From positions 113,426-177,425 of the IMG/VR virus record IMGVR_UViG_3300047496_000430: DNA of 64,000 nucleotides; one strand, given 5' to 3'. Below, in pieces: positions 1 through 64,000 of this stretch. Source of the DNA: a virus. Made by a program: the position numbers and the translations under genes. The notes beneath the pieces were generated by a model. The model saw only the letters and a list, made by a program, of their open reading frames with translations. It ran no database searches and was not told the DNA's origin. Numbering within the stretch: position 1 is the first letter of the stretch; each line of letters begins with the position of its first letter.

Positions 1-204
1 GTGACCGTAAGCACCGACGTCGATGCGCGTGAATGCCTCCCAGTGCTGCAGCATCGCGAGGAAGTCCTCGCCCTTGCCCTGGAAGCACTTAGAGTCGTAT
101 GCGGCGACCGGACCGTCTACGCGCTTGAACCAGTTGGTCCATGTCGCAGTCTCTACCTTGTACTCGAAGAGCACGTAGCACTTGGTTGCGTCGATGTCGG
201 TCAC
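1..204 (-). CDS. Hypothetical protein, C-terminus beyond window edge
   Basis: An open frame begins at a GTG at 204 (AAGGA-type ribosome site about 9 nt upstream) and runs off the left edge, so only the first 68 residues are visible. It starts MTDIDATKCYVLFEY and is aromatic-rich (WTNWFKR). No family recognised. It is the last minus-strand gene seen here and faces away from the plus-strand gene at 266. Confidence 0.6.
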   Translation of the reverse strand, partial: MTDIDATKCYVLFEYKVETATWTNWFKRVDGPVAAYDSKCFQGKGEDFLAMLQHWEAFTRIDVGAYGH

Positions 205-265
205 GTTGTGTTCCTTTCAAGAGTCACGCTTCCGGGCGCGGGTACTTCGCTGGTATCTTGGGAGC

Positions 266-703
266 ATGAACAGCTCGACCATCTACGGCGCCACAGGACC
301 CACCCGCGAACACCTCGTCGTTGCCGGCGTTGGTGCCGAGGTCGCGAAACTACGACGAGACACCGAGAAGACCACGGGGTCCGGTGTTCAAGTGATTTCC
401 ATCACCGACGGGTCCGCCGTACCGGAGCTCACGACTTCCGGAACGAGTGTGGTTTTGAACACGAGTGGCCTCAGCCCTAGTGTGCCCCTGCCGAACGGTG
501 CCGACGGCGATGAGAAGGAAGTAGTGAACGGCGCGAACGGCCAAGGGGCCGGCGGCTTCATCTTCCTCGTGTGCAACAACAACATCGGCAATGACGCGTA
601 CGACCTACCGTACGGCGCGGCCGTGAAGCTGCGTTGGGTCACCGCTCTCGGCGGCTGGGTAGCGACGAACTACTGCGCGAACGTCAACGCTTACTGGGAC
701 TGA
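266..703 (+). CDS. Small fibre-tip-like protein, isolated on the plus strand
   Basis: Predicted 145 aa, starting MNSSTIYGATGP at an ATG with a close GGGAG. The middle is Thr/Ser/Val-rich and the C-terminus has beta-type sequence (NGANGQGAGGFIFLV, then KLRWVTALGGWVATN). That resembles the extreme C-terminal end of the fibre at 11131-14433 (VNGATPNFFMGDYQ, DGTQWWRVA), so a distal fibre or receptor-contact role is possible. It is the only plus-strand gene among minus-strand genes in the left 59 kb. The longer upstream extension to 182 has poor composition and was not used. Function is inferred only. Confidence 0.6.
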   Translation: MNSSTIYGATGPTREHLVVAGVGAEVAKLRRDTEKTTGSGVQVISITDGSAVPELTTSGTSVVLNTSGLSPSVPLPNGADGDEKEVVNGANGQGAGGFIFLVCNNNIGNDAYDLPYGAAVKLRWVTALGGWVATNYCANVNAYWD

Positions 704-704
704 C

Positions 705-911
705 CTACTCGTGCGGGGGCGGCACGGGTTCCTTGACGGGAGCCAGCGGCAGTGGCGCAGCAGCCGGAGGCACTCCTGTTCCTTGTGCAGTGAAGCAGAC
801 CTCGCGGTCAGTTCCGGTCACACGAACGAGGATGGTGCCTTCCGGCTGCTTGGTGGGGTCGACGGGCGTCTTGGTCGCATCACCCTGCACGTAGACGAAC
901 TTGGTGGCCAT
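705..911 (-). CDS. Small Pro-rich hypothetical protein
   Basis: 68 aa from an ATG at 911, MATKFVYVQGDATKTP. The C-terminal third is Pro/Ala-rich (GVPPAAAPLPLAPVKEP) and probably unstructured. The N-terminal 45 residues look like a small beta domain (GTILVRVTGTDREVCF). Its 3' end abuts the 3' end of the plus-strand gene at 703, giving convergent transcription. No family recognised. Confidence 0.55.
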   Translation of the reverse strand: MATKFVYVQGDATKTPVDPTKQPEGTILVRVTGTDREVCFTAQGTGVPPAAAPLPLAPVKEPVPPPHE

Positions 912-951
912 ACGGTGAGGCTACCAGAGGTTCGCCCTCTGCTTCCAGTGC

Positions 952-1365
952 TCAGAGCTCGATGCGCAGAGCATGCGTGCGCGACATGAACGCGTGGTCC
1001 TGCAGAAACACCGGACGACGCGTGACCAGCTCTTCTTCTTCCAGCATTTTGACGTCCACGGGCTCGTCAGCGTAGTTGCCTTTCTTGTTGCCGTTCTTCA
1101 GGAATACTTGCGGCTTTCCAAAGCCAAATCCGAAGCGCCCGCGCGTCACGGAGAAGTTGAAGTGTACCGACGGGTGACTGGGAAGGTTCGCACGGTCGTG
1201 TACTAGCCTCTCGTCCGACAGCGCGAACAAGTAGGTCGGTACGTGGAGGCGCACGATGACCTCCCCACCGCACGACTCCAGCGTCGGTTTCTGCTTCCGG
1301 CGCCCCTCCTTCTCCTTTGCGTAGCCTTTCTGATATTGTGCCGCCCACATGTACAAGCCGAGCAT
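952..1365 (-). CDS. Hypothetical protein, basic
   Basis: 137 aa from the ATG at 1365, overlapping the stop codon of the upstream gene (TGATG), so translation is probably coupled. The N-terminus is Lys/Arg-rich (YAKEKEGRRKQK), followed by beta-rich sequence (GGEVIVRLHVPTYLF, VHFNFSVTRGRFGFGFG). It may bind nucleic acid, but no recognised motif supports this. Confidence 0.6.
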   Translation of the reverse strand: MLGLYMWAAQYQKGYAKEKEGRRKQKPTLESCGGEVIVRLHVPTYLFALSDERLVHDRANLPSHPSVHFNFSVTRGRFGFGFGKPQVFLKNGNKKGNYADEPVDVKMLEEEELVTRRPVFLQDHAFMSRTHALRIEL

Positions 1366-2279
1366 CAGACCACCTTGCCCTTCGCACGCAGCGGCTTCTT
1401 GCCGGCGAGCTTGAGCTTCTGGAGCGCCGTCTTGAACGTGGTCGCGACATTGGCACTGACCGTCAGCTCGTCCTTCTCGAAGTGCCGCAGCAGCTCGACG
1501 GCTGCGTCGTTCTGGCCAAACTTCACGTGCTCGCCGACCCGGCGGGTCATCGCGTCCATCGCCGTCGCGCGCTCGAAGTGCTCTCGCACCACGGTCACGA
1601 CAGCATCCGACAGGCCGGGCAGCCCTTGGTAGAGCCGCTTGTAAACTTCGCTCTCGAGACGCGCACCCTCTTCGCCGAGGTCGTTGAGTCGGTCGATGAG
1701 CGTTCGGCGACGCTTCTCACGGTCCTTCACCATGGTGCGGAACTCGAGCATCGTCATCGTGTCGGGGAGCTCGGAGATGATGATGGTCTGGGTCACCTCG
1801 TTCAGCTCCTCGAGGTTCTTGTTCCCCTGTTCCTTGAGCACCTCCAGACGCGCGAGCTTCTTCGCCGTCTCGACATCGATGACAGCCACGGCGTCCTTCA
1901 GTGTCGGGAGGTTGGTGAGGACTTCATCAGCGCGCTCCTGCGCGAGTGTTTCGAGCTCCTCCACGCGGCGACCGCCCACACTCGACACGCGGTAGCAGTG
2001 TCTGCGCGCATCGTCCTCGGTAAGAAACTCGTTCGAATTGAAGTAGTCTGAACGTCCCTCCTTCGCACGAATCACGTGCTTCGGTCCAATGAAGTGTCGA
2101 CGCTCTGCCGTCTCGAGGATGATGTACGCGGCGCGGAGCAGGATGTAGCGCGAGGCCTGTGACCGGTCCGCGAAGGTCCGCACGAACTCGTTCTGACGGG
2201 TCTCGCTCCATGTGGCGAGCGCGGTTGTCGGAAGAGCCTGGGTCATGGCGGTGACTTCGTCGTGCGACGTGCTGTTCAT
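1365..2279 (-). CDS. Hypothetical coiled-coil protein
   Basis: 304 aa from the ATG at 2279 (MNSTSHDEVTAMTQ), preceded by an AGAGA-type ribosome site. An upstream in-frame extension to 2693 is shadow sequence of the neighbouring gene. The protein is strongly alpha-helical and charged: residues about 100-200 carry heptad-like Leu/Glu/Lys patterns (LARLEVLKEQGNKNLEELNE, REKRRRTLIDRLNDL). The C-terminus ends in a basic tail (KKPLRAKGKVV). No signal peptide, membrane segment or catalytic motif was seen. A scaffolding or complex-assembly role is possible but unproven. Confidence 0.65.
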   Translation of the reverse strand: MNSTSHDEVTAMTQALPTTALATWSETRQNEFVRTFADRSQASRYILLRAAYIILETAERRHFIGPKHVIRAKEGRSDYFNSNEFLTEDDARRHCYRVSSVGGRRVEELETLAQERADEVLTNLPTLKDAVAVIDVETAKKLARLEVLKEQGNKNLEELNEVTQTIIISELPDTMTMLEFRTMVKDREKRRRTLIDRLNDLGEEGARLESEVYKRLYQGLPGLSDAVVTVVREHFERATAMDAMTRRVGEHVKFGQNDAAVELLRHFEKDELTVSANVATTFKTALQKLKLAGKKPLRAKGKVV

Positions 2280-2319
2280 AGTGTTCTCTCTTTTCTCTGG
2301 TGGTGGTTGGCGGTGTACT

Positions 2320-2799
2320 TCAACGCTCGATGTGCGCGCGGTACAAAGAGACCACGAACTTGGGCGCGGAGTTGTTCTTGATTTGTGTGGACGCGACAGC
2401 AGTGCTCTCGCCTGTCGCGCGGAACGCCTCAACGTAGCTGTCGACGTGTTCTTTTCTTGAAGACGTGCCTGACACCCCCGTCCACATTTCGATAACTGCC
2501 ACGGCATGCTCCGCAGCCTTGCGCGGGTCCGCGAAAACGCGAACGGAGTCCACGCCGTCGTACGGCCCGTCGTCTTTTTCTCGTCGGCCGCCGACGAGGT
2601 CGCGTGCCCGCGTAGTAACGACGAACGCCACGGTCGGTGACCAGTACTTGTCGTAGGCGTCCTCGAGAACACTCCTGCTTCTGTTCTCGTCACTACAGTC
2701 CAGGCACAAGGCCAGGCCGAGGTAGTGGCCGATGGCGGGCTTACCGCACGGTGATTCAGCTCCTCGAGCGACGCGTGCGCACTTCAATTCCACGGGCAC
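2320..2799 (-). CDS. Hypothetical protein with N-terminal Cys cluster
   Basis: About 159 aa. I chose the GTG at 2799 because AGGAG lies 8 nt upstream; a second GTG at 2793 is possible. The N-terminus has Cys residues in a small zinc-knuckle-like arrangement (LKCARVARGAESPCGKPA, then LCLDCSDE). The remainder is an alpha/beta domain with AFVVTTRARDLVGG and ends VSLYRAHIER. It overlaps the 3' end of the GNAT gene by 44 nt, implying co-translation. No family recognised. Confidence 0.55.
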   Translation of the reverse strand: MPVELKCARVARGAESPCGKPAIGHYLGLALCLDCSDENRSRSVLEDAYDKYWSPTVAFVVTTRARDLVGGRREKDDGPYDGVDSVRVFADPRKAAEHAVAVIEMWTGVSGTSSRKEHVDSYVEAFRATGESTAVASTQIKNNSAPKFVVSLYRAHIER

Positions 2800-3325
2800 G
2801 GTCTTTCTCCTCTGGCCACCAGATGTACGAGCGCGGTTCTTCCGTGCCCACGGGTTCGAATCCCAACTTCTCGAGCTTCCATCCGAAGCGCGGGTCCAAG
2901 ACGTTCTCGACGTAGATGGGCAACGTCGGGTGCTCTGCGCGGATGCGCTGGACCAGGCGCGTGAATACGCCCGTGCCTCGCTTCTTCTCCGCAACAGTGA
3001 CGTTGGCGATGTCGAGCATCGGCGTGCCCGGGTAGTGCTTGTCGGCACCAACGCTGATTTGCCTGTGTGACTTGCGCACGTAGAGCCCCTCGAAGTCGGG
3101 CTCCTTCACGTACTCGTTGCGCAGGCTGTCGGTGCGGAGGAAGCGTTCGAGCGTCGGCTGGCGCCAGTGACTGTGCCGCATCGACGGCAGGTGCTTCGGA
3201 CGCTCGCCAGCCTCCACACGCTCCTTCATCCAGTTTGCCCGGCAGGCCGAGCACTGCATACAGTTGCCGCCGCACGCAAGGTGACCACACCACGCGCACC
3301 GCAGCCGTTTCACCTGGTCCGCCAC
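2756..3325 (-). CDS. GNAT-family acetyltransferase with N-terminal zinc finger
   Basis: 189 aa from a GTG at 3325. The N-terminus has six Cys (C10, C13, C18, C22, C25, C28; CAWCGHLACGGNC), fitting a zinc-binding module. The C-terminal half reads as a GCN5-related N-acetyltransferase: a beta strand MLDIANVTVAEKKRGTG containing the R/Q-x-x-G-x-G/A-like acetyl-CoA loop, then a helix (FTRLVQRIRAEH), then GWKLEKLGFEPVG, a common GNAT ending. The family transfers an acetyl group from acetyl-CoA to amines; the substrate cannot be told. It lies in a run of small zinc-rich genes. Confidence 0.65.
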   Translation of the reverse strand: MADQVKRLRCAWCGHLACGGNCMQCSACRANWMKERVEAGERPKHLPSMRHSHWRQPTLERFLRTDSLRNEYVKEPDFEGLYVRKSHRQISVGADKHYPGTPMLDIANVTVAEKKRGTGVFTRLVQRIRAEHPTLPIYVENVLDPRFGWKLEKLGFEPVGTEEPRSYIWWPEEKDRARGIEVRTRRSRS

Positions 3326-3522
3326 TGCTGCAGGAGCTCAGGGAAATGCTCAACTGCGAAGAAGCCGGCCGCTGCAGCAACCGCACAGATGAACACGAAA
3401 CGTGCGATGAGGAAGGTCATCTCGCTTTCTTCTGCGCATTTCGAACAGGCCATGTCCTCGCTGAATTCCACACGATGACGGCGACATTCCGGGCGCGCAC
3501 CGTCGGGGTCATCTTCAGGCAT
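3310..3522 (-). CDS. Small single-pass membrane protein with Cys motif
   Basis: 70 aa from the ATG at 3522 (AGGAG about 9 nt upstream). The N-terminus carries C..C..CSKC residues (RPECRRHRVEF, MACSKCAEE), followed by one strong hydrophobic helix (FLIARFVFICAVAAAAGFF). This gives a zinc-knuckle head on a membrane anchor. It overlaps both neighbours by a few bases. No named family. Confidence 0.55.
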   Translation of the reverse strand: MPEDDPDGARPECRRHRVEFSEDMACSKCAEESEMTFLIARFVFICAVAAAAGFFAVEHFPELLQQWRTR

Positions 3523-4021
3523 CGATAGTTCTCCTCGACACACAGCTGCACGTGCCGCTGGTGTCCTTGCAGTTGAGACAGACGAGTTCGACAACGCGGA
3601 GTAGGAACTGTTCTCGCTCCCCCGCGGTCATGTCCTGCAGCGCATCGTGGAATCGCTGGACCTCTGTCGAGACGAGGTGCTCGCGCCGCCACACTTCGCA
3701 CGCGTTGAGCGTGCAAGTTCTATTCGGCGCAACGGTGATGACCTTGCAGCATCGACAGCGGAAGAGCGTCTTGCCGCTGGGCGAGGTCCTTGATTGCGGG
3801 AGAGTCTCCCAGCGCTCTCGCCACGTCTCATCAGGTTCTGGGCGAATGCTCATGTAGTCGTGCACCTCTCCACAGACGATGCAGCACGGCTTGGCGTCCA
3901 GCTCGTCGGTCGCGAAGACAGGTGTGACCTCTTCGTCTTCCACGTCGACACTGTCGGGCAAGCAGCCCGTGCAGTAGTACGCCTCGTGGTACCAGACGAC
4001 CTGGAAGTCATGTCCCTTCAT
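3515..4021 (-). CDS. Cys-rich zinc-ribbon protein
   Basis: 168 aa from the ATG at 4021, MKGHDFQVVWYHEAYYC. At least four CxxC-type pairs are visible (CTGC, CCIVC, CRCCK, CLNC...CSC), indicating two or more zinc ribbons. There are no enzyme motifs. It overlaps the upstream gene by 14 nt. It is one of a large group of Cys-rich small proteins in this phage; such domains usually bind RNA, DNA or protein partners, but none can be named here. Confidence 0.6.
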   Translation of the reverse strand: MKGHDFQVVWYHEAYYCTGCLPDSVDVEDEEVTPVFATDELDAKPCCIVCGEVHDYMSIRPEPDETWRERWETLPQSRTSPSGKTLFRCRCCKVITVAPNRTCTLNACEVWRREHLVSTEVQRFHDALQDMTAGEREQFLLRVVELVCLNCKDTSGTCSCVSRRTIDA

Positions 4022-4655
4022 CAGGCTTCTCCGGTCGGAAGAAGGCGCGTGTCCCTGCCTGGACTTGTTTCATGTCGCGCTTCTCGTAATCGCTCGGCAG
4101 TGTCAGTGGGGCCGTCGCCGCCTGGAACCACGCGGGGTCTCTCTTGAGGTCTTCGAGGAGGTTATTGTCGAAGTAGTGGCCGCGCAGCGTTTTGTCCGAC
4201 ACGAGTCCGACCATCTGCAGCTCGACGCTCAGGAGCTGGTCGCGCCACCAGTCGTCTGCGCTCACGGCAGGCCAGGCATCAAGCACCTTGTCTTTGCCGA
4301 CGCACGGAGGCTGCGCCACCCAGACACGGACGGTGGAGTCCCGTGCCCTTTGTTCTTGTTCCCGTTCCTTGACCGAACTGTCCGTCAGCTCGATGTTCGG
4401 CACAGGCAGCCCGATGGCCTCACAGAGCTTCTTCGCCTCTGCCTCTTGGAAGGTGCGGAAGTTGATGCCATCTGGGGCGCAAAGCATTGGCATGAACGGG
4501 ATGGCGGCCATCAACGAGAAGGTGTCGCCCTTCTTGATGAAGCCGCCGGAAGGAAGGGATGAGAAGCGCACTTCCAGCTTTCGCGATGACGCACTCAGCA
4601 GCTGCGTGTGAACCAGCATCTCCAAGACCTTCCTGACGAGCGGTGTCTGCGCCAT
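4008..4655 (-). CDS. Hypothetical protein
   Basis: 215 aa from the ATG at 4655, coupled to the SET-domain gene by a TGATG overlap. Visible features are a hydrophobic stretch MAAIPFMPMLCAPDG, a helical Glu/Lys-rich segment (AEAKKLCEAIGL) and a C-terminus FFRPEKPDEGT. No catalytic signature recognised. The coupling to the SET gene makes it a candidate partner or substrate, but that is only context. Confidence 0.6.
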   Translation of the reverse strand: MAQTPLVRKVLEMLVHTQLLSASSRKLEVRFSSLPSGGFIKKGDTFSLMAAIPFMPMLCAPDGINFRTFQEAEAKKLCEAIGLPVPNIELTDSSVKEREQEQRARDSTVRVWVAQPPCVGKDKVLDAWPAVSADDWWRDQLLSVELQMVGLVSDKTLRGHYFDNNLLEDLKRDPAWFQAATAPLTLPSDYEKRDMKQVQAGTRAFFRPEKPDEGT

Positions 4656-5077
4656 CACTTGTGCTGCCAGAACTCCATCTTCTTCTTGGACAGCGTGCTC
4701 GGTCCATAGTTGATGAAGAGCTCGTCACCGGCGACGATGCGCTTGCGCGCCCGGAACGTGATGAGCTCGCTGCGCTTGTCCATCGCGAACTCGAGGTTCG
4801 GCGTCGCACTGTGGTTGTAGAGCGAGCCGAAGCCGAGAGCCAGCGCGTCGTAGACGTCCGACCAGGCGAAGACGTAGTAGTACGCTTTCGTCTGCTCCGT
4901 CTGGTCCCGCGATGGCAGGAGGAGAACGGGCGCCTCCTCGACGAGCGCACCCTTCTCGTAGTTGACCAGCGCGAAGACGCCGCGCCCGTGCGTAGGGCTG
5001 ACGCCAACGCGGATGCCGCAGGCCGGCAACACCGAGTGGAGTGGTGTGCCGTCCGCCATTCTCTTCGCGCGGGCCAT
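4655..5077 (-). CDS. SET-domain protein (putative lysine methyltransferase)
   Basis: 140 aa, about the size of a minimal SET domain. Recognisable elements in order: the opening GRGVF (31-35) after GIRVGVSPTH, a strand KGALVEEAPVLL, the NHS motif within LYNHSATPN (NHS at 88-90), and GDELFINYG (117-125), the usual SET ending with the catalytic-site Tyr. Family proteins transfer methyl from S-adenosylmethionine to protein lysines. There is no pre-SET or post-SET Cys cluster. Coupled by TGATG overlaps to both neighbours. A phage SET protein could modify a host or phage protein; the target is unknown. Confidence 0.75.
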   Translation of the reverse strand: MARAKRMADGTPLHSVLPACGIRVGVSPTHGRGVFALVNYEKGALVEEAPVLLLPSRDQTEQTKAYYYVFAWSDVYDALALGFGSLYNHSATPNLEFAMDKRSELITFRARKRIVAGDELFINYGPSTLSKKKMEFWQHK

Positions 5078-5394
5078 CAGGTCTTCCGCTCGCTGAGCGC
5101 GTGCTTGAAGGACTCCTGAAGGCGCAGGACAACAACGCTCTGCGGCAGCTTTCGCCAGTTGAAGGCGGTGTCGTCGAGAAGGAGCCCGAGGCCGTGGATG
5201 ATGGTCGCGATTTCACTCGCCGTGCAGCAGAAGGTCACCTCGCACATGCGCCTGGGGTCGGCACCCTCGAGCTTCTGCTTGACGCCCGCGAGGAAGACTA
5301 GCTCCGCCTGGCTGAGCTCTTGGTGGACAGGGGGGTACTCAAGCTTTTTGAGCAGCACCGAAACTTCTTCTAGTTCTAGGTCGAGCTTGGGCAT
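5077..5394 (-). CDS. Hypothetical protein, start resembles its upstream neighbour
   Basis: 105 aa from the ATG at 5394, which begins immediately after the stop of the upstream gene. The N-terminus MPKLDLELEEV resembles that gene's MPRLDVTEEEL, hinting at an ancient tandem duplication. Contains CEVTFCCTASEIATIIHGLGLLLDD, largely helical. No function recognised. Confidence 0.6.
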   Translation of the reverse strand: MPKLDLELEEVSVLLKKLEYPPVHQELSQAELVFLAGVKQKLEGADPRRMCEVTFCCTASEIATIIHGLGLLLDDTAFNWRKLPQSVVVLRLQESFKHALSERKT

Positions 5395-5676
5395 CTACTG
5401 TTTCTCCAATGCGTCGGTGAGTACCTTCGCCAGGCTGTCGACCGCGTCTCTGTCGTCTTGGTCGTTGTCGCGATTCTCCGTGAACCCGGAGAGAACACTG
5501 AGACAAGCCTCCAGCTGGAACGCCATCAGGCGGTAGCCATCGAGGTTGATGGTCCGCTTCCTGGCCGCTTGGTGGAGCTTCTTCTGCAGCTCCGCATCCA
5601 GGCGACCGGCGCTCTTTGTCTTGAGGCACTCCATCAACCGACCGAGTTCCTCCTCGGTCACATCAAGTCTGGGCAT
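5395..5676 (-). CDS. Hypothetical protein, possible paralogue of the next gene
   Basis: 93 aa, MPRLDVTEEELGRL, mostly helical (ELQKKLHQAARKRT, MAFQLEACLSVLSGF) with an acidic tail. Its N-terminal dozen residues resemble those of the gene directly downstream. It overlaps the 3' end of the upstream gene by 14 nt. Confidence 0.6.
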   Translation of the reverse strand: MPRLDVTEEELGRLMECLKTKSAGRLDAELQKKLHQAARKRTINLDGYRLMAFQLEACLSVLSGFTENRDNDQDDRDAVDSLAKVLTDALEKQ

Positions 5677-6364
5677 CGGTCTTCTCCTTCTCGCCGGGCT
5701 TCAGGTACGACAACATCCCCGTGAGCTTGTCACGCATGGACGTCTCTTCTGGAGACATCTCGAAGCCTTCGTGCGCCGTCGAGAGGTTCTTGATGAGCAG
5801 GCGCACCTCCTCGAAGGAAAAGCGCGGATGGAACAACCACTTCGCCGCAATCTTCGCGACGGCCTCCGGACGCAATGTGAAGACGTGTTTGTCGAGGTCG
5901 TCACCGACCAGCCAGCCATCGCGCGCAGCACGAACCCAGTCCGGCTTGCAGAAGGGATTGCGCATCAAGTTGTAGAGCCACCCTTCGTGGCCGTACTTCT
6001 GCATCACCTCGCCGAGCTCCTTGCTAGGCAGAGAGCGCCACGTGTTGGTGGTCTTCTGGAGCGCGAAGACGATGATTGCCGCCGAGAGCTCGGTCTCTGC
6101 AGAGCCCAGCGTGTCGACGAACGGAATGGGCGCGAGGTAGAGCTCGGACGGGTAGCAGTAGATGCCGTTGTTCATCATTTCCTCTTGTTGCCGCTGGCGG
6201 CGGTACTCATCCAAGAACTCGTCAGACAGCTCGCGCGGTGGGAACTTCTGGCGTACCAGGGCGTTCACCAGCCGGTTCTCGTGTATGTGGCGGGTCATCT
6301 GCATCGCGAGCACCACGCGCCCCTCTTTCGAGAGCAGCTTCTTCTCGAACTCTTTGTCAGCCAT
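5663..6364 (-). CDS. Hypothetical protein
   Basis: 233 aa from an ATG at 6364. Mostly helical and charged, for example RELSDEFLDEYRRQRQQEE, with a central aromatic region (YCYPSELYLAPIPF) and WLFHPRFSFEEVRLLIKNL towards the C-terminus. No catalytic or membrane features. Tightly packed with its neighbours in one operon. Confidence 0.65.
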   Translation of the reverse strand: MADKEFEKKLLSKEGRVVLAMQMTRHIHENRLVNALVRQKFPPRELSDEFLDEYRRQRQQEEMMNNGIYCYPSELYLAPIPFVDTLGSAETELSAAIIVFALQKTTNTWRSLPSKELGEVMQKYGHEGWLYNLMRNPFCKPDWVRAARDGWLVGDDLDKHVFTLRPEAVAKIAAKWLFHPRFSFEEVRLLIKNLSTAHEGFEMSPEETSMRDKLTGMLSYLKPGEKEKTDAQT

Positions 6365-6366
6365 GC

Positions 6367-6519
6367 TCAGTCCTCGTCAGGAAGGATGTCGTCGAGAGCG
6401 ATGGCGAGCTCTTGGTACAGCTCGCGCTCACGGATGGAGTCGCTGATGTGCGGACTGGTCCTGTTGGTGATGCAGGCCTCGGTCCACTCCTTGAGCGAGG
6501 CGATGATTCGCGCGCACAT
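6367..6519 (-). CDS. Small hypothetical protein
   Basis: 50 aa from the ATG at 6519 (MCARIIASLKEWTEAC), acidic C-terminus ELAIALDDILPDED. GGAGG lies about 10 nt upstream. It overlaps the 3' part of the larger frame 6428-6955 in a different frame; both frames stay open here, and I cannot exclude that only one is used. Confidence 0.45.
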   Translation of the reverse strand: MCARIIASLKEWTEACITNRTSPHISDSIRERELYQELAIALDDILPDED

Positions 6520-6955
6520 TCGGAGGCTTCGCCTCGGAGGGAGGTTCGTCGTCTCCGCGTAGGAACGAGAAAACCGCGGCTGGTAACCGCGGCTTTCTCT
6601 GGACAGTCCGGAGTAGTTCGACCGACTCGTTGACAGCGTCGCAGTCCGCGGTCCGGCCGCGTGCCTCCAAGACCACCCGCTTCGCAGCGTGTGCAGGATG
6701 GGCGCAGCGTGAGACAACGTCAACGTGTCCTTGCACGCAAGGAGGCAGCCCCATGGTCTGCACTTCATCGCGCTGTCGCTGCGGGCAGCGGCGCAGCGCA
6801 TCACGAACCAAGTCCGCTGCAGCATCGTCAGTCTCGAAGCGCGCGCACTCATCGCACCTCTCGACGTAGGCGAAGTCCGTGCGCCCACTGGACGCCATCG
6901 GGAAGACCGCACCGGGCACCAGCGCCATGCGGCAGTACTCACACCAACGCGGCAT
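6428..6955 (-). CDS. Cys-rich small protein, possibly shorter than its frame
   Basis: Frame of 175 aa from the ATG at 6955: MPRWCEYCRMALVPG, with CEYC and CDEC pairs about 30 residues apart (a zinc-ribbon layout) and further Cys/His (PPCVQGHVDVVSRCAHPAH). The last 50 codons have poor composition, overlap another gene and contain a terminator-like hairpin, so a frameshift or earlier end is possible. It is the first gene after the promoter at 7011-7043. Confidence 0.5.
   Translation of the reverse strand: MPRWCEYCRMALVPGAVFPMASSGRTDFAYVERCDECARFETDDAAADLVRDALRRCPQRQRDEVQTMGLPPCVQGHVDVVSRCAHPAHAAKRVVLEARGRTADCDAVNESVELLRTVQRKPRLPAAVFSFLRGDDEPPSEAKPPNVRANHRLAQGVDRGLHHQQDQSAHQRLHP
6568..6599 (-). 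terminator. Possible rho-independent terminator inside a reading frame
   Basis: On the minus strand CCGCGG-TTACCAG-CCGCGG is followed by TTTTCTC. The inverted repeat is clear, but it sits within an open frame (6428-6955), so it may act as an internal attenuator or be fortuitous. Confidence 0.35.
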
Positions 6956-7010
6956 GAATCCTCCAGAACGACGAGCTTCCCAGCCCGCGGGATGCGGAGG
7001 GGCGTCGTCA

Positions 7011-7043
7011 CTTCTCTTATGCCCTGGAGGGCGTTGTGGTTGC
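7011..7043 (-). promoter_or_regulatory. Phage-type promoter, shared motif
   Basis: Minus-strand GCAACC and then, 20 nt from its first base, GGCATAAGAG. Same geometry as the other sites in this window. It overlaps the stop codon of the 52-aa gene and precedes the gene starting at 6955. Confidence 0.65.
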
Positions 7044-7201
7044 TAGTAGACGCCGGTGGCCCGACAGTTGTGGAACGAGCCCACGACCACCCGAAAGCCG
7101 TAGCGCTTGAAGAACGCCAACCAGCGAGCGCCCGGGAGCGGGAACACGAGGCGCCCGTAGCTCCAGGTGGTGTGGTGCACGCAGTCGGTAGGCAGGTTCA
7201 T
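7043..7201 (-). CDS. 52-aa protein coupled to the glycosyltransferase
   Basis: Begins MNLPTDCVHHTTWSYGR at the ATG at 7201, which overlaps the TGA of the glycosyltransferase (TGATG), so translation is coupled. Aromatic and basic (ARWLAFFKRYGFRVVVG). No known family. Its stop overlaps the promoter at 7011-7043. Confidence 0.55.
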   Translation of the reverse strand: MNLPTDCVHHTTWSYGRLVFPLPGARWLAFFKRYGFRVVVGSFHNCRATGVY

Positions 7202-8190
7202 CACTCGTCCCGCAAGTCGTCTTCGAGCCGCGCGCGGTTGTAGTTGCGGATGGCGATTTCGAGCTGGGGCTTGTTTCCCTTCAGGCGCACGAGGCCGCTC
7301 TCGTCCCAGATGAGGTCCGTGTCGGGGTCGAACTGGTGCTCGGCGAGCGCCTTCCAGCGGCTCTCGTACTTGCGGTTCGGACGCCCACCGTGGAAGTTGT
7401 GCTCGATGTGCCCGTACGAGCAGCCGACCTCACCGTGCGTGAGCTGCAGCGCGCGGTCCTGCCACTCGAGGATGCGGCGGCGGTAGCCGCCGTTGATGGT
7501 GCTGTTAAGGCTCTTGCCGCCCTCGCCGATGGCCGAGTACGCCATGTGCCAGTCGCCGGCGCCGAGGATGGCGAAGTCCATCAGCCCGCCGACGCGCTCG
7601 TAGAACTTGCGCGTGCACGCCCAGGCGTAGCCGGTGTGACCGTTGCCGTAGGGGCCATCGAGCCGCAGCTGGTCGTGTCGAAGCCCGCGCGATTGGCAGA
7701 CGTAGCCGAAGCTGTTGACCATGCGCTGCGCGCGCCCACGGAAGCCGAGGTCGACAGCGCTCTCCCACGGCTGGATGAGGTGGAAGTGCTGGAGCTGGTG
7801 CATCGCCTCGAGCGCCCACTTCGGGTCTCGGAAGAGGATGTCCATGTCGACCCAAGCGAGGTACTTCCAGTCGCGCGGAAGCAGATGCTTCACACCGAGG
7901 TTCACCATCGACTCCTTTATCCAGCACTGGCTCTCAGTGCGCAGATGCAGGTGCCGCGAGTGTCCCATCTCGACGATTTCGTGATGCCTGTCGCCGTACG
8001 CCGTTTCGACGACGTAGGCCGCCACGTTGGGCGTCTCTTCCATCTGCGCGACCCAATCGCGCGCATGTCGGTAGCGCGCCTGGAAGCGCTCCGGGTTCGA
8101 GACCACACCGATGACGTGCAACGTGCTGTCGGTGACCAGGTCTGGATGTCTGACGTGCTGAACGAGGTGCTCTCGGTGCGTGCTGCTCAT
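7201..8190 (-). CDS. Glycosyltransferase (GT-A-like)
   Basis: 329 aa. An N-terminal Rossmann-like strand (TLHVIGVVSNPERF) is followed by YLAWVDMDILFRDPKW: the DMD at 115-117 is the metal/nucleotide-sugar-binding DxD element of GT-A fold enzymes. Also visible are GYAWACTRKFYERVGGLMDF and GAGDWHMAYSAIG, typical of the acceptor side of this fold. It would transfer a sugar from a nucleotide donor to an unknown acceptor. Lying just downstream of the fibre genes, it could decorate virion or host surface structures, or DNA; the position does not decide. Confidence 0.75.
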   Translation of the reverse strand: MSSTHREHLVQHVRHPDLVTDSTLHVIGVVSNPERFQARYRHARDWVAQMEETPNVAAYVVETAYGDRHHEIVEMGHSRHLHLRTESQCWIKESMVNLGVKHLLPRDWKYLAWVDMDILFRDPKWALEAMHQLQHFHLIQPWESAVDLGFRGRAQRMVNSFGYVCQSRGLRHDQLRLDGPYGNGHTGYAWACTRKFYERVGGLMDFAILGAGDWHMAYSAIGEGGKSLNSTINGGYRRRILEWQDRALQLTHGEVGCSYGHIEHNFHGGRPNRKYESRWKALAEHQFDPDTDLIWDESGLVRLKGNKPQLEIAIRNYNRARLEDDLRDE

Positions 8191-8264
8191 GTCCCCTGAA
8201 CCTCCGGCAGGAGACAGTAGCGCCCGTGCCGCGGCTTGTCATGTGACTACTGCGTGCTGCGCGT

Positions 8265-10001
8265 TTAGAAGCTCGGGGTCGAGAAGCGCGCACCCGTCGT
8301 TAGGTCCAGCGCGGCGTAGACGCCGTCGGTCGAGAAGTTCGCAGTGAGCTGCGCCCACGTCGTACAAGCCTGTGCGGGCAACGTTGGAACACCCGACACA
8401 AGAGGCGGAAGAGACGTCTTACCCCCGATGGACAGTTCTGTTGTTCCGGTGATTGTCGGAACAACGCCGAAGTCTGCCTGCACATTCGCGCCGGAATCAA
8501 CGGCCAATCCGACGTCGTTGCCCGCGCCGAAGATAGTTGCCCCGCTGAAGAACTGCACAGTTGCGCCCTGACCGGCGAACATCCCACCTGGTGTATTTGC
8601 AGACCCGAGGTGCGCACCGAAGATGCTCAGACGTCCAGAGATGTCGAGCAGGGAGTTACCCCCATAGACGGCATAACCGCCACCTGCAGCACCGCTTCCG
8701 AAGAAGGCGGTGTCATGCGTCTCAACTGTCGCGCCAGTGACCTCCAACAGGCAGTTGAAGAAAGTGCAGCCCGCGAACGCCCAGTACCCAAGGTTGACCT
8801 TGAAGAGGCCGCCATCGATAGTCGAGGTAGTGATGCAGCCCAAAAGGTTGCCTCCGGACCCGAAGGGCGTGCCGGTGATTTCGCATCCTTGAAAGATGTC
8901 GTCGTTGACGTTCTCAAGGCCAACGAGGGGACGCACCTTCACGTTTGAATAGATGACCTGCGTGTTCTGCGCATGCGAGCATGTGCGGTTGATTTGCACG
9001 GGGTCAACGAACTGCACCGTGTCGCCTGGCTGCGGATTGTCCAGCACTCCAGACGTCGGGACAACCCACTCCCCCGTCAAGTAGGACAGAAGACCGCCGC
9101 CAGTGAGATAGCCGACACAACGCACCGCGGGGCCGGCCCCAACAAGACAAATGACCTTCTGATAGCTGGTACCCAGCGGCGGTCCCGCCCCTACGAAGGC
9201 GATGGTGTTGGCGAGTGGCCCGGCGCCGGGTGTGTAGCTCGAAACAATTTGCGTGCTATCGACGTTGACCTGCCCTTGAAGGGTAAGCGTGATGAACGAC
9301 AACGCCGGGTCGGCGCTCTGGAAGAGCCACATCGGTCGGTCTGCCCCCGGAAGGTCAGACAGGATGGTGATGGTGGTGCTTTGATAGAACTCACCAGACG
9401 TTCGGCGGTCAATCTCCGCCATCGTGCGAACAGGCGAACCTGGGTGTCCGTTCGCTTCGTCATTGCCTGAAGCAGGGTCCACCGTCCAAGAAGCCTGTGA
9501 CTGCCATGTGACCGAGGGGATAGGCACCCAAATCCAGAAGCCACTCGTCGACACATCAGCGAAGACTGTTGTCGGGCCAACAACCGCGCCTGCTGGAAGT
9601 GCACCAGGGCTCCACTTGAACCACCTATCAAGCGACGCAACAAAGGCCTGCTGCCCTGCCCGAAGACCCGAAGCGTCCACGGCGGCAAGTCCGGCCACGT
9701 TCGCAAATGAGTACGACACTGGCGTCGTGGACAAGTTGACCGGTGTCCATGTCACCAAGTCGGCTGAGAGCTTGTAGAGCTGCGCCGGCGAACCGGGCTG
9801 CGACTCATCAGCAACAACGAGCGCGTGGCTGTTTAGTTTGCGCGTCGCAGGGATGATGGTCGTTCCATCTGTCAGCGAAGCAAAGGTAGGAACAGGGCGC
9901 AGCCCTCCCTTGAACCAGATGTCTTCCAGAAGGTACTTGTCCCCTCCACCGAGCGGCTCGAGGAACGAACTGACGAGTGTGGCGCCGGGCGTATTGGGCA
10001 T
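8265..10001 (-). CDS. Beta-helix tail fibre / tailspike-like protein
   Basis: 578 aa. After an N-terminal segment (MPNTPGATLVSSFLEPLGG) and a region of short strands, there is a pectate-lyase-like module (WTVDPASGNDEANGHPGSP, then MAEIDRR) followed by many Gly/Asn/Thr-rich turns with regular hydrophobic spacing (GCEITGTPFGSGGNLLGC, GCTFFNCLLEVTGATVE). This is the usual look of a right-handed parallel beta-helix in phage fibres. It probably contacts or cleaves a surface polysaccharide; no catalytic pair can be assigned. Last of a three-fibre group. Confidence 0.7.
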   Translation of the reverse strand: MPNTPGATLVSSFLEPLGGGDKYLLEDIWFKGGLRPVPTFASLTDGTTIIPATRKLNSHALVVADESQPGSPAQLYKLSADLVTWTPVNLSTTPVSYSFANVAGLAAVDASGLRAGQQAFVASLDRWFKWSPGALPAGAVVGPTTVFADVSTSGFWIWVPIPSVTWQSQASWTVDPASGNDEANGHPGSPVRTMAEIDRRTSGEFYQSTTITILSDLPGADRPMWLFQSADPALSFITLTLQGQVNVDSTQIVSSYTPGAGPLANTIAFVGAGPPLGTSYQKVICLVGAGPAVRCVGYLTGGGLLSYLTGEWVVPTSGVLDNPQPGDTVQFVDPVQINRTCSHAQNTQVIYSNVKVRPLVGLENVNDDIFQGCEITGTPFGSGGNLLGCITTSTIDGGLFKVNLGYWAFAGCTFFNCLLEVTGATVETHDTAFFGSGAAGGGYAVYGGNSLLDISGRLSIFGAHLGSANTPGGMFAGQGATVQFFSGATIFGAGNDVGLAVDSGANVQADFGVVPTITGTTELSIGGKTSLPPLVSGVPTLPAQACTTWAQLTANFSTDGVYAALDLTTGARFSTPSF

Positions 10002-10002
10002 C

Positions 10003-10929
10003 TCACACCCCCTTCATGTTGATGGGACCGAGGCCGAAGTTGAACGTACGGTTGAGGATGTACACCACGTCAATCCCGTTTGTAGGAACTACAACACTTC
10101 CAACTTGGATGACGCCGCCTGGGTACAAGGGCGACCCTGGATTCGGGTAAACGAACCAGTTGGACGGTGTACCGAGCGGGACTGGGATGGCGACAAAGCC
10201 GTAGTTCGAGGCACCGGTATCCATCTGCGCGTCGATGCCATAGCTCGTTTGAAGACTGTTCGCGCCGAGGCCCGTCACGAACGCCGCGTCGTAGGAACCC
10301 GGGTCAACGGATGCACCATAGTAGATGCGCGCACCGGCAATGGTTTGCCCGACTGCCGTCTTGGTGTCCGCCCCGAACACAGCAGAAAGGGTGAAGACCT
10401 CTGTGCCCAATACCGCCGGAATGGAGATGAGCGTGCCATAGTTCCAGCTCGTGAAAGGCGTCGAGAGTGCCTGCGCAGGCGGATGGCCAGCGCGCAGCAC
10501 CGACACGCTGTCTGGCGTCCCTGCGTAGCTCGCTGTTCCTGTCGCCGCGAATGAAGCGCCGACCTCAACTAGGGAAGGCAGCACACTCCACTCCGTGATG
10601 CCGAGGGCAGGCACCGAACCCGGAACGGCAAAGACAATCTTCGAGCCGTCCCAGGTCAGCACACTTCCTGGTGGTCGGGTCGCGAAGGACACGGGGTCAA
10701 AGGGAAGACCGAGGGCTGCAACCACGCGCGCGACGCCAGAAGTAACAGTCACATCTCCGCTGGTGATGCCGCCTAGTGCCATCGCAAAGACGGCGTCGAA
10801 GGCGCTCCCGAGCTCCTGCCGCAGCTCATAGAAAAGACCGCCCCACCCTTGGCCTGGCTTCACCAGGCTCACGGACGAAGCAGTCAGCTTGCTGCTACTC
10901 GGCTTCGACGAGAAGAACGGGTTGCCCAT
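10003..10929 (-). CDS. Tail fibre protein, shares N-terminal module
   Basis: 308 aa. The first 45 residues (MGNPFFSSKPSSSKLTASS, then LVKPGQGWGGLFYELRQEL) closely match those of the 1100-aa fibre upstream, suggesting a common attachment module to the same baseplate part. The rest is beta-rich (GTEVFTLSAVFGADTKTAVG) and ends VYILNRTFNFGLGPINMKGV, probably a trimerising fibre tip. Virion location is inferred from context. Confidence 0.65.
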   Translation of the reverse strand: MGNPFFSSKPSSSKLTASSVSLVKPGQGWGGLFYELRQELGSAFDAVFAMALGGITSGDVTVTSGVARVVAALGLPFDPVSFATRPPGSVLTWDGSKIVFAVPGSVPALGITEWSVLPSLVEVGASFAATGTASYAGTPDSVSVLRAGHPPAQALSTPFTSWNYGTLISIPAVLGTEVFTLSAVFGADTKTAVGQTIAGARIYYGASVDPGSYDAAFVTGLGANSLQTSYGIDAQMDTGASNYGFVAIPVPLGTPSNWFVYPNPGSPLYPGGVIQVGSVVVPTNGIDVVYILNRTFNFGLGPINMKGV

Positions 10930-10972
10930 GCATCGAGACTACCACCGCACCGTGTTGGCCTGGAATCGACGC

Positions 10973-11116
10973 CTACACCTTCCCCACCACACGACGCTCC
11001 ATCGCGCCATTTTGCCCGACCTGGCGGAAGTACACCGTAGCAGGAGGAAGTGCTGCGAGCTGCTCCTTCGTGAGCAGCTTGCCCTTCTCGTCATAGAAGC
11101 GAACCGTGAAGTCCAT
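10973..11116 (-). CDS. 47-aa protein between two fibre genes
   Basis: Starts MDFTVRFYDEKGKLLTKEQ at the ATG at 11116 and ends VVGKV at 10975. It looks like a single small beta domain. Placed between two fibres with no room for a promoter, so presumably co-transcribed; it could be a small fibre accessory or chaperone. No family recognised. Confidence 0.5.
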   Translation of the reverse strand: MDFTVRFYDEKGKLLTKEQLAALPPATVYFRQVGQNGAMERRVVGKV

Positions 11117-11130
11117 CTAATTTTTGCCTT

Positions 11131-14100
11131 TCACGCGACACGCCACCACTGCGTGCCATCAGACTCCAAGGTCACCGATTGGTAGTCACCCATGAAGAAG
11201 TTGGGTGTTGCACCGTTGACCACGTTGTAGATGTTCTGCCCCCCACTGGTGAAAACTTGTAGCGAGCCCGTTCCCCCCTTTGTGATGCGAACGCGCGGAA
11301 AGCCAAGCGTTGCGTCGGGAAGGTTGATGACGTTGGTGGCGACAAGATTCGCAGTGTACGAAATCCAATCCGCCGAATGCGCGGTGACAGTTGCGCCATC
11401 TACGGGGGTAACAGAGTTCCAACCCAGCGCACCGATGACGGGGGTGGGCCCCGTCAGTGTATCGAGCGACGGATTCCGCCACACGCTCGAGAGCGCGTAG
11501 GGACACGTGCCCGTCTTGTTGATGGTGCCGAACGCAGCACCACCTTGGTAGAGCGTGCAGTGCGAGATAGTCAGCGAATCCGTACCGCTGTTCGTGGTCG
11601 AAACGATTGAAGGACAGAATCCACCTTCAATCGTCACTTTCCCGGCGGCGTGCGTGAGAAGCCCAAGCCCTTCGGTGTCGACAAGAAGAAGCGCGCAGTT
11701 CACCGTCGATTGCGTAATCGTCGCACCCCCTCGTGTGCGCCACATCGAGACCTGTGAATTCGCAGCAGGTGCTCCGCCGATACTAACGGGACCGCTGATG
11801 GTGCAGTCAGTGAACTCATGCCACCGAGCCCACGCACCCGTGAATTGGATGCCCCCACCACCCTCGAATCCAACGTTCGAGAAGTAGTTGCGCCCTGCAC
11901 TTGAGTCGATGAGGTCAGGCTGCGTGCCGCCTGGGTACGCGAACTTGATGTCTTTGACCCGCACGTGCGTCGCGGTGCCTGAAATCGTCAAGTTCCCGGT
12001 GACGACGATGTTCTGTGAATCCTTCGGCGTCGGTTGGAACGCCGCCAGATACAGACCCCCGTTGTAGTTGTTGATGACGAGATTTTCATTGTACGTGCCG
12101 GCATGCACGATGATTGCGGCGTTCGCGACACCCAGCGCGATTGCCGCGTTGATGCCCGCCTGGATGGTCGTGTACGGATGCGCGTAGCTGCCATCGGAGA
12201 CACCAGAGTACGACCCCCAAACATGAACCTCCCAGTAGCCAACACCGGTGATGAACTTGCCCGTGCCGACAGGAGCGAGCGTGCTGTTGGCGTAACTCGC
12301 ACCACGGAGGTCGACGGTGACGCCGTCACCTGCCGTGATGACGCTTGCGCCTGCGCCGTTGAAGAGGTTGCCGAACAGCTTGGCACCACCCCAGTCGACT
12401 ACAAGCCCTGCGGGGTCGGCAGTCTCGACCGCCAGCGCGCCGGCAATGGTGCCGCCACCGAGGCAGAAGAATGCCGGGCCAAGCATTGGCGCAGGAAAAG
12501 CCGTCATGTCGGGGAACTGCACCTGCGAGGCATTTCCTGGGCCAAAGACGGACCCGAGGAGGCCCTGCACGCCTACGATGGGACCGATGTTGACCGCACC
12601 TGGTCCAAGTGTGTTGACCAGCGTAGCGCCGACCCAGGGTGCACCACGATTCGGCACGGTGATGTTCTCGAACGCCGTACTGACGTCGGTGTCGAGCGGG
12701 TAGCTCTCGATGTAATTGCACGTGCCGCTATCTGGGACGAAGATGACGGGTGTGCCCTGCGCCTGCACACCGTTGATGCTTGCGCCGTTACTGACTTGCA
12801 CTGAACACAAGCCGTTCGCTGTGGGGGGCGCTCCTGGGCGGTAGTCAGCGCAAAATTGGATGACGCTGCCGATGCCCGCGTTCGGCCCGCTGACACTGAG
12901 CTGCCCATTCCAGACGCGAACACTCGGTCCGGTGCCGTTTGCATTGACGCCGACACCGTTGCCCGCGCTGCTGATGAAGTTGACCTGCGCGCTCTTGATG
13001 TAGAGTGGAACCCCTGTGCCCGACGGATTCCCGCCCGCGTTGTTGATGTTGCAGTTGAGGAAGCAGACGTCACTGAACGCGCCCTCCTGTGATGCCGCGG
13101 CAGACCCGTCCAAGTGAACCGTATTCGACACAAGGTCTTGCGTGTTGAATCCGATGTCTTCGAACGAAATGTTGCTCGGAGGGTACGAGCCCATCGGCGT
13201 CGCACCGAGCTGCCAGAAAAAGGAGGGTCCTGACTGCGCGCCGATGTTGGTTGCGTTCGAGCCCGACCCCCGGATGCGGATGTTGTTCGCGAGAGACAAA
13301 GGCCCCATCGAGAGGGACTCATTAGAGTAGCCCTCCGTGATACGGACCTCGTAACCGGAGTAGCCGAAACCGCCAGGAAGACGCGCAGCCGCATCTGCGG
13401 CCATGATGGCGTTCAGTGCCGACTGGATGAGGTTGAAGGGGTTGTTGAACGAGCCATCGCCGACGGGAGCTGGACCTCCAAGACGCCCGCTGATGTCGAC
13501 GAACCAGAGGCCCGGCACCATCCCGCCCTGTGCAAGCGGAAATAGGTTCACAGTGCCCTGCCAAGCACCCTCATTCAGCGCCGACGCAGGCACTGTGTCG
13601 TCGTAGAAGACGTTCAACACGGGTCCAGGGCCAGCACTGAAGCTCGGCATCTGGAAGGGGTGCGTTGCGTCTGTCGGCAGGGCTTCTGTCACTACAACAT
13701 TGAGCGTGCTGCCCGTGCCCCCGATGACTTGGGTGTTCCACGCACCCCCGTCCATGAGGTTCGGGAACGGGTTGTTGCACTTGTCGATGTAGAGGGTGAA
13801 GTCCGGGTTAGGAAAGATGCCCAGAGCAAGATTGTCGAAGTCACCCGCGCGTTGAATGCCTGCATTGTTTCTCAGCGAGAAGCGCGGACTGAACTCAGCG
13901 CCAACGTAGACCATGAACTCTGACGTCGAGTTGACGTTGACTACCAGCACTCCGTCGAGCTCGGCAGGCACGTATAGAGCTCCCAACGACGGCCCTGCTG
14001 TATTGGGGTTGGTGCCGTTCACCGTTCCCAACACAGCGGGTGCGCTTGTTCCTGGTGCTGCGTGAAACACGGCACCGTAGATGAGCTGGTCGATGGGCCA

Positions 14101-14433
14101 AGGCGCAGGAGACTGGTAAGTACAATCGACGAAGACGTGAACGATGGCCGAGCCGTTGTTGAGACCTGCGGCAATCATTGCCGTGTAGAGCTCCCAAGGG
14201 TCGGTGTAGACGTTGCCGCCTGCGGTGCCTCCTGGTTGGTACACGAGCGCGCCGCCGCCACCTCCACCGCCCCCAGCGAGGATGGCGAGGTTCACCAAGT
14301 CAAAAGCCTTCTGCAGGTCTCTCCGCAGGTCGAAGAACAACCCGCCCCAGCCCTGTCCGGGCTTGATGAGCGCGACCGAAGAGCTGGTCAGCTTGTCCGA
14401 AGCGGCGGTTTCCTTGAAGAACGGGTTGGCCAT
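11131..14433 (-). CDS. Large beta-helix tail fibre
   Basis: 1100 aa from the ATG at 14433. The N-terminal module (MANPFFKETAASDKLTSSS, then LIKPGQGWGGLFFDLRRDL) is shared with the 308-aa fibre; a Gly hinge follows (LAGGGGGGGG). Two pectate-lyase-like openings are visible (DGSFNNPFNLIQSALNAI and DGSYAHPYTTIQAGINAAI), each leading into a long Gly/Asn-rich beta-helix. The C-terminus (FPRVRITKGGTGSLQVF, DGTQWWRVA) looks like a distal tip domain. Likely a receptor-binding or depolymerising fibre. Confidence 0.75.
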   Translation of the reverse strand: MANPFFKETAASDKLTSSSVALIKPGQGWGGLFFDLRRDLQKAFDLVNLAILAGGGGGGGGALVYQPGGTAGGNVYTDPWELYTAMIAAGLNNGSAIVHVFVDCTYQSPAPWPIDQLIYGAVFHAAPGTSAPAVLGTVNGTNPNTAGPSLGALYVPAELDGVLVVNVNSTSEFMVYVGAEFSPRFSLRNNAGIQRAGDFDNLALGIFPNPDFTLYIDKCNNPFPNLMDGGAWNTQVIGGTGSTLNVVVTEALPTDATHPFQMPSFSAGPGPVLNVFYDDTVPASALNEGAWQGTVNLFPLAQGGMVPGLWFVDISGRLGGPAPVGDGSFNNPFNLIQSALNAIMAADAAARLPGGFGYSGYEVRITEGYSNESLSMGPLSLANNIRIRGSGSNATNIGAQSGPSFFWQLGATPMGSYPPSNISFEDIGFNTQDLVSNTVHLDGSAAASQEGAFSDVCFLNCNINNAGGNPSGTGVPLYIKSAQVNFISSAGNGVGVNANGTGPSVRVWNGQLSVSGPNAGIGSVIQFCADYRPGAPPTANGLCSVQVSNGASINGVQAQGTPVIFVPDSGTCNYIESYPLDTDVSTAFENITVPNRGAPWVGATLVNTLGPGAVNIGPIVGVQGLLGSVFGPGNASQVQFPDMTAFPAPMLGPAFFCLGGGTIAGALAVETADPAGLVVDWGGAKLFGNLFNGAGASVITAGDGVTVDLRGASYANSTLAPVGTGKFITGVGYWEVHVWGSYSGVSDGSYAHPYTTIQAGINAAIALGVANAAIIVHAGTYNENLVINNYNGGLYLAAFQPTPKDSQNIVVTGNLTISGTATHVRVKDIKFAYPGGTQPDLIDSSAGRNYFSNVGFEGGGGIQFTGAWARWHEFTDCTISGPVSIGGAPAANSQVSMWRTRGGATITQSTVNCALLLVDTEGLGLLTHAAGKVTIEGGFCPSIVSTTNSGTDSLTISHCTLYQGGAAFGTINKTGTCPYALSSVWRNPSLDTLTGPTPVIGALGWNSVTPVDGATVTAHSADWISYTANLVATNVINLPDATLGFPRVRITKGGTGSLQVFTSGGQNIYNVVNGATPNFFMGDYQSVTLESDGTQWWRVA

Positions 14434-14483
14434 CAACGGCCAGACTACTCCGCGCGACAGATTGCGCCAAAGACGCCTACAGC

Positions 14484-17400
14484 TCAGGCAGTGTTTGATG
14501 CGCCCGTTGGCGGGTCTACTTGCGCGCCCTCGGTGATGTCGGAAGAAGTGAACTCGAAGTCTTCTGACTGCGACTGGCCGAGCAGGCGACCTGTCTGCGT
14601 CTCAGGACGGCTGTATTTCCGGACTGGCAAGTCATTGCGTGCCACCGCGCGCGTCGCATCTTGGAAGGCGCCAGCGTAGCTCGCGTTGTTCACGGTGAGC
14701 CCGAAGAAGGCAGAGAACTGCCCACCCAATAGAAGGTCGACCGCCCGGTCAGAGCCCTTCTCGATGTAGCTCTTGATGAGCGCGTCAATGGCGGGCACGG
14801 GCTCCGCTGTGTAGCCCTTCACCGCGCCCTCGAGTGGACCCACGCCGTTGTAGGTCGTGGCCGCTGCGATGGTGAGCTGCTTGAAGAGTGCGATGAGCGC
14901 GTTCGCTGCCGTACTGAGCTGCGCGACCGTGGGGTTCTGGTTGGCGAGCAGCGGGTTGATAAGCCGATTGAGAGACTGGAGGAAGAGCGGGCTCTGTGTT
15001 GTGTTTGCGAGCCACGCGGTGAGCTGTGTCTTGTAGACGCTGTAGTCATTCATCGTGCCGACGCGCAAACGCGCCACCGGTGGAGGCTGCGGCGTGAACG
15101 TCCACGAACCTGACGCTACGGGCACATCGGGTGAGACGCCGATGAGCTTCAGCGTTGTATCGACCGAGGTGATGAGGAACTCACTGCCTACGACGGCATA
15201 GTTGGTGGGGTAGAACTGAAGCAAGTCTCCAGGTTGTAGTCCCCGCGGAATAGAAGGCAGCTGGAACCAGGGGGTGGTCGCCTTCGCATCTGCAGGCGCA
15301 CCGAAGATGTAGTCCGAAGCGTTACCGCTTGGAGTCACCCTCGATGCGGTCGTTGTGTCTAGCGAGGTGAGCACAACATCCATCCACCCGAAGTCGCCCG
15401 TCATGAAGACCGGGTCAGCGCCCGCACGCACCGTTGGCAACGGCGTCTGCAAGACGAAGTCGAGCGGTGAGGTCTGCGAGTCGATGCAGTACGTGCCCTT
15501 GTTCGGCCCCGCCGAGACGTTGAAGGTGGCGTACTTGGTGAAACCACTGACCGTATCGCCGAGCTCGAAGGCCATCGCGCCATCATTGGTGCCTGCGCCA
15601 GTGAAAACCAACACGTCTCCGACAGCGAGCGCCTTCGCCGTCGTGCCGCCGTTGATGGTCTGCAGCATGTACGACTGCAGAAGGTTCGCACCGCTGCGCA
15701 CGACCATTGCGTAGCCAACAGAAGCTGTTCCGCCGTAGGCAATGCTGGTGACAGTGAGCGTGAGCGTGCCCAGCGCGAAGACTGCTGCTCCAGCGCCCTG
15801 TACTTCAGAGACCGTCACGGTCAATGCGTCAGAGAGATTCGAGCGCACAGGCAGGCCAGAAACCTGTGCACCGAATACTGTCGAGGGCGAGACTTGCGGC
15901 ACGACGGCTGTCGTCGACGACGTCTGCGAAGTCTTGTTCTTGATGTCCTTCACCAGTGTGTCGGCCGTCGTGAGCAAACAGTTCGAAGGCACACCCACCG
16001 GCATGCCGAGGAGCTGCGCGCTTCCCTTCGACGGCGTGTCATCGCCGATGACTTCGAGCGCGAGCTCGGCAGGCACTTGCACCGCGGGGTTGGTACAACG
16101 CACACGCACGAACTTGTTGGGTGGCCCCACCTCACAGGGCGCACTGCCTTGAAGCACCGTCGTGCCGGCAATCGTCAGAGTGGTTGATGTCACCGCAGTG
16201 ATGGGCCAGTAGCCTGTGTTCGCACCACTGGTGACCTGAAGGGAGTAGCCGGGCTGCACGCCCAGCGCGACGAAGTCTGTTCCCCCGAACGCCAAGGACA
16301 CAACAGGGTTGAGCCCCGCTGGGATGTTCACCTGGCCAGAGAACACGAGCGGATTGAAGAAGCTCTCGGCCACAACATCGAGACCCACCAAGGCGGCATT
16401 GATGTCGCTCGCTACTTGGTCAGCAGAGCGCGTCGGTGTTCCGCCCGTGTACGTGCCGGCGGTGAAGCCCAGCACGGCCATCGCAGGTCCACCAACGATG
16501 GTGAACTGCGACGCTTTCGCCCCCACGTGCTGCACGTCTTGTAAGAAGATGCTCGTGAAGAACAACCCTGCCTGGACGCCGAGTGGTTGAAGTGGCGCAT
16601 TGAGCTGCGCGACCACGGCATTGATGTCCGCCGGCGCGTTGAAGGTGACGGCGAAGGGGAGCGAGCCAAACTTCATGTTCAGTGTGAGTCCGTCGAGACT
16701 GCCGCCCGGTCCATACGTGAGCCCGGAGAGGTCACCACCGGCCGCCACCGCCTCGGTCGCACCCCCACTCGAAGTGAGCGTCGCAACGTACGTTGTGTTC
16801 CCCACCTTGAGCTTGAACTTGTTGTTGTTCGCCTGGGGGAAGCCGCTCTCTGGCACTGGGCTCGAGCCGTCGCCGATGACGAAGGGCTCGGCCTGGTTGC
16901 CGTCGAACTCTGCGATGGGCGAGGTGGCGAGCTGGATGGCGATGGGTGCGCGCCCGTCCATCGCGAGCGCGAGGGTGTCATTCACGCCGGCGACGATGGC
17001 GAAGGCACCGACCATGAGGCCGTTCACCAGCTGCGCGGGCGTCGCCTTGTGGTTCGCATCCGAGTAGCCGAAGCCGGTGCCCGTCAGCGCAAAGAAGTCC
17101 GTCGGCGGGTTGAAGGTGCCGAACGTGGTCACCGCACTCTTGGCCGCGAGCAGGTTCAGGATGGCGGTGCGCACGTAGCCAAGCCGGTCCTCGCGCGACA
17201 GCGAGTTCAAGACGTCGGCATCTGCCCCGACCAAGGCCGCTGCGTTGTTGAGCACGTTGGTCGCGAGGAGCTGCGGCAGGTTCAGGCCGGCGTAGTCGTC
17301 CAGCGCCCCCGCCAAGAGCTGCACCTTCGCCACCAAGGCCGCATGCTGCGCCGTCAGCTGACTCATCAGCCCCGGAATGGCTGCGCGCGCCTGTTGAGGC

Positions 17401-17879
17401 GTGAGCACAATCGCCCCATTCTGCTTCACAGCCTGTCCCGCAGGCCCATTTAGGAAGCTCGCGGCGTTGGTCGCAAACCGTTGGTACGCCGCCGTGCCCG
17501 TCACATCCGTGAACCCGGCAGTGCGCGAACCTGCAGCAGTTCCAAGCTCTTGCAGCGCCGCCTTTGCATTGTAGAGCGGCGACACGTCCTCCACCGGCAG
17601 GACCTTCCTCCCGAGGGAATTCACCGCGTCGAGCAAACTCGAAATCGTTTGTGATTCAGCGGGGATGTCTGTCGTCAGCAGCCTGTTTGACCCCAAAAAT
17701 ACAACGTAGAACGGCGCGTTGCCGTACAGGACGAAAACCCCGGCGGCAGCCTGTTGGACATCCGTGAAGGTAACGTCAGTTCGCAAAACCCCGAGCGTAT
17801 CCAGGGGTCTAGCCACCGTAGACAGAACAATCTGCTCGACCGCTGCCTGAATCTCGTCGGGGGTGTAATTGGCTGTCAT
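14484..17879 (-). CDS. Large virion structural protein (baseplate or fibre connector)
   Basis: 1131 aa, MTANYTPDEIQAAVEQIV. The N-terminal 280 residues are helical and Ala/Leu-rich; the middle is built of many beta segments rich in Thr/Gly/Val (YSLQVTSGANTGYWPITAV, LTVTSIAYGG); the last 150 residues are helical again (LLANQNPTVAQLSTAANAL) with an acidic end (SEDFEFTSSDITEG). It lies directly upstream of the fibre genes, so a baseplate or fibre-connector role is likely. No specific homologue recognised. Confidence 0.6.
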   Translation of the reverse strand: MTANYTPDEIQAAVEQIVLSTVARPLDTLGVLRTDVTFTDVQQAAAGVFVLYGNAPFYVVFLGSNRLLTTDIPAESQTISSLLDAVNSLGRKVLPVEDVSPLYNAKAALQELGTAAGSRTAGFTDVTGTAAYQRFATNAASFLNGPAGQAVKQNGAIVLTPQQARAAIPGLMSQLTAQHAALVAKVQLLAGALDDYAGLNLPQLLATNVLNNAAALVGADADVLNSLSREDRLGYVRTAILNLLAAKSAVTTFGTFNPPTDFFALTGTGFGYSDANHKATPAQLVNGLMVGAFAIVAGVNDTLALAMDGRAPIAIQLATSPIAEFDGNQAEPFVIGDGSSPVPESGFPQANNNKFKLKVGNTTYVATLTSSGGATEAVAAGGDLSGLTYGPGGSLDGLTLNMKFGSLPFAVTFNAPADINAVVAQLNAPLQPLGVQAGLFFTSIFLQDVQHVGAKASQFTIVGGPAMAVLGFTAGTYTGGTPTRSADQVASDINAALVGLDVVAESFFNPLVFSGQVNIPAGLNPVVSLAFGGTDFVALGVQPGYSLQVTSGANTGYWPITAVTSTTLTIAGTTVLQGSAPCEVGPPNKFVRVRCTNPAVQVPAELALEVIGDDTPSKGSAQLLGMPVGVPSNCLLTTADTLVKDIKNKTSQTSSTTAVVPQVSPSTVFGAQVSGLPVRSNLSDALTVTVSEVQGAGAAVFALGTLTLTVTSIAYGGTASVGYAMVVRSGANLLQSYMLQTINGGTTAKALAVGDVLVFTGAGTNDGAMAFELGDTVSGFTKYATFNVSAGPNKGTYCIDSQTSPLDFVLQTPLPTVRAGADPVFMTGDFGWMDVVLTSLDTTTASRVTPSGNASDYIFGAPADAKATTPWFQLPSIPRGLQPGDLLQFYPTNYAVVGSEFLITSVDTTLKLIGVSPDVPVASGSWTFTPQPPPVARLRVGTMNDYSVYKTQLTAWLANTTQSPLFLQSLNRLINPLLANQNPTVAQLSTAANALIALFKQLTIAAATTYNGVGPLEGAVKGYTAEPVPAIDALIKSYIEKGSDRAVDLLLGGQFSAFFGLTVNNASYAGAFQDATRAVARNDLPVRKYSRPETQTGRLLGQSQSEDFEFTSSDITEGAQVDPPTGASNTA

Positions 17880-17925
17880 CTGTTCAGTCCTCGGGGTCGA
17901 GCGCTACGTCGAGCACAGATTGTAT

Positions 17926-18252
17926 TCACCACCACCACTCAGGGTCGTCGGGCGTCAGGGCCGGAGCCCTCGCCTTGCCGGCAACTTCTGCCAGGCAGGC
18001 GCTCACCTTCAGGGCGTTCTCTACGGTGAGCTGGACGGAGACCTTCTGGAGTGGCCTGCCATCGAGCTCCGCCGTTATGAGCACCACGTCGACGGACCCT
18101 GAGCGATGGTAGCCTTGGATGTCCCAGACGAGCTTGCCCGGACGGCCGCGTGCCTGCCCGCGTCGGACGCTCCGCGAGGGGATTCGCGCGAGCACCAACA
18201 GCACTTCAGCCAAGAGCGTCCAGACCACCCCGCAAGCGAATGCGACCCACAT
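17926..18252 (-). CDS. Small membrane protein
   Basis: 108 aa from the ATG at 18252, overlapping the upstream stop (TGATG). One N-terminal transmembrane helix (WVAFACGVVWTLLAEVLLVL) is followed by a basic stretch (RIPSRSVRRGQARGR) and a soluble beta domain; the C-terminus ends DDPEWWW. Probably inserted in the host inner membrane. No family recognised. Confidence 0.55.
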   Translation of the reverse strand: MWVAFACGVVWTLLAEVLLVLARIPSRSVRRGQARGRPGKLVWDIQGYHRSGSVDVVLITAELDGRPLQKVSVQLTVENALKVSACLAEVAGKARAPALTPDDPEWWW

Positions 18253-18527
18253 CAGAAGCCCGCCTTCGCAAGGAGGCACTCGCCCATGTCGACCATGGCG
18301 GACGACAGCAGCAGGTGGAGCGTGAAGAGCTTCTCGTAGGGGGTGTCATCCCCGTCGAAGGCCGTGCCCCGCACGTTGTCGGCGATGCCTGTGCTCGCGT
18401 AGTTCCACGAGAGGTAGACGACGCCGTCGTCGAACACCTCGAGCTGTACGTCTGGTGCTGCAGCCAGGCAGAGCGCGTAGGCACGCAGGATGCCCCGCTT
18501 CAGCTGTTCTTCGGTCGGCTTCTGCAT
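18252..18527 (-). CDS. Hypothetical protein
   Basis: 91 aa from the ATG at 18527 (MQKPTEEQLKRGILR), overlapping the upstream stop. Mixed alpha/beta (VQLEVFDDGVVYLSWNY, FTLHLLLSSAMVDMG). No function recognised. Part of the coupled group 19239-17926. Confidence 0.6.
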   Translation of the reverse strand: MQKPTEEQLKRGILRAYALCLAAAPDVQLEVFDDGVVYLSWNYASTGIADNVRGTAFDGDDTPYEKLFTLHLLLSSAMVDMGECLLAKAGF

Positions 18528-18799
18528 CACATCGCTCCGTTGGTCTGCGGGCGTCGGTACTTCGCGTCGTACGCCTCGGGGGTGTTCTCGGGGTCGAGGA
18601 AGAGGAGCCAGGCCTTCGGCACCTTGCGCACCCAGCCCTTCTCCCCGATGGTCAGCTCGTAGTCACCGCGCACCATGCCGCTGACCACCGCGCGGGTGCC
18701 CTCCGGGTACTTCAGCCCGCCGCGCGTGTTGATGTCGGCAGTGAGCACCACCCGACGACCGATGTCACGCCAACCGGCTGTTCGACGACGTTCGGGCAT
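18527..18799 (-). CDS. Small SH3/KOW-like hypothetical protein
   Basis: 90 aa, MPERRRTAGWRDIGRRV. The core GRRVVLTADINTRGG, YPEGTRAVVSGMVRGDYELTI looks like a small barrel of the KOW/SH3 type, which often binds RNA or proteins. That reading is by eye only. Coupled by overlap to its downstream neighbour. Confidence 0.5.
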   Translation of the reverse strand: MPERRRTAGWRDIGRRVVLTADINTRGGLKYPEGTRAVVSGMVRGDYELTIGEKGWVRKVPKAWLLFLDPENTPEAYDAKYRRPQTNGAM

Positions 18800-18801
18800 G
18801 G

Positions 18802-19239
18802 TCAGTCTCCCAGGGGGTCGACGTCATCGGTGGAGTCGGCTGATGGGCCGCTGCGCGGAGCTTCCCCGCTATCGTCGATGTCGTCAGTCGGCGGGTGGCT
18901 ACTCCGCTTCGCGGTCGGCGTCTGCGGGTCGGTGGGCATGCCGAGCGAAGGAAGCGTCGCCGGCAGGAGCTCGCTGGTGCCCCCGAGGTCGAGGGGCAGG
19001 CGTGTGTCGAGCGTGCGCTGCAGCCGCTCTACGTGGAGCTCGAGCCACGGCAGCTTCTTGAGCAGCTCCTCGGTACGGTCACCAGCCTTCTCGTAGTTCA
19101 AGAAGTCCACACGTCCCTTCGGATGGAAGACGGTGGACTGCCCCACGCTCAGCGAGAACTCCTGCACCAGGCCGATGAGCTCGCCGTCCACGCGCAGCAT
19201 CACGATGCCCTCGTCCACTTCGATGGTGAGCTTGGCCAT
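18802..19239 (-). CDS. Hypothetical protein with acidic disordered tail
   Basis: 145 aa. N-terminal beta-rich domain (MAKLTIEVDEGIVMLRVDG) of about 85 residues, then a low-complexity Ser/Pro/Asp tail (HPPTDDIDDSGEAP) ending DDVDPLGD. No family recognised. The stop lies 3 nt before the start of the next gene. Confidence 0.6.
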   Translation of the reverse strand: MAKLTIEVDEGIVMLRVDGELIGLVQEFSLSVGQSTVFHPKGRVDFLNYEKAGDRTEELLKKLPWLELHVERLQRTLDTRLPLDLGGTSELLPATLPSLGMPTDPQTPTAKRSSHPPTDDIDDSGEAPRSGPSADSTDDVDPLGD

Positions 19240-19242
19240 GAG

Positions 19243-19578
19243 CTACTCCCCCAACGAGACGGCGAGCCCATCGGTACGCTTGAAGCCGACGAGCTTCATG
19301 TTGTCGTCAAAAGTCGCAGCGATGTAGCCCCAGCCCGCGTTCTTGCTAGTCCCGTGGACACCCACGAGTCCGTTGAGAATCCCGAGCAGACCCACACCCC
19401 ACTTGCCTGCATCCCGAGATGCCTGGATGGTCGGATGCTGCAGCACGGCGTCGTTGATTTCGATGCGTCGCTCAACGAGCTGTTCGACGAGCGCGCGCAC
19501 GTCCTCGTCCTTGATGATGGCGTTCAGTCGCCGAATGAGTTCATCAGCGAGCTGCGAGTCGGTGAGGGTCTGTTCCAT
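19243..19578 (-). CDS. Hypothetical protein
   Basis: 111 aa, MEQTLTDSQLADELIRRLN. N-terminal half helical, C-terminal half Gly-rich and beta (GKWGVGLLGILNGLVGVHG, WGYIAATFDDN). It is the first gene of its run, immediately downstream of the terminator at 19614-19646; no copy of the shared promoter motif is visible here, so another promoter type or read-through may drive it. Confidence 0.6.
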   Translation of the reverse strand: MEQTLTDSQLADELIRRLNAIIKDEDVRALVEQLVERRIEINDAVLQHPTIQASRDAGKWGVGLLGILNGLVGVHGTSKNAGWGYIAATFDDNMKLVGFKRTDGLAVSLGE

Positions 19579-19613
19579 GCGCGCGAGTCTACCTCGCGAG
19601 GGCGGAAGAAGGA

Positions 19614-19646
19614 GCTAGAAAAAGAAGCGGACTTGCGTCCGCTCCC
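19614..19646 (-). terminator. Rho-independent terminator
   Basis: On the minus strand GCGGAC-GCAA-GTCCGC is followed by TTCTTTTTCTAG. Ends the transcript of the gene at 19653-20045. Confidence 0.8.
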
Positions 19647-19652
19647 TTCTCG

Positions 19653-20045
19653 TCAAGACAAGAAACCCATGTGGTACACGCGCGTGATGTGCTGGCCCGT
19701 GAGCGACACGCGCTTCGGCGTGCCGCCCTCCGTGCCACGTGGAGCGCGTCCGCCGGCCAAGTACTTCGGCCACACGCAGCACTCGGAAGAAGGCGTGTCG
19801 TACGAGCAGTACTCCAGCTTGGTGGCGAGGAGGTCCATCACGTAGTTGAGCGCCTTGTTCGCGGCGAGGTCAGCCTCGTTGTGAACGGGGTCGTTGATGA
19901 AGCAGCCTGCCGCGAGATGCAGCGCCTTACGCTGCTTGTCGGTGATGTCCGCGTCGGGGATGACGTAGAACTGCACCATGGCGGGGACATCTTCCCAGAC
20001 GAGCAGCGTTGACGGGGCGGGCACAGGCACAGCAGCTCCAGACAT
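19653..20045 (-). CDS. Hypothetical protein, single-gene transcription unit
   Basis: 130 aa, MSGAAVPVPAPSTLLV. Mixed alpha/beta, with a helix-rich middle (KQRKALHLAAGCF, DLAANKALNYVMDLL) and a Cys pair region (SSECCVWPKYL). It has its own promoter (20140-20171), a structured leader of about 90 nt and its own terminator (19614-19646), so it is expressed as a monocistronic unit. No family recognised. Confidence 0.65.
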   Translation of the reverse strand: MSGAAVPVPAPSTLLVWEDVPAMVQFYVIPDADITDKQRKALHLAAGCFINDPVHNEADLAANKALNYVMDLLATKLEYCSYDTPSSECCVWPKYLAGGRAPRGTEGGTPKRVSLTGQHITRVYHMGFLS

Positions 20046-20074
20046 GATGAACCTCCAGGTAGGTAGAGCAGTCG

Positions 20075-20095
20075 AGGCCCCTCGTGGGGGCCTCG
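20075..20095 (-). promoter_or_regulatory. Leader hairpin in 5' untranslated region
   Basis: Perfect 8-bp stem GAGGCCCC / GGGGCCTC with a 5-nt loop, in the leader between the promoter at 20140-20171 and the start codon at 20045. No T-run follows, so it is not a classical terminator. It may stabilise the transcript or regulate translation. Confidence 0.5.
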
Positions 20096-20139
20096 GCGGA
20101 TTCGAACCGTCAGCACAGGCTGCTGTCGGCCGCGGTCAT

Positions 20140-20171
20140 TGTTCTTATGCCTGAAGCACTCGATGAATTGC
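20140..20171 (-). promoter_or_regulatory. Phage-type promoter, shared motif
   Basis: Minus-strand GCAATT with GGCATAAGAACA starting 20 nt from its first base. It follows directly after the terminator ending in TTCTAG at 20176-20213. Drives the gene at 20045. Confidence 0.75.
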
Positions 20172-20175
20172 AGAG

Positions 20176-20213
20176 CTAGAAGAAAGAGTGCGGGCTTTCG
20201 CCCGCGCTCTTCC
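20176..20213 (-). terminator. Rho-independent terminator
   Basis: Minus-strand stem GCGGGC-GAAA-GCCCGC (extended by GAG/CTC around one mismatch), then TTTCTTCTAG. Ends the run containing the gene at 20214-20555. Confidence 0.75.
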
Positions 20214-20555
20214 TCAGACCTCGCAGGTGCAGACCGCACCGCACGAGTAGCACTCCCACCACCAGGCACACTCCGGGTCGAAGTCCGCAATGCATTCGCC
20301 CCGGTTGTGCTCTTCTTCGATGAAGCTGACTGGAGCCGCGCGCACGCAGCACGTGGCACTGCAAGGACAACCACGACCAGACGGGACAGCGCGCCTTTGC
20401 GCGCAACCACGGCACTCTCCGTTGCGTCGATGCCCCTGTGTCCTACCCCCGCATGTTCGACAGGTGTGGGCTTTTCTCTGAACCGGCGGCAACGCGCGCA
20501 GTAGCTGCAACGGGTCGAAGCCGTGACGAAGACTGTTCTCTACGTGAACGAGCAT
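20214..20555 (-). CDS. Cys-rich zinc-binding protein
   Basis: 113 aa from the ATG at 20555 (GGGAGG 7 nt upstream). About 13 Cys, including CRTCGG, CRGC, CPCSATCC and CYSCGAVCTC, plus an aromatic patch WWWEC; several zinc ribbons are likely. No catalytic motif. Followed immediately by a terminator. Confidence 0.55.
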   Translation of the reverse strand: MLVHVENSLRHGFDPLQLLRALPPVQRKAHTCRTCGGRTQGHRRNGECRGCAQRRAVPSGRGCPCSATCCVRAAPVSFIEEEHNRGECIADFDPECAWWWECYSCGAVCTCEV

Positions 20556-20581
20556 GGCAAAACCTCCCGTCTCTTAGCTAC

Positions 20582-20917
20582 TCAGCCAGTGAATACGTGA
20601 CCTTCGGCTTCCATCTCACGGCGGTCGACCTCGTCCATCGCGCGAATGCCCGATTCGCTGAGAACCTCGATGCCACCTGTTGCACTGTCACAACGAAACC
20701 CACGAAGCAGCGCACGGGCTGTCTCCAGGTTGAGCTCCAGAACCGCCTCGTCGTGCACCTCGAGCTTCAGCGTGCGCAACTTCTTTGCGTTCTCTCGCGC
20801 CAAGAGACGCAAGCCCGCAACTAGAACAGCCTGAATGTGTGACGGGTCGAAACCTTCTCCCGGGATGTTTGTTGTGAATCCGTAAGCGACCTCGGTGCTC
20901 TTGGTGGGGATGTGCAT
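20582..20917 (-). CDS. Hypothetical protein
   Basis: 111 aa from the ATG at 20917 (MHIPTKSTEVAYGF), chosen because GGAGG lies 9 nt upstream; the frame also has an earlier ATG at 20932. Mixed alpha/beta with ARENAKKLRTLKLEVHDEAV and an acidic C-terminal helix (RAMDEVDRREMEAEG). First gene after the promoter at 20934-20964. Confidence 0.6.
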   Translation of the reverse strand: MHIPTKSTEVAYGFTTNIPGEGFDPSHIQAVLVAGLRLLARENAKKLRTLKLEVHDEAVLELNLETARALLRGFRCDSATGGIEVLSESGIRAMDEVDRREMEAEGHVFTG

Positions 20918-20933
20918 GTGAAGGACCTCCATG

Positions 20934-20964
20934 GCTATTATCCCCAATTCCCTGCTGTTTTTGC
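20934..20964 (-). promoter_or_regulatory. Phage-type promoter, shared motif (variant)
   Basis: Minus-strand GCAAAA with GGGATAATAG starting 20 nt from its first base. Located just after the terminator at 20971-21012 and just before the gene at 20917. Confidence 0.65.
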
Positions 20965-20970
20965 TTCAAG

Positions 20971-21012
20971 ACCGTAAAGAAGAAGGGCCCACCCCGAAGG
21001 GTGAGCCCGTCT
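20971..21012 (-). terminator. Rho-independent terminator
   Basis: Minus-strand 10-bp stem GGGCTCACCC-TTCG-GGGTGGGCCC (one G-U pair), then TTCTTCTTT. Follows the 73-aa His-rich gene. Confidence 0.75.
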
Positions 21013-21014
21013 CC

Positions 21015-21236
21015 TCAACCAGCAGCTGCAGGCGGTGCATCCCGCACCACCGGCTTTGGCGCCGGCGGGCTCACCCACGTGATGGTGGGCCACGCGCCGA
21101 CACTCTTCTTGCCCGCTTTGTGGAAAGCGCGCAGGACGGGGATGTGCGGTGCGAGGGAGGTGTCTTGCTTGGCCACCTCTGCCTTCTTTGGATTGTGGCC
21201 GTGGTTGCAGTTGGGTCCGTGTACGTGGTCTTTCAT
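21015..21236 (-). CDS. Small His/Cys-containing protein
   Basis: 73 aa from the ATG at 21236. Starts MKDHVHGPNCNHGHNPKK: the cluster H-x-H-x3-C-x-H-x-H could bind metal. The C-terminus is Pro/Ala-rich (WVSPPAPKPVV). The ribosome site GAGGGG is close to the ATG. Function unknown. Confidence 0.5.
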   Translation of the reverse strand: MKDHVHGPNCNHGHNPKKAEVAKQDTSLAPHIPVLRAFHKAGKKSVGAWPTITWVSPPAPKPVVRDAPPAAAG

Positions 21237-21259
21237 GTACCCCTCGTAGTTGTTTCCGC

Positions 21260-21526
21260 CTAGCGGTTCAACATGCCCGCCCACTTCAACTTCAACAACG
21301 CCGACAGACGCGCGCACTCGGCGGCGTATCTGTCCGCACAACGCGTATGCGTCGGCTGGTCGACGGCAGGACTCTCTGCCGAGTCCCTCCATCGCTTCTC
21401 GCAGACCTCTGAAGCCTCCAAAGCCTCCTCGACCTCGAGCAACGTCGAGTCCATCGAGATGGTGGCTCGCGTCAGCTTCAACATCGAGAGCTCAAGCTCT
21501 TGGGCAGTAGCGCCGACGGGCGTCAT
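21260..21526 (-). CDS. Hypothetical helical protein
   Basis: 88 aa, MTPVGATAQELELSMLKL, almost entirely helical, with heptad-like Leu spacing (TLLEVEEALEASEV) and CADRYAAECARLSALLKLK. Its ATG overlaps the stop of the gene at 21523-21810 (ATGA), so the two are co-translated. Confidence 0.6.
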   Translation of the reverse strand: MTPVGATAQELELSMLKLTRATISMDSTLLEVEEALEASEVCEKRWRDSAESPAVDQPTHTRCADRYAAECARLSALLKLKWAGMLNR

Positions 21527-21810
21527 GCCTTGTACCCCAGCACGGGCTTCTCTTCGGCACCGTGGAACTGCTCGATGAACTCTTCTATCTTACAGTCGTT
21601 GATGCCGAGCTCCAGCTCCGGCACTATCTGGCGAACAGTCTTTATGTTCGCCGCGAGCTCAGACGGCAGCGTGTTGACGCCCGTGTAGTGCTTCACGAGC
21701 TGAACGCTCTCTTTGCGCTGCTCCCGCATGCCTTCCTTCGCCGCATCACGCTCTGCGCGTGAGACATGGGAGAGAAAGCGGGGCGTCGCCGTGTCGTTGA
21801 ACAAGCGCAT
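21523..21810 (-). CDS. Hypothetical protein
   Basis: 95 aa, MRLFNDTATPRFLSHVSR. N-terminal charged helix (RAERDAAKEGMREQRKES), then a second helical section (AANIKTVRQIVPELELG). First gene after the promoter at 21826-21858. The start region is overlapped by the 3' end of the upstream Cys-containing frame. Confidence 0.6.
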   Translation of the reverse strand: MRLFNDTATPRFLSHVSRAERDAAKEGMREQRKESVQLVKHYTGVNTLPSELAANIKTVRQIVPELELGINDCKIEEFIEQFHGAEEKPVLGYKA

Positions 21811-22036
21811 GATGATGGCCTCCTACTTCTCTTGTGCCTGAAAAATAGCTGGAATTGCCGAGCTTGTCTGCCCAACAGGGCGGCACCTTCTTCATGCGCA
21901 CCCACGCGCAGTCGGATGTCGCGCGGTAGTAGTTCTTGGTCTGGGTGCGCCCGCGGTACTGGAGGGAGCACTTCGAGCAGATGTGCACGGCACCTGAGCT
22001 CTTGGTCGCGTTCCTCCAACGGTGTTTTTCACTCAC
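21746..22036 (-). CDS. Small Cys-containing protein whose frame crosses a promoter
   Basis: About 96 aa from the GTG at 22036, which overlaps the upstream stop as GTGA. MSEKHRWRNATKSSG is followed by HICSKCSLQYRG, a CxxC, and later Cys residues. The last 35 codons run through the promoter at 21826-21858 and into the next gene; those residues (GGHHHALVQ) look non-coding, so the true C-terminus is uncertain. Confidence 0.45.
   Translation of the reverse strand: MSEKHRWRNATKSSGAVHICSKCSLQYRGRTQTKNYYRATSDCAWVRMKKVPPCWADKLGNSSYFSGTREVGGHHHALVQRHGDAPLSLPCLTRRA
21826..21858 (-). promoter_or_regulatory. Phage-type promoter, shared motif
   Basis: Minus-strand GCAATT with GGCACAAGAG starting 20 nt from its first base, 15 nt before the ATG at 21810. 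There is no terminator in front; it lies inside an upstream reading frame. Confidence 0.7.
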
Positions 22037-22263
22037 GGGCCGTCCCACATCGCGCGGTCCATCGCTGACATTCCGCACACCGAGCACGACGCCGAGGAGA
22101 AGGTCTCCCCCTCAATGCCGGGCCCGTCGGTGTCGCAGACATGCTTCGGGTCCGGGCCGCACATGAAAATCTGCGGCTCCGGTCCGTCAGCGTCGAAGCG
22201 CATCTTGAGCACTTCGCGTTGTTCCAACCAGACACGTGCCCGGCGCTTGATGCGTGTGCTCAC
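22033..22263 (-). CDS. Small Cys-containing protein
   Basis: 76 aa, MSTRIKRRARVWLEQREV. Basic N-terminus, then MCGPDPKHVC and SCSVCGMSAMD, giving four Cys in CxnC pairs, consistent with one zinc site. Overlaps both neighbours by 4 nt, so translation is coupled. Confidence 0.55.
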   Translation of the reverse strand: MSTRIKRRARVWLEQREVLKMRFDADGPEPQIFMCGPDPKHVCDTDGPGIEGETFSSASCSVCGMSAMDRAMWDGP

Positions 22264-22862
22264 GTGCTCTTATCCTTCCTGCAGTTGGGGCAGACCCAAC
22301 CATCCTCTTTGGTCAGCACCCAGCCTGCCTTACGTGCCCAGGTGCGAAAGCGGCTGATGAGCGTGATGTCTTTGTCTGCAAGCCGCCAGAGCTCCAGCAC
22401 TTCTTCAAGGAGTTCGCGGGTGAATACAACGGGCTCGTGCTGCTTGTACGTGCGCACGCCGTCTTCCATCAGCGCCTCGCCACACCATGTACTGGAGCCA
22501 CTGTGGCACTCCTTGAGATGGGGCGGTTGGCGGTCGCCCATGATGCACTTGCCGCAGCGGTCTTGCCCCGGCGCACACATGTCTGGGCATCCGCGTTCTT
22601 TGCAAGCGCCCGACTTCGCACGCAGTCCGTAAATGTGCTCACGTGCCACAGTGCGATGCGCCAGCGCGTCCGCTTCTTCAACTGCCACCGCGAGGGCATC
22701 GTTGTGCGAACTGCGCATGATGGAGAACGCCGCGTCCTCGGAGTACTTCCCAGCCTGGTCGAGCGTGAGCGTGTATCCCTGCGAGTCGGCCTTCCACCAG
22801 AGGCAGAAGTCACCGCGCGTCCATTTCCACGAGAGCAGGTAGTACTGCTTCTCAGCGGCCAC
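22260..22862 (-). CDS. Zinc-binding hypothetical protein
   Basis: 200 aa from the GTG at 22862 (MAAEKQYYLLSWKW). N-terminal beta domain rich in Trp (FCLWWKADSQGYTLTLD), a helical centre, then a Cys cluster (GACKERGCPDMCAPG, CGKC) and a final CPNC near the C-terminus. Likely two zinc sites. Upstream extension to 22913 overlaps the previous gene and is unnecessary. No family recognised. Confidence 0.55.
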   Translation of the reverse strand: MAAEKQYYLLSWKWTRGDFCLWWKADSQGYTLTLDQAGKYSEDAAFSIMRSSHNDALAVAVEEADALAHRTVAREHIYGLRAKSGACKERGCPDMCAPGQDRCGKCIMGDRQPPHLKECHSGSSTWCGEALMEDGVRTYKQHEPVVFTRELLEEVLELWRLADKDITLISRFRTWARKAGWVLTKEDGWVCPNCRKDKST

Positions 22863-23061
22863 GGCGGTAGTGCCCCGTGTTGTTGCACCCTTCGCACTTG
22901 AGACCGGGAGCAATCTTGCTGTCTCCCGTCCCCTCGCACAGGGGGCAGATGAGAAGTACGGTGTGAATCTCCTTCACCATCTTGAACAGGAAGTACTCGC
23001 GAATGGAGTTCACAAGCAGGAACACCCAGATGGACACGAGCTGAATCCAGATGGCGTTCAT
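22852..23061 (-). CDS. Membrane-anchored zinc-finger protein
   Basis: 69 aa. N-terminal transmembrane helix (IWIQLVSIWVFLLVNSI) followed by CPLCEGTG and CEGCNNTG, the CxxCxGxG repeats seen in DnaJ-type zinc fingers, here only one pair of knuckles. Presumably inner-membrane with the zinc module in the cytoplasm. Function unknown. Confidence 0.6.
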   Translation of the reverse strand: MNAIWIQLVSIWVFLLVNSIREYFLFKMVKEIHTVLLICPLCEGTGDSKIAPGLKCEGCNNTGHYRRGR

Positions 23062-23585
23062 ACTGTCCCTTTCGACGCAGCGACCATCTCGCGAATGCGC
23101 TTGTCTTTCGCCTCGCTAGAGTAGTGTGCGAAGTCGCCTGGTTCCGCATCCTTCGCAGAAACAACTCTCAGGATGCCGTGCGGGTCAGTTTCGTCGCCCA
23201 CCATGAGCTGCTGCACCGACCGCAGATGGTTTGTGGGGCAGCTGTTCTCCTCATAGTGGAAGGCGTCGTGCTGCGCCTGCGCGTCAGGGCCCCCGTCTTG
23301 GGTCGAGAAGCGCATCCCCTTCACCAGCACGAAGATGGGCTCTTTCTGCGGAAGAATCTGCAGGAGCACGTGCCGGTGGATGAGACGCTCCGCGATAGGG
23401 TCAATGAGTACCGTCCCGTCGTGGAGCACCTCGACCCGATACCCGTGACCGCAGTCGTCGCAGTACCAGGGCCCTGCGGTGCCTCCTGGTTTGATGTGGT
23501 CGACGCGCTTCCCCTTCTGGTTATCAGGGCAGTGCGGACAGAGCACGTGCACGTACTTCACCGTCTTTGCAGGTTGCATCGTCAT
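23058..23585 (-). CDS. Zinc-ribbon protein
   Basis: 175 aa from the ATG at 23585, overlapping the upstream stop as ATGA. N-terminal zinc ribbon: CPHC and CDDCGHGY about 30 residues apart. The rest is an alpha/beta domain (HVLLQILPQKEPIFVLVKGM). The C-terminus is charged (KDKRIREMVAASKGTV). No family recognised. Confidence 0.6.
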   Translation of the reverse strand: MTMQPAKTVKYVHVLCPHCPDNQKGKRVDHIKPGGTAGPWYCDDCGHGYRVEVLHDGTVLIDPIAERLIHRHVLLQILPQKEPIFVLVKGMRFSTQDGGPDAQAQHDAFHYEENSCPTNHLRSVQQLMVGDETDPHGILRVVSAKDAEPGDFAHYSSEAKDKRIREMVAASKGTV

Positions 23586-23820
23586 CGCTCTTGCGGCTCC
23601 CCGAACTCGTTGAAGAGCTCGTCCATGTTGGTGATGAACTTCGCCTCGCGGTACATCAGCTCCGGCTCGAAGTTGTCGAACTGGATGACGTAGCCCTTCG
23701 CTCCACGCCCCATCGCGTAGCCGAGCTCCCACGAGGCCGAGCGGCCCGAGGGGAGAATGAGCACGCACGTAGCTGGAGGAGATTGCGCCACGAGGACGCG
23801 ACGTAGAGGTGGTGATAGAA
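23582..23820 (-). pseudogene. Broken nucleoside 2-deoxyribosyltransferase-like gene
   Basis: Two pieces of one domain appear in adjacent frames. Frame A (inside the frame 23656-24048) ends ...HLYVASSWRN, the usual first strand of a phage family of nucleoside 2-deoxyribosyltransferase-like proteins. Frame B (23582-23791, GTG start, 69 aa) gives ATCVLILPSGRSASWELGY and EPELMY...FITNMDELF, the usual second half. In intact proteins as I know them some 60 residues, including the catalytic acidic residue, lie between; here they are missing and the frame changes. A translated 69-aa remnant remains possible because its stop overlaps the next ATG. Confidence 0.5.
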
Positions 23821-24048
23821 GTCGGGCGCTGAACCTACAAGACGAATGAAGAAGGTCTCATCCTTCTTCGGTCCGAAGTCGACGCCCACCGTCAGCCACG
23901 CCGGCGGTACCGTCAGCCACGCCGGCGGTACCGTCATGCTGTGCTCGATGCGCTTGAGCGTTTTGCGACAATCGCGGCAGTGGTCGCAGTTCGAAACCGC
24001 ACGGCACTTGAAGTGCCCGCAGCGCTCACACGCTCGGCGGTTGTTCAT
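23656..24048 (-). CDS. Cys-rich protein fused to remnant
   Basis: 130-aa frame starting MNNRRACERCGHFKCRAV, with CERC, C, CDHCRDC forming a zinc-knuckle cluster. A duplicated heptapeptide (PPAWLTV twice) follows, encoded by a 21-bp tandem repeat at about 23890-23931. From HLYVASSWRN on, the frame belongs to the broken deoxyribosyltransferase-like domain, and the last 40 residues (Ser/Arg-rich) are frame-shifted junk. Confidence 0.4.
   Translation of the reverse strand: MNNRRACERCGHFKCRAVSNCDHCRDCRKTLKRIEHSMTVPPAWLTVPPAWLTVGVDFGPKKDETFFIRLVGSAPDFYHHLYVASSWRNLLQLRACSFSPRAARPRGSSATRWGVERRATSSSSTTSSRS
23890..23931. repeat. 21-bp perfect tandem duplication
   Basis: The 21-bp unit beginning CGTCAGCCACGCCGGCGGTA occurs twice in tandem, encoding PPAWLTV twice on the minus strand. 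A recent slippage event in or beside a decaying gene. Confidence 0.8.
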
Positions 24049-24577
24049 CGGTCTCGGCCTCCCTGAGCACGCCCATCTCGTCGAGGATTACGTACAGGTC
24101 CTTGTCCTTCTTTTCCTGGACGAGGCCCAGTGGCTTGAGCCACTCGATGAACCGGTTTGTGGCGTCGTCCCCGAACTCGAAGCGCAGGTGCTGGTCCCAC
24201 CGTGCGCTCGTCCAGGAGCCGATGCGCACGAGAAGGAACTTGAGCATCTGCGCCGGCGTCGCCTCTCCCGGTTCGTAGTTGCCCTCGTTGGCTACATCTT
24301 GTGCCGCTGCGCGTTCGGCACGTAGTCGTGTACAGGCCTCATCGCGCTGATTCCGCATCAGACGGTTGGCGATGAGCAGGCGCCCCACCAACGTGCCAGG
24401 TGCTGCTTCGGCCATGTCGACGAGCAGCTCGCCGGCGGCAGCAATCTTGTCGGCTTCAGCCGCCGCCAACGTCGCGATGAAGCGGCGAACGAGCTCACCT
24501 TGCGAGCTCTGGGTCGAAGCCCAGTCGCGCGCAACAGCAATGAGCTCGTCGTGCGTATACGGCTGCGCGTCAGCCAT
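24026..24577 (-). CDS. Hypothetical helical protein
   Basis: 183 aa, MADAQPYTHDELIAVAR. Ala-rich helices throughout (FIATLAAAEADKIAAAGELL), a central WTSARWDQHLRFEFG and a C-terminal winged-helix-like end (FIEWLKPLGLVQEKKDKDLYVIL). Could be DNA-binding, but this is a weak visual impression. Overlaps both neighbours. Confidence 0.6.
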   Translation of the reverse strand: MADAQPYTHDELIAVARDWASTQSSQGELVRRFIATLAAAEADKIAAAGELLVDMAEAAPGTLVGRLLIANRLMRNQRDEACTRLRAERAAAQDVANEGNYEPGEATPAQMLKFLLVRIGSWTSARWDQHLRFEFGDDATNRFIEWLKPLGLVQEKKDKDLYVILDEMGVLREAETDEQPPSV

Positions 24578-24965
24578 CGGTCGTCACTTTCAGCTCCACG
24601 CCCTCGAGGGGGAAGAGCACTCCGTCGTCGACGTTGATGAGGAAGATGCGCGCGTCCGGGATGCTGCCGGGGCGTGGGGTGTAGCTGCCCTCGAGCTCGG
24701 GCATCATGTCGTCGTAGTCGTCCTCGTTGTCTGCGTCGTTGTGGAGGTTGACCTTCACGCCGCGGTGGTCGAGCAGTCCGCGCAGGCGGTCCACCTCGCC
24801 CACGAGGTCCGTGACCGACACGCGCATCTCCACCACTGCGCGGTCTTCGCCCGTCTGCTCGTTGTGCTTGATGACGTCGAAGTCCAACGTCTTCAGCCAC
24901 GAGACCGTTCGCGTGATGGGGAACGTCTCTTCGTCCTGCTCGGTGTCCGTCTCACTGTCCGACAT
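24570..24965 (-). CDS. Acidic hypothetical protein
   Basis: 131 aa from the ATG at 24965 (GGAGAAGA ribosome site). Very acidic N-terminus (MSDSETDTEQDEETF) and middle (NDADNEDDYDDMMPELE), with a helical section EMRVSVTDLVGEVDRLRGLL. Such acidity could mean DNA mimicry or a charged linker; nothing distinguishes these. Confidence 0.6.
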   Translation of the reverse strand: MSDSETDTEQDEETFPITRTVSWLKTLDFDVIKHNEQTGEDRAVVEMRVSVTDLVGEVDRLRGLLDHRGVKVNLHNDADNEDDYDDMMPELEGSYTPRPGSIPDARIFLINVDDGVLFPLEGVELKVTTDG

Positions 24966-25497
24966 TCTTCTTCTCCTCGGTTGTAGGTGATACACCGTCT
25001 TCGAGAGTCTTCAAGACCTTCCTGGCGCCGGCAATGCTTTCTTCCGAAGCACCGGCCAGCGTTGCGAAGGTGACTGCCGCCGCCCAGCCAGCCATGGCTG
25101 TCGAACGCAGCACGGCGGCCTCTGCATCGCGCAGGTTGCACTTGTACCGCTCATGGAGGAGCGGCTTGAAGACGTTGCACCCACAGGGCCCGGAGAGACC
25201 CTCACGAGTCTCGCAACGGAAGGACGCTGACGCCCCACCGACACGAATCAGCATGTCGCCACCGATGGGCTCGTTATAGCCGGGCGTTCGCTGAAGAACA
25301 CCCTTCGCCAAGTGCCGAGTAGTACGCAGCTCCTCGGCCAGCTTCTCCATCGTGCGCATGTGCTCTACGAGGACGGCGACGATGCCCTCGTTGATGTCCG
25401 TGCGCGGTTCCTGGATTCGATAGCTGGGGTAGGGGTAGCCCTCCTTCGTGCTCGAGGTCCAGAACTCACCGGGCACCATCGCGCGCAGCTGCACCAT
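24952..25497 (-). CDS. Hypothetical protein, possibly the 3' part of a TGA-split gene
   Basis: 181 aa from the ATG at 25497. The reading frame stays open and protein-like upstream (LWLEKYARNHILDIYVVGA) right up to the TGA that ends the preceding gene in the same frame. There is no ATG, GTG or TTG in that extra stretch and no good ribosome site at 25497. It carries FRCETREGLSGPCGCNVF and a further Cys, a possible zinc site, then an Ala-rich helical end (AMAGWAAAVTFATLAGA). See the finding on the in-frame TGA. Confidence 0.55.
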   Translation of the reverse strand: MVQLRAMVPGEFWTSSTKEGYPYPSYRIQEPRTDINEGIVAVLVEHMRTMEKLAEELRTTRHLAKGVLQRTPGYNEPIGGDMLIRVGGASASFRCETREGLSGPCGCNVFKPLLHERYKCNLRDAEAAVLRSTAMAGWAAAVTFATLAGASEESIAGARKVLKTLEDGVSPTTEEKKNVGQ

Positions 25498-25560
25498 CGG
25501 CAGCGCCCCGACGACGTAGATGTCGAGGATGTGGTTTCGCGCGTACTTCTCCAGCCACAG

Positions 25561-25758
25561 TCAGGAGTGGTCGACAGCGTAATAGAGCCCGTCGTGTACC
25601 GGCAGCTCGAGCACCTGCCCAACTGCGCGTACGAGCTCGTGGCAGCGTAGGCGTGTGGAGAGCTTCACCTCGTCGAGGTTGGCGATGAGCGAGTCAGCAC
25701 ACCGCATGAGCTCCTTCTCCTCTTCCGAGAAGACCTCCACCTCGCTGTAACCCTTCAT
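25561..25758 (-). CDS. Small hypothetical protein ending at a suspicious TGA
   Basis: 65 aa, MKGYSEVEVFSEEEKELMR, helical, ending GLYYAVDHS at a TGA followed by C. The frame continues without another stop into the gene below, so read-through or a nonsense mutation could join the two into one protein of about 267 residues. Confidence 0.55.
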   Translation of the reverse strand: MKGYSEVEVFSEEEKELMRCADSLIANLDEVKLSTRLRCHELVRAVGQVLELPVHDGLYYAVDHS

Positions 25759-25940
25759 GTGCCGGGCTTGCTCTCGGTGGGCGTCTGCGGCACGCGTACC
25801 TCACCGACGTCACCCTGCTCGACCAGGTCGGTGATGGAGGCGTTGGTCTTGACCTGCTCCTTCGCCGCCTCTGCAGAGTCGGCCTCGACAGTCAGCGTGC
25901 CTGTAATGGTCAGAACGTAGTTCACGTCGAAGTGCGGCAT
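25755..25940 (-). CDS. Small hypothetical protein
   Basis: 61 aa from the ATG at 25940 with a good AGGAGG 6 nt upstream. MPHFDVNYVLTITGTLTVEA followed by a helix (SAEAAKEQVKTNASI) resembles small beta-alpha domains common in phage accessory regions. No function known. Confidence 0.6.
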   Translation of the reverse strand: MPHFDVNYVLTITGTLTVEADSAEAAKEQVKTNASITDLVEQGDVGEVRVPQTPTESKPGT

Positions 25941-26146
25941 GACGCCTCCTTGTAGCGGTTGAAAGCACGACGGCCGAAGTAGACGGCTTCGCGCCCGAGC
26001 CACATGCCCATCGTGATGGGCCAGGTGACCGCGATGCCGATGCCGGTGAAGAGCAGGTCAGTGCTCTGGTGTTCGAGCGCCTCGATGACGGCTTGCCCGG
26101 AGAGCGCGAGGACACCGCCGGCGTAGAGGATGAGGATGGTGGTCAT
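25922..26146 (-). CDS. Small two-helix membrane protein
   Basis: 74 aa, MTTILILYAGGVLALSG as a first hydrophobic helix, then DLLFTGIGIAVTWPITMGMW as a second; C-terminus basic (YFGRRAFNRYKEAS). Probably inner-membrane. Holin-like size and layout, but nothing else (no endolysin nearby) supports a lysis role. Confidence 0.5.
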   Translation of the reverse strand: MTTILILYAGGVLALSGQAVIEALEHQSTDLLFTGIGIAVTWPITMGMWLGREAVYFGRRAFNRYKEASCRTST

Positions 26147-26535
26147 ACCGGGTCTCCACTGAAGGGGTCACGGTGATTGGCCAAGCGCCAGGCCTGTTGA
26201 AACGCCTGCGCGTCTGCCTCGGTCACGAAGTACGCGCGCTTCTCCTCTTCGAACTCGCAGGACCACAGCGCGGCGAGCTCCGTAGGCGGGTGTACGACCA
26301 GGTCAGGCGCGGTGTACACGTACTCGAGGTCGCAGTTGTTGCACCAATAGAGGAGGCGCCCGCGCGTATCAGTCTGGGGCGTCTGCCCATCCCAATGCAT
26401 ACGCGTATCGCCGGCGTAGTTGAACCCCTGTCCATCTTCCGTGCGACGAAGCAACGCGACACCAGGAGTTGTCTCACAGGTGCCCTCGGGGTCACCGCCA
26501 CACTTCGGACAGAGAGCAAGCGGGAATTCGGCCAT
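26143..26535 (-). CDS. Zinc-ribbon protein
   Basis: 130 aa from the ATG at 26535. CPKCGGDPEGTC near the N-terminus and CNNCDLEYVY about 50 residues later make a split zinc ribbon. The C-terminal helix (VTEADAQAFQQAWRLANH) is charged. Overlaps both neighbours by a few bases. Function unknown. Confidence 0.6.
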   Translation of the reverse strand: MAEFPLALCPKCGGDPEGTCETTPGVALLRRTEDGQGFNYAGDTRMHWDGQTPQTDTRGRLLYWCNNCDLEYVYTAPDLVVHPPTELAALWSCEFEEEKRAYFVTEADAQAFQQAWRLANHRDPFSGDPV

Positions 26536-27041
26536 CACTTTCCTTTCTTTCGGTTGAGACGTTCTTCGAACTTCTTGATGTGCTCCCGAACGATGTCGTC
26601 GGGAACCACGGGAATGACCTCCTTGGCGGAGATGAAGACCGAGCCGCCACCGAAGGCACCGTCCTCCATCTTGCTGCAGGTCATCGCGTAGCTGAGGACG
26701 AGGTACTCGTTCTTGCGGAAACGCTTGAGGAACGCGTGGAGCAGGAACGCCGCCTGGCCGACGCTGCCTGCGTCCTCAGAGAAGAGACGTGCAGCGTAGT
26801 AGTTGCTGCGCACGTACTCCCCCTTCTCCTTGTCCCACTCCATGTCATCGATGACCTGGAGCTCGAAGTCGGGGAAGATGGTGGTGTCGAACTCGCGCCC
26901 GAACTTCTTGAGGAAGGCGGCTTGCTCCGGGCTCGTGCCCTCAGCATCCTCCGTGCGCACACCCATCAGGTCCCACCAGTTCTTCTCTTCGAGAGTGACC
27001 TTGGGCACCTTCACGCAGAAAAACGTGTAGTAGTCCGGCAT
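26535..27041 (-). CDS. Hypothetical protein
   Basis: 168 aa from the ATG at 27041 (GGAGAG upstream), MPDYYTFFCVKVPKVTLEE. Alpha/beta with FPDFELQVIDDMEWDKEKGE and a helical end (DIVREHIKKFEERLNRKKGK). First gene after the promoter at 27061-27091, heading a polycistron that reaches down to about 21.9 kb. No family recognised. Confidence 0.65.
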   Translation of the reverse strand: MPDYYTFFCVKVPKVTLEEKNWWDLMGVRTEDAEGTSPEQAAFLKKFGREFDTTIFPDFELQVIDDMEWDKEKGEYVRSNYYAARLFSEDAGSVGQAAFLLHAFLKRFRKNEYLVLSYAMTCSKMEDGAFGGGSVFISAKEVIPVVPDDIVREHIKKFEERLNRKKGK

Positions 27042-27060
27042 GCAGAGTCTCTCCTTCACC

Positions 27061-27091
27061 CTTCTTATGCCCGAGCAGCGCAGGAAGTTGA
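27061..27091 (-). promoter_or_regulatory. Phage-type promoter, shared motif
   Basis: Minus-strand TCAACT with GGCATAAGAAG starting 20 nt from its first base; directly preceded by the terminator at 27096-27134. Drives the run beginning at 27041. Confidence 0.75.
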
Positions 27092-27095
27092 GGGG

Positions 27096-27134
27096 CTAGA
27101 AGAACAGGCGACACCCCGAAGGGCACGCCTGCTC
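27096..27134 (-). terminator. Rho-independent terminator
   Basis: Minus-strand CAGGCG...CGCCTG stem with a TTCG-capped inner stem, then TTCTTCTAG. Ends the two-gene unit 27701-27139. Confidence 0.75.
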
Positions 27135-27138
27135 ACCC

Positions 27139-27441
27139 CTACACCGCGTCGAGAATGCCCTGCGGGACGCCCTCCGCGTCCATGCAGACGAGACTGTGGT
27201 CGTCTGAGCCGAGCACGCTCTCAATGGCATAGACAGCACGCTCTGCTACCTCGGGGTGCAGCCCCTTGATGTGCACGAAGAGCGGCGAGTCTCGAGGTAC
27301 TTGCCACTTCGTCATGAGGTCAATGAACGCACCCACCGTCAATCGAATGCGCGGCGTGGGCGGTCGCAGCGTGCCCGGCTTGGGACGAAGGGGCTTGTCC
27401 TCCTGGAGCGACAGCCCGAGCTCCCCGAGGACGAGGCTCAC
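27139..27441 (-). CDS. Hypothetical protein
   Basis: About 100 aa from a GTG at 27441 (MSLVLGELGLSLQEDK). The frame is open further upstream but overlaps the neighbour. Contains RIRLTVGAFIDLMTKWQVP and HIKGLHPEVAERAVYAI. The start is uncertain: AGGAGG directly abuts the GTG. No family recognised. Confidence 0.5.
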   Translation of the reverse strand: MSLVLGELGLSLQEDKPLRPKPGTLRPPTPRIRLTVGAFIDLMTKWQVPRDSPLFVHIKGLHPEVAERAVYAIESVLGSDDHSLVCMDAEGVPQGILDAV

Positions 27442-27446
27442 CTCCT

Positions 27447-27701
27447 TCAGGCACTTTCTCCAAAGCGCATTCGCGCCTTGAGCATGCGCGGTGACTGTCG
27501 AATGAGCTGCCCCAGGAGCAGCACCGGGTTCGACCCCATCGTGAGCGCGTTCGCCGTGCGTACCGAAAACGGAAACCACTCGAGCGGGCACTTCAACGGG
27601 TCGTTGAGCTCCTCCAGCTCATCATTGTAGTTATCGCCGAGCAACGTACCCAGCTTCTTGAGCAACAGCTCCTTCTCGTCCACGACATTCACCTCGGTCA
27701 T
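27447..27701 (-). CDS. Hypothetical protein
   Basis: 84 aa from the ATG at 27701 with GAGGAGG upstream. MTEVNVVDEKELLLKKLG is helical and acidic; the C-terminus is basic (LIRQSPRMLKARMRFG). First gene after the promoter at 27717-27747. Confidence 0.6.
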   Translation of the reverse strand: MTEVNVVDEKELLLKKLGTLLGDNYNDELEELNDPLKCPLEWFPFSVRTANALTMGSNPVLLLGQLIRQSPRMLKARMRFGESA

Positions 27702-27716
27702 GCAGGCCTCCTCGTA

Positions 27717-27747
27717 GTTCTTGTGCCCGAACCCTCGAGAAAGTTGG
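27717..27747 (-). promoter_or_regulatory. Phage-type promoter, shared motif
   Basis: Minus-strand CCAACT with GGCACAAGAAC starting 20 nt from its first base; abuts the terminator at 27748-27781. Confidence 0.75.
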
Positions 27748-27781
27748 CTAGAAAAAGACGAAGGGCGCCGAAGCGCCCTTG
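27748..27781 (-). terminator. Rho-independent terminator
   Basis: Minus-strand perfect stem AAGGGCGC-TTCG-GCGCCCTT followed by CGTCTTTTTCTAG. Ends the long unit coming from about 35.1 kb. Confidence 0.85.
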
Positions 27782-27804
27782 TCCTTCTCACGTGCTCACC
27801 GACG

Positions 27805-28221
27805 TCAGTCGAAGAACAACTTCATCGCCTCGTTGAGGTACCGCGACGCTGCTATCGCAAGGCTCTTGGTCACACCTATTTCGAAGTCGTGGAAGACACA
27901 CTCGATATAGGCCGCGGGCACCAGTGGGTTGGTCCAGAAGTCCACTGGCATGTGTGTCTTGAACGCATGCATGACCAAAAGCAGCTCTTCGGTCTTCTTG
28001 CCGTTGGTGTTGTAGATGTCACGCAGCGTCGGGCTGTAGAACATCACCAACTCAAAGTCGTCGCTGTCCTCGAGGTCGCTCAGCTCCTTCTGGAAGTTCA
28101 GAACGACCGGGCTCAGTTCGTCTGGCTCGGATATCGGTTCCGACACCGCCTCCGTGGTTGGTGCTGCAATGTCTATCAACATCTCGTCTGATGTCTCCAA
28201 CGGAGGGAGCTTGGCTGTCAT
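27805..28221 (-). CDS. Acidic hypothetical protein
   Basis: 138 aa from the ATG at 28221, MTAKLPPLETSDEML. Acidic, low-complexity first 50 residues (SEPISEPDELSP), then a helical domain (EELLLVMHAFKTHMP) ending ASRYLNEAMKLFFD. Last gene before a strong terminator. Confidence 0.6.
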   Translation of the reverse strand: MTAKLPPLETSDEMLIDIAAPTTEAVSEPISEPDELSPVVLNFQKELSDLEDSDDFELVMFYSPTLRDIYNTNGKKTEELLLVMHAFKTHMPVDFWTNPLVPAAYIECVFHDFEIGVTKSLAIAASRYLNEAMKLFFD

Positions 28222-28228
28222 GGCGTCC

Positions 28229-28834
28229 TCACTGCAGGGATGTGCGGAGGTGCTCGTCGACAGCGGTGGCAAAGGCCTGCCACACGTCGCCGGTTCGGCA
28301 CGTCGGGTCTTTACAGCTTTGTCGGTGCTCCTGGACCCGCTTCACGAGGTGCGCGCTGACGCTTCGAAACACTTCTGTGTTGAAGGGAAGCTCGCCCGTG
28401 CGCGCTCCTCGCGCCAGGATTCCAGGCCCCTCTTTTTGCAGACGCGCAAGTACTCCCTCAGCTGTCATATCCTGCGTATGCACCTGAAGGTACCGACACA
28501 CCTGCCGCGCCGTCTCTTCTACCGCTGCCTCCTCCGGAGACTGCGCAGGCGGTGAGTCATGCGAAGAGCGCGTGCCGGAGAGTCGGGCAAGCACCTCCTC
28601 TATGGGAAGCAACAGCGCTTGCGGGCCTTCCTCATCACCAGCGTAGCTGGCGATGAGCGTGATGCCCGTCGGCGTCAGAACGGGCGGCATCACCTTGTAG
28701 CCCTCTTCCGCCAGGCCGTTGAGCATGTTCTCGATGTTGCGCGCGTAGAGTTTGCTGCTCTTCGCGGGCACGAAGTTCACGTGCTCGACCCGGTACAACT
28801 TCTTCTTCTTTTCCTTCGTCTCATTCTTGGCCAT
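28229..28834 (-). CDS. Hypothetical protein
   Basis: 201 aa from the ATG at 28834 (GGAGG 9 nt upstream). Basic start (MAKNETKEKKKKLYRVEHV), an alpha/beta N-terminal part (GITLIASYAGDEEGPQALLL), a Pro/Ser linker, then a helical C-terminal domain (EETARQVCRYLQVH). No known family. Confidence 0.6.
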   Translation of the reverse strand: MAKNETKEKKKKLYRVEHVNFVPAKSSKLYARNIENMLNGLAEEGYKVMPPVLTPTGITLIASYAGDEEGPQALLLPIEEVLARLSGTRSSHDSPPAQSPEEAAVEETARQVCRYLQVHTQDMTAEGVLARLQKEGPGILARGARTGELPFNTEVFRSVSAHLVKRVQEHRQSCKDPTCRTGDVWQAFATAVDEHLRTSLQ

Positions 28835-29144
28835 TGGTGTGCCTCCTTGCACGCTTGAGCCTTCGTCTGCTGACCAGGACGTCCGTCACGCAGCCGTAGG
28901 CCAGGCGAAGAGCAATCAGTCCGGGGACACGGAACCACCAGCGGTCCGCCCAGCACTTCTCATTGAGCCACGGCGTGCAGAAGAGCAGCACACCGGCCAT
29001 CAGCATGAAGACGCTGTCACGCACGTTCGCGTAGTACGCCGCCTCGAGTTCTTCCTTCGTACACACAGGCGCCCTCCCGTTCTTCTTATTCCAGAAGGCG
29101 ACCACAAGTTGTACGTGAGCACTACTCGTTGTCGCTACGCTCAT
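28821..29144 (-). CDS. Membrane protein
   Basis: 107 aa, MSVATTSSAHVQLVVAF. One clear hydrophobic segment (DSVFMLMAGVLLFCTPWL) and a second weaker one (FRVPGLIALRLAYGCV); basic C-terminus (SRRRLKRARRH), so probably a two-pass inner-membrane protein with a cytoplasmic tail. Confidence 0.55.
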   Translation of the reverse strand: MSVATTSSAHVQLVVAFWNKKNGRAPVCTKEELEAAYYANVRDSVFMLMAGVLLFCTPWLNEKCWADRWWFRVPGLIALRLAYGCVTDVLVSRRRLKRARRHTNGQE

Positions 29145-29754
29145 CGTCTGCGGGCGGAAGAGCGCGTGCCGCAGAGCCTGCGAGCTCGCCGCGCCGGCGG
29201 TACTCCGCAGGACGACCGACGTTCATCACGTTGTGCGGCGTGAGCTTTCGGATGTGCATCCGGAGCTGCTCTGGGTTGAGGTCGAGGGCGTCGCAGATGA
29301 AGAGGAAGCTCGTGCCTTCCTTGTCTTCGCGCTTGCGCAGCTCCCAGTCCGGATGCCCCGGCTTCTCGAGGAATAGCCAGGTGTACGCCTCCTCGGCGAG
29401 CTCCTTGCGCTTCATGCGTCGGCTGGTGCGGTAGAGCACCCAGTCGGAGGCCGCGCGTCGGATGATTTCGAGGAGCAGCGCGCGCGTGCCGTACGCGTTC
29501 TGCAGCGACTGCACATAGGCCTCGTGCGTGCCCGGAGGCGGCGGCGGGGGAGGCAGGCAGCGCGCGGGGAGCGGTGGCGAGATGAAAATGCGCGGCTTGG
29601 GCGGCTGCCGCTTCTTCGGCGCGCGCGGCGGGGGCTTGGGGCGCGCGAGCGCGAACTCCTCACGCAACTTCTCGACGTCGAGCTCGACCTTCGACGTGCG
29701 CACCAGCTGTCGCATGGACGACAGCAGCATTCGGCGAAGGACGACGGCGCTCAT
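29122..29754 (-). CDS. Putative DNA-binding protein with Pro-rich linker
   Basis: 210 aa. N-terminal basic helix, then a long Pro/Arg-rich linker (PKPPPRAPKKRQPPKP; seven consecutive Pro further on), then a helical domain: AASDWVLYRTSRRMKRKEL and SFLFICDALDLNPEQLRMHI. The latter resembles small regulators I associate with deltaproteobacteria and their phages (pattern S-F-x-x-I/V-C-x-A-L-x-L-x-P-x-x-L/V-R), probably helix-turn-helix. Overlaps the virion protein gene upstream by one base. Confidence 0.55.
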   Translation of the reverse strand: MSAVVLRRMLLSSMRQLVRTSKVELDVEKLREEFALARPKPPPRAPKKRQPPKPRIFISPPLPARCLPPPPPPPGTHEAYVQSLQNAYGTRALLLEIIRRAASDWVLYRTSRRMKRKELAEEAYTWLFLEKPGHPDWELRKREDKEGTSFLFICDALDLNPEQLRMHIRKLTPHNVMNVGRPAEYRRRGELAGSAARALPPADDERSDNE

Positions 29755-30656
29755 CAGGGTACGACCGTCACTGTCCCGCCCGGCACACTCACGCCCGGGT
29801 CTGGGATGTGGACGATGCTGAGGTCCAGGCGTCTGACGATGATGCTCGCGGTGCCTGGCGCGACCGGGCGCAGGACCAAGGTGTTGTTGGTCGGGAGGAG
29901 CAGGAGCACGGTCGGGTCGCTGCTCGCGTACGCCACGTCGCTGATGGCCGAGCCCTGAAGCAGCTCACCGTCGCTCGCGTACACCTGCGGCTGCACAACG
30001 TAGTCGCCGGCAGCGACCGACAGCGTGTACGGCCCCGGCGCGTAGAGCTCGACGAGCTGCACGATGGGGAAGAGCAGGTCGACGAGGTTCACGTTCACCG
30101 CGTCGGGCACCGAGATGTGCCTCACTATGTCCTCTGCGCCAGCGACGGTGACGCTGTACTTGCCGAAGCGGATGAGCGGAATCTGCGCGTAGCCCTTGTC
30201 GTCCGTCGAGACGATGACGCGCTCCTTCAGGATGCCCGCGCCGTCGAGCCAGAGCGGGTTGAACTCTGGCATGAAGTGAATCTCAGTGTTGCTCGCCGGC
30301 GAGCCGTCCGGCCCACGGAAGTACCCGAACGCGACGCACAGTCGCGGGTCGGTCGAGAGAGGCGGTGCGACGAGCTGCCCCGTCACCAGGAGGGTGTTCG
30401 TCTGTCCCGGTGCGAGCGGCGTCGGCAGCACCTCGAAGTACTGCGGGTTGGGAAGACTCACCGCCTGCTTGAAGTAACGCAGCTGGTAGGTCTGCCCCGA
30501 GGGGAGAAGAAACCCCGCCTGCCCGTTCACATCTGTAGTTGCCGTCGTGAAGAGAATGCGCCCGTCTTGCGAGAGCACCTTCACGAAGACGCCGGCGATG
30601 GGAGCCGCAAGCGGGGTTGAGTCGGTGACGAGGAGGTCGACGCTTTCGTAGCCCAT
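29754..30656 (-). CDS. Virion-type protein with carboxypeptidase-regulatory-like domains
   Basis: 300 aa from the ATG at 30656 (MGYESVDLLVTDST). Residues about 15-80 (GVFVKVLSQDGRILFTTAT, GQAGFLLPSGQTYQLRYF) look like a carboxypeptidase-regulatory/Ig-like beta-sandwich; a second similar unit follows (ERVIVSTDDKGYAQIPLI) and a Big-type third (ISDVAYASSDPTVLLLLP). Such domains decorate phage fibres and baseplates. Paired with the next structural gene. Confidence 0.6.
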   Translation of the reverse strand: MGYESVDLLVTDSTPLAAPIAGVFVKVLSQDGRILFTTATTDVNGQAGFLLPSGQTYQLRYFKQAVSLPNPQYFEVLPTPLAPGQTNTLLVTGQLVAPPLSTDPRLCVAFGYFRGPDGSPASNTEIHFMPEFNPLWLDGAGILKERVIVSTDDKGYAQIPLIRFGKYSVTVAGAEDIVRHISVPDAVNVNLVDLLFPIVQLVELYAPGPYTLSVAAGDYVVQPQVYASDGELLQGSAISDVAYASSDPTVLLLLPTNNTLVLRPVAPGTASIIVRRLDLSIVHIPDPGVSVPGGTVTVVP

Positions 30657-30663
30657 GGTGCCC

Positions 30664-31689
30664 TCAGAGCGTTCGGCGTACTGCGAAATCGATGTTGGGC
30701 TGTTGGACCGTGAATGCGTCATTTGGGCCGGCGGGGCCCGTGAGCATATTCAACGCCGTCACAGTCGGGTCGGTCGGCACGGTGATGTCGCGCGAGAGGT
30801 TGGTGCCTCCGATGGCGACACTCACGGCAGCTCCGCGCACGAGCAGCACCTCTGCGTGGCCGGTCCTATCGGTCAGGAGCTTCAGCCCTCCGCCAGCGAC
30901 GGTGAAGCCCGCGACCTGCGTACCGTTGAAGGCGTTGTAGATGTAGACCTCTTGCCCGTAGAGGGGAGCGCCGGTGACGTCGACGAGGTCGACGTAGCAG
31001 CGCACCTGGTTGGCCGGACCAACGCCCTGCACCACGCGGCCGCGGAAGGGCAGCGAGTAGTCGCTCAGCAAGCCCGAGGTGCTGTTGTAGAAGCGCCAGC
31101 GATACCAATAGGCGGGCGCCCCATTCGGGTCGACGAAGCCGTAGGTCTGTTGCGTGGGCTGGAGCACGAGGCGTCCGTCACGTCCGAAAGCGACTGACTG
31201 CGGCTCCTGCGTCGGCAAGCCGAGCAAGGGCGCCGCGTCTCCACCCACCACACGCAGCGTGACCTTCACGCCCACGGCAACAGTGCTCACGACGAGCTGC
31301 GCACCGGCCACATAGGCGACGAGTACGCCCGCGCTCTGCGCCTGTATTTGCGCCGCAGCGTCGGCAAATGTCAGCGGGTCGACGCCGGTGAACGTCACGA
31401 GGACGTCGGTCTCGCCCGGCGTTCCCTCATTGAGAAGAAGCTCGAGCGTCTTGCCTGAGAGCACGACGCTCGGCCCGGTGACGGGGGATAAAGGGGCTGC
31501 CGGTGCGTTGGGTGGCTGAACTGCCGGCATCCATGTGTTGTCAGTGAGGGCGTCGTAGGGCCCCTGCTCCGTGTCGCGCGAACGCCAGAGTTCGAGACGG
31601 TCATACGACCCAGACCAGAGCGCCGGGTCAAGAAAGAGGTCGAGCTCTATGCGTTCGTTCGTCACAAGGACGACAGGGGCCGGGTTCAT
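30664..31689 (-). CDS. Virion structural protein, beta-rich
   Basis: 341 aa, MNPAPVVLVTNERIELDLF. Contains fibronectin/Ig-like stretches (YWYRWRFYNSTSGLLSDYS, VRCYVDLVDVTGAPLYGQE) and a Pro-rich linker. The C-terminal half resembles the downstream neighbour's beta-sandwiches (GHAEVLLVRGAAVSVAIG). Likely a tail or surface protein, separated by over 10 kb from the main tail genes. Confidence 0.6.
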   Translation of the reverse strand: MNPAPVVLVTNERIELDLFLDPALWSGSYDRLELWRSRDTEQGPYDALTDNTWMPAVQPPNAPAAPLSPVTGPSVVLSGKTLELLLNEGTPGETDVLVTFTGVDPLTFADAAAQIQAQSAGVLVAYVAGAQLVVSTVAVGVKVTLRVVGGDAAPLLGLPTQEPQSVAFGRDGRLVLQPTQQTYGFVDPNGAPAYWYRWRFYNSTSGLLSDYSLPFRGRVVQGVGPANQVRCYVDLVDVTGAPLYGQEVYIYNAFNGTQVAGFTVAGGGLKLLTDRTGHAEVLLVRGAAVSVAIGGTNLSRDITVPTDPTVTALNMLTGPAGPNDAFTVQQPNIDFAVRRTL

Positions 31690-31690
31690 G

Positions 31691-32050
31691 TCACGCCCGC
31701 GCCGTCTGGGGTCCGCGGACGATGGTGCCGTCGGGGCGGACGGTATTCGGGCCGACCGGAATGCCGTACTTCGCGGAGAGCTCGACCTGGAGTGTGCGAA
31801 GCTCGGTGCTCTCTTGCGTGAACTTCTCCGTCGCCTGCTGGCGCGCGTTGTCGAGCTGCTGCATCTGCAGCTGGATATTCTGGACGCGAAGGAACTTGTT
31901 CTCCATGCGGAGACGGTCCTCTTCCGTGAGGCGCGTGGGCAGCGCCGGCACGACCTGGGCAGGCTGCGCGCTCGCGCCCTCGGCGGGAGTCGGTACGCCC
32001 TTTACTGTTTCTGTGGGGGCCTCGACAGTCATCTCTTCTTTCGGGTCCAT
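31691..32050 (-). CDS. Coiled-coil hypothetical protein
   Basis: 119 aa from the ATG at 32050 (GAGGAG 6 nt upstream). Disordered Pro/Ala-rich first 40 residues, then a long helix with heptad pattern (RMENKFLRVQNIQLQMQQLD). The C-terminus GIPVGPNTVRPDGTIVRG is a beta hairpin. It sits next to virion genes, so an assembly role is possible. Confidence 0.6.
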   Translation of the reverse strand: MDPKEEMTVEAPTETVKGVPTPAEGASAQPAQVVPALPTRLTEEDRLRMENKFLRVQNIQLQMQQLDNARQQATEKFTQESTELRTLQVELSAKYGIPVGPNTVRPDGTIVRGPQTARA

Positions 32051-32065
32051 GCTCACTCCTCGGTT

Positions 32066-32287
32066 TCAAGTGCCTACGAGAAAATCGTCAATCTCAGAGG
32101 CGACCAGGTCGGAGGTCGCAGACACAGCGGACTGTGCCAACGTCTCCGACCCGGTGCGCCCCTGGAGGATTGTCTTCGCAGACGTCACGCGGTTGTTCAA
32201 CTCGGCGGTCGCGGCCGTCGCCCAGTCCTGGGCAGCAGAAGCGAGTGCGTCAAGTCGCGCGTTGCGGTCCGCGAGTGTTCCCGCCAT
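32066..32287 (-). CDS. Small helical protein
   Basis: 73 aa, MAGTLADRNARLDALASAA, nearly entirely Ala-rich amphipathic helix, ending SEIDDFLVGT. No motif. In the same gene run as two virion proteins. Confidence 0.55.
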   Translation of the reverse strand: MAGTLADRNARLDALASAAQDWATAATAELNNRVTSAKTILQGRTGSETLAQSAVSATSDLVASEIDDFLVGT

Positions 32288-32320
32288 GGCGGCGGAGTCT
32301 ACATCAGTCTCTGGCCGTTA

Positions 32321-32515
32321 CTAGCGGCGGAGTGCACTGGGCGGAAAACCGCCTTTCTTCAGCCACTCTTCGAGGCCCCCTACCGCCTGCACGAGCTCCA
32401 AGACCTCGTCGGCGTCGGCGGTGATGGGGTTGCTGAGCGGGTCGCCGCGGTCGAGGTCGTCCCTCAACTTCTTCGCCCGTTCACAGATTTGTCTCCACGC
32501 TTCGTCAGGGTCCAT
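32321..32515 (-). CDS. Small hypothetical protein
   Basis: 64 aa from the ATG at 32515 (MDPDEAWRQICERAKKL), chosen over the longer shadow extension. Charged helices ending EEWLKKGGFPPSALRR. Overlaps the upstream gene by 11 nt. Confidence 0.5.
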   Translation of the reverse strand: MDPDEAWRQICERAKKLRDDLDRGDPLSNPITADADEVLELVQAVGGLEEWLKKGGFPPSALRR

Positions 32516-32903
32516 CTGGTACAGCTCCCTGCTGCAGCGGCGCGCGCTTCTTCTCCGCAGCAAGCTCCGCCGCACTGAGGAATGCATCGAGCAACTGAGG
32601 GTTGCCATGGAACGTGGTCGCGAAGATGCAGCCGAACTTCTCACCCAGGTACGCGGCTTGATAGTCCGCGATGGGGAGAGAGCCGCCGACGTGGATGTTG
32701 GTCTGCGCGAAGTCGATGCCCGCGTTGAGCGCGTCTTGCGCAATCTTGATGTACTCGTTCATAAAGCCCGTGAGCTCGATGAACGGATGTGCGCCGATGG
32801 AGACGGCCTGCGCGTAGAAGCTCGAGCTGAGGTTGCTCATTCGCGAGAGCATGAGCTTCAGCTCGGCACGGCGTTCTTCGGTGAGCTCTTCACGCGGGGA
32901 CAT
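32505..32903 (-). CDS. Hypothetical protein
   Basis: 132 aa from the ATG at 32903 (MSPREELTEERRAELK). Helical N-terminus, then NIHVGGSLPIADYQAAYLG and IFATTFHGNPQLLDAFLSA. Overlaps the upstream gene by 14 nt. No family recognised. Confidence 0.6.
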   Translation of the reverse strand: MSPREELTEERRAELKLMLSRMSNLSSSFYAQAVSIGAHPFIELTGFMNEYIKIAQDALNAGIDFAQTNIHVGGSLPIADYQAAYLGEKFGCIFATTFHGNPQLLDAFLSAAELAAEKKRAPLQQGAVPDGP

Positions 32904-33282
32904 CGGTACCTCGTGGAAGCCCGAAGCGGTCCCAGACCTCGTCGGGGAGGAAGGCGACGCGCTTCTTGAGGATGTCATCGCGCAGCTCGACCGACGACAC
33001 CGCGCGCTCGATGAGCGCGTCCTTGACGACGACCCACCCACCACTGCGCCAGGGGTTCTTCATGTCATCAGTCTTCTTCTCGTCGACCGAGATGAGGATG
33101 ATGCCCTGCTGCATGTAGCCCTTGCACGTGTCGCAGGGCTCGTAGTTGATGACCACGGCACGTGGTGCCTCGGCGTCGTCGCGCAGCCGGCCAAAGAGGA
33201 TGACCCCCTTGTCGCCGTTGCAGAAGAAGCACTTCTCGATGGACGAGTTCACACCGTGCTTCGGGGACAGGTACAGCCCCAT
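32890..33282 (-). CDS. Zinc-binding hypothetical protein
   Basis: 130 aa from the ATG at 33282. CFFCNGDKGVILFG and, 30 residues on, YEPCDTCKGYMQQGIILI form a treble-clef-like pair of knuckles seen in several small phage proteins. The C-terminus (LRDDILKKRVAFLPDEVW) is helical. Function unknown. Confidence 0.65.
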   Translation of the reverse strand: MGLYLSPKHGVNSSIEKCFFCNGDKGVILFGRLRDDAEAPRAVVINYEPCDTCKGYMQQGIILISVDEKKTDDMKNPWRSGGWVVVKDALIERAVSSVELRDDILKKRVAFLPDEVWDRFGLPRGTDVPA

Positions 33283-33284
33283 GG

Positions 33285-33509
33285 TCAGCCCTCCACTGGT
33301 ACGCCGAAGGCGAGGATGAGGTCCTTGCCTGCGGTCGAGATGACAGTCATTCCCTTCTTCAGGGCAGCGGCGCTGGCGTGGTCGAAGAGGTAATTCTCCG
33401 TCACGCTCTCGAGCTGGGTGATGAAGCTGTTGCCATTGGGCTTGTCTGCCTGACACTGGAAGAGGTCCGGCGGAGTCAACGGAGCCACTTCCTTCTTGGG
33501 CTTGCTCAT
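33285..33509 (-). CDS. Small hypothetical protein
   Basis: 74 aa, MSKPKKEVAPLTPPDLF. One Cys only. Ends with a beta hairpin (MTVISTAGKDLILAFGVPVE). Its start overlaps the upstream stop. Confidence 0.55.
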   Translation of the reverse strand: MSKPKKEVAPLTPPDLFQCQADKPNGNSFITQLESVTENYLFDHASAAALKKGMTVISTAGKDLILAFGVPVEG

Positions 33510-33886
33510 CCTGGTGTCTTCTCCTTCTTAGGGCGTGGTTTCTTCGGGCTGCCGAGCCTGATGATGCTCTTGCGGTCGCGCAGGTCGAGGTCAGCGCAGC
33601 ACGAGGCGCACGCGTTGTACTTCCACGTGCAGTCGTCGCAGAGCTTCGGCACACCTGTGTTCGGGTGCGACTGCTCCTTCTCGCACGCGAGGCACTTCCA
33701 GTTGGTGAACGCATGGCCGACGAGCTGCCCGCGCTTCAAGTAGAAGCAGGAGGCGCAGAGCCTCTGCTCGAGACGTTGCGTGCGGTCGCGGTCGGCGAGG
33801 ACGTTGAGCGCGCGAGAGACGGTGCTCTCGATGAGCTGCTTCGCCCAGTGGTTGGCGTGGAGGATGGATGAGAGGTCGAACTTCAT
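33506..33886 (-). CDS. Cys-rich zinc-ribbon protein
   Basis: 126 aa from the ATG at 33886 (AAGGA 9 nt upstream). Helical N-terminus, then CASC, CLAC, CDDC and CASCC pairs: at least two zinc ribbons. Basic C-terminal tail (PKKPRPKKEKTPG). Fits a nucleic-acid-binding role by composition only. Confidence 0.6.
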   Translation of the reverse strand: MKFDLSSILHANHWAKQLIESTVSRALNVLADRDRTQRLEQRLCASCFYLKRGQLVGHAFTNWKCLACEKEQSHPNTGVPKLCDDCTWKYNACASCCADLDLRDRKSIIRLGSPKKPRPKKEKTPG

Positions 33887-33891
33887 GGGGT

Positions 33892-34086
33892 TTAGTCCTT
33901 CCACTCCACGCCGTGCGCGGTGCGATGTGGAGGTGAGTGGTTCTTTTCACGGTCACAACTCTCCATGAACCGAACCCGCATACAGAGCGGATAGTGCCGC
34001 GCGCACATGGCGCAGTAGCCAGTTCTACCCCCATCGCGTGGATACTCGATGCGGAGCTGAACGTGCGTATGCACAGGGCAGTTCAT
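33892..34086 (-). CDS. Small Cys/His-rich protein
   Basis: 64 aa from the ATG at 34086. C3 and H6, then CAMCARHYPLC, then MESCDREKNH and HRTAH: enough ligands for two zinc ions. The ATG overlaps the upstream gene's end. Confidence 0.55.
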   Translation of the reverse strand: MNCPVHTHVQLRIEYPRDGGRTGYCAMCARHYPLCMRVRFMESCDREKNHSPPHRTAHGVEWKD

Positions 34087-34421
34087 GCTGCCTTCTCGCA
34101 GAGTGCCCGCCACTCGACGAAGAGGGGCCTGAGCTCCTCTCGGCACTTCTGGATGACCGCCAAGCGCGCGGGCGTGCTGTCCTCCGAATAGCAACTCACG
34201 TTGAAGTGCGCGCAGCTGACCCAGAACTTCCCGCCCATGCCGAGGCAGCCCTGGAAGCGAAACTCGGTGGTGTTCCCGCAGCTATCCGACGCCGGGTGGT
34301 GCCGCCACGTGTGGAACTCGACGAAGTCGAGCTCATTGTTCTCGTTCGCCTTGGCGTAGACGACGAGGACTTCGTACGCGCGCTTGAAGATGCTCTCGAG
34401 CTGGTCGGGGATGGTGGTCAT
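34083..34421 (-). CDS. Hypothetical protein
   Basis: 112 aa from the ATG at 34421 (MTTIPDQLESIFKRAYEV). Alpha/beta with LDFVEFHTWRHHPASDSC, KFWVSCAHFNVSC and a helical end. Several Cys, but not in CxxC pairs. Translation coupled to the upstream gene (TGATG). Confidence 0.6.
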   Translation of the reverse strand: MTTIPDQLESIFKRAYEVLVVYAKANENNELDFVEFHTWRHHPASDSCGNTTEFRFQGCLGMGGKFWVSCAHFNVSCYSEDSTPARLAVIQKCREELRPLFVEWRALCEKAA

Positions 34422-35104
34422 CACTTCACCTTGCGACGGTCCTTGCACGCCACGCTCATTCGGCCACCGTCATCTCGCTCCAGAACAATGCGCAGCCCGC
34501 CAGGGTTCGCCTGCGTGAAGGCTGCAAAAAACTTGTGGGCTGCCAACAGCGTGTTGTTCGTGTGGATGCTGTACGCAAACGAAGTCCCGTGCACGACTGG
34601 CGACGGGACCACTGGCGCGGGCGCAGGCTCAATGAGGGCTGCGGGAGGTGTAGGGGCGGGAAGAGGCAGCTGCTGCGGGTACTGCTTGGTTACTGGGGTT
34701 GAAGACGCCGCTGTCTTCGCGGCCGCGATTTCTTCCGGGGTGCGCGGCGACTTGCGCTGCACGTACGCCGGTACGGCGCACGCACGTTCACGCGCAGCTC
34801 GAATGGCCGCGGCGGGGCTGCCTGTGCGCGTTACTTCTTCATGGCGCTCGGCAATCGAGAGAGCGTTCTGCTCGGAGATACGCTTGTAGTTCTCAAGCAG
34901 GTATTTCAGAGGGAATGTTCGTTTGCTGGATTGCCCAGGCGAGAGGTAGTCCACGCACACAACCCCACTGGGCCCGCGCACGCTCTCAAGAAGTACGACG
35001 ACTACGTCACCGGCTGTGTTGTTGGTCCACTCTGAGCGGACCGCCCAGTACTGTCCCTTTCTCACCAAGACCGTCTTCTCGTTGTCGTTGTTCGTCGTAG
35101 TCAT
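34421..35104 (-). CDS. Hypothetical protein with Pro-rich linker
   Basis: 227 aa from the ATG at 35104 (MTTTNNDNEKTVLVRKG). Beta-rich first 75 residues (GQYWAVRSEWTNNTAGDVV, with VVCVDYLSPGQSSKRTFP), reminiscent of small barrel domains; then a helix and a Pro/Ala/Val linker (PLPAPTPPAALIEPAPAP), then a C-terminal domain ending SVACKDRRKVK. First gene of a long operon after the promoter at 35117-35148. Confidence 0.6.
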   Translation of the reverse strand: MTTTNNDNEKTVLVRKGQYWAVRSEWTNNTAGDVVVVLLESVRGPSGVVCVDYLSPGQSSKRTFPLKYLLENYKRISEQNALSIAERHEEVTRTGSPAAAIRAARERACAVPAYVQRKSPRTPEEIAAAKTAASSTPVTKQYPQQLPLPAPTPPAALIEPAPAPVVPSPVVHGTSFAYSIHTNNTLLAAHKFFAAFTQANPGGLRIVLERDDGGRMSVACKDRRKVK

Positions 35105-35116
35105 GCAATCCTCCAC

Positions 35117-35148
35117 TGTTCTTATGCCGGAATTTCTAGGCGTTTCGC
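35117..35148 (-). promoter_or_regulatory. Phage-type promoter, shared motif
   Basis: Minus-strand GCGAAA with GGCATAAGAACA starting 20 nt from its first base. The TAA that would close the read-through extension of the gene at 35194-35319 lies within its second element. Confidence 0.65.
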
Positions 35149-35193
35149 GTGTTTCATCTTCCACGCACGCCACTGGTCGCACTCATCCGTGTG

Positions 35194-35319
35194 TCACCAC
35201 CCACCAACCGCGTTGTATGCAAGGCGTGTCTCAAGACTGCAGCCACAAGGACATCCGCTGGGTTCCGGCGGCTCTAGTTCATCGCCTTCCAGAAGAGCCG
35301 GCGTGCGATAGTCCATCAT
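35194..35319 (-). CDS. 41-aa Cys protein, possibly extended by TGA read-through
   Basis: From the ATG at 35319 (overlapping the upstream stop as ATGA): MMDYRTPALLEGDELE, then SGCPCGCSLETRLAY, ending GGW-TGA. Past the TGA the same frame encodes HTDECDQWRAWKMKHAKR and closes at a TAA. The His/Cys after the stop would complete a plausible zinc site begun by CPCGC, so read-through or a recent nonsense mutation is likely. Confidence 0.5.
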   Translation of the reverse strand: MMDYRTPALLEGDELEPPEPSGCPCGCSLETRLAYNAVGGW

Positions 35320-35624
35320 TGCTTCTGACGTGCCTCAACAGTCTTGTTCAGCTGGTGCGCGTCTATGGCCTTGTTCAACTCACCAAGGACCGCCGCGTCC
35401 TCCATCTGCTGGATGTCGTGGATAGCCAGGTCCATGAGTGACATGGGCCGGTCCTCGAGGCCTTCAGCGAAGAAGTTCCTGGCAAGCTCGATGACGTCTC
35501 CGTTGGGGAACTCGAGCGTGAGCACGCGGAAGTCCGGCCTACTCACTAAGCAGTACGAGCCCTTGGGGTGTTCGCCGTGTGCGCGCCGTGTGGTGTACGG
35601 CTTCTTCTCCGGACCGAGTCGCAT
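35316..35624 (-). CDS. Hypothetical protein
   Basis: 102 aa, MRLGPEKKPYTTRRAHG. N-terminal beta part (FRVLTLEFPNGDVIEL) and C-terminal helices (MDLAIHDIQQMEDAAVLGEL). Start and stop overlap both neighbours, so it is part of a coupled string. Confidence 0.6.
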   Translation of the reverse strand: MRLGPEKKPYTTRRAHGEHPKGSYCLVSRPDFRVLTLEFPNGDVIELARNFFAEGLEDRPMSLMDLAIHDIQQMEDAAVLGELNKAIDAHQLNKTVEARQKQ

Positions 35625-35776
35625 TACGGCACCACGTGAACCCGCAACTCACCCGACGGCATGGTCGTGTGCTCGCAGTTGGTTTGGAACATGAAGCCCG
35701 TGAAGATGGACCACGCAATCCAGAAGAAGCCATTGCCGACTGCTTTGATGAGTCGCTCTGCCTGTTGTTCCGTCAT
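35624..35776 (-). CDS. 50-aa hypothetical protein with hydrophobic helix
   Basis: MTEQQAERLIKAVGNGFFWI from the ATG at 35776, stop TAA overlapping the next ATG (TAATG). The segment GNGFFWIAWSIFTGFMF is a likely membrane helix. Too short for family assignment. Confidence 0.5.
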   Translation of the reverse strand: MTEQQAERLIKAVGNGFFWIAWSIFTGFMFQTNCEHTTMPSGELRVHVVP

Positions 35777-36039
35777 CACTTCGCTCCCTTCAACACCTGC
35801 TTGAAGGACATATCGAAGGCGTAATTCCTGCCAGGCTTGAACCCGACGAGCTCGCCTCTCTCATCGTGCACAGGCACGGACTCTCGCTTCGCCTCGAAGC
35901 TCAACGAGATGTCGCCCTTGTCCGCCCTCCCATCCAGGACGTCCTCGATGTGGATGTTGCCGTTCTCATCCTGCATCACGATACTGACGCGTATGTGCAG
36001 GAACTTGGTCTTGTTCTGCGCCTTGGGCTCGTCGCTCAT
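35776..36039 (-). CDS. Hypothetical protein
   Basis: 87 aa, MSDEPKAQNKTKFLHIRV, a beta-rich domain (DISLSFEAKRESVPVHD) with ELVGFKPGRNYAFDMSFK. Coupled by overlap to both neighbours. No function recognised. Confidence 0.6.
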   Translation of the reverse strand: MSDEPKAQNKTKFLHIRVSIVMQDENGNIHIEDVLDGRADKGDISLSFEAKRESVPVHDERGELVGFKPGRNYAFDMSFKQVLKGAK

Positions 36040-36296
36040 GTCTCCTCCGGTTCGTAGCGGTAGACCTTCACCAGCTGGTCGAAGACCACGATGATAAGGC
36101 CTGGTGCCTGCAGTTCAATGCGCTTGATGGGCTGAAGGCGCTCGACCAAAAGTATGTGCTCGTCGAGCAGCTGCAGAAGTGCGAGCCTCTTCTCTTCACT
36201 CAAGTTGCTGTCCCACAGCACCAGATACCCGTGGTGCGACCGAGTCGGCAGCATGCTGTGTAGTGGGAGCTCAGGATTTAGGTCGGTGAGGCTCAC
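36036..36296 (-). CDS. Hypothetical protein
   Basis: 86 aa from the GTG at 36296, overlapping the upstream stop as GTGA. MSLTDLNPELPLHSMLPT, then helix EEKRLALLQLLDEHILLVE and a final beta hairpin (GLIIVVFDQLVKVYRYEP). No family recognised. Confidence 0.55.
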   Translation of the reverse strand: MSLTDLNPELPLHSMLPTRSHHGYLVLWDSNLSEEKRLALLQLLDEHILLVERLQPIKRIELQAPGLIIVVFDQLVKVYRYEPEET

Positions 36297-36532
36297 AGGG
36301 TCAGCTCCGTCTTCTGTGGTGAGAATTCGTGGTCGACGCCGCGCACCACCACGCTGAGTCGCCAGGGATTCGGAATCACACGCGAGGCGCACACGACGCT
36401 GACGATGCGCCAGGCACGCTCCCCCTGGTGAAGGAGCGTGCCCACGCGCAAAGCACCCTTCGGTGTCCCCTCGGCGTCAAGGTCCACGACGAGGCCGCGG
36501 CCTGTCACCTTGCGGACGTCGTGGACTTTCAT
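36293..36532 (-). CDS. Hypothetical protein
   Basis: 79 aa, MKVHDVRKVTGRGLVVDLD, all-beta by appearance (LRVGTLLHQGERAWRIVSV). Its ATG overlaps the stop of the HTH gene. Confidence 0.6.
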   Translation of the reverse strand: MKVHDVRKVTGRGLVVDLDAEGTPKGALRVGTLLHQGERAWRIVSVVCASRVIPNPWRLSVVVRGVDHEFSPQKTELTL

Positions 36533-36675
36533 GCGCGTTCCATCGACCAGCCACTGCGCTTGAGCCGATTCAGAATCGTCGATGTATGCATCCCTAGCTC
36601 ACGTGACCACTGGGCCAACGTTTGTGTTCGACCCCGAAGGGTGAGGAGCTTACGCTCTGCCTCGGAGCGCTTCAC
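36529..36675 (-). CDS. Orphan helix-turn-helix protein (HNH-associated type)
   Basis: 48 aa from the GTG at 36675 (GTGA overlap with the upstream stop). GRTQTLAQWSRELGMHTSTI then LNRLKRSGWSMERA follows the same pattern as the C-terminal HTH repeats of the two HNH endonucleases here (GETLHLSEWARRTGVKRRTL; GETLPLAEWARRLRVP). It looks like the DNA-recognition module of such a nuclease living alone, so it may be a repressor or a degraded homing gene. Confidence 0.6.
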   Translation of the reverse strand: MKRSEAERKLLTLRGRTQTLAQWSRELGMHTSTILNRLKRSGWSMERA

Positions 36676-36950
36676 TGGTCTCCGATGCCCAGCAAGTAGT
36701 TTGTATGATTCCGGCGTGCCTCCCGCAGCTGTTTGAGCTCCAAAGCCATGGCCTCGACGTCGTACCTCTCGAAGGCCTCCGTCACCTCCTTCAGCGTCTG
36801 GATGTAGACGGCCTCGCGCAGCTCTGCGTTCTTACGCGCCTCCGGGTCCGCATGTAACTTCTGGATGCGTCGGTTCATCCCGATGCGCCCGTTGAGGAAC
36901 TCCGCGATGCGCTCGAGTGGATAACGCCTGTCTTCTTGTTGTTCCGCCAT
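36672..36950 (-). CDS. Helical hypothetical protein
   Basis: 92 aa, MAEQQEDRRYPLERIAEF, charged helices (AELREAVYIQTLKEVTEAF, MALELKQLREARRN). First gene of its run, downstream of the terminator at 36986-37023; the shared promoter motif is not evident here. Confidence 0.6.
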   Translation of the reverse strand: MAEQQEDRRYPLERIAEFLNGRIGMNRRIQKLHADPEARKNAELREAVYIQTLKEVTEAFERYDVEAMALELKQLREARRNHTNYLLGIGDQ

Positions 36951-36985
36951 GGTGCAAACCTCGCGAGTCTCCTATCGGCAGCCAG

Positions 36986-37023
36986 TCAAAAAAAGAAGCC
37001 GCGCCCCGTGAAGGGCGGGCTCC
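36986..37023 (-). terminator. Rho-independent terminator
   Basis: Minus-strand imperfect GC-rich stem (GCCCGCCC / GGGGCGCGGC around TTCA) followed by TTCTTTTTTT. Ends the NADAR transcript. Confidence 0.75.
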
Positions 37024-37029
37024 TCCTGT

Positions 37030-37521
37030 TCACGCGCCTTTGCGCAGCTCTGTACGTGCTTCGGTGATGGCCTGCCCGAGCAGGTTCTGGCCTAACCAAG
37101 TCGCTTTATTCCAAGCGCGCGGGTCGGCCAGCGAGAGACCGATACCCCAGATTTTGTCGTGTGGACTGGCCTCAACGAAGATGTCGGTGTCAGCTGTTGC
37201 CAGCAGAAACTCTCTGAGTTTCGGATTCTGCCTGTACTTCTCCATCGTCCCTGCGAGCACAATGGGGTAGCGCGTCTCTGCCCACTTCGCGTCGTCGTAG
37301 TTGCGGACCTTGCGGCCGAACTCCTTCTGCGCTCTTGGATACGGGGACGCCAGAATCTTCGCCCGCACTTCCTCGTCGCCGAACGTTCGGGCCTTCTCTG
37401 CCATCATCCACTGCTCGACGCAGTTGTATTGCTGCCCGTTGAGGAGAAAGACCGAGGGCTCCCAGTTCGACGGCCAGCCGCCCCAGAAGAGTATGAATCC
37501 GTTTCGAGTCACGATGTCCAT
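37030..37521 (-). CDS. NADAR-family ADP-ribose N-glycosidase
   Basis: 163 aa, a full-length NADAR (DUF1768/YbiA-like) domain from the ATG at 37521. Diagnostic stretches: ILFWGGWPSNWEPS (10-23), YNCVEQWMMAEKA (32-44) with the conserved Glu36, GRKVRNYDDAKW (69-80), VEASPHDKIWGIGL (116-129), DPRAW and WLGQNLLGQA (142-151). Family members cleave the N-glycosidic bond of ADP-ribose conjugates and can reverse guanine ADP-ribosylation made by DarT-type toxins. It has its own promoter (37536-37566) and terminator and lies directly downstream of an ADP-ribosyltransferase, pointing to ADP-ribose turnover or counter-defence. Confidence 0.88.
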   Translation of the reverse strand: MDIVTRNGFILFWGGWPSNWEPSVFLLNGQQYNCVEQWMMAEKARTFGDEEVRAKILASPYPRAQKEFGRKVRNYDDAKWAETRYPIVLAGTMEKYRQNPKLREFLLATADTDIFVEASPHDKIWGIGLSLADPRAWNKATWLGQNLLGQAITEARTELRKGA

Positions 37522-37535
37522 GGTGTACCTCCATG

Positions 37536-37566
37536 GTTCTTGTGCCCGAACAGCGCTACTTCTTGA
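37536..37566 (-). promoter_or_regulatory. Phage-type promoter, shared motif
   Basis: Minus-strand TCAAGA with GGCACAAGAAC starting 20 nt from its first base. It overlaps the last codons of the ADP-ribosyltransferase gene and drives the NADAR gene. Confidence 0.7.
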
Positions 37567-38215
37567 CGCGCACAACCTCGACATTCACCGACGGTGCTGA
37601 GATGAGGTACTCGCCCTCGGTGGGGCGGAAGGACTTGCCGATGACGTGTGCGTAGAGCTCGTTGAACCACGGCTTGGTACGCTCTGGCGGCGCGAGCACC
37701 GGAGTGACGCCCTCGCCATCGACGAGCTTGATGATGAGCCCGACCTTGCCATCACCGGCACCAGAGAAGCGGTTCGTCGCCGCCTCTGAGGTAGACCACG
37801 AAGAGAACCCATGATTGCGCGTGACCGGAAGAGCTAGGCGCTGTCCGACCTGGAGTTTGGCGAGTGGGTCGTCCTTCGGCACCTTGAAGCCGCGATAGAT
37901 GCCCACAACATCCGAGGGCGCAAGGTCCATCACCTTGCTGAGAGAGTCGCGGTGCTCGAGGAGCTTGCGCGCCATCGTTTGGCCTGTGTACCAGCGCCGT
38001 GCACTGTGCAGTGTCTCGAAGAGCTTCTCAGGTGTCGTCTCGCTCATGTGTGCGATGGCGGCATCACGGTGCGGACTCTCCCAGTTGTGTATCGAGGACA
38101 CGAAGCTCTCGATGTGCGCCTTCGTTCGCGGCGGCATCCGGTCGTTGCTCTTGATTTTCACCGCAGCAATCTTCTCGAGCTCATCGAGGAAGGCGCCCCA
38201 TCGTGTCCGGTCCAT
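37556..38215 (-). CDS. Putative ADP-ribosyltransferase with virion-type tag
   Basis: 219 aa. Residues 8-17 are AFLDELEKIA, a tag shared with proteins of the virion cassette at 47-50 kb. The catalytic part follows the R-S-E layout of ADP-ribosyltransferases: Arg108 in GIYRGFKVP, the STS motif at 141-143 in GFSSWSTSEAATNRF, and the E-x-E motif at 200-202 in TEGEYLISAP, the form typical of Arg-specific enzymes. It would move ADP-ribose from NAD+ to a protein. T4 Alt, also an ART, is packaged and injected with the DNA; the shared tag makes the same plausible here. Confidence 0.7.
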   Translation of the reverse strand: MDRTRWGAFLDELEKIAAVKIKSNDRMPPRTKAHIESFVSSIHNWESPHRDAAIAHMSETTPEKLFETLHSARRWYTGQTMARKLLEHRDSLSKVMDLAPSDVVGIYRGFKVPKDDPLAKLQVGQRLALPVTRNHGFSSWSTSEAATNRFSGAGDGKVGLIIKLVDGEGVTPVLAPPERTKPWFNELYAHVIGKSFRPTEGEYLISAPSVNVEVVRVKK

Positions 38216-38240
38216 ACGTGCAGTCTACAACATGCACCGC

Positions 38241-39050
38241 TCACTCCTTCGGTTCCCAGTTGAGAGGGGACCACTTGAGCATCTTCTCGATGAGCTCCGC
38301 CGTCGCCTTGAGCAGCCCGCTTGCGATTTGAGCCGCGACAGCACGGTCGTCGCCAGGTCCACCGTCGAGGATGTACTGGTGCGCCTCCGCCTTCATCCAA
38401 GCGGCGATTTCGGCGCGCATCCGCTGACCGCCGGCGATGAAGGATGTCTTGTCGTAAGCCTCTTTCTCTTCACGCGGACGCCCTTTGGTGCCGGGCAACG
38501 TCGCGAACGCGTGAGGGTCTCCGTCGAGCTTGTTCGCGTGGATGAGGCCGTTGAGACTGGCGCGCAGGCGTTGCGCGTCGGTGACGATGCCGAGCCTGAC
38601 CGTAGGAAGGTCGTTGCCTTCCTCGGAGCGCGGCAGCACCTGCACGTTCGGCTGGCTCGCTGTGGTGCGCCCGCTGGTGACCAACAGCGTGCCCAAGGGC
38701 TGATTCAGCCCCTTGAGGCGCCACTCGGGAACGCCAGCGGCGATGCAAGCACGGCAGAGGAAGAGCGTGTTGCTGGCGCTCTCCGGGTTGACCCCGCACG
38801 TCGAGCAAAGCCCGAAGCGTTCGGCCACCTCCATGGCTTCGACGCGCAGGTCGTGGGCGAGGAACGGGAACTCCACCTCGCAGGCACCAGCGTAGGCCAG
38901 GAGCGCCGCTGCCGAGAACTTGTCGTGGTGCTTGTCGAGCATGAAGAAGGAACACTTCTCGTGCTTCCCCCCGGGCACGGAAGTCCCGTCGAGGCGCGTG
39001 ACCTTGTACTTCGAGTAGGCGCCTCGGCGCCGGTCGGTCGCTCTGCTCAT
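38241..39050 (-). CDS. Zinc-finger-containing hypothetical protein
   Basis: 269 aa from the ATG at 39050 (MSRATDRRRGAYSKYKV). A central zinc finger CSTCGV...FLCRAC (about residues 84-104) is flanked by helical domains; the C-terminal helix is KATAELIEKMLKWSPLN. The upstream extension has shadow composition. Coupled to the 80-aa gene by a 4-nt overlap. No function recognised. Confidence 0.6.
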   Translation of the reverse strand: MSRATDRRRGAYSKYKVTRLDGTSVPGGKHEKCSFFMLDKHHDKFSAAALLAYAGACEVEFPFLAHDLRVEAMEVAERFGLCSTCGVNPESASNTLFLCRACIAAGVPEWRLKGLNQPLGTLLVTSGRTTASQPNVQVLPRSEEGNDLPTVRLGIVTDAQRLRASLNGLIHANKLDGDPHAFATLPGTKGRPREEKEAYDKTSFIAGGQRMRAEIAAWMKAEAHQYILDGGPGDDRAVAAQIASGLLKATAELIEKMLKWSPLNWEPKE

Positions 39051-39289
39051 GAAGTCTCCTTCTGGATGGCGTCGTACGCCTTCTTCTTCAACGGCGGCGG
39101 CAGTCGCACGATGATGGAGCCCTTGGTGCCGATGACCTCGCCGGTGTCTCCCTTGCCGGTGAACATCGCGACGAAGCGCCAGTCCCCGCCAACCCCGGCC
39201 CAGGTGACGCCGCCCTTCTCCCACTTCTTCACGCTGGCGAGCGCCTTGTCTGCCTCGGCGACGATGGCGGCCATCTCCGTCGGCGTCAC
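39047..39289 (-). CDS. Hypothetical protein
   Basis: 80 aa, MTPTEMAAIVAEADKALAS. Helix followed by a beta domain (GGVTWAGVGGDWRFVAMF) and a C-terminal KKKAYDAIQKETS. Overlaps both neighbours by 4 nt. Confidence 0.6.
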   Translation of the reverse strand: MTPTEMAAIVAEADKALASVKKWEKGGVTWAGVGGDWRFVAMFTGKGDTGEVIGTKGSIIVRLPPPLKKKAYDAIQKETS

Positions 39290-39927
39290 GAGCAGGTCAT
39301 GCCTGCAGCGCGCGCCTGTTCCCGGGCTTCGTCAGGAGTGACGCCCAGGTCCGAGGCAACGAGCTGCCAATGGTGACTGTCCAGGTGCATCCCCATCGCG
39401 TCGATGAGCCGTGCGATGGGCGCGGGTTCCGGCTTGCTTGTGAGGAGCGCGTCGACATTGGAGATGAGCGAGTACGGGAAGTGCCCCGCCAGCTCCTCCT
39501 GCTGCAGGCGTTTGTACATCTGGCGCAAGTAGAAGAGCGCCTTCTCGCCGCCGACCGGCTGCATCGGTCCTGGACCATTCGGCGGCGGGTGAACAGGGCA
39601 AGGCCCCTCGCAGTGGTCATCACAGTTGCAGCGCGCAGTCGGCTCCGCACCTTTGGCCAGGCGCGTATTGATGCCCCGGCGCAGCAGCAACGGCAGCTGC
39701 GTGTGCGCGTTGTGGCTCTCGAGGTGGTCGTGTAGCCGTTTGAGCAGCGCGAAGCTGGAGAGCTCCGCGGCGTCGTGGACGGTCATCACCTCTTCCTGCT
39801 CAGCAGCCGGTGCGGGCAGCTTCTGCTCCAGCGCGTCGCCGATGCGCTCGAGGGCGCGAATGAGCTTGGGCACGTGCCCATCGAAGAACATTCGCCCCAT
39901 CACCGTTTCGAAGAATTGCGGTCCCAT
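39286..39927 (-). CDS. Hypothetical protein with Cys loop
   Basis: 213 aa, MGPQFFETVMGRMFFDG. Helical throughout except for a central Cys/His loop (ARCNCDDHCEGPCPVH) that could bind zinc, followed by a Pro/Gly linker. The C-terminus (LVASDLGVTPDEAREQAR) could be a small helix-turn-helix. No family assigned. Confidence 0.6.
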   Translation of the reverse strand: MGPQFFETVMGRMFFDGHVPKLIRALERIGDALEQKLPAPAAEQEEVMTVHDAAELSSFALLKRLHDHLESHNAHTQLPLLLRRGINTRLAKGAEPTARCNCDDHCEGPCPVHPPPNGPGPMQPVGGEKALFYLRQMYKRLQQEELAGHFPYSLISNVDALLTSKPEPAPIARLIDAMGMHLDSHHWQLVASDLGVTPDEAREQARAAGMTCS

Positions 39928-40124
39928 CAGTTCCTCTTTTCCAACACGCCATTGTCAATGAGTAGCCCCTCGATGCGGTCGAGCTTGTAGGCGGTGTTGA
40001 CGGCCTCGCTCTCGATGCCGTCGAACTTCTTCTTATCGACCACCGTCTCGGTGATGCGTTCGAGCAGCAGACGAAGCTGCCGCTCGTTGAGCTTCTTCAG
40101 GTTCTTCTTGTAGGACTCGCCCAT
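39927..40124 (-). CDS. Small helical protein
   Basis: 65 aa from the ATG at 40124 (MGESYKKNLKKLNERQL). Basic helix first half, then SEAVNTAYKLDRIEGLLIDNG. Overlaps the downstream start by one base. Confidence 0.55.
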   Translation of the reverse strand: MGESYKKNLKKLNERQLRLLLERITETVVDKKKFDGIESEAVNTAYKLDRIEGLLIDNGVLEKRN

Positions 40125-40126
40125 GG

Positions 40127-40318
40127 CTACCTCCCGTGGGTCTTGAGCTCCATCTCGACCCACTGAACGATTTTGTCGTAGGTGTTTGCCTCTCCGAACG
40201 CGCGCTCCTTACTGAGCGGGTCAGTGAAGTCACGAGCCATCTTCCTGCTCTGGGCGCGCTTGTTCTTCAGCAGCTTCAGGAGACGCCCGAGTACCGCCGG
40301 TGTCGATTCGACAACCAT
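40127..40318 (-). CDS. Small basic helical protein
   Basis: 63 aa from the ATG at 40318 (a GTG at 40324 is possible). MVVESTPAVLGRLLKLLKN, then KRAQSRKMARDFTDPLSK, ending IVQWVEMELKTHGR. Nucleic-acid binding is possible from charge alone. Confidence 0.5.
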   Translation of the reverse strand: MVVESTPAVLGRLLKLLKNKRAQSRKMARDFTDPLSKERAFGEANTYDKIVQWVEMELKTHGR

Positions 40319-40320
40319 GG

Positions 40321-41490
40321 TCACTTCCCCACCACGGAGCCAAAGAGTTTGCCCGCCTCACGCTGGAGCTCGAGCTTCCGCTCCAGGTCGTCGACCTTGT
40401 TTGCGATGTTGCCGACGACAGAAGCTGCCCACCACAAATTAGCGACGCGCTCGCTGCCCTCGAACGAGATGGGCGGCAGGTCGATGATGGTCTCGCCCTT
40501 GCCGTCGAGGAGGTTCTGCACCGACTCGACGTCGGCCTTGCCGAGGAAGCGCGAGAGCTGCGTCTTGAGCTTGCTCCAGGGAATCTTCTCCTCGTGGGCC
40601 ACGCGCACGGCCTCGACGAGCTTGGTAACGACGCGCTCGGAGAGCTGCTCCTTCACGGCGTCGCCGATGGCACCCTGCTGAGCGATGACCTCCTTGCGGA
40701 GTGTATCCTCCGACAGCTCGAGGTCGCTCTCCTCGATGACGCTGCCGATGTGGATGCGGCTGATGGTCTGGTCGAGCACCGTGGAGGTGGCCGAGGCCAC
40801 GCGCCAGAGCGTCATGCAGACCGACAGCTTGCCGGCGCCGAAGTCGCTGTTGCTCCACTCGACACCCATGCAGACGTACTCGCCAGGGAACGCCTCGTAG
40901 ACCTCGGGCAGGAGGCACTTGAGGGAGACGCGCACGTCGGTCGCCACCGCCTCCACCGGGCGCGCGCCCGAGGCACGGCAGGCCTCGACGAACGCGCGCA
41001 GCAACGGCACACTGGCGAGGTAGCGGTTGTAGCGCCGGCTCAGGAAGCCACGCAGCTCATTGCCGACGATGCGGTGGAGGAAGCGCACCTGGGCACCGTT
41101 CTTCTCCGTCCACTTCGGACGAGCGAAGAGCTCGTTGAGGTTGTGCGCTGCGAGCTCGCGACGCCACGCGACGGTGGTGTACGTCTCGTTCGCTGCCGGG
41201 TTGAGCAGACTGCCTGCGTACTGGAGCGGGAAGCCGACCTTCGAGCAGAGCTGCGAGAAGGCGTGCTTGTGGATGGAGAGCCCCGTCTCGCCGATGTCGA
41301 GGCGCAGCCCGGCCATGTCGAAGTAGCACGAGAACTTCATCGTGCTCGGCGCGACGAGCTTGTCCACAATCACCATTTTCTGGACCGACGCGATGAGTGC
41401 GGCCTCTTGTTGTGCTCCGGCGAGGAAGCGCTGCTCCATGCGACGGGTGGCGTTGTCACGAAGCTCGAACAGATTTCCCTGAGTACCCAT
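40321..41490 (-). CDS. DUF932-like phage protein
   Basis: 389 aa, MGTQGNLFELRDNATRRME. The central part GFLSRRYNRYLASVPLLRAF and GVEWSNSDFGAGKLSVCMTL, followed by RIHIGS, follows the order of DUF932 (phage/plasmid-like) proteins as I know them. The C-terminal 130 residues are helical (VKEQLSERVVTKLVEAVRVA). DUF932 proteins are widespread on phages and plasmids without a settled function. Apparently co-transcribed with the 132-aa gene just upstream. Confidence 0.6.
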   Translation of the reverse strand: MGTQGNLFELRDNATRRMEQRFLAGAQQEAALIASVQKMVIVDKLVAPSTMKFSCYFDMAGLRLDIGETGLSIHKHAFSQLCSKVGFPLQYAGSLLNPAANETYTTVAWRRELAAHNLNELFARPKWTEKNGAQVRFLHRIVGNELRGFLSRRYNRYLASVPLLRAFVEACRASGARPVEAVATDVRVSLKCLLPEVYEAFPGEYVCMGVEWSNSDFGAGKLSVCMTLWRVASATSTVLDQTISRIHIGSVIEESDLELSEDTLRKEVIAQQGAIGDAVKEQLSERVVTKLVEAVRVAHEEKIPWSKLKTQLSRFLGKADVESVQNLLDGKGETIIDLPPISFEGSERVANLWWAASVVGNIANKVDDLERKLELQREAGKLFGSVVGK

Positions 41491-41519
41491 GGTCGTTCTC
41501 TTCTCTCGTTGGTCGGGGA

Positions 41520-41918
41520 CTACTTCTTCGTTTGCGCGCGTGCGGTCTCTTGCGCGAGGCGGTGCAACTCCTCGTCGACGAGCGCCTGAAAGCGACCAGG
41601 CAGCGTCTTCAGGTACTGCTGGATGTCGTACTTCTTCAGCAGGTCGACCACGATGCGATGTGCCGTCTCACCGACAGCACGGTTGCTCGCCTCTTGCAGC
41701 CAGCGGTCGGCGTTGTTCTCGAAGTAGTGGTCCGCCTTCGCACGGAACACAGCACTTCCGACATACGCCGCGCCCTTGCTCTCGGCGTAGGCCCCCACAT
41801 GCTTCCACATGTGCTCGCTAGCCGCCTTGGGAAGTAGCTCCAGCACCGCGGCGGTGAAGCGCTTCCACATCTCCTTGTCTTCGACTTGGAGCATCCGGCG
41901 AACCAGCTTGTTCGCCAT
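41520..41918 (-). CDS. Hypothetical helical protein
   Basis: 132 aa, MANKLVRRMLQVEDKEMWK. All-helical, with AKADHYFENNADRWLQEAS and a terminal QALVDEELHRLAQETARAQ. First gene after the tmRNA terminator; no shared promoter motif detected here. Confidence 0.6.
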   Translation of the reverse strand: MANKLVRRMLQVEDKEMWKRFTAAVLELLPKAASEHMWKHVGAYAESKGAAYVGSAVFRAKADHYFENNADRWLQEASNRAVGETAHRIVVDLLKKYDIQQYLKTLPGRFQALVDEELHRLAQETARAQTKK

Positions 41919-41954
41919 CTGATGGTTGCAGTAAGCGAGCAGCGCGCGTGCAGC

Positions 41955-41975
41955 TCAAGTGTCACTTGTTGCCAT
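41955..41975 (-). CDS. Possible six-codon minigene
   Basis: ATG GCA ACA AGT GAC ACT TGA with GGGAGG 4 nt upstream, just after the tmRNA terminator and 37 nt before the next gene. It may be a leader peptide or chance. Confidence 0.2.
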   Translation of the reverse strand: MATSDT

Positions 41976-41990
41976 GCATCCTCCCTCAGT

Positions 41991-42030
41991 CAAAAAGAAA
42001 CGGGGCCAAGCAGTACGCCTGGCCCCGTCT
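41991..42030 (-). terminator. Rho-independent terminator of the tmRNA gene
   Basis: Minus-strand stem ACGGGGCCA / TTGGCCCCGT around GGCGTACTGC, followed by TTCTTTTTG. Confidence 0.88.
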
Positions 42031-42050
42031 ACCTACTTCTTCTATTTTCG

Positions 42051-42420
42051 TGGACCTGAAGGGAGTCGAACCCTTGTCCGCAAGAGCGCTACAGAAATCT
42101 TCATTCACGTGCGTAGGGAGTCTTGACCTCTTCGGCTCCCGTGGTGCCCGTCTCTCCGGGCTGTCCACGCTCTTCTTGTTCTCCCCCACCCGAGTCAAGT
42201 GGTCCGTGTTTGCGGAGCTGGAGTTCCAGCGGAATAGCTACCCTCTGGGGTTACACCGCCGAGGCTACTGGGTGCTGTTTCACCCTGGCGATGGCTCAGG
42301 CCGCGAGGCGCTGGGCGACTTCGTTGTCGTTGGCAACTAGCGTTGCTCGAATTGAAGGATACGAGCGCCCCTTGCACGCAGACTTCCGTTCTTCTCCCAC
42401 GTCGAAACCGGGACAGGCCC
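42051..42420 (-). ncRNA. ssrA: tmRNA (trans-translation RNA)
   Basis: The 5' end GGGCCTG (42420-42414) pairs over 7 bp with CAGGTCC (42058-42052), and the third pair is the G-U that identifies alanine acceptors. After the 5' strand comes CGGTTTCGACGTGGG, as in bacterial tmRNAs; the 3' end has a T-arm with GGGTTCGACTCCC. The tag frame starts at 42334 after TAGTT and reads ANDNEVAQRLAA, then TGA (42296), with the standard ANDN start and LAA degradation signal. CCA is not encoded (ACGA follows the stem), so it must be added. Pseudoknot-like G/C-rich stretches lie between. A terminator follows at 41991-42030. A host-independent rescue system for stalled ribosomes. Confidence 0.93.
42296..42334 (-). 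other. tmRNA proteolysis-tag reading frame
   Basis: Resume codon GCC, then 12 residues ANDNEVAQRLAA and TGA. The upstream TAGTT matches the UAGUC that precedes the E. coli resume codon. Confidence 0.9.
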
Positions 42421-42443
42421 TTTCAAGAACTACTTCTACTACT

Positions 42444-42635
42444 TCACTTCTTCTTGTCCAACTGTTTCATCAGTCGCATCTCGAGCTCGGCGAAGTCCAC
42501 GCCCGTGACGACGAAGGGGTCCTTTCGTGTGAAGGCATCACGCAAGCGGCGCCCGAATTCGGTGCGCAGCGGGAGGTTCTGTAGCGCCGGCACATCGCTC
42601 ACGCGGCGGCCGGTCTCGGTCACTCGAGTGCTCAT
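42444..42635 (-). CDS. 63-aa protein matching family A DNA polymerase motif A
   Basis: From the ATG at 42635, overlapping the sigma-factor stop (TGATG). Residues 6-35 (TETGR...LQNLPLRTEFGRRLRDAF) and 45-55 (GVDFAELEMRL) follow the Pol I palm segment TxTGRLSS...LQNIPxRTExGRRIRxAF...SADYSQIELRxLA, including the catalytic Asp (D47). Motifs B and C, the fingers and the rest of the palm are absent. It ends KQLDKKK. It might be a remnant, one exon of a split polymerase, or a polymerase-derived regulator. It cannot be a polymerase by itself. Confidence 0.6.
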   Translation of the reverse strand: MSTRVTETGRRVSDVPALQNLPLRTEFGRRLRDAFTRKDPFVVTGVDFAELEMRLMKQLDKKK

Positions 42636-43423
42636 CAATCATCCTCCAGGTTCAGGCCCATGTGCTGCCGAAGAGTCGCACCCATCTGCGTCTTCAGCTT
42701 GCTCACCTGCGGCGCCGTCATGTTCATCTTCTTGGCGAGCTCGTTGGTCGAGGTGATGTGCGCGTAGCCGTTCGTGCCGAAAACGTGGTTGAAGAGTGTG
42801 TGGAGATGCGGCTGGTTCGGGAAGATGTCGGGCAGGATGTTCTGCGCGATGGCGATTTGCTGCTCCTCGAACTCGAGCGGGTGCTGCCGGCTGGTCGGGT
42901 CCGTCTCGAAGGCGCTCGAGGGAACGTCGCCGGAGCGCGCGGCCTGGATGCGGCCAACGAGCTTGGCCGAGAGTCCCATGTGCCCGCCAATCTCCTCGTG
43001 CGTCGGCTGACGACCCAAGTCCTGGCGCAGCGTGTCTTCTGCCTTGATGAGCTTGCCGATGTGTCCTGAGACACCCTCCGGCACGTAGCCGATGTTCTGG
43101 TGGCGGTTGTTGTACCGCATCGCCTTCTGCAGCCGTGTGTGCACGTGCGTATTGAGCGCCGCCCCTCGGTTCGGGTCGTACGTCTCGAACGCCTTGATGA
43201 GGTGCTTCTGGAGCTCCGCGCGCATCGAGGCCTCGGGCACGTTCGGCGCGCGGTACTGCGTCATCTTCTGCGCGATGACGGGCTTGTAGAGGTCGAGCAG
43301 CGGCGACAAGTCCTCGGGCTTCTTTGAGGTGCGCCACGTGTTGAGGAGCTCAATCTCGTGCTCCTTGCGATTCTTCTTCTGCGCCTCTTTGCCTTGGAGG
43401 TACTCGTTGACGGGGTTCGACAC
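42635..43423 (-). CDS. RNA polymerase sigma factor, sigma-70 family (FliA/SigB-like)
   Basis: 262 aa, MSNPVNEYLQGKEAQKKN. Region 2-like: LSPLLDLYKPVIAQKM...ELQKHLIKAFETYDPNRGAA, then LNTHVHTRLQKAMRYNNRHQ (compare the FliA-type pattern FDPxRGxxFxTYAxxRIRGAM). Region 3-like: DTLRQDLGRQPTHEEIGGHM. Region 4-like HTH: ELAKKMNMTAPQVSKLKTQM near the C-terminus. It should direct host RNA polymerase to phage promoters; the repeated GCAAYT...GGSAYAAGA element here resembles sigma-28 promoter spacing. Confidence 0.8.
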   Translation of the reverse strand: MSNPVNEYLQGKEAQKKNRKEHEIELLNTWRTSKKPEDLSPLLDLYKPVIAQKMTQYRAPNVPEASMRAELQKHLIKAFETYDPNRGAALNTHVHTRLQKAMRYNNRHQNIGYVPEGVSGHIGKLIKAEDTLRQDLGRQPTHEEIGGHMGLSAKLVGRIQAARSGDVPSSAFETDPTSRQHPLEFEEQQIAIAQNILPDIFPNQPHLHTLFNHVFGTNGYAHITSTNELAKKMNMTAPQVSKLKTQMGATLRQHMGLNLEDD

Positions 43424-43431
43424 GGCGTCTC

Positions 43432-43854
43432 CTAGATGGTGAGGCTGATTTTCACGTAGTCGAGTGACTTCTGCAGCTCGAGGGTGGCGTCGAGGTACAG
43501 AGTATCCCCACGCACCTCGGCGTTCGTCACCGTGCTGCCCGGCGGGAAGAGGAAGTCCTTGGCTATGCTGACGATGGCTTCAGAGAGCCCTGACATCTTC
43601 CCGCCGGGCAGCACGGTGACGAACGCCTCTACCGCGAGCGAGAGGGGCTCGAACGCCGGCACCATCATCTCTTCGACGCGCACCAGAGCCGCACGCTCGT
43701 CCCGCTCCTCTTCACGCTGGTCAGCGCCGCGCGCGTAGCACGCCGACGCTTCTATGCGTGGGTCCGCAAGACAAAGAAAGACCACCGGACCGTGCTGTTC
43801 AGGGGGGACCAAACATTGGTGCACGTGCCGGTGGTCGGGGTGGAACTGTACCAT
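43432..43854 (-). CDS. Hypothetical protein, His-rich start
   Basis: 140 aa from the ATG at 43854. The start MVQFHPDHRHVHQC could bind metal, then GPVVFLCLADPRIEASACY, acidic helices, and a C-terminal beta domain (SLAVEAFVTVLPGGKMSG, TLYLDATLELQKSLDYVKI). No family recognised. Only 8 nt separate it from the sigma gene. Confidence 0.55.
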   Translation of the reverse strand: MVQFHPDHRHVHQCLVPPEQHGPVVFLCLADPRIEASACYARGADQREEERDERAALVRVEEMMVPAFEPLSLAVEAFVTVLPGGKMSGLSEAIVSIAKDFLFPPGSTVTNAEVRGDTLYLDATLELQKSLDYVKISLTI

Positions 43855-43888
43855 CACACCCTCTTCCGCCCAACCTGGGCGAGCGGTG

Positions 43889-44317
43889 TCAGCGAATGCC
43901 GACGACGCGGACGACCTGGTCAGCCAACGTCTCGTCCAGATGCATGTGTGCGTGCTTGTGCTTCCCGTGCTGGAGCATCGGCGAATGCGGCTCACCCTTG
44001 TCCGCGTTGGCGAAGAGCTGTCGCATCTCTGCCTGCTCTGCTGGCGCAGTGGAGCGAGGGCTGTCGAAGAGACGGTCGATGAGCGAAGCGCGCCCGTCGT
44101 GGCTCTCGTGCATCACGGCCGTGGAGTAGACGTCCGGATAGCCGTTCTGGCCCTTCGGCGGCTCATCGCCCCACTTCGCGTCGAGCGTGCCCGGCGCGCG
44201 GTCGGCCGGGTCTTTGCGCACGTCGATGATGCCCTTGACCGTCTGGTCTTCGTTCGTCGGGGTCGTCAGTTCCGCGAGCTTCGTGCCGAGTGCCGTCTTC
44301 ATCTCCTCGAGGTCCAT
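43889..44317 (-). CDS. Hypothetical protein with His-rich C-terminus
   Basis: 142 aa, MDLEEMKTALGTKLAEL. Middle region polar (KWGDEPPKGQNGYPDVYS), and a His cluster near the C-terminus (MLQHGKHKHAHMHLDETL). A metal site is possible. No family recognised. Confidence 0.6.
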   Translation of the reverse strand: MDLEEMKTALGTKLAELTTPTNEDQTVKGIIDVRKDPADRAPGTLDAKWGDEPPKGQNGYPDVYSTAVMHESHDGRASLIDRLFDSPRSTAPAEQAEMRQLFANADKGEPHSPMLQHGKHKHAHMHLDETLADQVVRVVGIR

Positions 44318-44319
44318 GG

Positions 44320-44517
44320 CTACTCCTTGTCAGGACACCGGCGCAGGAACGCGACGATGTTGTCCTTGATGCGCCGTGCGACGTCCATCTTACCCTGTGC
44401 CTGGGCCGATTGGTACTGGCGCAGAGCCGGCAGCTGTTCTGGCTGCAGGCCGGCAGAGGTCACCAGTGCAAGGAGGTTGTCGGTGCTGTCAGCGGAGGGA
44501 GACTGCGAGGACATCAT
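44320..44517 (-). CDS. Small helical protein
   Basis: 65 aa from the ATG at 44517 (MMSSQSPSADSTDNLLAL). Gln/Ala-rich helix (LPALRQYQSAQAQGKMDVAR). The ribosome site is weak, so the start could lie elsewhere. Confidence 0.45.
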   Translation of the reverse strand: MMSSQSPSADSTDNLLALVTSAGLQPEQLPALRQYQSAQAQGKMDVARRIKDNIVAFLRRCPDKE

Positions 44518-44554
44518 GGGAATCGTACCGAGGGGAGGGCGCGCGCTGGAAGTG

Positions 44555-44923
44555 TCACCCAAGTGAGCGACCGAAGACATCGAAGGCGCCGCGGTACTTA
44601 GCACACTCCGTGACCGCAGCATCTTTCTCGGCAACCGCGGACTTCAGCTGTTCACCGAGCTGGAACTTCTCGCGCTCGAGGTCGTGCACCTTCTCGCGCA
44701 TCACGGACATGACCTCCACGTGGAAGTCGTCCTCGGTGAAGAAGCGCACGCCCTTCGGGTCCGTCAGCTTCTTCGAGACCTTCTCCCAGAGCTCCTCGTC
44801 ACGCACCACGCACTCAAGCAACAACTCCGTGCGCAGCTTCTCCGTGCCGACCGTCTTGGTCAGCGTGTTGGCCTTGAAGAACAACGTGACGCCGGGGACC
44901 TGCTCTTCGAACTCATCGGCCAT
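44555..44923 (-). CDS. Hypothetical coiled-coil protein
   Basis: 122 aa, MADEFEEQVPGVTLFFKAN. Long charged helix in the C-terminal half (MREKVHDLEREKFQLGEQL). Overlaps the upstream gene by 11 nt. Confidence 0.6.
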   Translation of the reverse strand: MADEFEEQVPGVTLFFKANTLTKTVGTEKLRTELLLECVVRDEELWEKVSKKLTDPKGVRFFTEDDFHVEVMSVMREKVHDLEREKFQLGEQLKSAVAEKDAAVTECAKYRGAFDVFGRSLG

Positions 44924-45509
44924 GATAGGTGGCTCCCTTGGTGATGTGCGTGAGATTGATGAACAGCTCCATCGGCACCCCGCTGCCGACAGTCATTGCG
45001 TACGCAGCCGCGGCCTCCCCGACAGCCAGACCCGATGTGCCGGGCCCGTACACGAGGATGAGACGCAACAGCACGCACACTTTGCCGAGCGTCTTCAGCG
45101 ATTGCTCGATAGCCACACCCTTGCGCTGGTTAGCAGAGAAGGGGTCGCGCTCTAACATCGCGAACTCCACCTGCTCCATCTGCTTGCGTCGTTCACTCTC
45201 CGCGAAGAGCTGGAGGAGGAAGTTGACGTGCCCGGCAGTCAGTACGCGGGGGCGAGCGAGTGGACTCCCAACGGTCACGGCGACGTGCTCGAAAATCAGA
45301 GCGACGCGACACGCGGAGTAGTCGGCGCCGCGCTGCTTCCCCTCTTCCCACAGTGCCTCGGCCTCAGAGTAGATGGTCGGCGGCGGGTCGGGGTCGTTCG
45401 GGTCTTCAAGACCAGAACGCGCAGAGCGCTGGAGGGCACGGTAGTAGCCCTCGTAGACAGGACATGTGTCGTCCAGAAGAACCTCCCGGAGGACAGAAAC
45501 ATCCTCCAG
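44913..45509 (-). CDS. Hypothetical protein with no canonical start codon
   Basis: The protein-like frame is open from the TAG of the upstream gene and includes LLDDTCPVYEGYYRALQRSA and SEAEALWEEGKQRGADYSAC before reaching the first standard start, a GTG at 45278 (MTVGSPLARPRVLTAGH). I set the 5' end at a CTG at 45509, in GACCTGGAGGATG, only a few bases downstream of the promoter at 45511-45541; a near-leaderless CTG start, or initiation at the out-of-frame ATG at 45502 with a frameshift, would be needed. The C-terminal part has LLQLFAESERRKQMEQVEF and LGKVCVLLRLILVYGPG. No family recognised. Confidence 0.5.
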   Translation of the reverse strand: MEDVSVLREVLLDDTCPVYEGYYRALQRSARSGLEDPNDPDPPPTIYSEAEALWEEGKQRGADYSACRVALIFEHVAVTVGSPLARPRVLTAGHVNFLLQLFAESERRKQMEQVEFAMLERDPFSANQRKGVAIEQSLKTLGKVCVLLRLILVYGPGTSGLAVGEAAAAYAMTVGSGVPMELFINLTHITKGATYHGR

Positions 45510-45510
45510 G

Positions 45511-45541
45511 TCTCTTATACCCCTGCGCGTGAACTACTTGT
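45511..45541 (-). promoter_or_regulatory. Phage-type promoter, shared motif (weaker)
   Basis: Minus-strand ACAAGT with GGTATAAGAGA starting 20 nt from its first base. It overlaps the 3' end of the virion gene 45534-47051. Confidence 0.6.
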
Positions 45542-47051
45542 TGCCGCCGGGGCTCGAAGCACCGAGGTCGACTGGCGTCGTCCCTCCAATGGAGCCCTTG
45601 AAGGCGCCGGCGATGCCGCTTCCGAATCCAGCGCCCTTTGGCTTTGCGATGTTGGCGATACTCGGACCTTGCGGAGTCGGAAGGCTCATGCCGGGCAGGC
45701 CGACCTTCTTCGCAGCGCCCATGGCGGCCATCGGCGAGGTGCCGGCGCCCATCATCGCTGCGTTCTTCTCGAGGAGGTACGCAACGTACTCGCTGAGCTC
45801 TGACGGTGACATCGCGTACTTCGACTTCTTGAAGTCGCTCGCGCTGAAGGTGACACCGTCGGGCAGCGCATCGGCCGACTTGTCCTTCGCACGCCCGCCG
45901 TCGATGTTCACGTCGGGGAGCAGCTCACTGCGCTTCTGGATGGCCTGGTCGAGGCGCGGCATCTGGAAGGATGGCAGGTCGCTCGCCATCATGAAGTTCC
46001 CGCGCGTGGGTGCACTCGCCGCGGTCTTCTTTGCCTCGAGCTCCGCGCGGAGTGCCGGCGCGTGCTTGAGCGCGATGTACCGCTCCAACATCCCCTTGCC
46101 GTAGCTGCCTGCCATCACACCGGCCGCAGACAGACCTGCGTGCTCTGCGAGTTCCGGCCCACCCAGGGCGTGCGTGATGAGCGGAGCGATGGCATCTCCG
46201 ATAATGTTCCTTCGTCCAAGAGCACCAGACGACCGTCCTGCGTCACGAAGAAGCTCTTCCTTCTCTTCCTCCGGTACGTCTTCGAGCCGAAGCATGTCGC
46301 TGCCGCGTAGCATCCCTTCGCCCATCAACGCGCCGAGCCCGAGACCCGCCAAGCCGCCGGCCACCGCGCCTCGGTTGCCGCCGCGAAGGTGGCCAAGGTT
46401 CATGCCGCTGACCGCCATCGGCGCACCCATGCCGAGGTACGCGCCGAGACGTCCCTTCCAGCGCGAAGGCGCCTCGTTCGGGTCCGCCTTCGATTTTCCG
46501 AAGAGCATGTGTGCACCGAGACCGGCAGCAACAGCGCCTCCTCCGACGTTTGCGGGCGTTCGCAGAGAAGCAGGTGGCGGTCTGTTCTCCCACGCGGGGG
46601 TAGGGTTCCACGCCGCATTGCCCCCCGGCCGTGCCGCCGCAGAGCCTCGTGCCGCATCACTCGCACGGCGAGCACCGCGACCGAGGTTGTGACCTTCCGG
46701 ATACTTCGCTTTCGCCACACTATTGAACTTCTTCTGCACTCCTTCGGGGATGGCAGCTTCGTTCATCATGCGCTGGAAGTCTGCGTGCGTGCCGCCTTTC
46801 GCGAGGTGCGGTCCACCGACCTGTTCCCACCACTGTCCGATGTTGGTGGTGGCGTACTTTGAGAGGAACTCCGCGCCATCGAAGTACTCGCGGAGGTCGG
46901 CGTACCAGACGGGCTCTTCAGCGGCGGTCTTCTGGAGAGGCGCCTCGAGACCTGGAATGCGCAAGGGCGGCAGCCGACTCGCACCGCTGGCGATGATGGG
47001 GTTCAACGGTGTCGAGTACTGACTCGTCGCGAACGACTGCTTCTCGGTCAT
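45534..47051 (-). CDS. Gly/Ala-rich virion-cassette protein
   Basis: 505 aa, MTEKQSFATSQYSTPLN. The first 110 residues carry an aromatic domain (WYADLREYFDGAEFLSKYA, NIGQWWEQVGG). After a Pro/Arg linker come three glycine-zipper segments (VGGGAVAAGLGAHMLFG, LGAYLGMGAPMAVSG, VAGGLAGLGLGALMGEG). The C-terminal part is polar, with LSEYVAYLLEKNAAMMG. Weak relatives of the tag occur (LQKTAAEEP, LEAKKTAAS). Its place after the hub genes suggests an internal or ejected virion protein. Confidence 0.6.
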   Translation of the reverse strand: MTEKQSFATSQYSTPLNPIIASGASRLPPLRIPGLEAPLQKTAAEEPVWYADLREYFDGAEFLSKYATTNIGQWWEQVGGPHLAKGGTHADFQRMMNEAAIPEGVQKKFNSVAKAKYPEGHNLGRGARRASDAARGSAAARPGGNAAWNPTPAWENRPPPASLRTPANVGGGAVAAGLGAHMLFGKSKADPNEAPSRWKGRLGAYLGMGAPMAVSGMNLGHLRGGNRGAVAGGLAGLGLGALMGEGMLRGSDMLRLEDVPEEEKEELLRDAGRSSGALGRRNIIGDAIAPLITHALGGPELAEHAGLSAAGVMAGSYGKGMLERYIALKHAPALRAELEAKKTAASAPTRGNFMMASDLPSFQMPRLDQAIQKRSELLPDVNIDGGRAKDKSADALPDGVTFSASDFKKSKYAMSPSELSEYVAYLLEKNAAMMGAGTSPMAAMGAAKKVGLPGMSLPTPQGPSIANIAKPKGAGFGSGIAGAFKGSIGGTTPVDLGASSPGGNK

Positions 47052-47058
47052 TTGAACC

Positions 47059-47460
47059 TCAACGCGGCAGCGCCGGTGCGGGGACAGTCGCCTTCTCGAG
47101 GACCGCGCTGTTCACCGCCTTGGGTGCGGTGCGGAGGATGTGCTGCGCTGCCTCGTTCTCGGCGTCGTGTGCAGCGATGCCCGCGAGCGGCTTCAGCCCG
47201 GCGGTGAGACCCTTCGGCGCTGCGCGAACAGCACCGAGCAGCTTCTGGTAGCCACCGAGCGCGCCGGGCGGCGGGGGCATGAACGATGCCCCAATCTTCT
47301 CGAGCTCGTCGAGGAACGCCGCGAGGCGCACCTGTGCGGTCTTGTCGAAGCCGAACGAGCCGGCGAGGAGCTTTGCCATCTCCTCCATCCGTGTCGTACG
47401 TCCCGTGAGCTGCCCGTTGGTGTCGTAGTGCGCGGTGAACCCGGACCCCGTCTTGTCCAT
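47059..47460 (-). CDS. Virion-cassette protein with AFLDELEKI tag
   Basis: 133 aa, MDKTGSGFTAHYDTNGQL. The tag AFLDELEKIGAS lies internally at about residues 48-59, after FDKTAQVRLA. The rest is Ala/Gly/Pro-rich (PPPPGALGGYQKLLGAV, AGLKPLAGIAAHDAENEAA). Function unknown; placed with other tagged proteins. Confidence 0.6.
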   Translation of the reverse strand: MDKTGSGFTAHYDTNGQLTGRTTRMEEMAKLLAGSFGFDKTAQVRLAAFLDELEKIGASFMPPPPGALGGYQKLLGAVRAAPKGLTAGLKPLAGIAAHDAENEAAQHILRTAPKAVNSAVLEKATVPAPALPR

Positions 47461-47468
47461 AGCGCCGC

Positions 47469-48476
47469 TCAGGCCGTCGCCCCGACGCCGACAGGAGGAG
47501 CTCCCCTGGCACGGAAGCGGTCGAGGAAGGAGCGTGCAGCGCCACCAGCCTGGCTGCCGAGAGCGCGCGCACCCTCAGCGGCACTCCCCGCCATGCCCTT
47601 GAGCGGGTTCATCTGCCCGACCTGCGCGCCGAGCGAGTGCATGGGCACGCCTTCGGGGCTCATGCCGCCGCGCGCGAACTGTCCGACGGCCTGACCTGCA
47701 CGACCGACAGCACCGCTGACGGCCTGTCCTGCCTGACCTGCCTGCCCCGCGAGGCTCGAGCCGAGACCGCGAAACGGGTTCATCTGCGCGAGCTGTTCGC
47801 CGACGCCGTGCATCGGGATGCCCTCCGGGCTCATTCCACCGCGGAGCGCACCGGAGATGCGGCCTCCAACGGCGCGCGCGGCGTCACCCACGGCACCAAC
47901 CGCCTTCTGTGCACCGCCGGCGACAGCCGCACCCGCTTGGCCTGCCTGCCCCGCGAGGCTCGAGCCGAGACCGCGAAACGGGTTCATCACGCTCAGACCG
48001 TGCATCGGAATGCCCTCGGCCGACATGCCCCCGCTGACGAGTCCCTTCGCTGCGCCCGCCGCGCGCCGGAAGAGGTCCATCGGACCGGCTTCCTTGGTGA
48101 GCAATGCCTCGACGGACGCGTGCCCCTCTGCTGCCGCAATCTTGCGGAGCTCGGCCTCAAAACCGTCGAAGAAGGCGCCCTTTTCGTCCGACCCGAACTT
48201 GCCGAGCGCCTTTGTCGCTGCAGCGCGGAGACCACCGAAGATGCCGGACTCTGCCGCCGGCGCTGCCTTCACCCCGAAGGACGCTGCGTTCGCCGCAGGA
48301 CTGAAGCCCGCCTTGCGCGCGGCCGCAGCACCCGCTGCCGGAGCGGCCGTCCCACGCTGCGCGAGGCGCTGTGCCTCCGGCACGGCCAGGTCGTAGCTGA
48401 GCTTCATCAGCTCAATGAACGGTTGCTGAAACGGGCGGAGTGTCTCGGGCGTGAAGTCGAGCGCGAGGGCGTTCAT
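47469..48476 (-). CDS. Virion-cassette protein with three internal repeats
   Basis: 335 aa, MNALALDFTPETLRPFQQ. A divergent tag FFDGFEAELRKIAAAEG sits at about residues 101-117. From about 150 on there are three repeats opening GGMSAEGIPMHG, GGMSPEGIPMHG and GGMSPEGVPMHS, each leading to MNPFRGLGSSLAGQAGQAG-like glycine-zipper sequence. Such Gly/Ala helices suit membrane insertion or tight packing. Possibly an ejected or internal virion protein. Confidence 0.6.
   Translation of the reverse strand: MNALALDFTPETLRPFQQPFIELMKLSYDLAVPEAQRLAQRGTAAPAAGAAAARKAGFSPAANAASFGVKAAPAAESGIFGGLRAAATKALGKFGSDEKGAFFDGFEAELRKIAAAEGHASVEALLTKEAGPMDLFRRAAGAAKGLVSGGMSAEGIPMHGLSVMNPFRGLGSSLAGQAGQAGAAVAGGAQKAVGAVGDAARAVGGRISGALRGGMSPEGIPMHGVGEQLAQMNPFRGLGSSLAGQAGQAGQAVSGAVGRAGQAVGQFARGGMSPEGVPMHSLGAQVGQMNPLKGMAGSAAEGARALGSQAGGAARSFLDRFRARGAPPVGVGATA
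47735..47990. repeat. Near-identical direct repeats inside the 335-aa gene
   Basis: The stretch beginning CCTGCCTGCCCCGCGAGGCT occurs near 47737 and again near 47940, identical for about 45 bp and lying 200 bp apart. It encodes the NPFRGLGSSLAGQAGQA parts of two protein repeats. Confidence 0.75.
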
Positions 48477-48491
48477 GGTCTCTCCTTGGGA

Positions 48492-48863
48492 CTACTGTTC
48501 TACACCAGCCGGGCCCACCGCCGAAGGCAGAGGAAGAGGCTTGTTCTTTTCGGCGTACTGGTCAGCGAGCGCACGCACCACTGGGATGGCGCCGCCGGCG
48601 AGGCCACCCTTGACGGCGTCACCCGCGACATTGCGAATCTGCTGGAGTGCGGTGCCACCACCGAATATCGGGCGTCCGGCGACGACGTTGCCGATGGTGG
48701 TGATGGCAGGTCCTGCGACCGCGCCGACAGCACCGTAGCGCGCGAGCTGGTTGGTCAGCAGCTCCCGCTTCGCCGCGTCGAGCTTCTGCTTCACGGCGTC
48801 CGCGTGCCGCTCCGTAGCAGCACCGAGCTTCACCAGCTCATCGAGAAAGGCCGCGGTGTCCAT
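48492..48863 (-). CDS. Tagged glycine-zipper protein
   Basis: 123 aa from the ATG at 48863 (TGATG overlap). The tag is at the very N-terminus: MDTAAFLDELVKLGAATE. Helix with heptads, then Gly/Ala segments (YGAVGAVAGPAITTIGNVVA, GGLAGGAIPVVRALA). Likely membrane-active or packed in the virion. Unknown family. Confidence 0.6.
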   Translation of the reverse strand: MDTAAFLDELVKLGAATERHADAVKQKLDAAKRELLTNQLARYGAVGAVAGPAITTIGNVVAGRPIFGGGTALQQIRNVAGDAVKGGLAGGAIPVVRALADQYAEKNKPLPLPSAVGPAGVEQ

Positions 48864-49321
48864 CACGTCTTCCGCTTCTTCAGTGCGTGCTCGACGCCGA
48901 GCTGTGCAAGAGAACCGACGCCGTAGCCGAGGCCCGAGCTGGCGAGCTCGCTGGCTCCAAGGGCGTGCCCGACTCCGGCCCCGGCGAGGGCGCCCAGCGC
49001 CGGGCCAACTTCGTGACTGGCGCCTTCGAGGAAACGACGAGCAAAGCTCGGTGCCTCGCCCGCAAGCGCTTCTTTCTTCTGCATCCCTGGGTACTTCTTC
49101 GCGACCGCTGCGCGCACGCGCGATTGCTCCTCCGACGAGCCGTGCATCTTAGAGAAGCCCAACGCGCTCTCGGCGTGCTGCTTGTCCTCGATGGGGTACT
49201 TGCGCTCTTCCGGGATGGCGAAGTTCTTCTCCTTGATGTGCGCGCGGGCAGACGACGTGAGGTCCGCGGCAATCTTGGTGAGCTCGTCTTCGAAGGCGGC
49301 TTGAAGCGTGTGAAGGTCCAT
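48863..49321 (-). CDS. Tagged protein with DUF6582-like segment
   Basis: 152 aa from the ATG at 49321. Tag: MDLHTLQAAFEDELTKIAAD. Next, LTSSARAHIKEKNFAIPEER, KYPIEDKQHAESAL, then VRAAVAKKYPGM: the pattern F-A-x-P-E-x-R-x-Y-P-I-x-D-x-x-H-A, seen in many phage head-associated or putative capsid proteins. The C-terminal 60 residues are a glycine zipper (ALGALAGAGVGHALGA). Probably a virion component. Confidence 0.6.
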   Translation of the reverse strand: MDLHTLQAAFEDELTKIAADLTSSARAHIKEKNFAIPEERKYPIEDKQHAESALGFSKMHGSSEEQSRVRAAVAKKYPGMQKKEALAGEAPSFARRFLEGASHEVGPALGALAGAGVGHALGASELASSGLGYGVGSLAQLGVEHALKKRKT

Positions 49322-49328
49322 AACGTCC

Positions 49329-49835
49329 TCAAGTATGTTCCGATGGGGAGTTGAACGCGCCGATACCGGTCGACTGCTGCGCAAGTCCGGTGATGGTCGT
49401 GGCATTGTTGCGTTGGTCGTAGCTGTCGACGACGTTGATGTTCTCCTGGCTGGGAACATCACCCTTCTTCTTCGGCTTGATGGCCTCCTGGTACGCGAAC
49501 GGGCTCTCGCCCAGCGTCATCGGGTGCGTCTCGCCACGAACCACCTCACCAATCTTCGACTGGTCGGGGTAGTTGGTCTCCTTCGAAGGGACCTCGCCGG
49601 GTCGCTTTGGAATGCGGGCAGCACCCGGGTCGTCAGTGCCAGCGCTCGCCACGGGCTCCGCGCGCCCTGCAGCATCCGCCTTCTTATAGAGCGTGCCGTC
49701 CTTGTCCTTCTTCAGGAGCGTGTGAACGCTCATCGGACGGCGGCCCTCGCGCGTCTTCGGCACGTGCATACGCCCGTGCGCGGCGGAAATCTTCTCGAGC
49801 TCATCGAGAAACGCAGCGTAGACGGGCGAAGGCAT
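49329..49835 (-). CDS. Tagged polar protein of the virion cassette
   Basis: 168 aa, MPSPVYAAFLDELEKISAAH with the exact tag at residues 8-16. The rest is polar and low in hydrophobics (KTREGRRPMSVHTLLKKDKD, YPDQSKIGEVVRGETHP), ending TGLAQQSTGIGAFNSPSEHT; largely disordered. Immediately downstream of an HNH gene. Confidence 0.6.
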   Translation of the reverse strand: MPSPVYAAFLDELEKISAAHGRMHVPKTREGRRPMSVHTLLKKDKDGTLYKKADAAGRAEPVASAGTDDPGAARIPKRPGEVPSKETNYPDQSKIGEVVRGETHPMTLGESPFAYQEAIKPKKKGDVPSQENINVVDSYDQRNNATTITGLAQQSTGIGAFNSPSEHT

Positions 49836-49863
49836 GTGGATGTTCTACCAGAGATTTCGGCGC

Positions 49864-50670
49864 TTACGAAGCCTGTAGGCGCGGCAGACGCGGCCCTCCG
49901 CGGACGTCGTGCGCAGTAGCTGTCATGGCCTTCTCCAGCGGCCAGAACGCAAGTCGATAGCGCAGAACACCGAAAGGAACACGCAGCCTGCGTGCCCACT
50001 CCGCGAGGGGCAATGTCTCGCCTGCGTACGACACAAGACGCCGGCTGGCTGGTGTCAGAAGTGCTTGCTCCAGCGGCCATCCTTTCTCCAGACGAGAACT
50101 CAACGTTTCGGCATCCAATCCCGCGCAGCGCGCCCACTCGGCAAGACACTGCGTCGTTCCGGCGTATGAGAGCATAACGTTGTTACGTTTGTTCCGCGCC
50201 TGCTCCTCCTTCGTTGCCCAGCGCACGTTGCCGGGCTCGTAGTCCTTATCGTTGTCGCGGCGGTCGAGAGAGTGTTTCCCAGAAGGACGCCGCCCCACTT
50301 CCGCAAAGAACAACTCGAAGGTGCCCGCTCCTACCCATGAAGGATGCACACCGATTCCGCGTCCGCCGTAGTCTGCGTACATCTTGTTCTTCTTATTGTA
50401 GCAGCGGTCGTACATCTGCTTCCACGCGCGATACTCCGCGGTGCGCGACATGCCGTGCCGCGTGAAGAGTTTCTTTGCACGCGTGCCTACGCCCGCCCGC
50501 TGCAGACAACCACAAGAGGTAGTGTCACCCGCCTTCAACGACGCGGGGCGCACCGTGCACTCTGTGCCGCAGACGCACAAACAAACACAACGCACGGGAC
50601 GTCGTTCCATGCGCTGAACGACCAGGTTCACGAAACGACGACCTGTTAGGTCTTCAAATCGCGGCGTCAC
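49864..50670 (-). CDS. HNH homing-type endonuclease
   Basis: 268 aa. N-terminal Cys domain (CVCLCVCG...TTSCGCLQR), a central nuclease part (YRAWKQMYDRCYN...YADYGGRGIGVHPSW, then SLDRRDNDKDYEPGNVRWAT and KRNN), and two C-terminal HTH repeats (GTTQCLAEWARCAGLDAE; GETLPLAEWARRLRVP). Such free-standing nucleases cut at a defined site and spread by homing. It sits between the hub gene and the tagged cassette, overlapping the hub stop by one base. Confidence 0.85.
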   Translation of the reverse strand: MTPRFEDLTGRRFVNLVVQRMERRPVRCVCLCVCGTECTVRPASLKAGDTTSCGCLQRAGVGTRAKKLFTRHGMSRTAEYRAWKQMYDRCYNKKNKMYADYGGRGIGVHPSWVGAGTFELFFAEVGRRPSGKHSLDRRDNDKDYEPGNVRWATKEEQARNKRNNVMLSYAGTTQCLAEWARCAGLDAETLSSRLEKGWPLEQALLTPASRRLVSYAGETLPLAEWARRLRVPFGVLRYRLAFWPLEKAMTATAHDVRGGPRLPRLQAS

Positions 50671-53600
50671 TACCCCAAGATGGCCCTCGCGTACTGGATA
50701 GCAGCCACGTAGGCCTTCACCGCGTCCTGCTTCCGTTTACGGGTATCGCCACGAGCGGCAATAGCAGACCCGCGAACGATGCCAACGATATTTTCGATGT
50801 CAGGCGTTGTCAACCCAAAGAGGTCCTCGTAGGGGCCGAAGGCGCGCGAGTGGAAGCCCTCGATGCCGTTGATGACCTGGTGCCCCTGGTCATCCAGTGT
50901 CAGGTCGCGTGTGCCGAAGAGGTCGGTGAGCGTGGCGATGGGGCGCCAGGTGTAGCCCCGGATGTACTCGTCGACGTCGAGACCGCGAGCTCGCGTGGCA
51001 GAGTAGGTCTGGACGATGAAGGACACCGCGTCGGCGATGGTGGCGTTCTTGTCGAGCGCGAGGAGCGCCGGCGCATTCGTCAGCGGGTCGTCCGCGTCCG
51101 TGGCGCTTGCCGCCGTCGCCAGCGCTTGCTGCGCATCTTCGTACGACACCCCGAAAGAGCCGCCGGATGTGTCACTCACCTGCTGCTGGTCGGTGATGGC
51201 GCCCGTGTTGAAGAACTGGGTGTAGGCCTGCCCGATGAGAAGTGGGTGCCAGATATCACCGTACCAACCAGGGCGAATGTACTCTTCGGCGGGCAGGTCA
51301 ACGGTGTCTTTCCGGTAGCGTGGCACAGACTCGGTGACGCGGAACGCGCGGAAGGTAACGAGCGCCGTTGGGTCACCGATGAAGGTTGCGACGTCGGCAC
51401 CAAAATCAGAAGCCTTCGCCGTGATGCCGACGGGGACGCTGATGCTTGGAGTGCGCGTGCCAGACCGCGAGGGCCCAGCAAGCACGGGAAACTTGCGACC
51501 ACTGGCAATGTCCTTGGCCGCATTGGCGGCTGTGACGTCTTCAACCGCAATGATAGGTCCAAGGTTCGGTCCAAGAGAGTTGATGGCTGGCGCGTCGACA
51601 GCCGCAATGACAGTGGCGCGTGCAGCATCGGTCGGAAACCGTCGATGCACCGTCTGGTCTGGGCGCAGTACGCCGAGGAACTCCACCGACTCGTTGTGCT
51701 GCCTAGCGTACGAGCAGTTGTAGTCCGTTGTGCCTTGTTGCTGGTCGACGGTGTGCGTGACTTCCGTAAAGTTCGCGAGGAAGTGGACACCGAGCAGGTC
51801 GTTGATGTCAGAGGTCGTGCCTCCCTGCTGTGCGATGAGCGTCTGCATCGCGCTGACACTTGCAGGGTCGATGTACTTGTCGATGACCAGGCCAGGGAAA
51901 CCAACAGCCACCCAAGGATTGAACTTCCCCTTCACTTGCATCTGCCGGGCAGCAAAGCGGTACTTGAAATAGAGGAAATTTGTCGAGCGCTGCGCCAAGC
52001 CGACTTTCGCTAGAGAGCCGTCCGACGACCCCGAACGTGCGGCGAAGATGTTGAGCTCTCCCATCTTCTCGAAGACGGGCAGGATGCCGGTGAAGAGCTC
52101 ATGCTGGAGAAGGTCATTCGAAAGGATGTTCTGCAGCTCCTTGCCGCCGGTCTTGAGCGTGAAGCCCTTTGGCGCGAAGTAGAACTGGTCAAAGAGCTCG
52201 TCCTCGCCGAAGAACTCGTCGTTCGTCTTGAGTAGCAGGCGCGTGGGTTCCGCGAGGAACTGCTGCGCAAAGGACATCGAGTGGTAGAGCTCGGGGAAGA
52301 GCACGTTGCAACGCGGCGGCGCGCTGAACCACACATCCGGTCGGAAGATTTGTTGATTCAACCGCGCAGGCATCACACTCGCCGGCTGCTGTACCGTCTC
52401 CATCGCAGTGACGCGCATCAACTCAGCTTGCGCCTGCGTGAGATAGGTCGATGTGGCACTGACTACAGTGGGTGTGGCGCCTGGTCGCCACGTCGCGACC
52501 TTCGCCTGCGCCTGTCCGAGGAGACGCAGCGCAGAGGTGTAGAAGGCACGCGCCTGACGCACACTCGGGTCGGTGATTTGGTTCACCACGCTACGAATCA
52601 AGGACTGCATCCCTGACAAGTCCGACACCATCGACGCCGGCTGTGGCGCCCCCGAAGTGCTTGCGGAGTTCGCGGAGAGAGTGTCGAGCAATCCGCTGAT
52701 GCCGAGTACGAGGTCTTGCGCAGCTGACGCAATGTAGCTGAAGCGCGTGTCTTGACTGAGCGGCACGCGCGTCACGCCAGCAGGAGTGTCGCCTGAACCC
52801 GGCGCGTACATCGGACACGGCTGGGCGTAGGTCTCGTGGAAAATAATGCCCATCAACGCATTGATGGCCTGCCGAATCGACACCTGCTGCCCGAGGTCTC
52901 CAAGTGTACGTCCGAGCAAGCTGTCGTAGCCCGCAGACAGGAGGCGTGACGCCGTCGGGTCATCCTCATACGCCGTAATCAGCTGGGTGACGTGCAGGCG
53001 CAACTCAGCGAGTGAAAAGAAGATGTTCTCGCCCGCAAAGGCCTTGCCGCTGTAGTAGCTCCCGCCGATGGCTTCCAGCAGGTGCGCGATGCCACCAAGC
53101 AGCCCCTTGAGCTTCGGGAACTGTACACTTGGTGTCTGGATGATGCGGATGATGGCCGAGCCTTCGTCCTCGAGGAAATCGGTGAAGAGGTTCGTTGAGC
53201 CGCCGGAGAAGAGCGCCTTCACCCCCGGCCCGAAGAGGTCAGTGTTGTTCCACTGGTAGGCGTAGTCCCAGTAGTTGCTCCAATCCATGCATTGCAGGAC
53301 GAGCGACCGCTGGCTCTCGTTCTTCGTCCACTGCTGCCCAACGACCTCGCCTCCGAAGAGGAGCTTGTAGCGCCCGTCCTCGAGGTCCTTTGCGTTGACC
53401 GTGATTTGCGTCGGGTCGATGGACGGAGGGGTAGGACCACCAGGCCCATCGGATTCGATAGTGATGGTGCTGATGGTATTGCGCTCTGTGTCTGTCGGCT
53501 GTCGGTCTTTTCGCACGTCACGTGCACCCGACGTCGTCGAGAACGGACCCGCTGCTTGGTACATGTCGTAGAAAAACAGGTGCACCAGTGTGCGCGGCAG

Positions 53601-53747
53601 GAACTTGAGTCCTGTCGGCAAAGGTGGAATCTGAATTGAGCACGCCGCCGGCGCATTCGGGGTGACTTGCACCGATGCAGAGATGACAGGAACCTCCACG
53701 CCCTCGAGAAAGAGCCGGAGCTTGAGGCGATGTCCGATGCCTGCCAT
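50670..53747 (-). CDS. Large baseplate / tail-hub protein
   Basis: 1025 aa, MAGIGHRLKLRLFLEGVEV. The start (VPVISASVQVTPNAPAACSI, LVHLFFYDMY) resembles the N-terminal beta domain of baseplate hub proteins. The middle is helical and aromatic (LQCMDWSNYWDYAYQWNN; DVWFSAPPRCNVLFPELYHS), followed by more beta domains and a helical C-terminus. Its place two genes after the tape measure supports a hub role. No lysozyme or peptidase motif seen. Confidence 0.6.
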   Translation of the reverse strand: MAGIGHRLKLRLFLEGVEVPVISASVQVTPNAPAACSIQIPPLPTGLKFLPRTLVHLFFYDMYQAAGPFSTTSGARDVRKDRQPTDTERNTISTITIESDGPGGPTPPSIDPTQITVNAKDLEDGRYKLLFGGEVVGQQWTKNESQRSLVLQCMDWSNYWDYAYQWNNTDLFGPGVKALFSGGSTNLFTDFLEDEGSAIIRIIQTPSVQFPKLKGLLGGIAHLLEAIGGSYYSGKAFAGENIFFSLAELRLHVTQLITAYEDDPTASRLLSAGYDSLLGRTLGDLGQQVSIRQAINALMGIIFHETYAQPCPMYAPGSGDTPAGVTRVPLSQDTRFSYIASAAQDLVLGISGLLDTLSANSASTSGAPQPASMVSDLSGMQSLIRSVVNQITDPSVRQARAFYTSALRLLGQAQAKVATWRPGATPTVVSATSTYLTQAQAELMRVTAMETVQQPASVMPARLNQQIFRPDVWFSAPPRCNVLFPELYHSMSFAQQFLAEPTRLLLKTNDEFFGEDELFDQFYFAPKGFTLKTGGKELQNILSNDLLQHELFTGILPVFEKMGELNIFAARSGSSDGSLAKVGLAQRSTNFLYFKYRFAARQMQVKGKFNPWVAVGFPGLVIDKYIDPASVSAMQTLIAQQGGTTSDINDLLGVHFLANFTEVTHTVDQQQGTTDYNCSYARQHNESVEFLGVLRPDQTVHRRFPTDAARATVIAAVDAPAINSLGPNLGPIIAVEDVTAANAAKDIASGRKFPVLAGPSRSGTRTPSISVPVGITAKASDFGADVATFIGDPTALVTFRAFRVTESVPRYRKDTVDLPAEEYIRPGWYGDIWHPLLIGQAYTQFFNTGAITDQQQVSDTSGGSFGVSYEDAQQALATAASATDADDPLTNAPALLALDKNATIADAVSFIVQTYSATRARGLDVDEYIRGYTWRPIATLTDLFGTRDLTLDDQGHQVINGIEGFHSRAFGPYEDLFGLTTPDIENIVGIVRGSAIAARGDTRKRKQDAVKAYVAAIQYARAILG

Positions 53748-53750
53748 GGG

Positions 53751-55370
53751 TCAGACGTAATAGCCGGTTGTGTTCACCGGCGAGTAGGAACCGTCGGGTC
53801 CGGTGTTGTACGGCAGTCCGCCGCCGCCACCAGGGAGAAGCGTTCCAGAAACCAGCGCCATCGCAAACGCACTGGAAGTCCCGCCCACAGGCACGCTCGC
53901 GGCGTTTGATGTGCCGATGAAGGCACCGATACCCTGACTGGTCTGCACAGAGGAGTACTTCCCTCGCGTGCCGCCGCCCACCCCCGTCCCGGAGCTGAGA
54001 CCAGGAGAAGCTCCAGCAGCACTGGGACTGAAGCTCGTTGCACTCGACAGCATCCGCAACGTCCCCGCATAGGTCGACGTTGACGTGACATTGCTGCCGT
54101 TGCTGAAGATGCCGCTGAGTCCGAATCCGCCGTTGATGCCGTTCGTCGTCGACCCATAGCTCGATGGGCCGAAGGTCGCGCTTGAGTAATTGCTGCCGCT
54201 GTTGAGCGGCTGTCCGACGGGGCTCTTGAACGATGGTCCGAGGCCGAGAGAGTTGAGCGTGCTCGGATTGTTGATGTCGGCGCCCTTGTCCTGTGCTTGC
54301 GTGATGGCGCTGTCGGAGAGGTCCTCGACCTCGTCCATCCCGGCGCGGTCCTCCTCCGACTGTGAAGGGTCTGCCGACGTCGTCGGGGCAGCGGGACCAG
54401 TGAACTCGTCAACGTTATCGGAAATCTTGCTACGCAGAGGCGTCGACCGCGTCAGGCCACCTGGCATGGCGCCGCTGGCCTGGAATGCTGCGAGCACGGC
54501 GTCGGCGAGGTTGCCGGGGATGTTCTGTTGCAGCGTCGCACCGGTCATCGCGGCGCGCTCGAGAGCGCTGGCGCCACCGAACTGGTCGACCAGCTGCTGT
54601 TGCCCACCTGCCTGGATGAGCTGCATCTGGGCGTCCGACAGCGCGGGCCCGTTCGTCTCTTGGATGCCAACATCTGCGGCCGCAACCGTGAAGGCATCTC
54701 CCGCGGTGAGCGTCACGTCCGCGGGCAAATTCACGCCTGCGCGGATAGGGTAGTTCGGGTCCGCCGCCGTCGCGTTGTCGCTGATGAAAGTGATGTTGGA
54801 GTAGTTGGTGAGGAAGAGACGGAAGCTGAGCTGCACCATCAAGGGCAGCTCACTCGTCTTCACACACTGCGCCTGCAGCATGTACCCCTCGACGATGTTG
54901 TCATCGTAGAAGAGGTAGCAGCGCGCGCCCATCTCCACGAGCTTGGTGCCGCGCAAGTAGCGGTCGTAGTTCTCCCAGAACTCCGCGTACCAGTTGAAGT
55001 CGAACGAGTCGACGAGGACGGCAGTCACGTCGAGGAAGCGGGGCTGCTCGCCAAAGAAGTAGATGTACGGTTCACCGAACGTCTGGACGATTTGGTGCTT
55101 CTCCATCCGCGCTTCCTGCACGGACTGGAGGATGAAGTTGGTGTACTGCGTGGTACCGCCGTCGACGGAGCCCGAGTCGATGAGTCGAATCTCTTCGCCC
55201 GACGCTTTGACGACCTTCAAAATCGCATAAGTATCGTCCTTGATTTCTAGGCCGCGAAGCGGACGTCGCGCACGACTGGCTCCCGCACGGCGACTCTTCG
55301 CCGTGTCTTGGAGCTTCGCAACAAACGTGTCGGCGAAGCCATCGGTGGTCAATTCAACGAAAACTGCCAA
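53751..55370 (-). CDS. Baseplate / tail-tube-associated protein
   Basis: 539 aa, MAVFVELTTDGFADTFVAK. Residues about 85-205 form a compact, conserved-looking domain (VQTFGEPYIYFFGEQPRFLD, DFNWYAEFWENYDRYLRG, VEGYMLQAQCVKTS, LSFRLFLTNYSNITF) like those of tail-tube-initiator or hub-adaptor proteins. The last 200 residues are low-complexity Ser/Gly/Asn. It lies between the tape measure and the hub gene. Confidence 0.6.
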   Translation of the reverse strand: MAVFVELTTDGFADTFVAKLQDTAKSRRAGASRARRPLRGLEIKDDTYAILKVVKASGEEIRLIDSGSVDGGTTQYTNFILQSVQEARMEKHQIVQTFGEPYIYFFGEQPRFLDVTAVLVDSFDFNWYAEFWENYDRYLRGTKLVEMGARCYLFYDDNIVEGYMLQAQCVKTSELPLMVQLSFRLFLTNYSNITFISDNATAADPNYPIRAGVNLPADVTLTAGDAFTVAAADVGIQETNGPALSDAQMQLIQAGGQQQLVDQFGGASALERAAMTGATLQQNIPGNLADAVLAAFQASGAMPGGLTRSTPLRSKISDNVDEFTGPAAPTTSADPSQSEEDRAGMDEVEDLSDSAITQAQDKGADINNPSTLNSLGLGPSFKSPVGQPLNSGSNYSSATFGPSSYGSTTNGINGGFGLSGIFSNGSNVTSTSTYAGTLRMLSSATSFSPSAAGASPGLSSGTGVGGGTRGKYSSVQTSQGIGAFIGTSNAASVPVGGTSSAFAMALVSGTLLPGGGGGLPYNTGPDGSYSPVNTTGYYV

Positions 55371-55379
55371 GACAGCCTC

Positions 55380-55643
55380 CTAAATCACCACGTTGGTCTT
55401 GAGGAGAGCGTCGCGGACGCCCCGGTCTGGGGTCAGGCCGACGTACGGCTCGCCCTGTTTGATGGCGAACGCTTCCGCCTTTACGAGCATCAAGTACGGG
55501 TCTTCGATGCCGACCTTGTCACGGAGTGTGAAGGTGTAGAGGCGCCCGTTCTTGCGTAGAACGAAGGACGTCTCCTGCCTGCAAGGCGTACAGCCTGGTG
55601 GCGGCGTGAAGGGCGTATCACCCGTGAACAGAAGGGACTTCAT
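55380..55643 (-). CDS. Small tail-operon protein
   Basis: 87 aa, MKSLLFTGDTPFTPPPGCTP. Beta-rich (SFVLRKNGRLYTFTLRDKV, DPYLMLVKAEAFAIKQGE). Lies directly between the tape measure and baseplate genes, 2 nt after the former stops, so presumably a small tail component. Confidence 0.6.
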   Translation of the reverse strand: MKSLLFTGDTPFTPPPGCTPCRQETSFVLRKNGRLYTFTLRDKVGIEDPYLMLVKAEAFAIKQGEPYVGLTPDRGVRDALLKTNVVI

Positions 55644-55645
55644 GT

Positions 55646-58600
55646 CTACTTGCCCTCTGGGTTCTTGAACCCATTTTTCTCGATTGTCGTGAGCATGCTG
55701 TTAGTACCCTTGCCGATAGCCACCAAGTCCTCGAGGAACTTCGCCGACTTCTCGGCAGCCTTCAGCTGTGCCGCCGCCAACGGGTCGTTCGCTTCCTGTT
55801 CGCCCTGCTTCTTAGCCGTCTGTTTATCCTTGAATTCCTTCGAGCTGGTGACGTCCGAGATGATGCTTGCGGTCTTGCGCCCCTCAGACATACCTTTCTG
55901 AACAGCCGCGAGGGTCTCCTTATCGCCGACACCGCTCATCGCCAGGAGTTTCTGCATGCCCTCATAGCTGTTGACGTCGATGTTCTTGAGCTGGTCCTTC
56001 GACAGATTGAGACCGAGCGCCTCTGCCGCAGCCCCCGTCTTGCCCTTCCTGCGAGAAGATTTATCGAAGCGGTCCTCGACGCTGGCAGAGTAGCCAGCCT
56101 TAGCACCAGCTTCCGTACCTGCGAGCGCGTTCGCAACCGCACGCTTCTGTGAGACCGTCATCTTGTCGAGCAGGCGCTCTTGCTCAACGGCCTCGCCTTG
56201 CATCTTCTCGAGGATGCCGGCGTCGACTTCTGCCGTGGCGGTCGTGCCACCGAGGTTCGACTTCATCACGGAGGCTCGCAACGCGTAAGACGCAAAGCGC
56301 GCAGCGTCTTTCCCTCCAGCGGTCTCGAGGGACTTCCGCGCATCAGCTGTGAGCGTGTTGGCCTTCGCGTCGTAGATGCCAAGGTTGGTTGCGGTATCGA
56401 GCTCCTTCTTGCCCTCACCGCGCTGACGACGGGAAATCTCACTGACGTTTTTCTCCCAGTCAGTGCGCACCGTCTGCATCGACCGCGTGGCCATCGACGC
56501 GAGCTCGTCCGGTTTGAAGGTACGCCCTGGCGATGAGAGACTGGCAGCGAACTTCTCCTTGTCCTCTGCCGAGGCGTTTGGATTCTTGTCCAACCACTCG
56601 GAGTAGCTCGAAGCTGCCATGAGGCGCTGCTTGACCTGACTCTCGGGGTTGTTCTTGTCTTCATCGCTGAGACCTGCGAGCTCCTTGGAGATATCCGCGC
56701 GCGCCTGTGCCGCAACGTCCTTGTCTCCGCCGAAGGTGCGTAGCGCGAGGTCGCGAAACTTGTCCGACTTGAGGAACTCACCCGCTGCCTGCTCCGCAGC
56801 GGCACCACCACCAGACACCGAGTCGGCGAACGAGCCCACTGCCTTGGTAGCAAAGCCGAGTGTGAGGAGGTTGCCGACACCACCGACCGCAACCGCGGTA
56901 GCCTTTTCCCCGAAGCTGCGCTGGTCCCCAAGTACGGAGCGGGCAAGAGCCGTGTTCTCCTCACGCGCGGAGCGGAAGCCACGGGAGCTGGAGGTGAGCA
57001 GGTCACTCGGGATGCCGTAGTTCGAAGCGAGAGACCCCGCACCGCCGATGCCCTGCGCGCGCTCGGCGCTTGCCATGTAGCTCGCCTTCTCCGCGAGCGT
57101 CATCTTGCTGAACTTGTCGCCGGCCGCCTGGTCATGCTTCGCGAGTGCCTGGCCGAAGCTCGCGATGCGGTCATCGCCCTGCCCCGCGACGTGACCCATC
57201 GCGTACGCCTCGCTGAGCCACTTCCCCTTCTCGCCGCCGTACTCCGTGAGCACGCTCTTGTCGTAGCCGCCAGACGCGACACGACGAACCTGGTCGATGT
57301 CGGCGAACTTCGAACGAATCTGGTCGCTCGACATCCCGTTGATGTCGAAGCCCGCCTTGCGCAACTTGCTCTGCCCAGACTCACCGTGAAGGAGAAAGCG
57401 CATCATCTCGCCGGAGCCCGCCATCGCGCCGAGAACACCGCCACCTGCAGCGCCAAAGAGACCACCGCCGAGCGCACCGCCCGCAGCACCGGCCATCGCG
57501 CCCTCGCCCATGTTCGTCAGGCCCTGGCTCATGCTGCCGCCTGCACGCAGCTGCGCCGCGAGGTCCTGGTCGCCCATCTTGCCGGGAAGCGCCAGACCCT
57601 TGCCGCCGAAGCCCTTCATGCCGACGCCGAACGCGTCACGTCCAGCCTTCGCACTGAGCACACCACCGCCCATCATCTGCTGGAACTTGTCGTCGATGTC
57701 CTTCGAGTACGTCTCTGTGTAGTGGTCGAGGAGACCGTTGAAGAACTCGTCGATGCTCTGCGACCCAGCATTGAACACGTCCTGCCCGACCTTCTGGAGC
57801 TTGCTGTTGATGTGCTCCTTGGCTTGGTCGAAGCGCTGCTTCACACCTTCGAGACCGTGACTCTTCCGAGCCATCGACTGCTTCTGGAAGTACTGGTCAC
57901 GCGACGCGTCACGCCGCTGCTGTTCCAGAATCTCTGGCATCGCGCTCGCCATCTTGATGGCAGAGTCAACCTCGTCTCGTCCCATCCCGAGCTGTCGCTG
58001 CGCGAAGAGCATCGAGCGGTCGTCCATGTTGTTGATGTCGACGCCCTTCGACTCCGCCCATTCCTTGAGCTGGAGTGCGGGGAGGAAGCCGCCAAAGCGC
58101 TCCATCGCTGCACCGCGCAGACGGCCCTCGTTCCGGATGAAGTTCGCACGACCCACCTTCGCGAGGTGCGACTGGTCGTTCTTCATCGTCTCGCTGATGC
58201 TCATCCCACCGGTGAGAATCTGCTGGACTGCTCCTTCATCCAAACTTCCATCCTTGCCTGCGACAGAAGCAAGTAGGCGCCGACCGCGCCCGCTTTGAAG
58301 GAAGCCAGCAGTGTGTTGCATCGAAGAAGCGGCATAGGCCTGCCTCCCTTCCGCACCGGTGAGCCCGGTGGTGTTGTAGATGTCCTCCTCCGAAAGAAGA
58401 CCCATCTGTTGTGCCGTTCCAATCTGGCCGATGGTGCGCATGCCGGCCATCGCGCCTTGCCGTCCGAGACCGCCCATCGAGCGTGAAATCTGAGAACCAA
58501 TGCTCGCGGCACCGGTGACTTCGCTGAGCGCGAGACCGCCGGACACCGAGGTGTTGCGCGCCATCGAGGCGAAGCCCATCGCACCGCGCGCACCGAAGAC

Positions 58601-59290
58601 ACCCGACGACTTCGCGGCGTTGGTCAGCTCAAGCGCGCCCTCGAGCGTGGTGTTCAGTTCAGTCGCCATCGTCTTGAGCGCGGTGACTGTTTCTTTGAAG
58701 CGCTTGCTGAACTCCTTCACGTCGCGAACGCCTTGCATCATCCCCATCTGTCCCATCTTCGTGGACAGACCCGCGAGCTCCTTGAAGGAGGCCATCTCCC
58801 CGCCGGGACCGACCTGCTCGCTCATCTCGCGCATGAGCCCGCCGATGGCGCTCATTTCGTTGTGCTGGAACCCCTGCCCACCATGCTGGTTCCGGAACGC
58901 GAAGGTCTGCCGCAGCTGTTGGTTGAGACCCTGCTGCTGCTGAGCACCGCTCATCATCTGGTTGCCGGCGTACCCGAGCGCAGCACCACCCGCCATCAAC
59001 GGAAGAGCGACAGCTGCCCCGGCACCCAGCGCGCCGCCGACGCCTGCGCCGCTACCGAACGCGGACATGCCTGCCTTCAGACCCATCGACATCGGGTCGA
59101 GGCCCATCATCCCCATCGCGCCCGAAGCCAGCGGACCGCCGACCGAGCTCGCGAAGTTCATCCCGCGGCCCATGGCAGCGTCGCCGGCGTAGCCAGACTG
59201 GCCAATCATGCCGGAGTACTGCTGTTGCTGCATCGCCTGCTGGGCGAACGCACCATTCATACTAGCAATTTCGCTAGAGCTTATAGGCAC
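55646..59290 (-). CDS. Putative tail tape measure protein
   Basis: 1214 aa from the GTG at 59290 (GGGAGG upstream). Gln-rich start (QQAMQQQQYSGM), Gly/Ala hydrophobic stretches (GAGVGGALGAGAAVALPLMA; GGALGGGLFGAAGGGVLGAM), and long helical sections with Met/Lys/Glu (AKEHINSKLQKVGQDVFNAG). Length, helicity, hydrophobic segments and position before the baseplate genes suit a tape measure; at about 0.15 nm per residue it predicts a tail near 180 nm. No peptidoglycan hydrolase motif was seen. First gene of the minus-strand tail operon. Confidence 0.6.
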   Translation of the reverse strand: MPISSSEIASMNGAFAQQAMQQQQYSGMIGQSGYAGDAAMGRGMNFASSVGGPLASGAMGMMGLDPMSMGLKAGMSAFGSGAGVGGALGAGAAVALPLMAGGAALGYAGNQMMSGAQQQQGLNQQLRQTFAFRNQHGGQGFQHNEMSAIGGLMREMSEQVGPGGEMASFKELAGLSTKMGQMGMMQGVRDVKEFSKRFKETVTALKTMATELNTTLEGALELTNAAKSSGVFGARGAMGFASMARNTSVSGGLALSEVTGAASIGSQISRSMGGLGRQGAMAGMRTIGQIGTAQQMGLLSEEDIYNTTGLTGAEGRQAYAASSMQHTAGFLQSGRGRRLLASVAGKDGSLDEGAVQQILTGGMSISETMKNDQSHLAKVGRANFIRNEGRLRGAAMERFGGFLPALQLKEWAESKGVDINNMDDRSMLFAQRQLGMGRDEVDSAIKMASAMPEILEQQRRDASRDQYFQKQSMARKSHGLEGVKQRFDQAKEHINSKLQKVGQDVFNAGSQSIDEFFNGLLDHYTETYSKDIDDKFQQMMGGGVLSAKAGRDAFGVGMKGFGGKGLALPGKMGDQDLAAQLRAGGSMSQGLTNMGEGAMAGAAGGALGGGLFGAAGGGVLGAMAGSGEMMRFLLHGESGQSKLRKAGFDINGMSSDQIRSKFADIDQVRRVASGGYDKSVLTEYGGEKGKWLSEAYAMGHVAGQGDDRIASFGQALAKHDQAAGDKFSKMTLAEKASYMASAERAQGIGGAGSLASNYGIPSDLLTSSSRGFRSAREENTALARSVLGDQRSFGEKATAVAVGGVGNLLTLGFATKAVGSFADSVSGGGAAAEQAAGEFLKSDKFRDLALRTFGGDKDVAAQARADISKELAGLSDEDKNNPESQVKQRLMAASSYSEWLDKNPNASAEDKEKFAASLSSPGRTFKPDELASMATRSMQTVRTDWEKNVSEISRRQRGEGKKELDTATNLGIYDAKANTLTADARKSLETAGGKDAARFASYALRASVMKSNLGGTTATAEVDAGILEKMQGEAVEQERLLDKMTVSQKRAVANALAGTEAGAKAGYSASVEDRFDKSSRRKGKTGAAAEALGLNLSKDQLKNIDVNSYEGMQKLLAMSGVGDKETLAAVQKGMSEGRKTASIISDVTSSKEFKDKQTAKKQGEQEANDPLAAAQLKAAEKSAKFLEDLVAIGKGTNSMLTTIEKNGFKNPEGK

Positions 59291-59365
59291 GGCGTGCTAC
59301 CTCCCAACTCCGGCGGCAGGCGCGGAACAAGACGTCTGAAGGCACTTCACCGGAGGGAACGTAAC

Positions 59366-60187
59366 ATGGGTGGACGCGTACGCGAGGACCTTGTTGGTCG
59401 GACTTTTGGGCGCTTGACCGTGGTCAGCGCCGTCGAAGGCGAAGCGAAACTGCGATGGCTCTGTCGCTGCAGTTGCAGAAACACGAAGACGGTTGCTGGG
59501 GACAAGTTGCGGGCGGGCAACACTGCTTCTTGCGGGTGCCTGCGCCGAGAGACAACGGCGACCACAAAATTGAAAGACTTGACCGGGCAGCTGTTCGGGT
59601 CGCTCTCGGTACTTCACCGCGTGGAGAACAAGACGAAGCACGCGCGCTGGTGGGTGCGCTGCGTGTGCGGGACCGAGAAGGAGGTAGACGGCGTCTCTTT
59701 GTCGAATGGCAGAATTACGTCGTGCGGGTGCCTACGAGGGCACGCACGGGGTGACCAGTTGCGCACACACGGAGAGAGCAATTCGCCCGAGTTTGCCATC
59801 TGGGTACGCATGAATCAGCGTTGTTACAAGGAGTACAACACGGAGTACAAGAACTACGGCGCTCGCGGCATCACGGTCTGCGACCGTTGGCGAGGTCCTT
59901 CTGGTTATCAGAACTTCCTAGCGGACATGGGCCGGCGCCCTTCTCCCCAACACTCCATCGAGCGGAAGGACAACAACGGCAACTACTCTCCAGAGAACTG
60001 CGTGTGGGCCACCGCCCTCGAACAGGGAGCGAACAAGCGCAACAACCGCCTGGTCACTCATCAAGGCGAGACTCTCCATCTCAGTGAGTGGGCGCGCCGT
60101 ACTGGCGTGAAGAGGAGAACTCTTGCGGCACGCCTTGATGCAGGCTGGCCGATAGAAGAAGCACTAAAACAGGAACAAGAGAAGTAG
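59366..60187 (+). CDS. HNH homing-type endonuclease, two zinc modules
   Basis: 273 aa from the ATG at 59366 (GGAGG 8 nt upstream). Two tandem Cys modules (LVGRTFGRLTVV...CRCSC...SCGCL and LTGQLFGSLSVL...CVCG...SCGCL), then the nuclease region (RCYKEYNTEYKNYGARGITV, SIERKDNNGNYSPENCVWAT, KRNN) and one C-terminal HTH (GETLHLSEWARRTGVKRRTL). Same class as the gene at 49864-50670 on the other side of the tail block. First gene of the plus-strand arm. Confidence 0.85.
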   Translation: MGGRVREDLVGRTFGRLTVVSAVEGEAKLRWLCRCSCRNTKTVAGDKLRAGNTASCGCLRRETTATTKLKDLTGQLFGSLSVLHRVENKTKHARWWVRCVCGTEKEVDGVSLSNGRITSCGCLRGHARGDQLRTHGESNSPEFAIWVRMNQRCYKEYNTEYKNYGARGITVCDRWRGPSGYQNFLADMGRRPSPQHSIERKDNNGNYSPENCVWATALEQGANKRNNRLVTHQGETLHLSEWARRTGVKRRTLAARLDAGWPIEEALKQEQEK

Positions 60188-60197
60188 GAGGAGCACC

Positions 60198-60836
60198 ATG
60201 CCCCGAAGAAAAGCCACGCCCGTTGCATCACCCCTCGTCGACAAGAACATGCTCACCATGAGCAACGGTCGCACCATCGCGTACTTCCTTCGCAACACTG
60301 AGACAGCCGAATCACTGAAGGCCCTCGACCTGGCGGAGCTCAACGAACTCTGCGCCCTGCTCGACGGACTCTGGACCGAGTTCCAGCGACGCGGGCTAGG
60401 TCTGAGACCGTACGACTACCTGCAGCGCGACAAGGAGTACCTCATCAACCGCGCAGCACGTGAACTCAACTCCCTGCGTTGCATCATCGAGTACGGACAA
60501 GACGTTCTCGGCGAGCGCATCGATGAGCTCGAGGAGAGGGTGCCGAAAGGACCCGTGCTCACCATCAATCTCGAAACAGTCAGTTACGAGCAGGCACTCG
60601 AACTGGTGCGCGGTACCTACCAAGTCGGCGAGCAGACCGAAGAAGACACATCCTCCGCGCTGGTAGAGTCGGCCAGTCAAGTCAGCTTTCTGCAGCAGGA
60701 CATCACCGCCCACAAAGAGTGGCGCACCAAAGCGAAGACCGCGCTGCAGGCGCTCGTCGAGCTCATCGGACCGTACCCCGACGCGCAGAACTACTTGACG
60801 GACGTTCTCGCTGCCGCACCCACGGAGGAAAGTTGA
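60198..60836 (+). CDS. Hypothetical protein
   Basis: 212 aa, MPRRKATPVASPLVDKNML. Mostly helical (DLAELNELCALLDGLWTEFQ, LGERIDELEERVPKG), with a segment VLTINLETVSYEQALELV. The C-terminal helix is KAKTALQALVELIGPYP. GGAGGA ribosome site upstream. No family recognised. Confidence 0.65.
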   Translation: MPRRKATPVASPLVDKNMLTMSNGRTIAYFLRNTETAESLKALDLAELNELCALLDGLWTEFQRRGLGLRPYDYLQRDKEYLINRAARELNSLRCIIEYGQDVLGERIDELEERVPKGPVLTINLETVSYEQALELVRGTYQVGEQTEEDTSSALVESASQVSFLQQDITAHKEWRTKAKTALQALVELIGPYPDAQNYLTDVLAAAPTEES

Positions 60837-61096
60837 TGCTCACGCTCGAACAGCAGAAGGAGGTGCAGCGCGAACTGCTGACCGCCTTCTTTGAAGACCC
60901 GAAGATGAAGAAGGTCACTGTCGACCGGTGCCTCAAGCGCCTGCGGCAGAACCACCCACCGCTCGACGACGGGGACATGGACAAGATGGAGCTCGTCGTC
61001 GAGCTGACGAAGGACATGACCAACCACCCCAATGCCCTCGCCCTAGAGAAGGCTGTAGCCGCGCACGCCGCACAGCGTGCTGGAGTGAAGAAATGA
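60836..61096 (+). CDS. Small helical protein
   Basis: 86 aa from the ATG at 60836 (TGATG overlap). MLTLEQQKEVQRELLTAFF, then PKMKKVTVDRCLKRLRQNH, ending AVAAHAAQRAGVKK. Helical and basic. Coupled at both ends. Confidence 0.6.
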   Translation: MLTLEQQKEVQRELLTAFFEDPKMKKVTVDRCLKRLRQNHPPLDDGDMDKMELVVELTKDMTNHPNALALEKAVAAHAAQRAGVKK

Positions 61097-61482
61097 GCAA
61101 GCTGACTGTCTGGAAGTTCCCGCTCCACATGGAGCAGCCCAACACGTTCGAGATGCCCAAGGGCGCCCAGGTCCTCGCGGCACAGGCGCAGCTGGGAGGA
61201 CCGACCATCTGGGCTCTCTGCAACCCGCTCGCGCCGAAGGAGAAGCGCACGTTCCGCATCGTCGGCACGGGGCACGAAATCGAAGACCAGCCGGGTGTTC
61301 TCCTCGACCACGTCGGAACCTTCCAGCTCTATGAGGGCAAGTTCGTCGGGCACATCTTCGAGGAGGTCACCGGCGCGCAGCTCACCGAGCGGCTCAAGGC
61401 ACCGAGCAAACTCGGGCCGCTCCTCGACGCCGCACGCGAAGCAGAGAAGCTGAACGAGCCCATCGCGGTCAGTACGAAGTAG
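61093..61482 (+). CDS. Small phage protein of the 'WKFPL...GTGH' type
   Basis: 129 aa from the ATG at 61093. MSKLTVWKFPLHMEQPNTF, MPKGAQVLAAQAQLGGPTIW, then FRIVGTGHEIED and VGTFQLYEGKFVGHIFE: this order is that of a widespread small phage protein family (I believe DUF7352) without a known function. The C-terminal 35 residues are an extra helix. Confidence 0.65.
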   Translation: MSKLTVWKFPLHMEQPNTFEMPKGAQVLAAQAQLGGPTIWALCNPLAPKEKRTFRIVGTGHEIEDQPGVLLDHVGTFQLYEGKFVGHIFEEVTGAQLTERLKAPSKLGPLLDAAREAEKLNEPIAVSTK

Positions 61483-61513
61483 CAACTACACCGGAGTTTC
61501 TGGGATAAGAGAG
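61482..61513 (+). promoter_or_regulatory. Phage-type promoter, shared motif
   Basis: GCAACT with GGGATAAGAG starting 20 nt from its first base, only a few bases before the GTG at 61516. Confidence 0.7.
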
Positions 61514-61515
61514 GT

Positions 61516-61887
61516 GTGGACTTCTCCCCTCACGGCGACGCAGGCACGCCCGCTGCCAGCACGTTCTGCAACCCACAGGTGGAGTGGCTCTTCACGGAGC
61601 CGGTGGTGTTGGTCTGCGTAGAGTTGACGCCGGAATTTGGCTTCCTCTTCGACGAGGACATCTACACAGAGCTTGACGACTACCCGCCTGCATGCGGCAG
61701 CCGGTGTGCCTGCTCGAAGTGTTATGGGCGCTACGGCTTGGTGTCAGAAAAGCCCCTCACCACACGTCAGGACTTTCGTGCCCTACGCGCGGAGGAAGAG
61801 GCGCATGAGGAGTGGTCATTCAAGCGGCGCGTCCGGATGCCTTCTCGGCGACACCCGCCGAAGAAAGTGCTTCGCGACGTGGAGTGA
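61516..61887 (+). CDS. Small Cys-rich protein
   Basis: 123 aa from a GTG at 61516 (AGAGG close upstream). Acidic first half (LTPEFGFLFDEDIYTELDDY), then CGSRCACSKCYGRYG, a tight Cys cluster, and a basic end (KRRVRMPSRRHPPKKV). The promoter at 61482-61513 leaves almost no leader. Followed by a terminator. Confidence 0.55.
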   Translation: MDFSPHGDAGTPAASTFCNPQVEWLFTEPVVLVCVELTPEFGFLFDEDIYTELDDYPPACGSRCACSKCYGRYGLVSEKPLTTRQDFRALRAEEEAHEEWSFKRRVRMPSRRHPPKKVLRDVE

Positions 61888-61889
61888 AA

Positions 61890-61919
61890 GGAAGGGCGCC
61901 TGCGGCCCTTCTTTTCTAG
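61890..61919 (+). terminator. Rho-independent terminator
   Basis: GAAGGGC-GCCTGC-GGCCCTTC followed by TTTTCTAG; the next promoter's GCAATT begins 10 nt later. Confidence 0.8.
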
Positions 61920-61928
61920 CCCCTTCGT

Positions 61929-61960
61929 GCAATTTTGTCTGAGTTTCAGGCACAAGAAGA
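61929..61960 (+). promoter_or_regulatory. Phage-type promoter, shared motif
   Basis: GCAATT with GGCACAAGAAG starting 20 nt from its first base; drives the pair 62023-62441. Confidence 0.75.
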
Positions 61961-62022
61961 GTAAGGGAAAGAACACTACCAGGGCGGTTCTGGTCTTGTT
62001 TCGGACCCGATGCGAGAGACCT

Positions 62023-62319
62023 ATGAGCGTTCTGTGTGAAGGGTGCCATCGGCACAATCACGGGCTCAGGCACCCGACACGAGTCGGTGCGCGCACGCTG
62101 CTGCTGTGCGCTTCGTGTGTAGTGCGCTGCCTTCTTCGTGCTGACAGCGCGCCGGCGCTGCCATGTGCCGTTCTCAAGGCGGCTGCGGTGCCTGCGTCGA
62201 CGGCGCGGTTCCGCTGGTTCAGCACTGACCTCCCGGAGACGCGGCATCTCTACAACGAGAGCGGCGAGCCGCACCTGCGGCGTATCCATCGACCCATACG
62301 CAACGGGAGGACTGAATGA
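62023..62319 (+). CDS. Small Cys/His-rich protein
   Basis: 98 aa from the ATG at 62023 (MSVLCEGCHRHNHGLRHP). CEGCHRHNH and CASCVVRC form one zinc site of the CxxC type. The C-terminus is basic (LRRIHRPIRNGRTE). Confidence 0.55.
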   Translation: MSVLCEGCHRHNHGLRHPTRVGARTLLLCASCVVRCLLRADSAPALPCAVLKAAAVPASTARFRWFSTDLPETRHLYNESGEPHLRRIHRPIRNGRTE

Positions 62320-62441
62320 TTGCCGCCCATCCCGGTTGGTCAATGGTCGTCGCGGTCGCCATGATGTTCGGCGCCTCGGCCTACAACATCTGGCGATTAC
62401 ACAAGCTCGAGCAGGCGGCCGAGCAGCGGAAGAAGAAGTAG
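62316..62441 (+). CDS. 41-aa membrane peptide
   Basis: MIAAHPGWSMVVAVAMMFGA, one hydrophobic helix, then a charged tail (LHKLEQAAEQRKKK). The ATG overlaps the stop of the preceding gene (ATGA). Followed by a terminator. Confidence 0.55.
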   Translation: MIAAHPGWSMVVAVAMMFGASAYNIWRLHKLEQAAEQRKKK

Positions 62442-62445
62442 GAAT

Positions 62446-62475
62446 GGGGGCGCCGCAAGGCGCCTCTTTTTCTAG
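62446..62475 (+). terminator. Rho-independent terminator
   Basis: GGCGCC-GCAA-GGCGCC followed by TCTTTTTCTAG; the next promoter begins 9 nt further on. Confidence 0.85.
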
Positions 62476-62483
62476 GGTCTTAC

Positions 62484-62515
62484 GGCAATTACAAGGCAAT
62501 TTTGGGGATAAGAAG
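62484..62515 (+). promoter_or_regulatory. Phage-type promoter, shared motif
   Basis: GCAATT with GGGATAAGAAG starting 20 nt from its first base; drives the collagen-like lipoprotein gene. Confidence 0.75.
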
Positions 62516-62531
62516 GATGAAGGAGGCTCCC

Positions 62532-63170
62532 ATGAACAAGTTCATCACCATCGCGTTTTTCGTCCTCATCGGGTGTGGTGGCACAGGCAACACGCTCGGT
62601 AGCAACCCCTCGACGGACACGGGCAGCAACAGCGTGGGCGCCACCGGACCGCAGGGTCCGCAAGGCGACCCCGGACAGGCAGGACCGCAGGGTCCGACAG
62701 GAGCGCAAGGACCCGCCGGTGCCCAGGGTCCTACGGGACCTGCCGGTGCGCAGGGCATAACTGGGCCGCAAGGTCCGGAGGGTCCGACTGGTCCGACTGG
62801 TGCGGTCGGTCCCGCCGGCGCGCAGGGACCGCAAGGTCCACAAGGAGTCGTCGGTGCGCAAGGTCCCATTGGGCCCCAGGGCGCAGCGGGGACCTTCGTG
62901 AAGGCGAACGTCTACTACGTCACCGCGACTGGCGATGTGCCGGCGACAACGGGTGGCTCCGTCTACGCCGCGTGCAAGTCGACCAAGGACGTTGTCCTGT
63001 CCGGCGGCTGCGTCGCGAAGCTCACCAACGTCCTCGGTCAGAACATCGTTGGCTCTTTCCCGGTAGCCGGAGGCGGCACGTCCGCTGACCGCTGGCAGTG
63101 CGAGGGCGCGAACAACACGTCAACCGACTTCTCCATCGCCACAACGGCCGTGTGCATCGCGATGCCGTAG
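62532..63170 (+). CDS. Collagen-like lipoprotein
   Basis: 212 aa from the ATG at 62532 (GGAGG 7 nt upstream). [19 protein letters not shown] is a type II signal peptide with lipobox LIGC (Cys15), so it should be lipidated after export. Then about 28 uninterrupted Gly-X-Y triplets ([15 protein letters not shown] and so on), able to form a collagen triple helix, and an 85-residue C-terminal domain with four Cys ([28 protein letters not shown]). A surface protein made during infection or lysogeny is more likely than a virion part because of the lipobox. Confidence 0.8.
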
Positions 63171-63178
63171 GAGGCTCC

Positions 63179-63436
63179 ATGATTCTCAGTCTGCTCGGCG
63201 GGGCTCCGATTCTTCGGGGGCTCGCCACGTTTCGCGACGTACTCAAGAAGGTCGAGAAGGCTGTCGTTCTGGTGAAGAGTGAACAGCCTGTTCTGCTTTC
63301 ACTCAACCTGGTCCTCCCTCGTGAAGAGATGGAGGCATTGCTCCGCGACCCGCGCGTGCGGCGTGGACTGGACAACGCAGAGGTCATGAAGGCGGAACTT
63401 CCGACCTGCCCGCAGTGTGGAAAATTCACCGGATGA
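63179..63436 (+). CDS. Small hypothetical protein with C-terminal CxxC
   Basis: 85 aa, MILSLLGGAPILRGLATF. Helix, then LSLNLVLPREEMEALLRDP and a final CPQCGKFTG that could bind metal with a partner. GGAGG just upstream. Follows the lipoprotein in the same operon. Confidence 0.55.
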   Translation: MILSLLGGAPILRGLATFRDVLKKVEKAVVLVKSEQPVLLSLNLVLPREEMEALLRDPRVRRGLDNAEVMKAELPTCPQCGKFTG

Positions 63437-63452
63437 CCAGGCACAAGAACAG
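63420..63452 (+). promoter_or_regulatory. Phage-type promoter, shared motif
   Basis: GAAAAT with GGCACAAGAACA starting 20 nt from its first base; overlaps the 3' end of the preceding gene. Confidence 0.65.
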
Positions 63453-63463
63453 TGGAGGTCGAC

Positions 63464-64000
63464 ATGGCCGACAAGGATGACGTGTACCTCCAGGCTGAAC
63501 AGCTCGGCCTGGAAGTGCAAATCTCCACGAAAAGTGGGGATAAGAACAATGGACGGTTCAACCCCCGTCCCACGAAGGAGAGCATCACCATGAGCGCACG
63601 CGGCACCCACGCCACCCAGGAAACGCACGAAACCGCCACGCCCGCCGAGCAAGCTGTCGATGCCGCGGCTGGTCGCAATGAGCGACACGTCACGGAGGCC
63701 CGCTTCTCTCGCTTCGAGAACGAGGTGAGCTGCGACCACGCCAACCTCCACACCAAGGTCGACAGCATCGAGGGCGACGTGCGCCAACACGCCAGGCGCC
63801 TCGATGCTGTCGAGGGTCGCCTCGGCCTCGACCCCAAGAAGACGACGACGCGGACCGTCATCATAGCGCTTCTCAAGACCGCGGCCGTGGCGACGAGCTG
63901 GGCGCTCTTCACCGCAGGCGTCGCGCGCTACACGACGAAGAAGACGATGGCGTCGGCTGCCGCAGCTGCGGCGATTCCGATGCCGTCCGTCGGGGCGTGA
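63464..64000 (+). CDS. Membrane-anchored coiled-coil protein with an internal promoter and start
   Basis: Full frame of 178 aa from the ATG at 63464 (GGAGG upstream). A second start at 63590 (MSARGTHATQETHE, GAAGGAG upstream) gives 136 aa and lies just after the promoter at 63517-63548, which sits inside the frame. The shared C-terminal part has a coiled coil (DSIEGDVRQHARRLDAVEG) and a hydrophobic helix (TVIIALLKTAAVATSWALFT), ending at the last base of the window. The first 42 codons may be a separate short gene overlapping by chance. Confidence 0.55.
   Translation: MADKDDVYLQAEQLGLEVQISTKSGDKNNGRFNPRPTKESITMSARGTHATQETHETATPAEQAVDAAAGRNERHVTEARFSRFENEVSCDHANLHTKVDSIEGDVRQHARRLDAVEGRLGLDPKKTTTRTVIIALLKTAAVATSWALFTAGVARYTTKKTMASAAAAAAIPMPSVGA
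63517..63548 (+). promoter_or_regulatory. Phage-type promoter, shared motif, inside a gene
   Basis: GCAAAT with GGGATAAGAACA starting 20 nt from its first base, inside the frame 63464-64000. Confidence 0.7.

Follow-up and report, generated by a model that had tools for sequence, protein, structure and literature searches.

Recurrence of a ten-residue peptide on unrelated phage proteins

Why would neighboring phage proteins that otherwise share nothing carry the same short peptide? This question is raised by the window analyzed here, a 64,000-base stretch that spans 113426-177425 in a virus record of 177,425 bases (IMGVR_UViG_3300047496_000430). An earlier note had named six instances of the peptide, in five adjacent genes and one distant gene, and proposed a docking, packaging or protease-processing signal. 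All six were confirmed, on the minus strand and in the genes named. They follow a ten-residue consensus, [AS]-F-x-D-E-L-x-K-[IL]-A, with a K-x-A site at its end. We propose that this tag is a capsid-targeting signal with a built-in release site, a reading that we consider likely (probability of roughly 0.84) and in which packaging, the docking partner, cleavage, the scissile bond and ejection are inferred.

Within the cassette, the 168-residue protein at window positions 49329..49835 carries AFLDELEKIS at 49785..49814 (residues 8-17; score 32.9 with the matrix described below). It belongs to a family with the pattern REGRRPMSVxxLLxKxKDGTLYK whose relatives are also tagged, giving a cluster of nine tagged proteins. 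The 152-residue protein at 48863..49321, which matches phrog_16160 and, weakly, DUF6582, carries AFEDELTKIA at 49268..49297 (residues 9-18 counted from the ATG at 49321; score 28.8). AFLDELVKLG is found at 48822..48851 (residues 5-14; score 25.2) in a 123-residue open reading frame at 48492..48863 that matched no family and has no known function. The 335-residue protein at 47469..48476, whose C-terminal repeats are rich in alanine and glycine, has a divergent, internal tag, GFEAELRKIA, at 48135..48164 (residues 105-114; score 16.6). The called gene at 47059..47460 encodes a 133-residue protein with AFLDELEKIG at 47290..47319 (residues 48-57; score 33.7) and a second predicted site (DKTA/Q) upstream of the tag. 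At a distance from the cassette, AFLDELEKIA at 38165..38194 (residues 8-17; score 33.4) lies in a 219-residue protein at 37556..38215. Four of the six tags thus fall inside the first 18 residues, as had been claimed.

An untagged 505-residue neighbor (45534..47051, minus) contains four K-x-A[ASG] sites against 1.65 expected and is possibly a substrate of the same protease. Two other minus-strand genes nearby were also noted: a phage sigma factor candidate with sigma-70 region 3 (PF04539; 42635-43423), and a gene at 49864-50670 that by eye resembles an HNH/AP2-type homing endonuclease, without a Pfam match, and sits between the tagged cassette and a 1025-residue probable tail protein.

No confirmation was obtained for the earlier label of ADP-ribosyltransferase on the 37556 protein. 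Nothing was found in Pfam and nothing meaningful in a sequence search of the PDB, and a single-sequence AlphaFold model (pLDDT 40) was too poor to judge the fold. Directly downstream, a minus-strand gene at window 37030-37521 encodes a NADAR-domain protein (PF08719, E 9e-44), so that an ADP-ribose-related pair remains a possibility.

A search of the whole record, for which a simple codon model predicted 235 genes (a few start positions may be wrong), returned ten tagged genes, all on the minus strand. The window accounts for genome positions 150981 (the 37556 gene) and 160484, 160894, 161917, 162288 and 162754 (the cassette). Four more lie beyond it, at 56356, 78793, 79197 and 85953, the last with its tag at the C-terminus. 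None of the plus-strand genes of this genome is tagged.

Recurrence of this kind is not expected from composition. Among the 235 called genes the strict motif occurs nine times, whereas 300 shuffles gave no instance; the loose motif occurs ten times, against a shuffle mean of 0.55. With a scoring matrix trained only on tags from other phages, 12 scores above 10 were obtained in this genome, corresponding to the ten tagged genes, the scaffold candidate described below and one weak match (the 145930 gene). Reversed proteins gave none above 10 and a maximum of 8.4, about half the score of the weakest window tag, that of the 47469 gene. A chance origin of the tag in this genome is excluded. Its codons differ synonymously between instances (GCC/GCG, TTC/TTT, GAT/GAC, CTC/CTG), which indicates that conservation is at the protein level.

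Unrelated carriers and their predicted functions

The statement that the remainder of each tagged protein is unrelated also held, since masking the tags leaves the ten proteins of this genome without similarity to one another. The same is seen on a larger scale: 117 tagged proteins, similarly masked, fall into 68 unrelated sequence clusters, 55 of them singletons. The tag usually begins 2-14 residues past a start, and tandem clusters of tagged genes are frequent (for instance at loci L016, L198 and L203).

Several tagged proteins can be named. An SNF2-type helicase, which matches phrog_62, is tagged in this phage and in at least five relatives; other tagged enzymes are a type I inorganic pyrophosphatase (InPase), a NUDIX hydrolase, a C92 papain-like amidase, a GNAT acetyltransferase with a glyoxalase-like domain and, by weak assignment, a zinc peptidase. 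These are the kinds of enzyme expected of injected cargo, although injection itself is inferred. The InPase domain has been predicted independently, on other grounds, to be packaged in virions and injected (PMC5512222).

The arrangement of cargo genes in relatives varies. One locus (L184, 1-8101, genome G028) is a compact cargo cluster whose tagged run includes the SNF2 helicase, the C92 amidase and the REGRRP family. Helicase and pyrophosphatase are joined in a single open reading frame in L210, L211 and L212 (genomes G051, G037 and G050), and in the G037 polyprotein the tag lies between the two domains. In two further relatives an InPase domain is found inside the prohead-protease reading frame itself, which is 935-1341 residues long (L235, G007:C1:189138-192791; L237, G008:C1:149297-151708); such an arrangement would bring the enzyme into the head with no need of a tag. 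An intein reading of the large protease reading frames in relatives was rejected; at least these two (G007 and G008) contain the InPase domain.

A probable prohead protease and its predicted K-x-A site

If the tag is processed, a head protease with a matching specificity is expected. The search for one, which the earlier note had proposed, yielded a candidate gene at genome positions 31269-32996, between the portal/terminase genes and the major capsid gene and adjoining the scaffold candidate. Syntenic homologues are found in Salmonella phage Arash, Vibrio phage D69 and Bacillus phage G, and the order portal/terminase, protease, scaffold, capsid is common to this genome, Arash, D69 and relatives. 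H118 and S174 (within DVSMGC) are invariant in 27 members, and their catalytic role is inferred. The best PDB fold match is T4 gp21 (5jbl), at a non-significant E of 0.56; matches to annotated viral prohead proteases are weak, and none of the library families names the protein. Based on synteny, the conserved His and Ser and the non-significant gp21 match, this gene likely encodes the prohead protease.

The predicted specificity comes from the head proteins. K-x-A[ASG] occurs 53 times in those of this phage against 10.4 expected, with a maximum of 26 in 2000 shuffles. This roughly five-fold enrichment is confined to head proteins (70 sites against 60 expected in the rest of the genome), and the five most K-x-A-enriched genes genome-wide all belong to the head cluster. 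Related patterns (K-A, K-x-x-A, A-x-K, R-x-A, E-x-A, D-x-A, Q-x-A, K-x-G and K-x-V) occur in head proteins at only 0.6 to 1.7 times expectation. The cultured phage Arash independently shows the same K-x-A enrichment in its head proteins, and the N-terminal arm of the major capsid protein contains a K-x-A in 70 of 70 aligned sequences. The enrichment is thus established, and the K-x-A that ends the tag is of the enriched type. Cleavage at K-x-A is inferred, by analogy with T4 gp21, which cuts after L/I-x-E (PMC9026906), and SPN3US gp245, which cuts after A-x-E (PMC10052503).

Resemblance of the tag to a conserved scaffold segment

The scaffold candidate is the gene that follows the protease in relatives, an assignment that rests on its position, its composition and its abundance of K-x-A (in 62 proteins, 340 sites where 87 are expected). 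Its one strongly conserved segment is EAD[FY]LGRxMAH[SA][FY]x[DQ]ELxKIA, of which the portion GRxMAH[SA][FY]x[DQ]ELxKIA aligns with the tag in register. When scaffolds were scored with the tag matrix, from which scaffold rows had been removed, in 35 of 55 no position elsewhere in the protein outscored the tag-like register. As the scaffolds are homologous, these do not represent 35 independent events. Many scaffolds retain MAH[SA][FY]..EL without K-I-A in register. The resemblance is directly observed; that the tag mimics an interaction helix of the scaffold is inferred from this resemblance only, and there are no binding data. The protease family offers a similar hint, suggestive only: an [AG][FYW]x[DEN]E helix preceded by K-x-[AS] is present in the C-terminal region of 35 of 55 proteases.

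Position of the predicted site relative to helix and cargo

If the site serves to release cargo, it is expected to lie between the helix and the protein being carried. In loci chosen by their protease only, K..[AGS] follows in register after 15 of 16 N-terminal helices. The pyrophosphatase provides a test of the opposite arrangement: its tag is N-terminal in some phages (L161/L218 and L169/L228) and C-terminal in this phage and eleven others. All 12 C-terminal tags have lost the in-register K-x-A, and all 12 have a K-x-[SA] just before the helix, as in the layout ...KLTKISSVVLAFFDELTKIEGAT-stop. These 12 proteins are homologous, hence not independent observations; an unrelated protein, in L184, shows the same mirror layout, with K-x-[SA] ahead of a C-terminal helix. 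Because the site shifts to the cargo side of a C-terminal helix, the predicted cut always parts tag from cargo. Thus, on sequence evidence, two functions are separable, the helix being retained at any location and the site relocating to lie between helix and cargo, with cleavage itself inferred.

Restriction of the tag to one phage lineage

The distribution of the tag was assessed by a DNA search of 2.9 million IMG/VR viral contigs with a pattern encoding F-[FL]-D-E-L-E-K-I-A. This returned 29 stretches in 27 records, and neither a scrambled peptide of the same composition nor the reversed pattern gave a match. The protease family of this phage is encoded in 21 of the 27 records. Of the other six, four have the portal and one the capsid protein, so that 26 of 27 carry a lineage protease, portal or capsid protein; the exception (G013) shows none. 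In the reverse test a looser tag pattern gave 64 matches in 42 lineage records and no control matches, and of 29 records selected solely for their protease, 16 carry the tag. These searches place the tag, with that one exception, within a single phage lineage.

A tblastn comparison of two of the proteases with phage records brought up no tagged phage in culture; its matches were limited to Arash, three Vibrio phages and phage G. As no tagged phage among the records searched has been cultured, particle evidence such as a virion mass spectrum or an N-terminal sequence is lacking. The F-x-DEL-x-K tag is absent from the three genomes checked, those of Arash, D69 and G; these have the protease without the tag, which is therefore not essential to that protease. 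Bacterial and archaeal genomes, when searched for the protease, yielded no more than a pair of metagenome contigs, of which one had been binned as a Deltaproteobacterium. In the open-access literature searched, a scope that leaves out most subscription journals, we came across neither the peptide nor any account of a tag of this kind.

Proposed mechanism and alternative explanations

The original suggestion of docking, packaging or protease processing is supported, and docking combined with processing fits the data, with the presence of tagged proteins in particles inferred. In the mechanism that we propose, the tag's amphipathic helix, [AS]-F-x-D-E-L, imitates the scaffold segment that is most conserved and would bring tagged proteins into the scaffold core during prohead assembly. 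The K-[IL]-A between helix and cargo would then be cut, presumably after the alanine, by the prohead protease, for which further K-x-A cuts are predicted in the scaffold, in the protease itself and in the arm of the capsid protein. Cleavage would free the cargo inside the head, to be ejected with the DNA into the host. The protease itself may enter the core by the same imitation of the scaffold. Helix-scaffold binding, the cut and ejection are all inferred here; the tag itself, its unrelated carriers and the rule of site position rest on the sequences directly.

A simpler explanation is that the tag is only an extended prohead-protease site, F-x-DEL-x-KIA, and that some other feature targets these proteins to the head. 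In its favor, the tag does end in the K-x-A that is enriched in head proteins. However, the helix is missing at most K-x-A sites of head proteins, it is retained at C-termini where the in-register site has been lost and replaced on its other side, and many scaffolds likewise keep its counterpart without an in-register K-I-A; we consider this explanation unlikely. Docking on another part of the virion, such as the portal, tail or baseplate, instead of the scaffold core is similarly improbable. Some tagged genes do adjoin either the gene for the portal or one that probably encodes a tail protein, and the docking partner is only inferred, but the tag and the scaffold helix align in register, the site predicted for the head protease is part of the tag, and the long tail-like genes of this genome are untagged.

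The mostly N-terminal position of the tag could instead reflect a signal for localization, stability or translation in the host, with no role in the virion. This is very unlikely, since the tag is also found at C-termini and between domains, is limited to one phage lineage and is on no plus-strand gene here. The frequent tandem arrangement of tagged genes might also suggest that they are paralogous, or that the motif is a spreading DNA repeat without function; the 68 unrelated clusters that remain after masking, and the synonymous variation in tag codons, leave almost no room for this. An encapsulin cargo-loading peptide was ruled out, as the genome is that of a tailed phage with a terminase and a major head protein, and the tag is mostly N-terminal.

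We thus favor a targeting signal that carries its own release site. In a bolder form, which we consider somewhat more likely than not, scaffold mimicry underlies a modular code for loading cargo, in which the self-release K-x-A always lies between helix and cargo, any protein can be loaded from either end or from a polyprotein, and the injected proteins of the entire uncultivated lineage can be listed from DNA. Which proteins travel in the head and are injected must ordinarily be measured virion by virion. If the proposal is correct, the tag would list the injected proteins of hundreds of uncultivated phages straight from sequence, most of them of unknown function, and would point to proteins of early host takeover and counter-defense. 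It would also define a docking helix and a distinct predicted K-x-A protease specificity for loading and release in the head.

Comparison with known head-targeting systems

The earlier comparison with the capsid-targeting peptides of T4, as alike in kind and different in sequence, is supported. Like the tag, the T4 targeting sequences (internal proteins I-III and Alt) are short terminal peptides on unrelated cargo; they end in a prohead-protease site, and the tag in a predicted one. Their entry depends on the scaffold and they are removed on maturation, both of which are inferred for the tag, and Alt also has a cleaved C-terminus (PMC9026906). The peptide is different, however, and the tag ends in K-x-A rather than L/I-x-E (enrichment of L/I-x-E was not counted). 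Unlike the T4 sequences, the tag matches a conserved scaffold helix, sits at either end or between domains and is carried by dozens of proteins in a separate phage lineage.

In phage P1, the N-terminal 30 residues of DarB suffice to load this anti-restriction protein (PMC9024508). That signal resembles the tag in being an N-terminal peptide on related kinds of cargo, but the P1 Dar proteins share no consensus (PMC9024508), whereas the tag is one consensus on all cargo, coupled to a predicted cleavage site. Given a different peptide, a different predicted cleavage motif and the lack of a consensus among the P1 Dar proteins, the tag is not, on present evidence, a member of the T4 or P1 systems by descent.

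In the giant phages SPN3US and phiKZ, head proteins have propeptides in which a short P3-x-P1 cleavage motif recurs, and the protease gp245 (A-x-E) autocleaves its C-terminal propeptide (PMC10052503). The tagged lineage differs in its predicted K-x-A specificity and in having a common cargo-targeting helix. The head modules of Arash, D69 and phage G have a homologous protease and the same head gene order but no F-x-DEL-x-K tag is found in these genomes; the head proteins of Arash and D69 are rich in K-x-A, like those of the tagged lineage. Taken together, these comparisons suggest that the tag likely works as the T4 and P1 signals do, packaging and cleavage being inferred, and differs from them in sequence, in predicted cleavage specificity and in its apparent mimicry of the scaffold.
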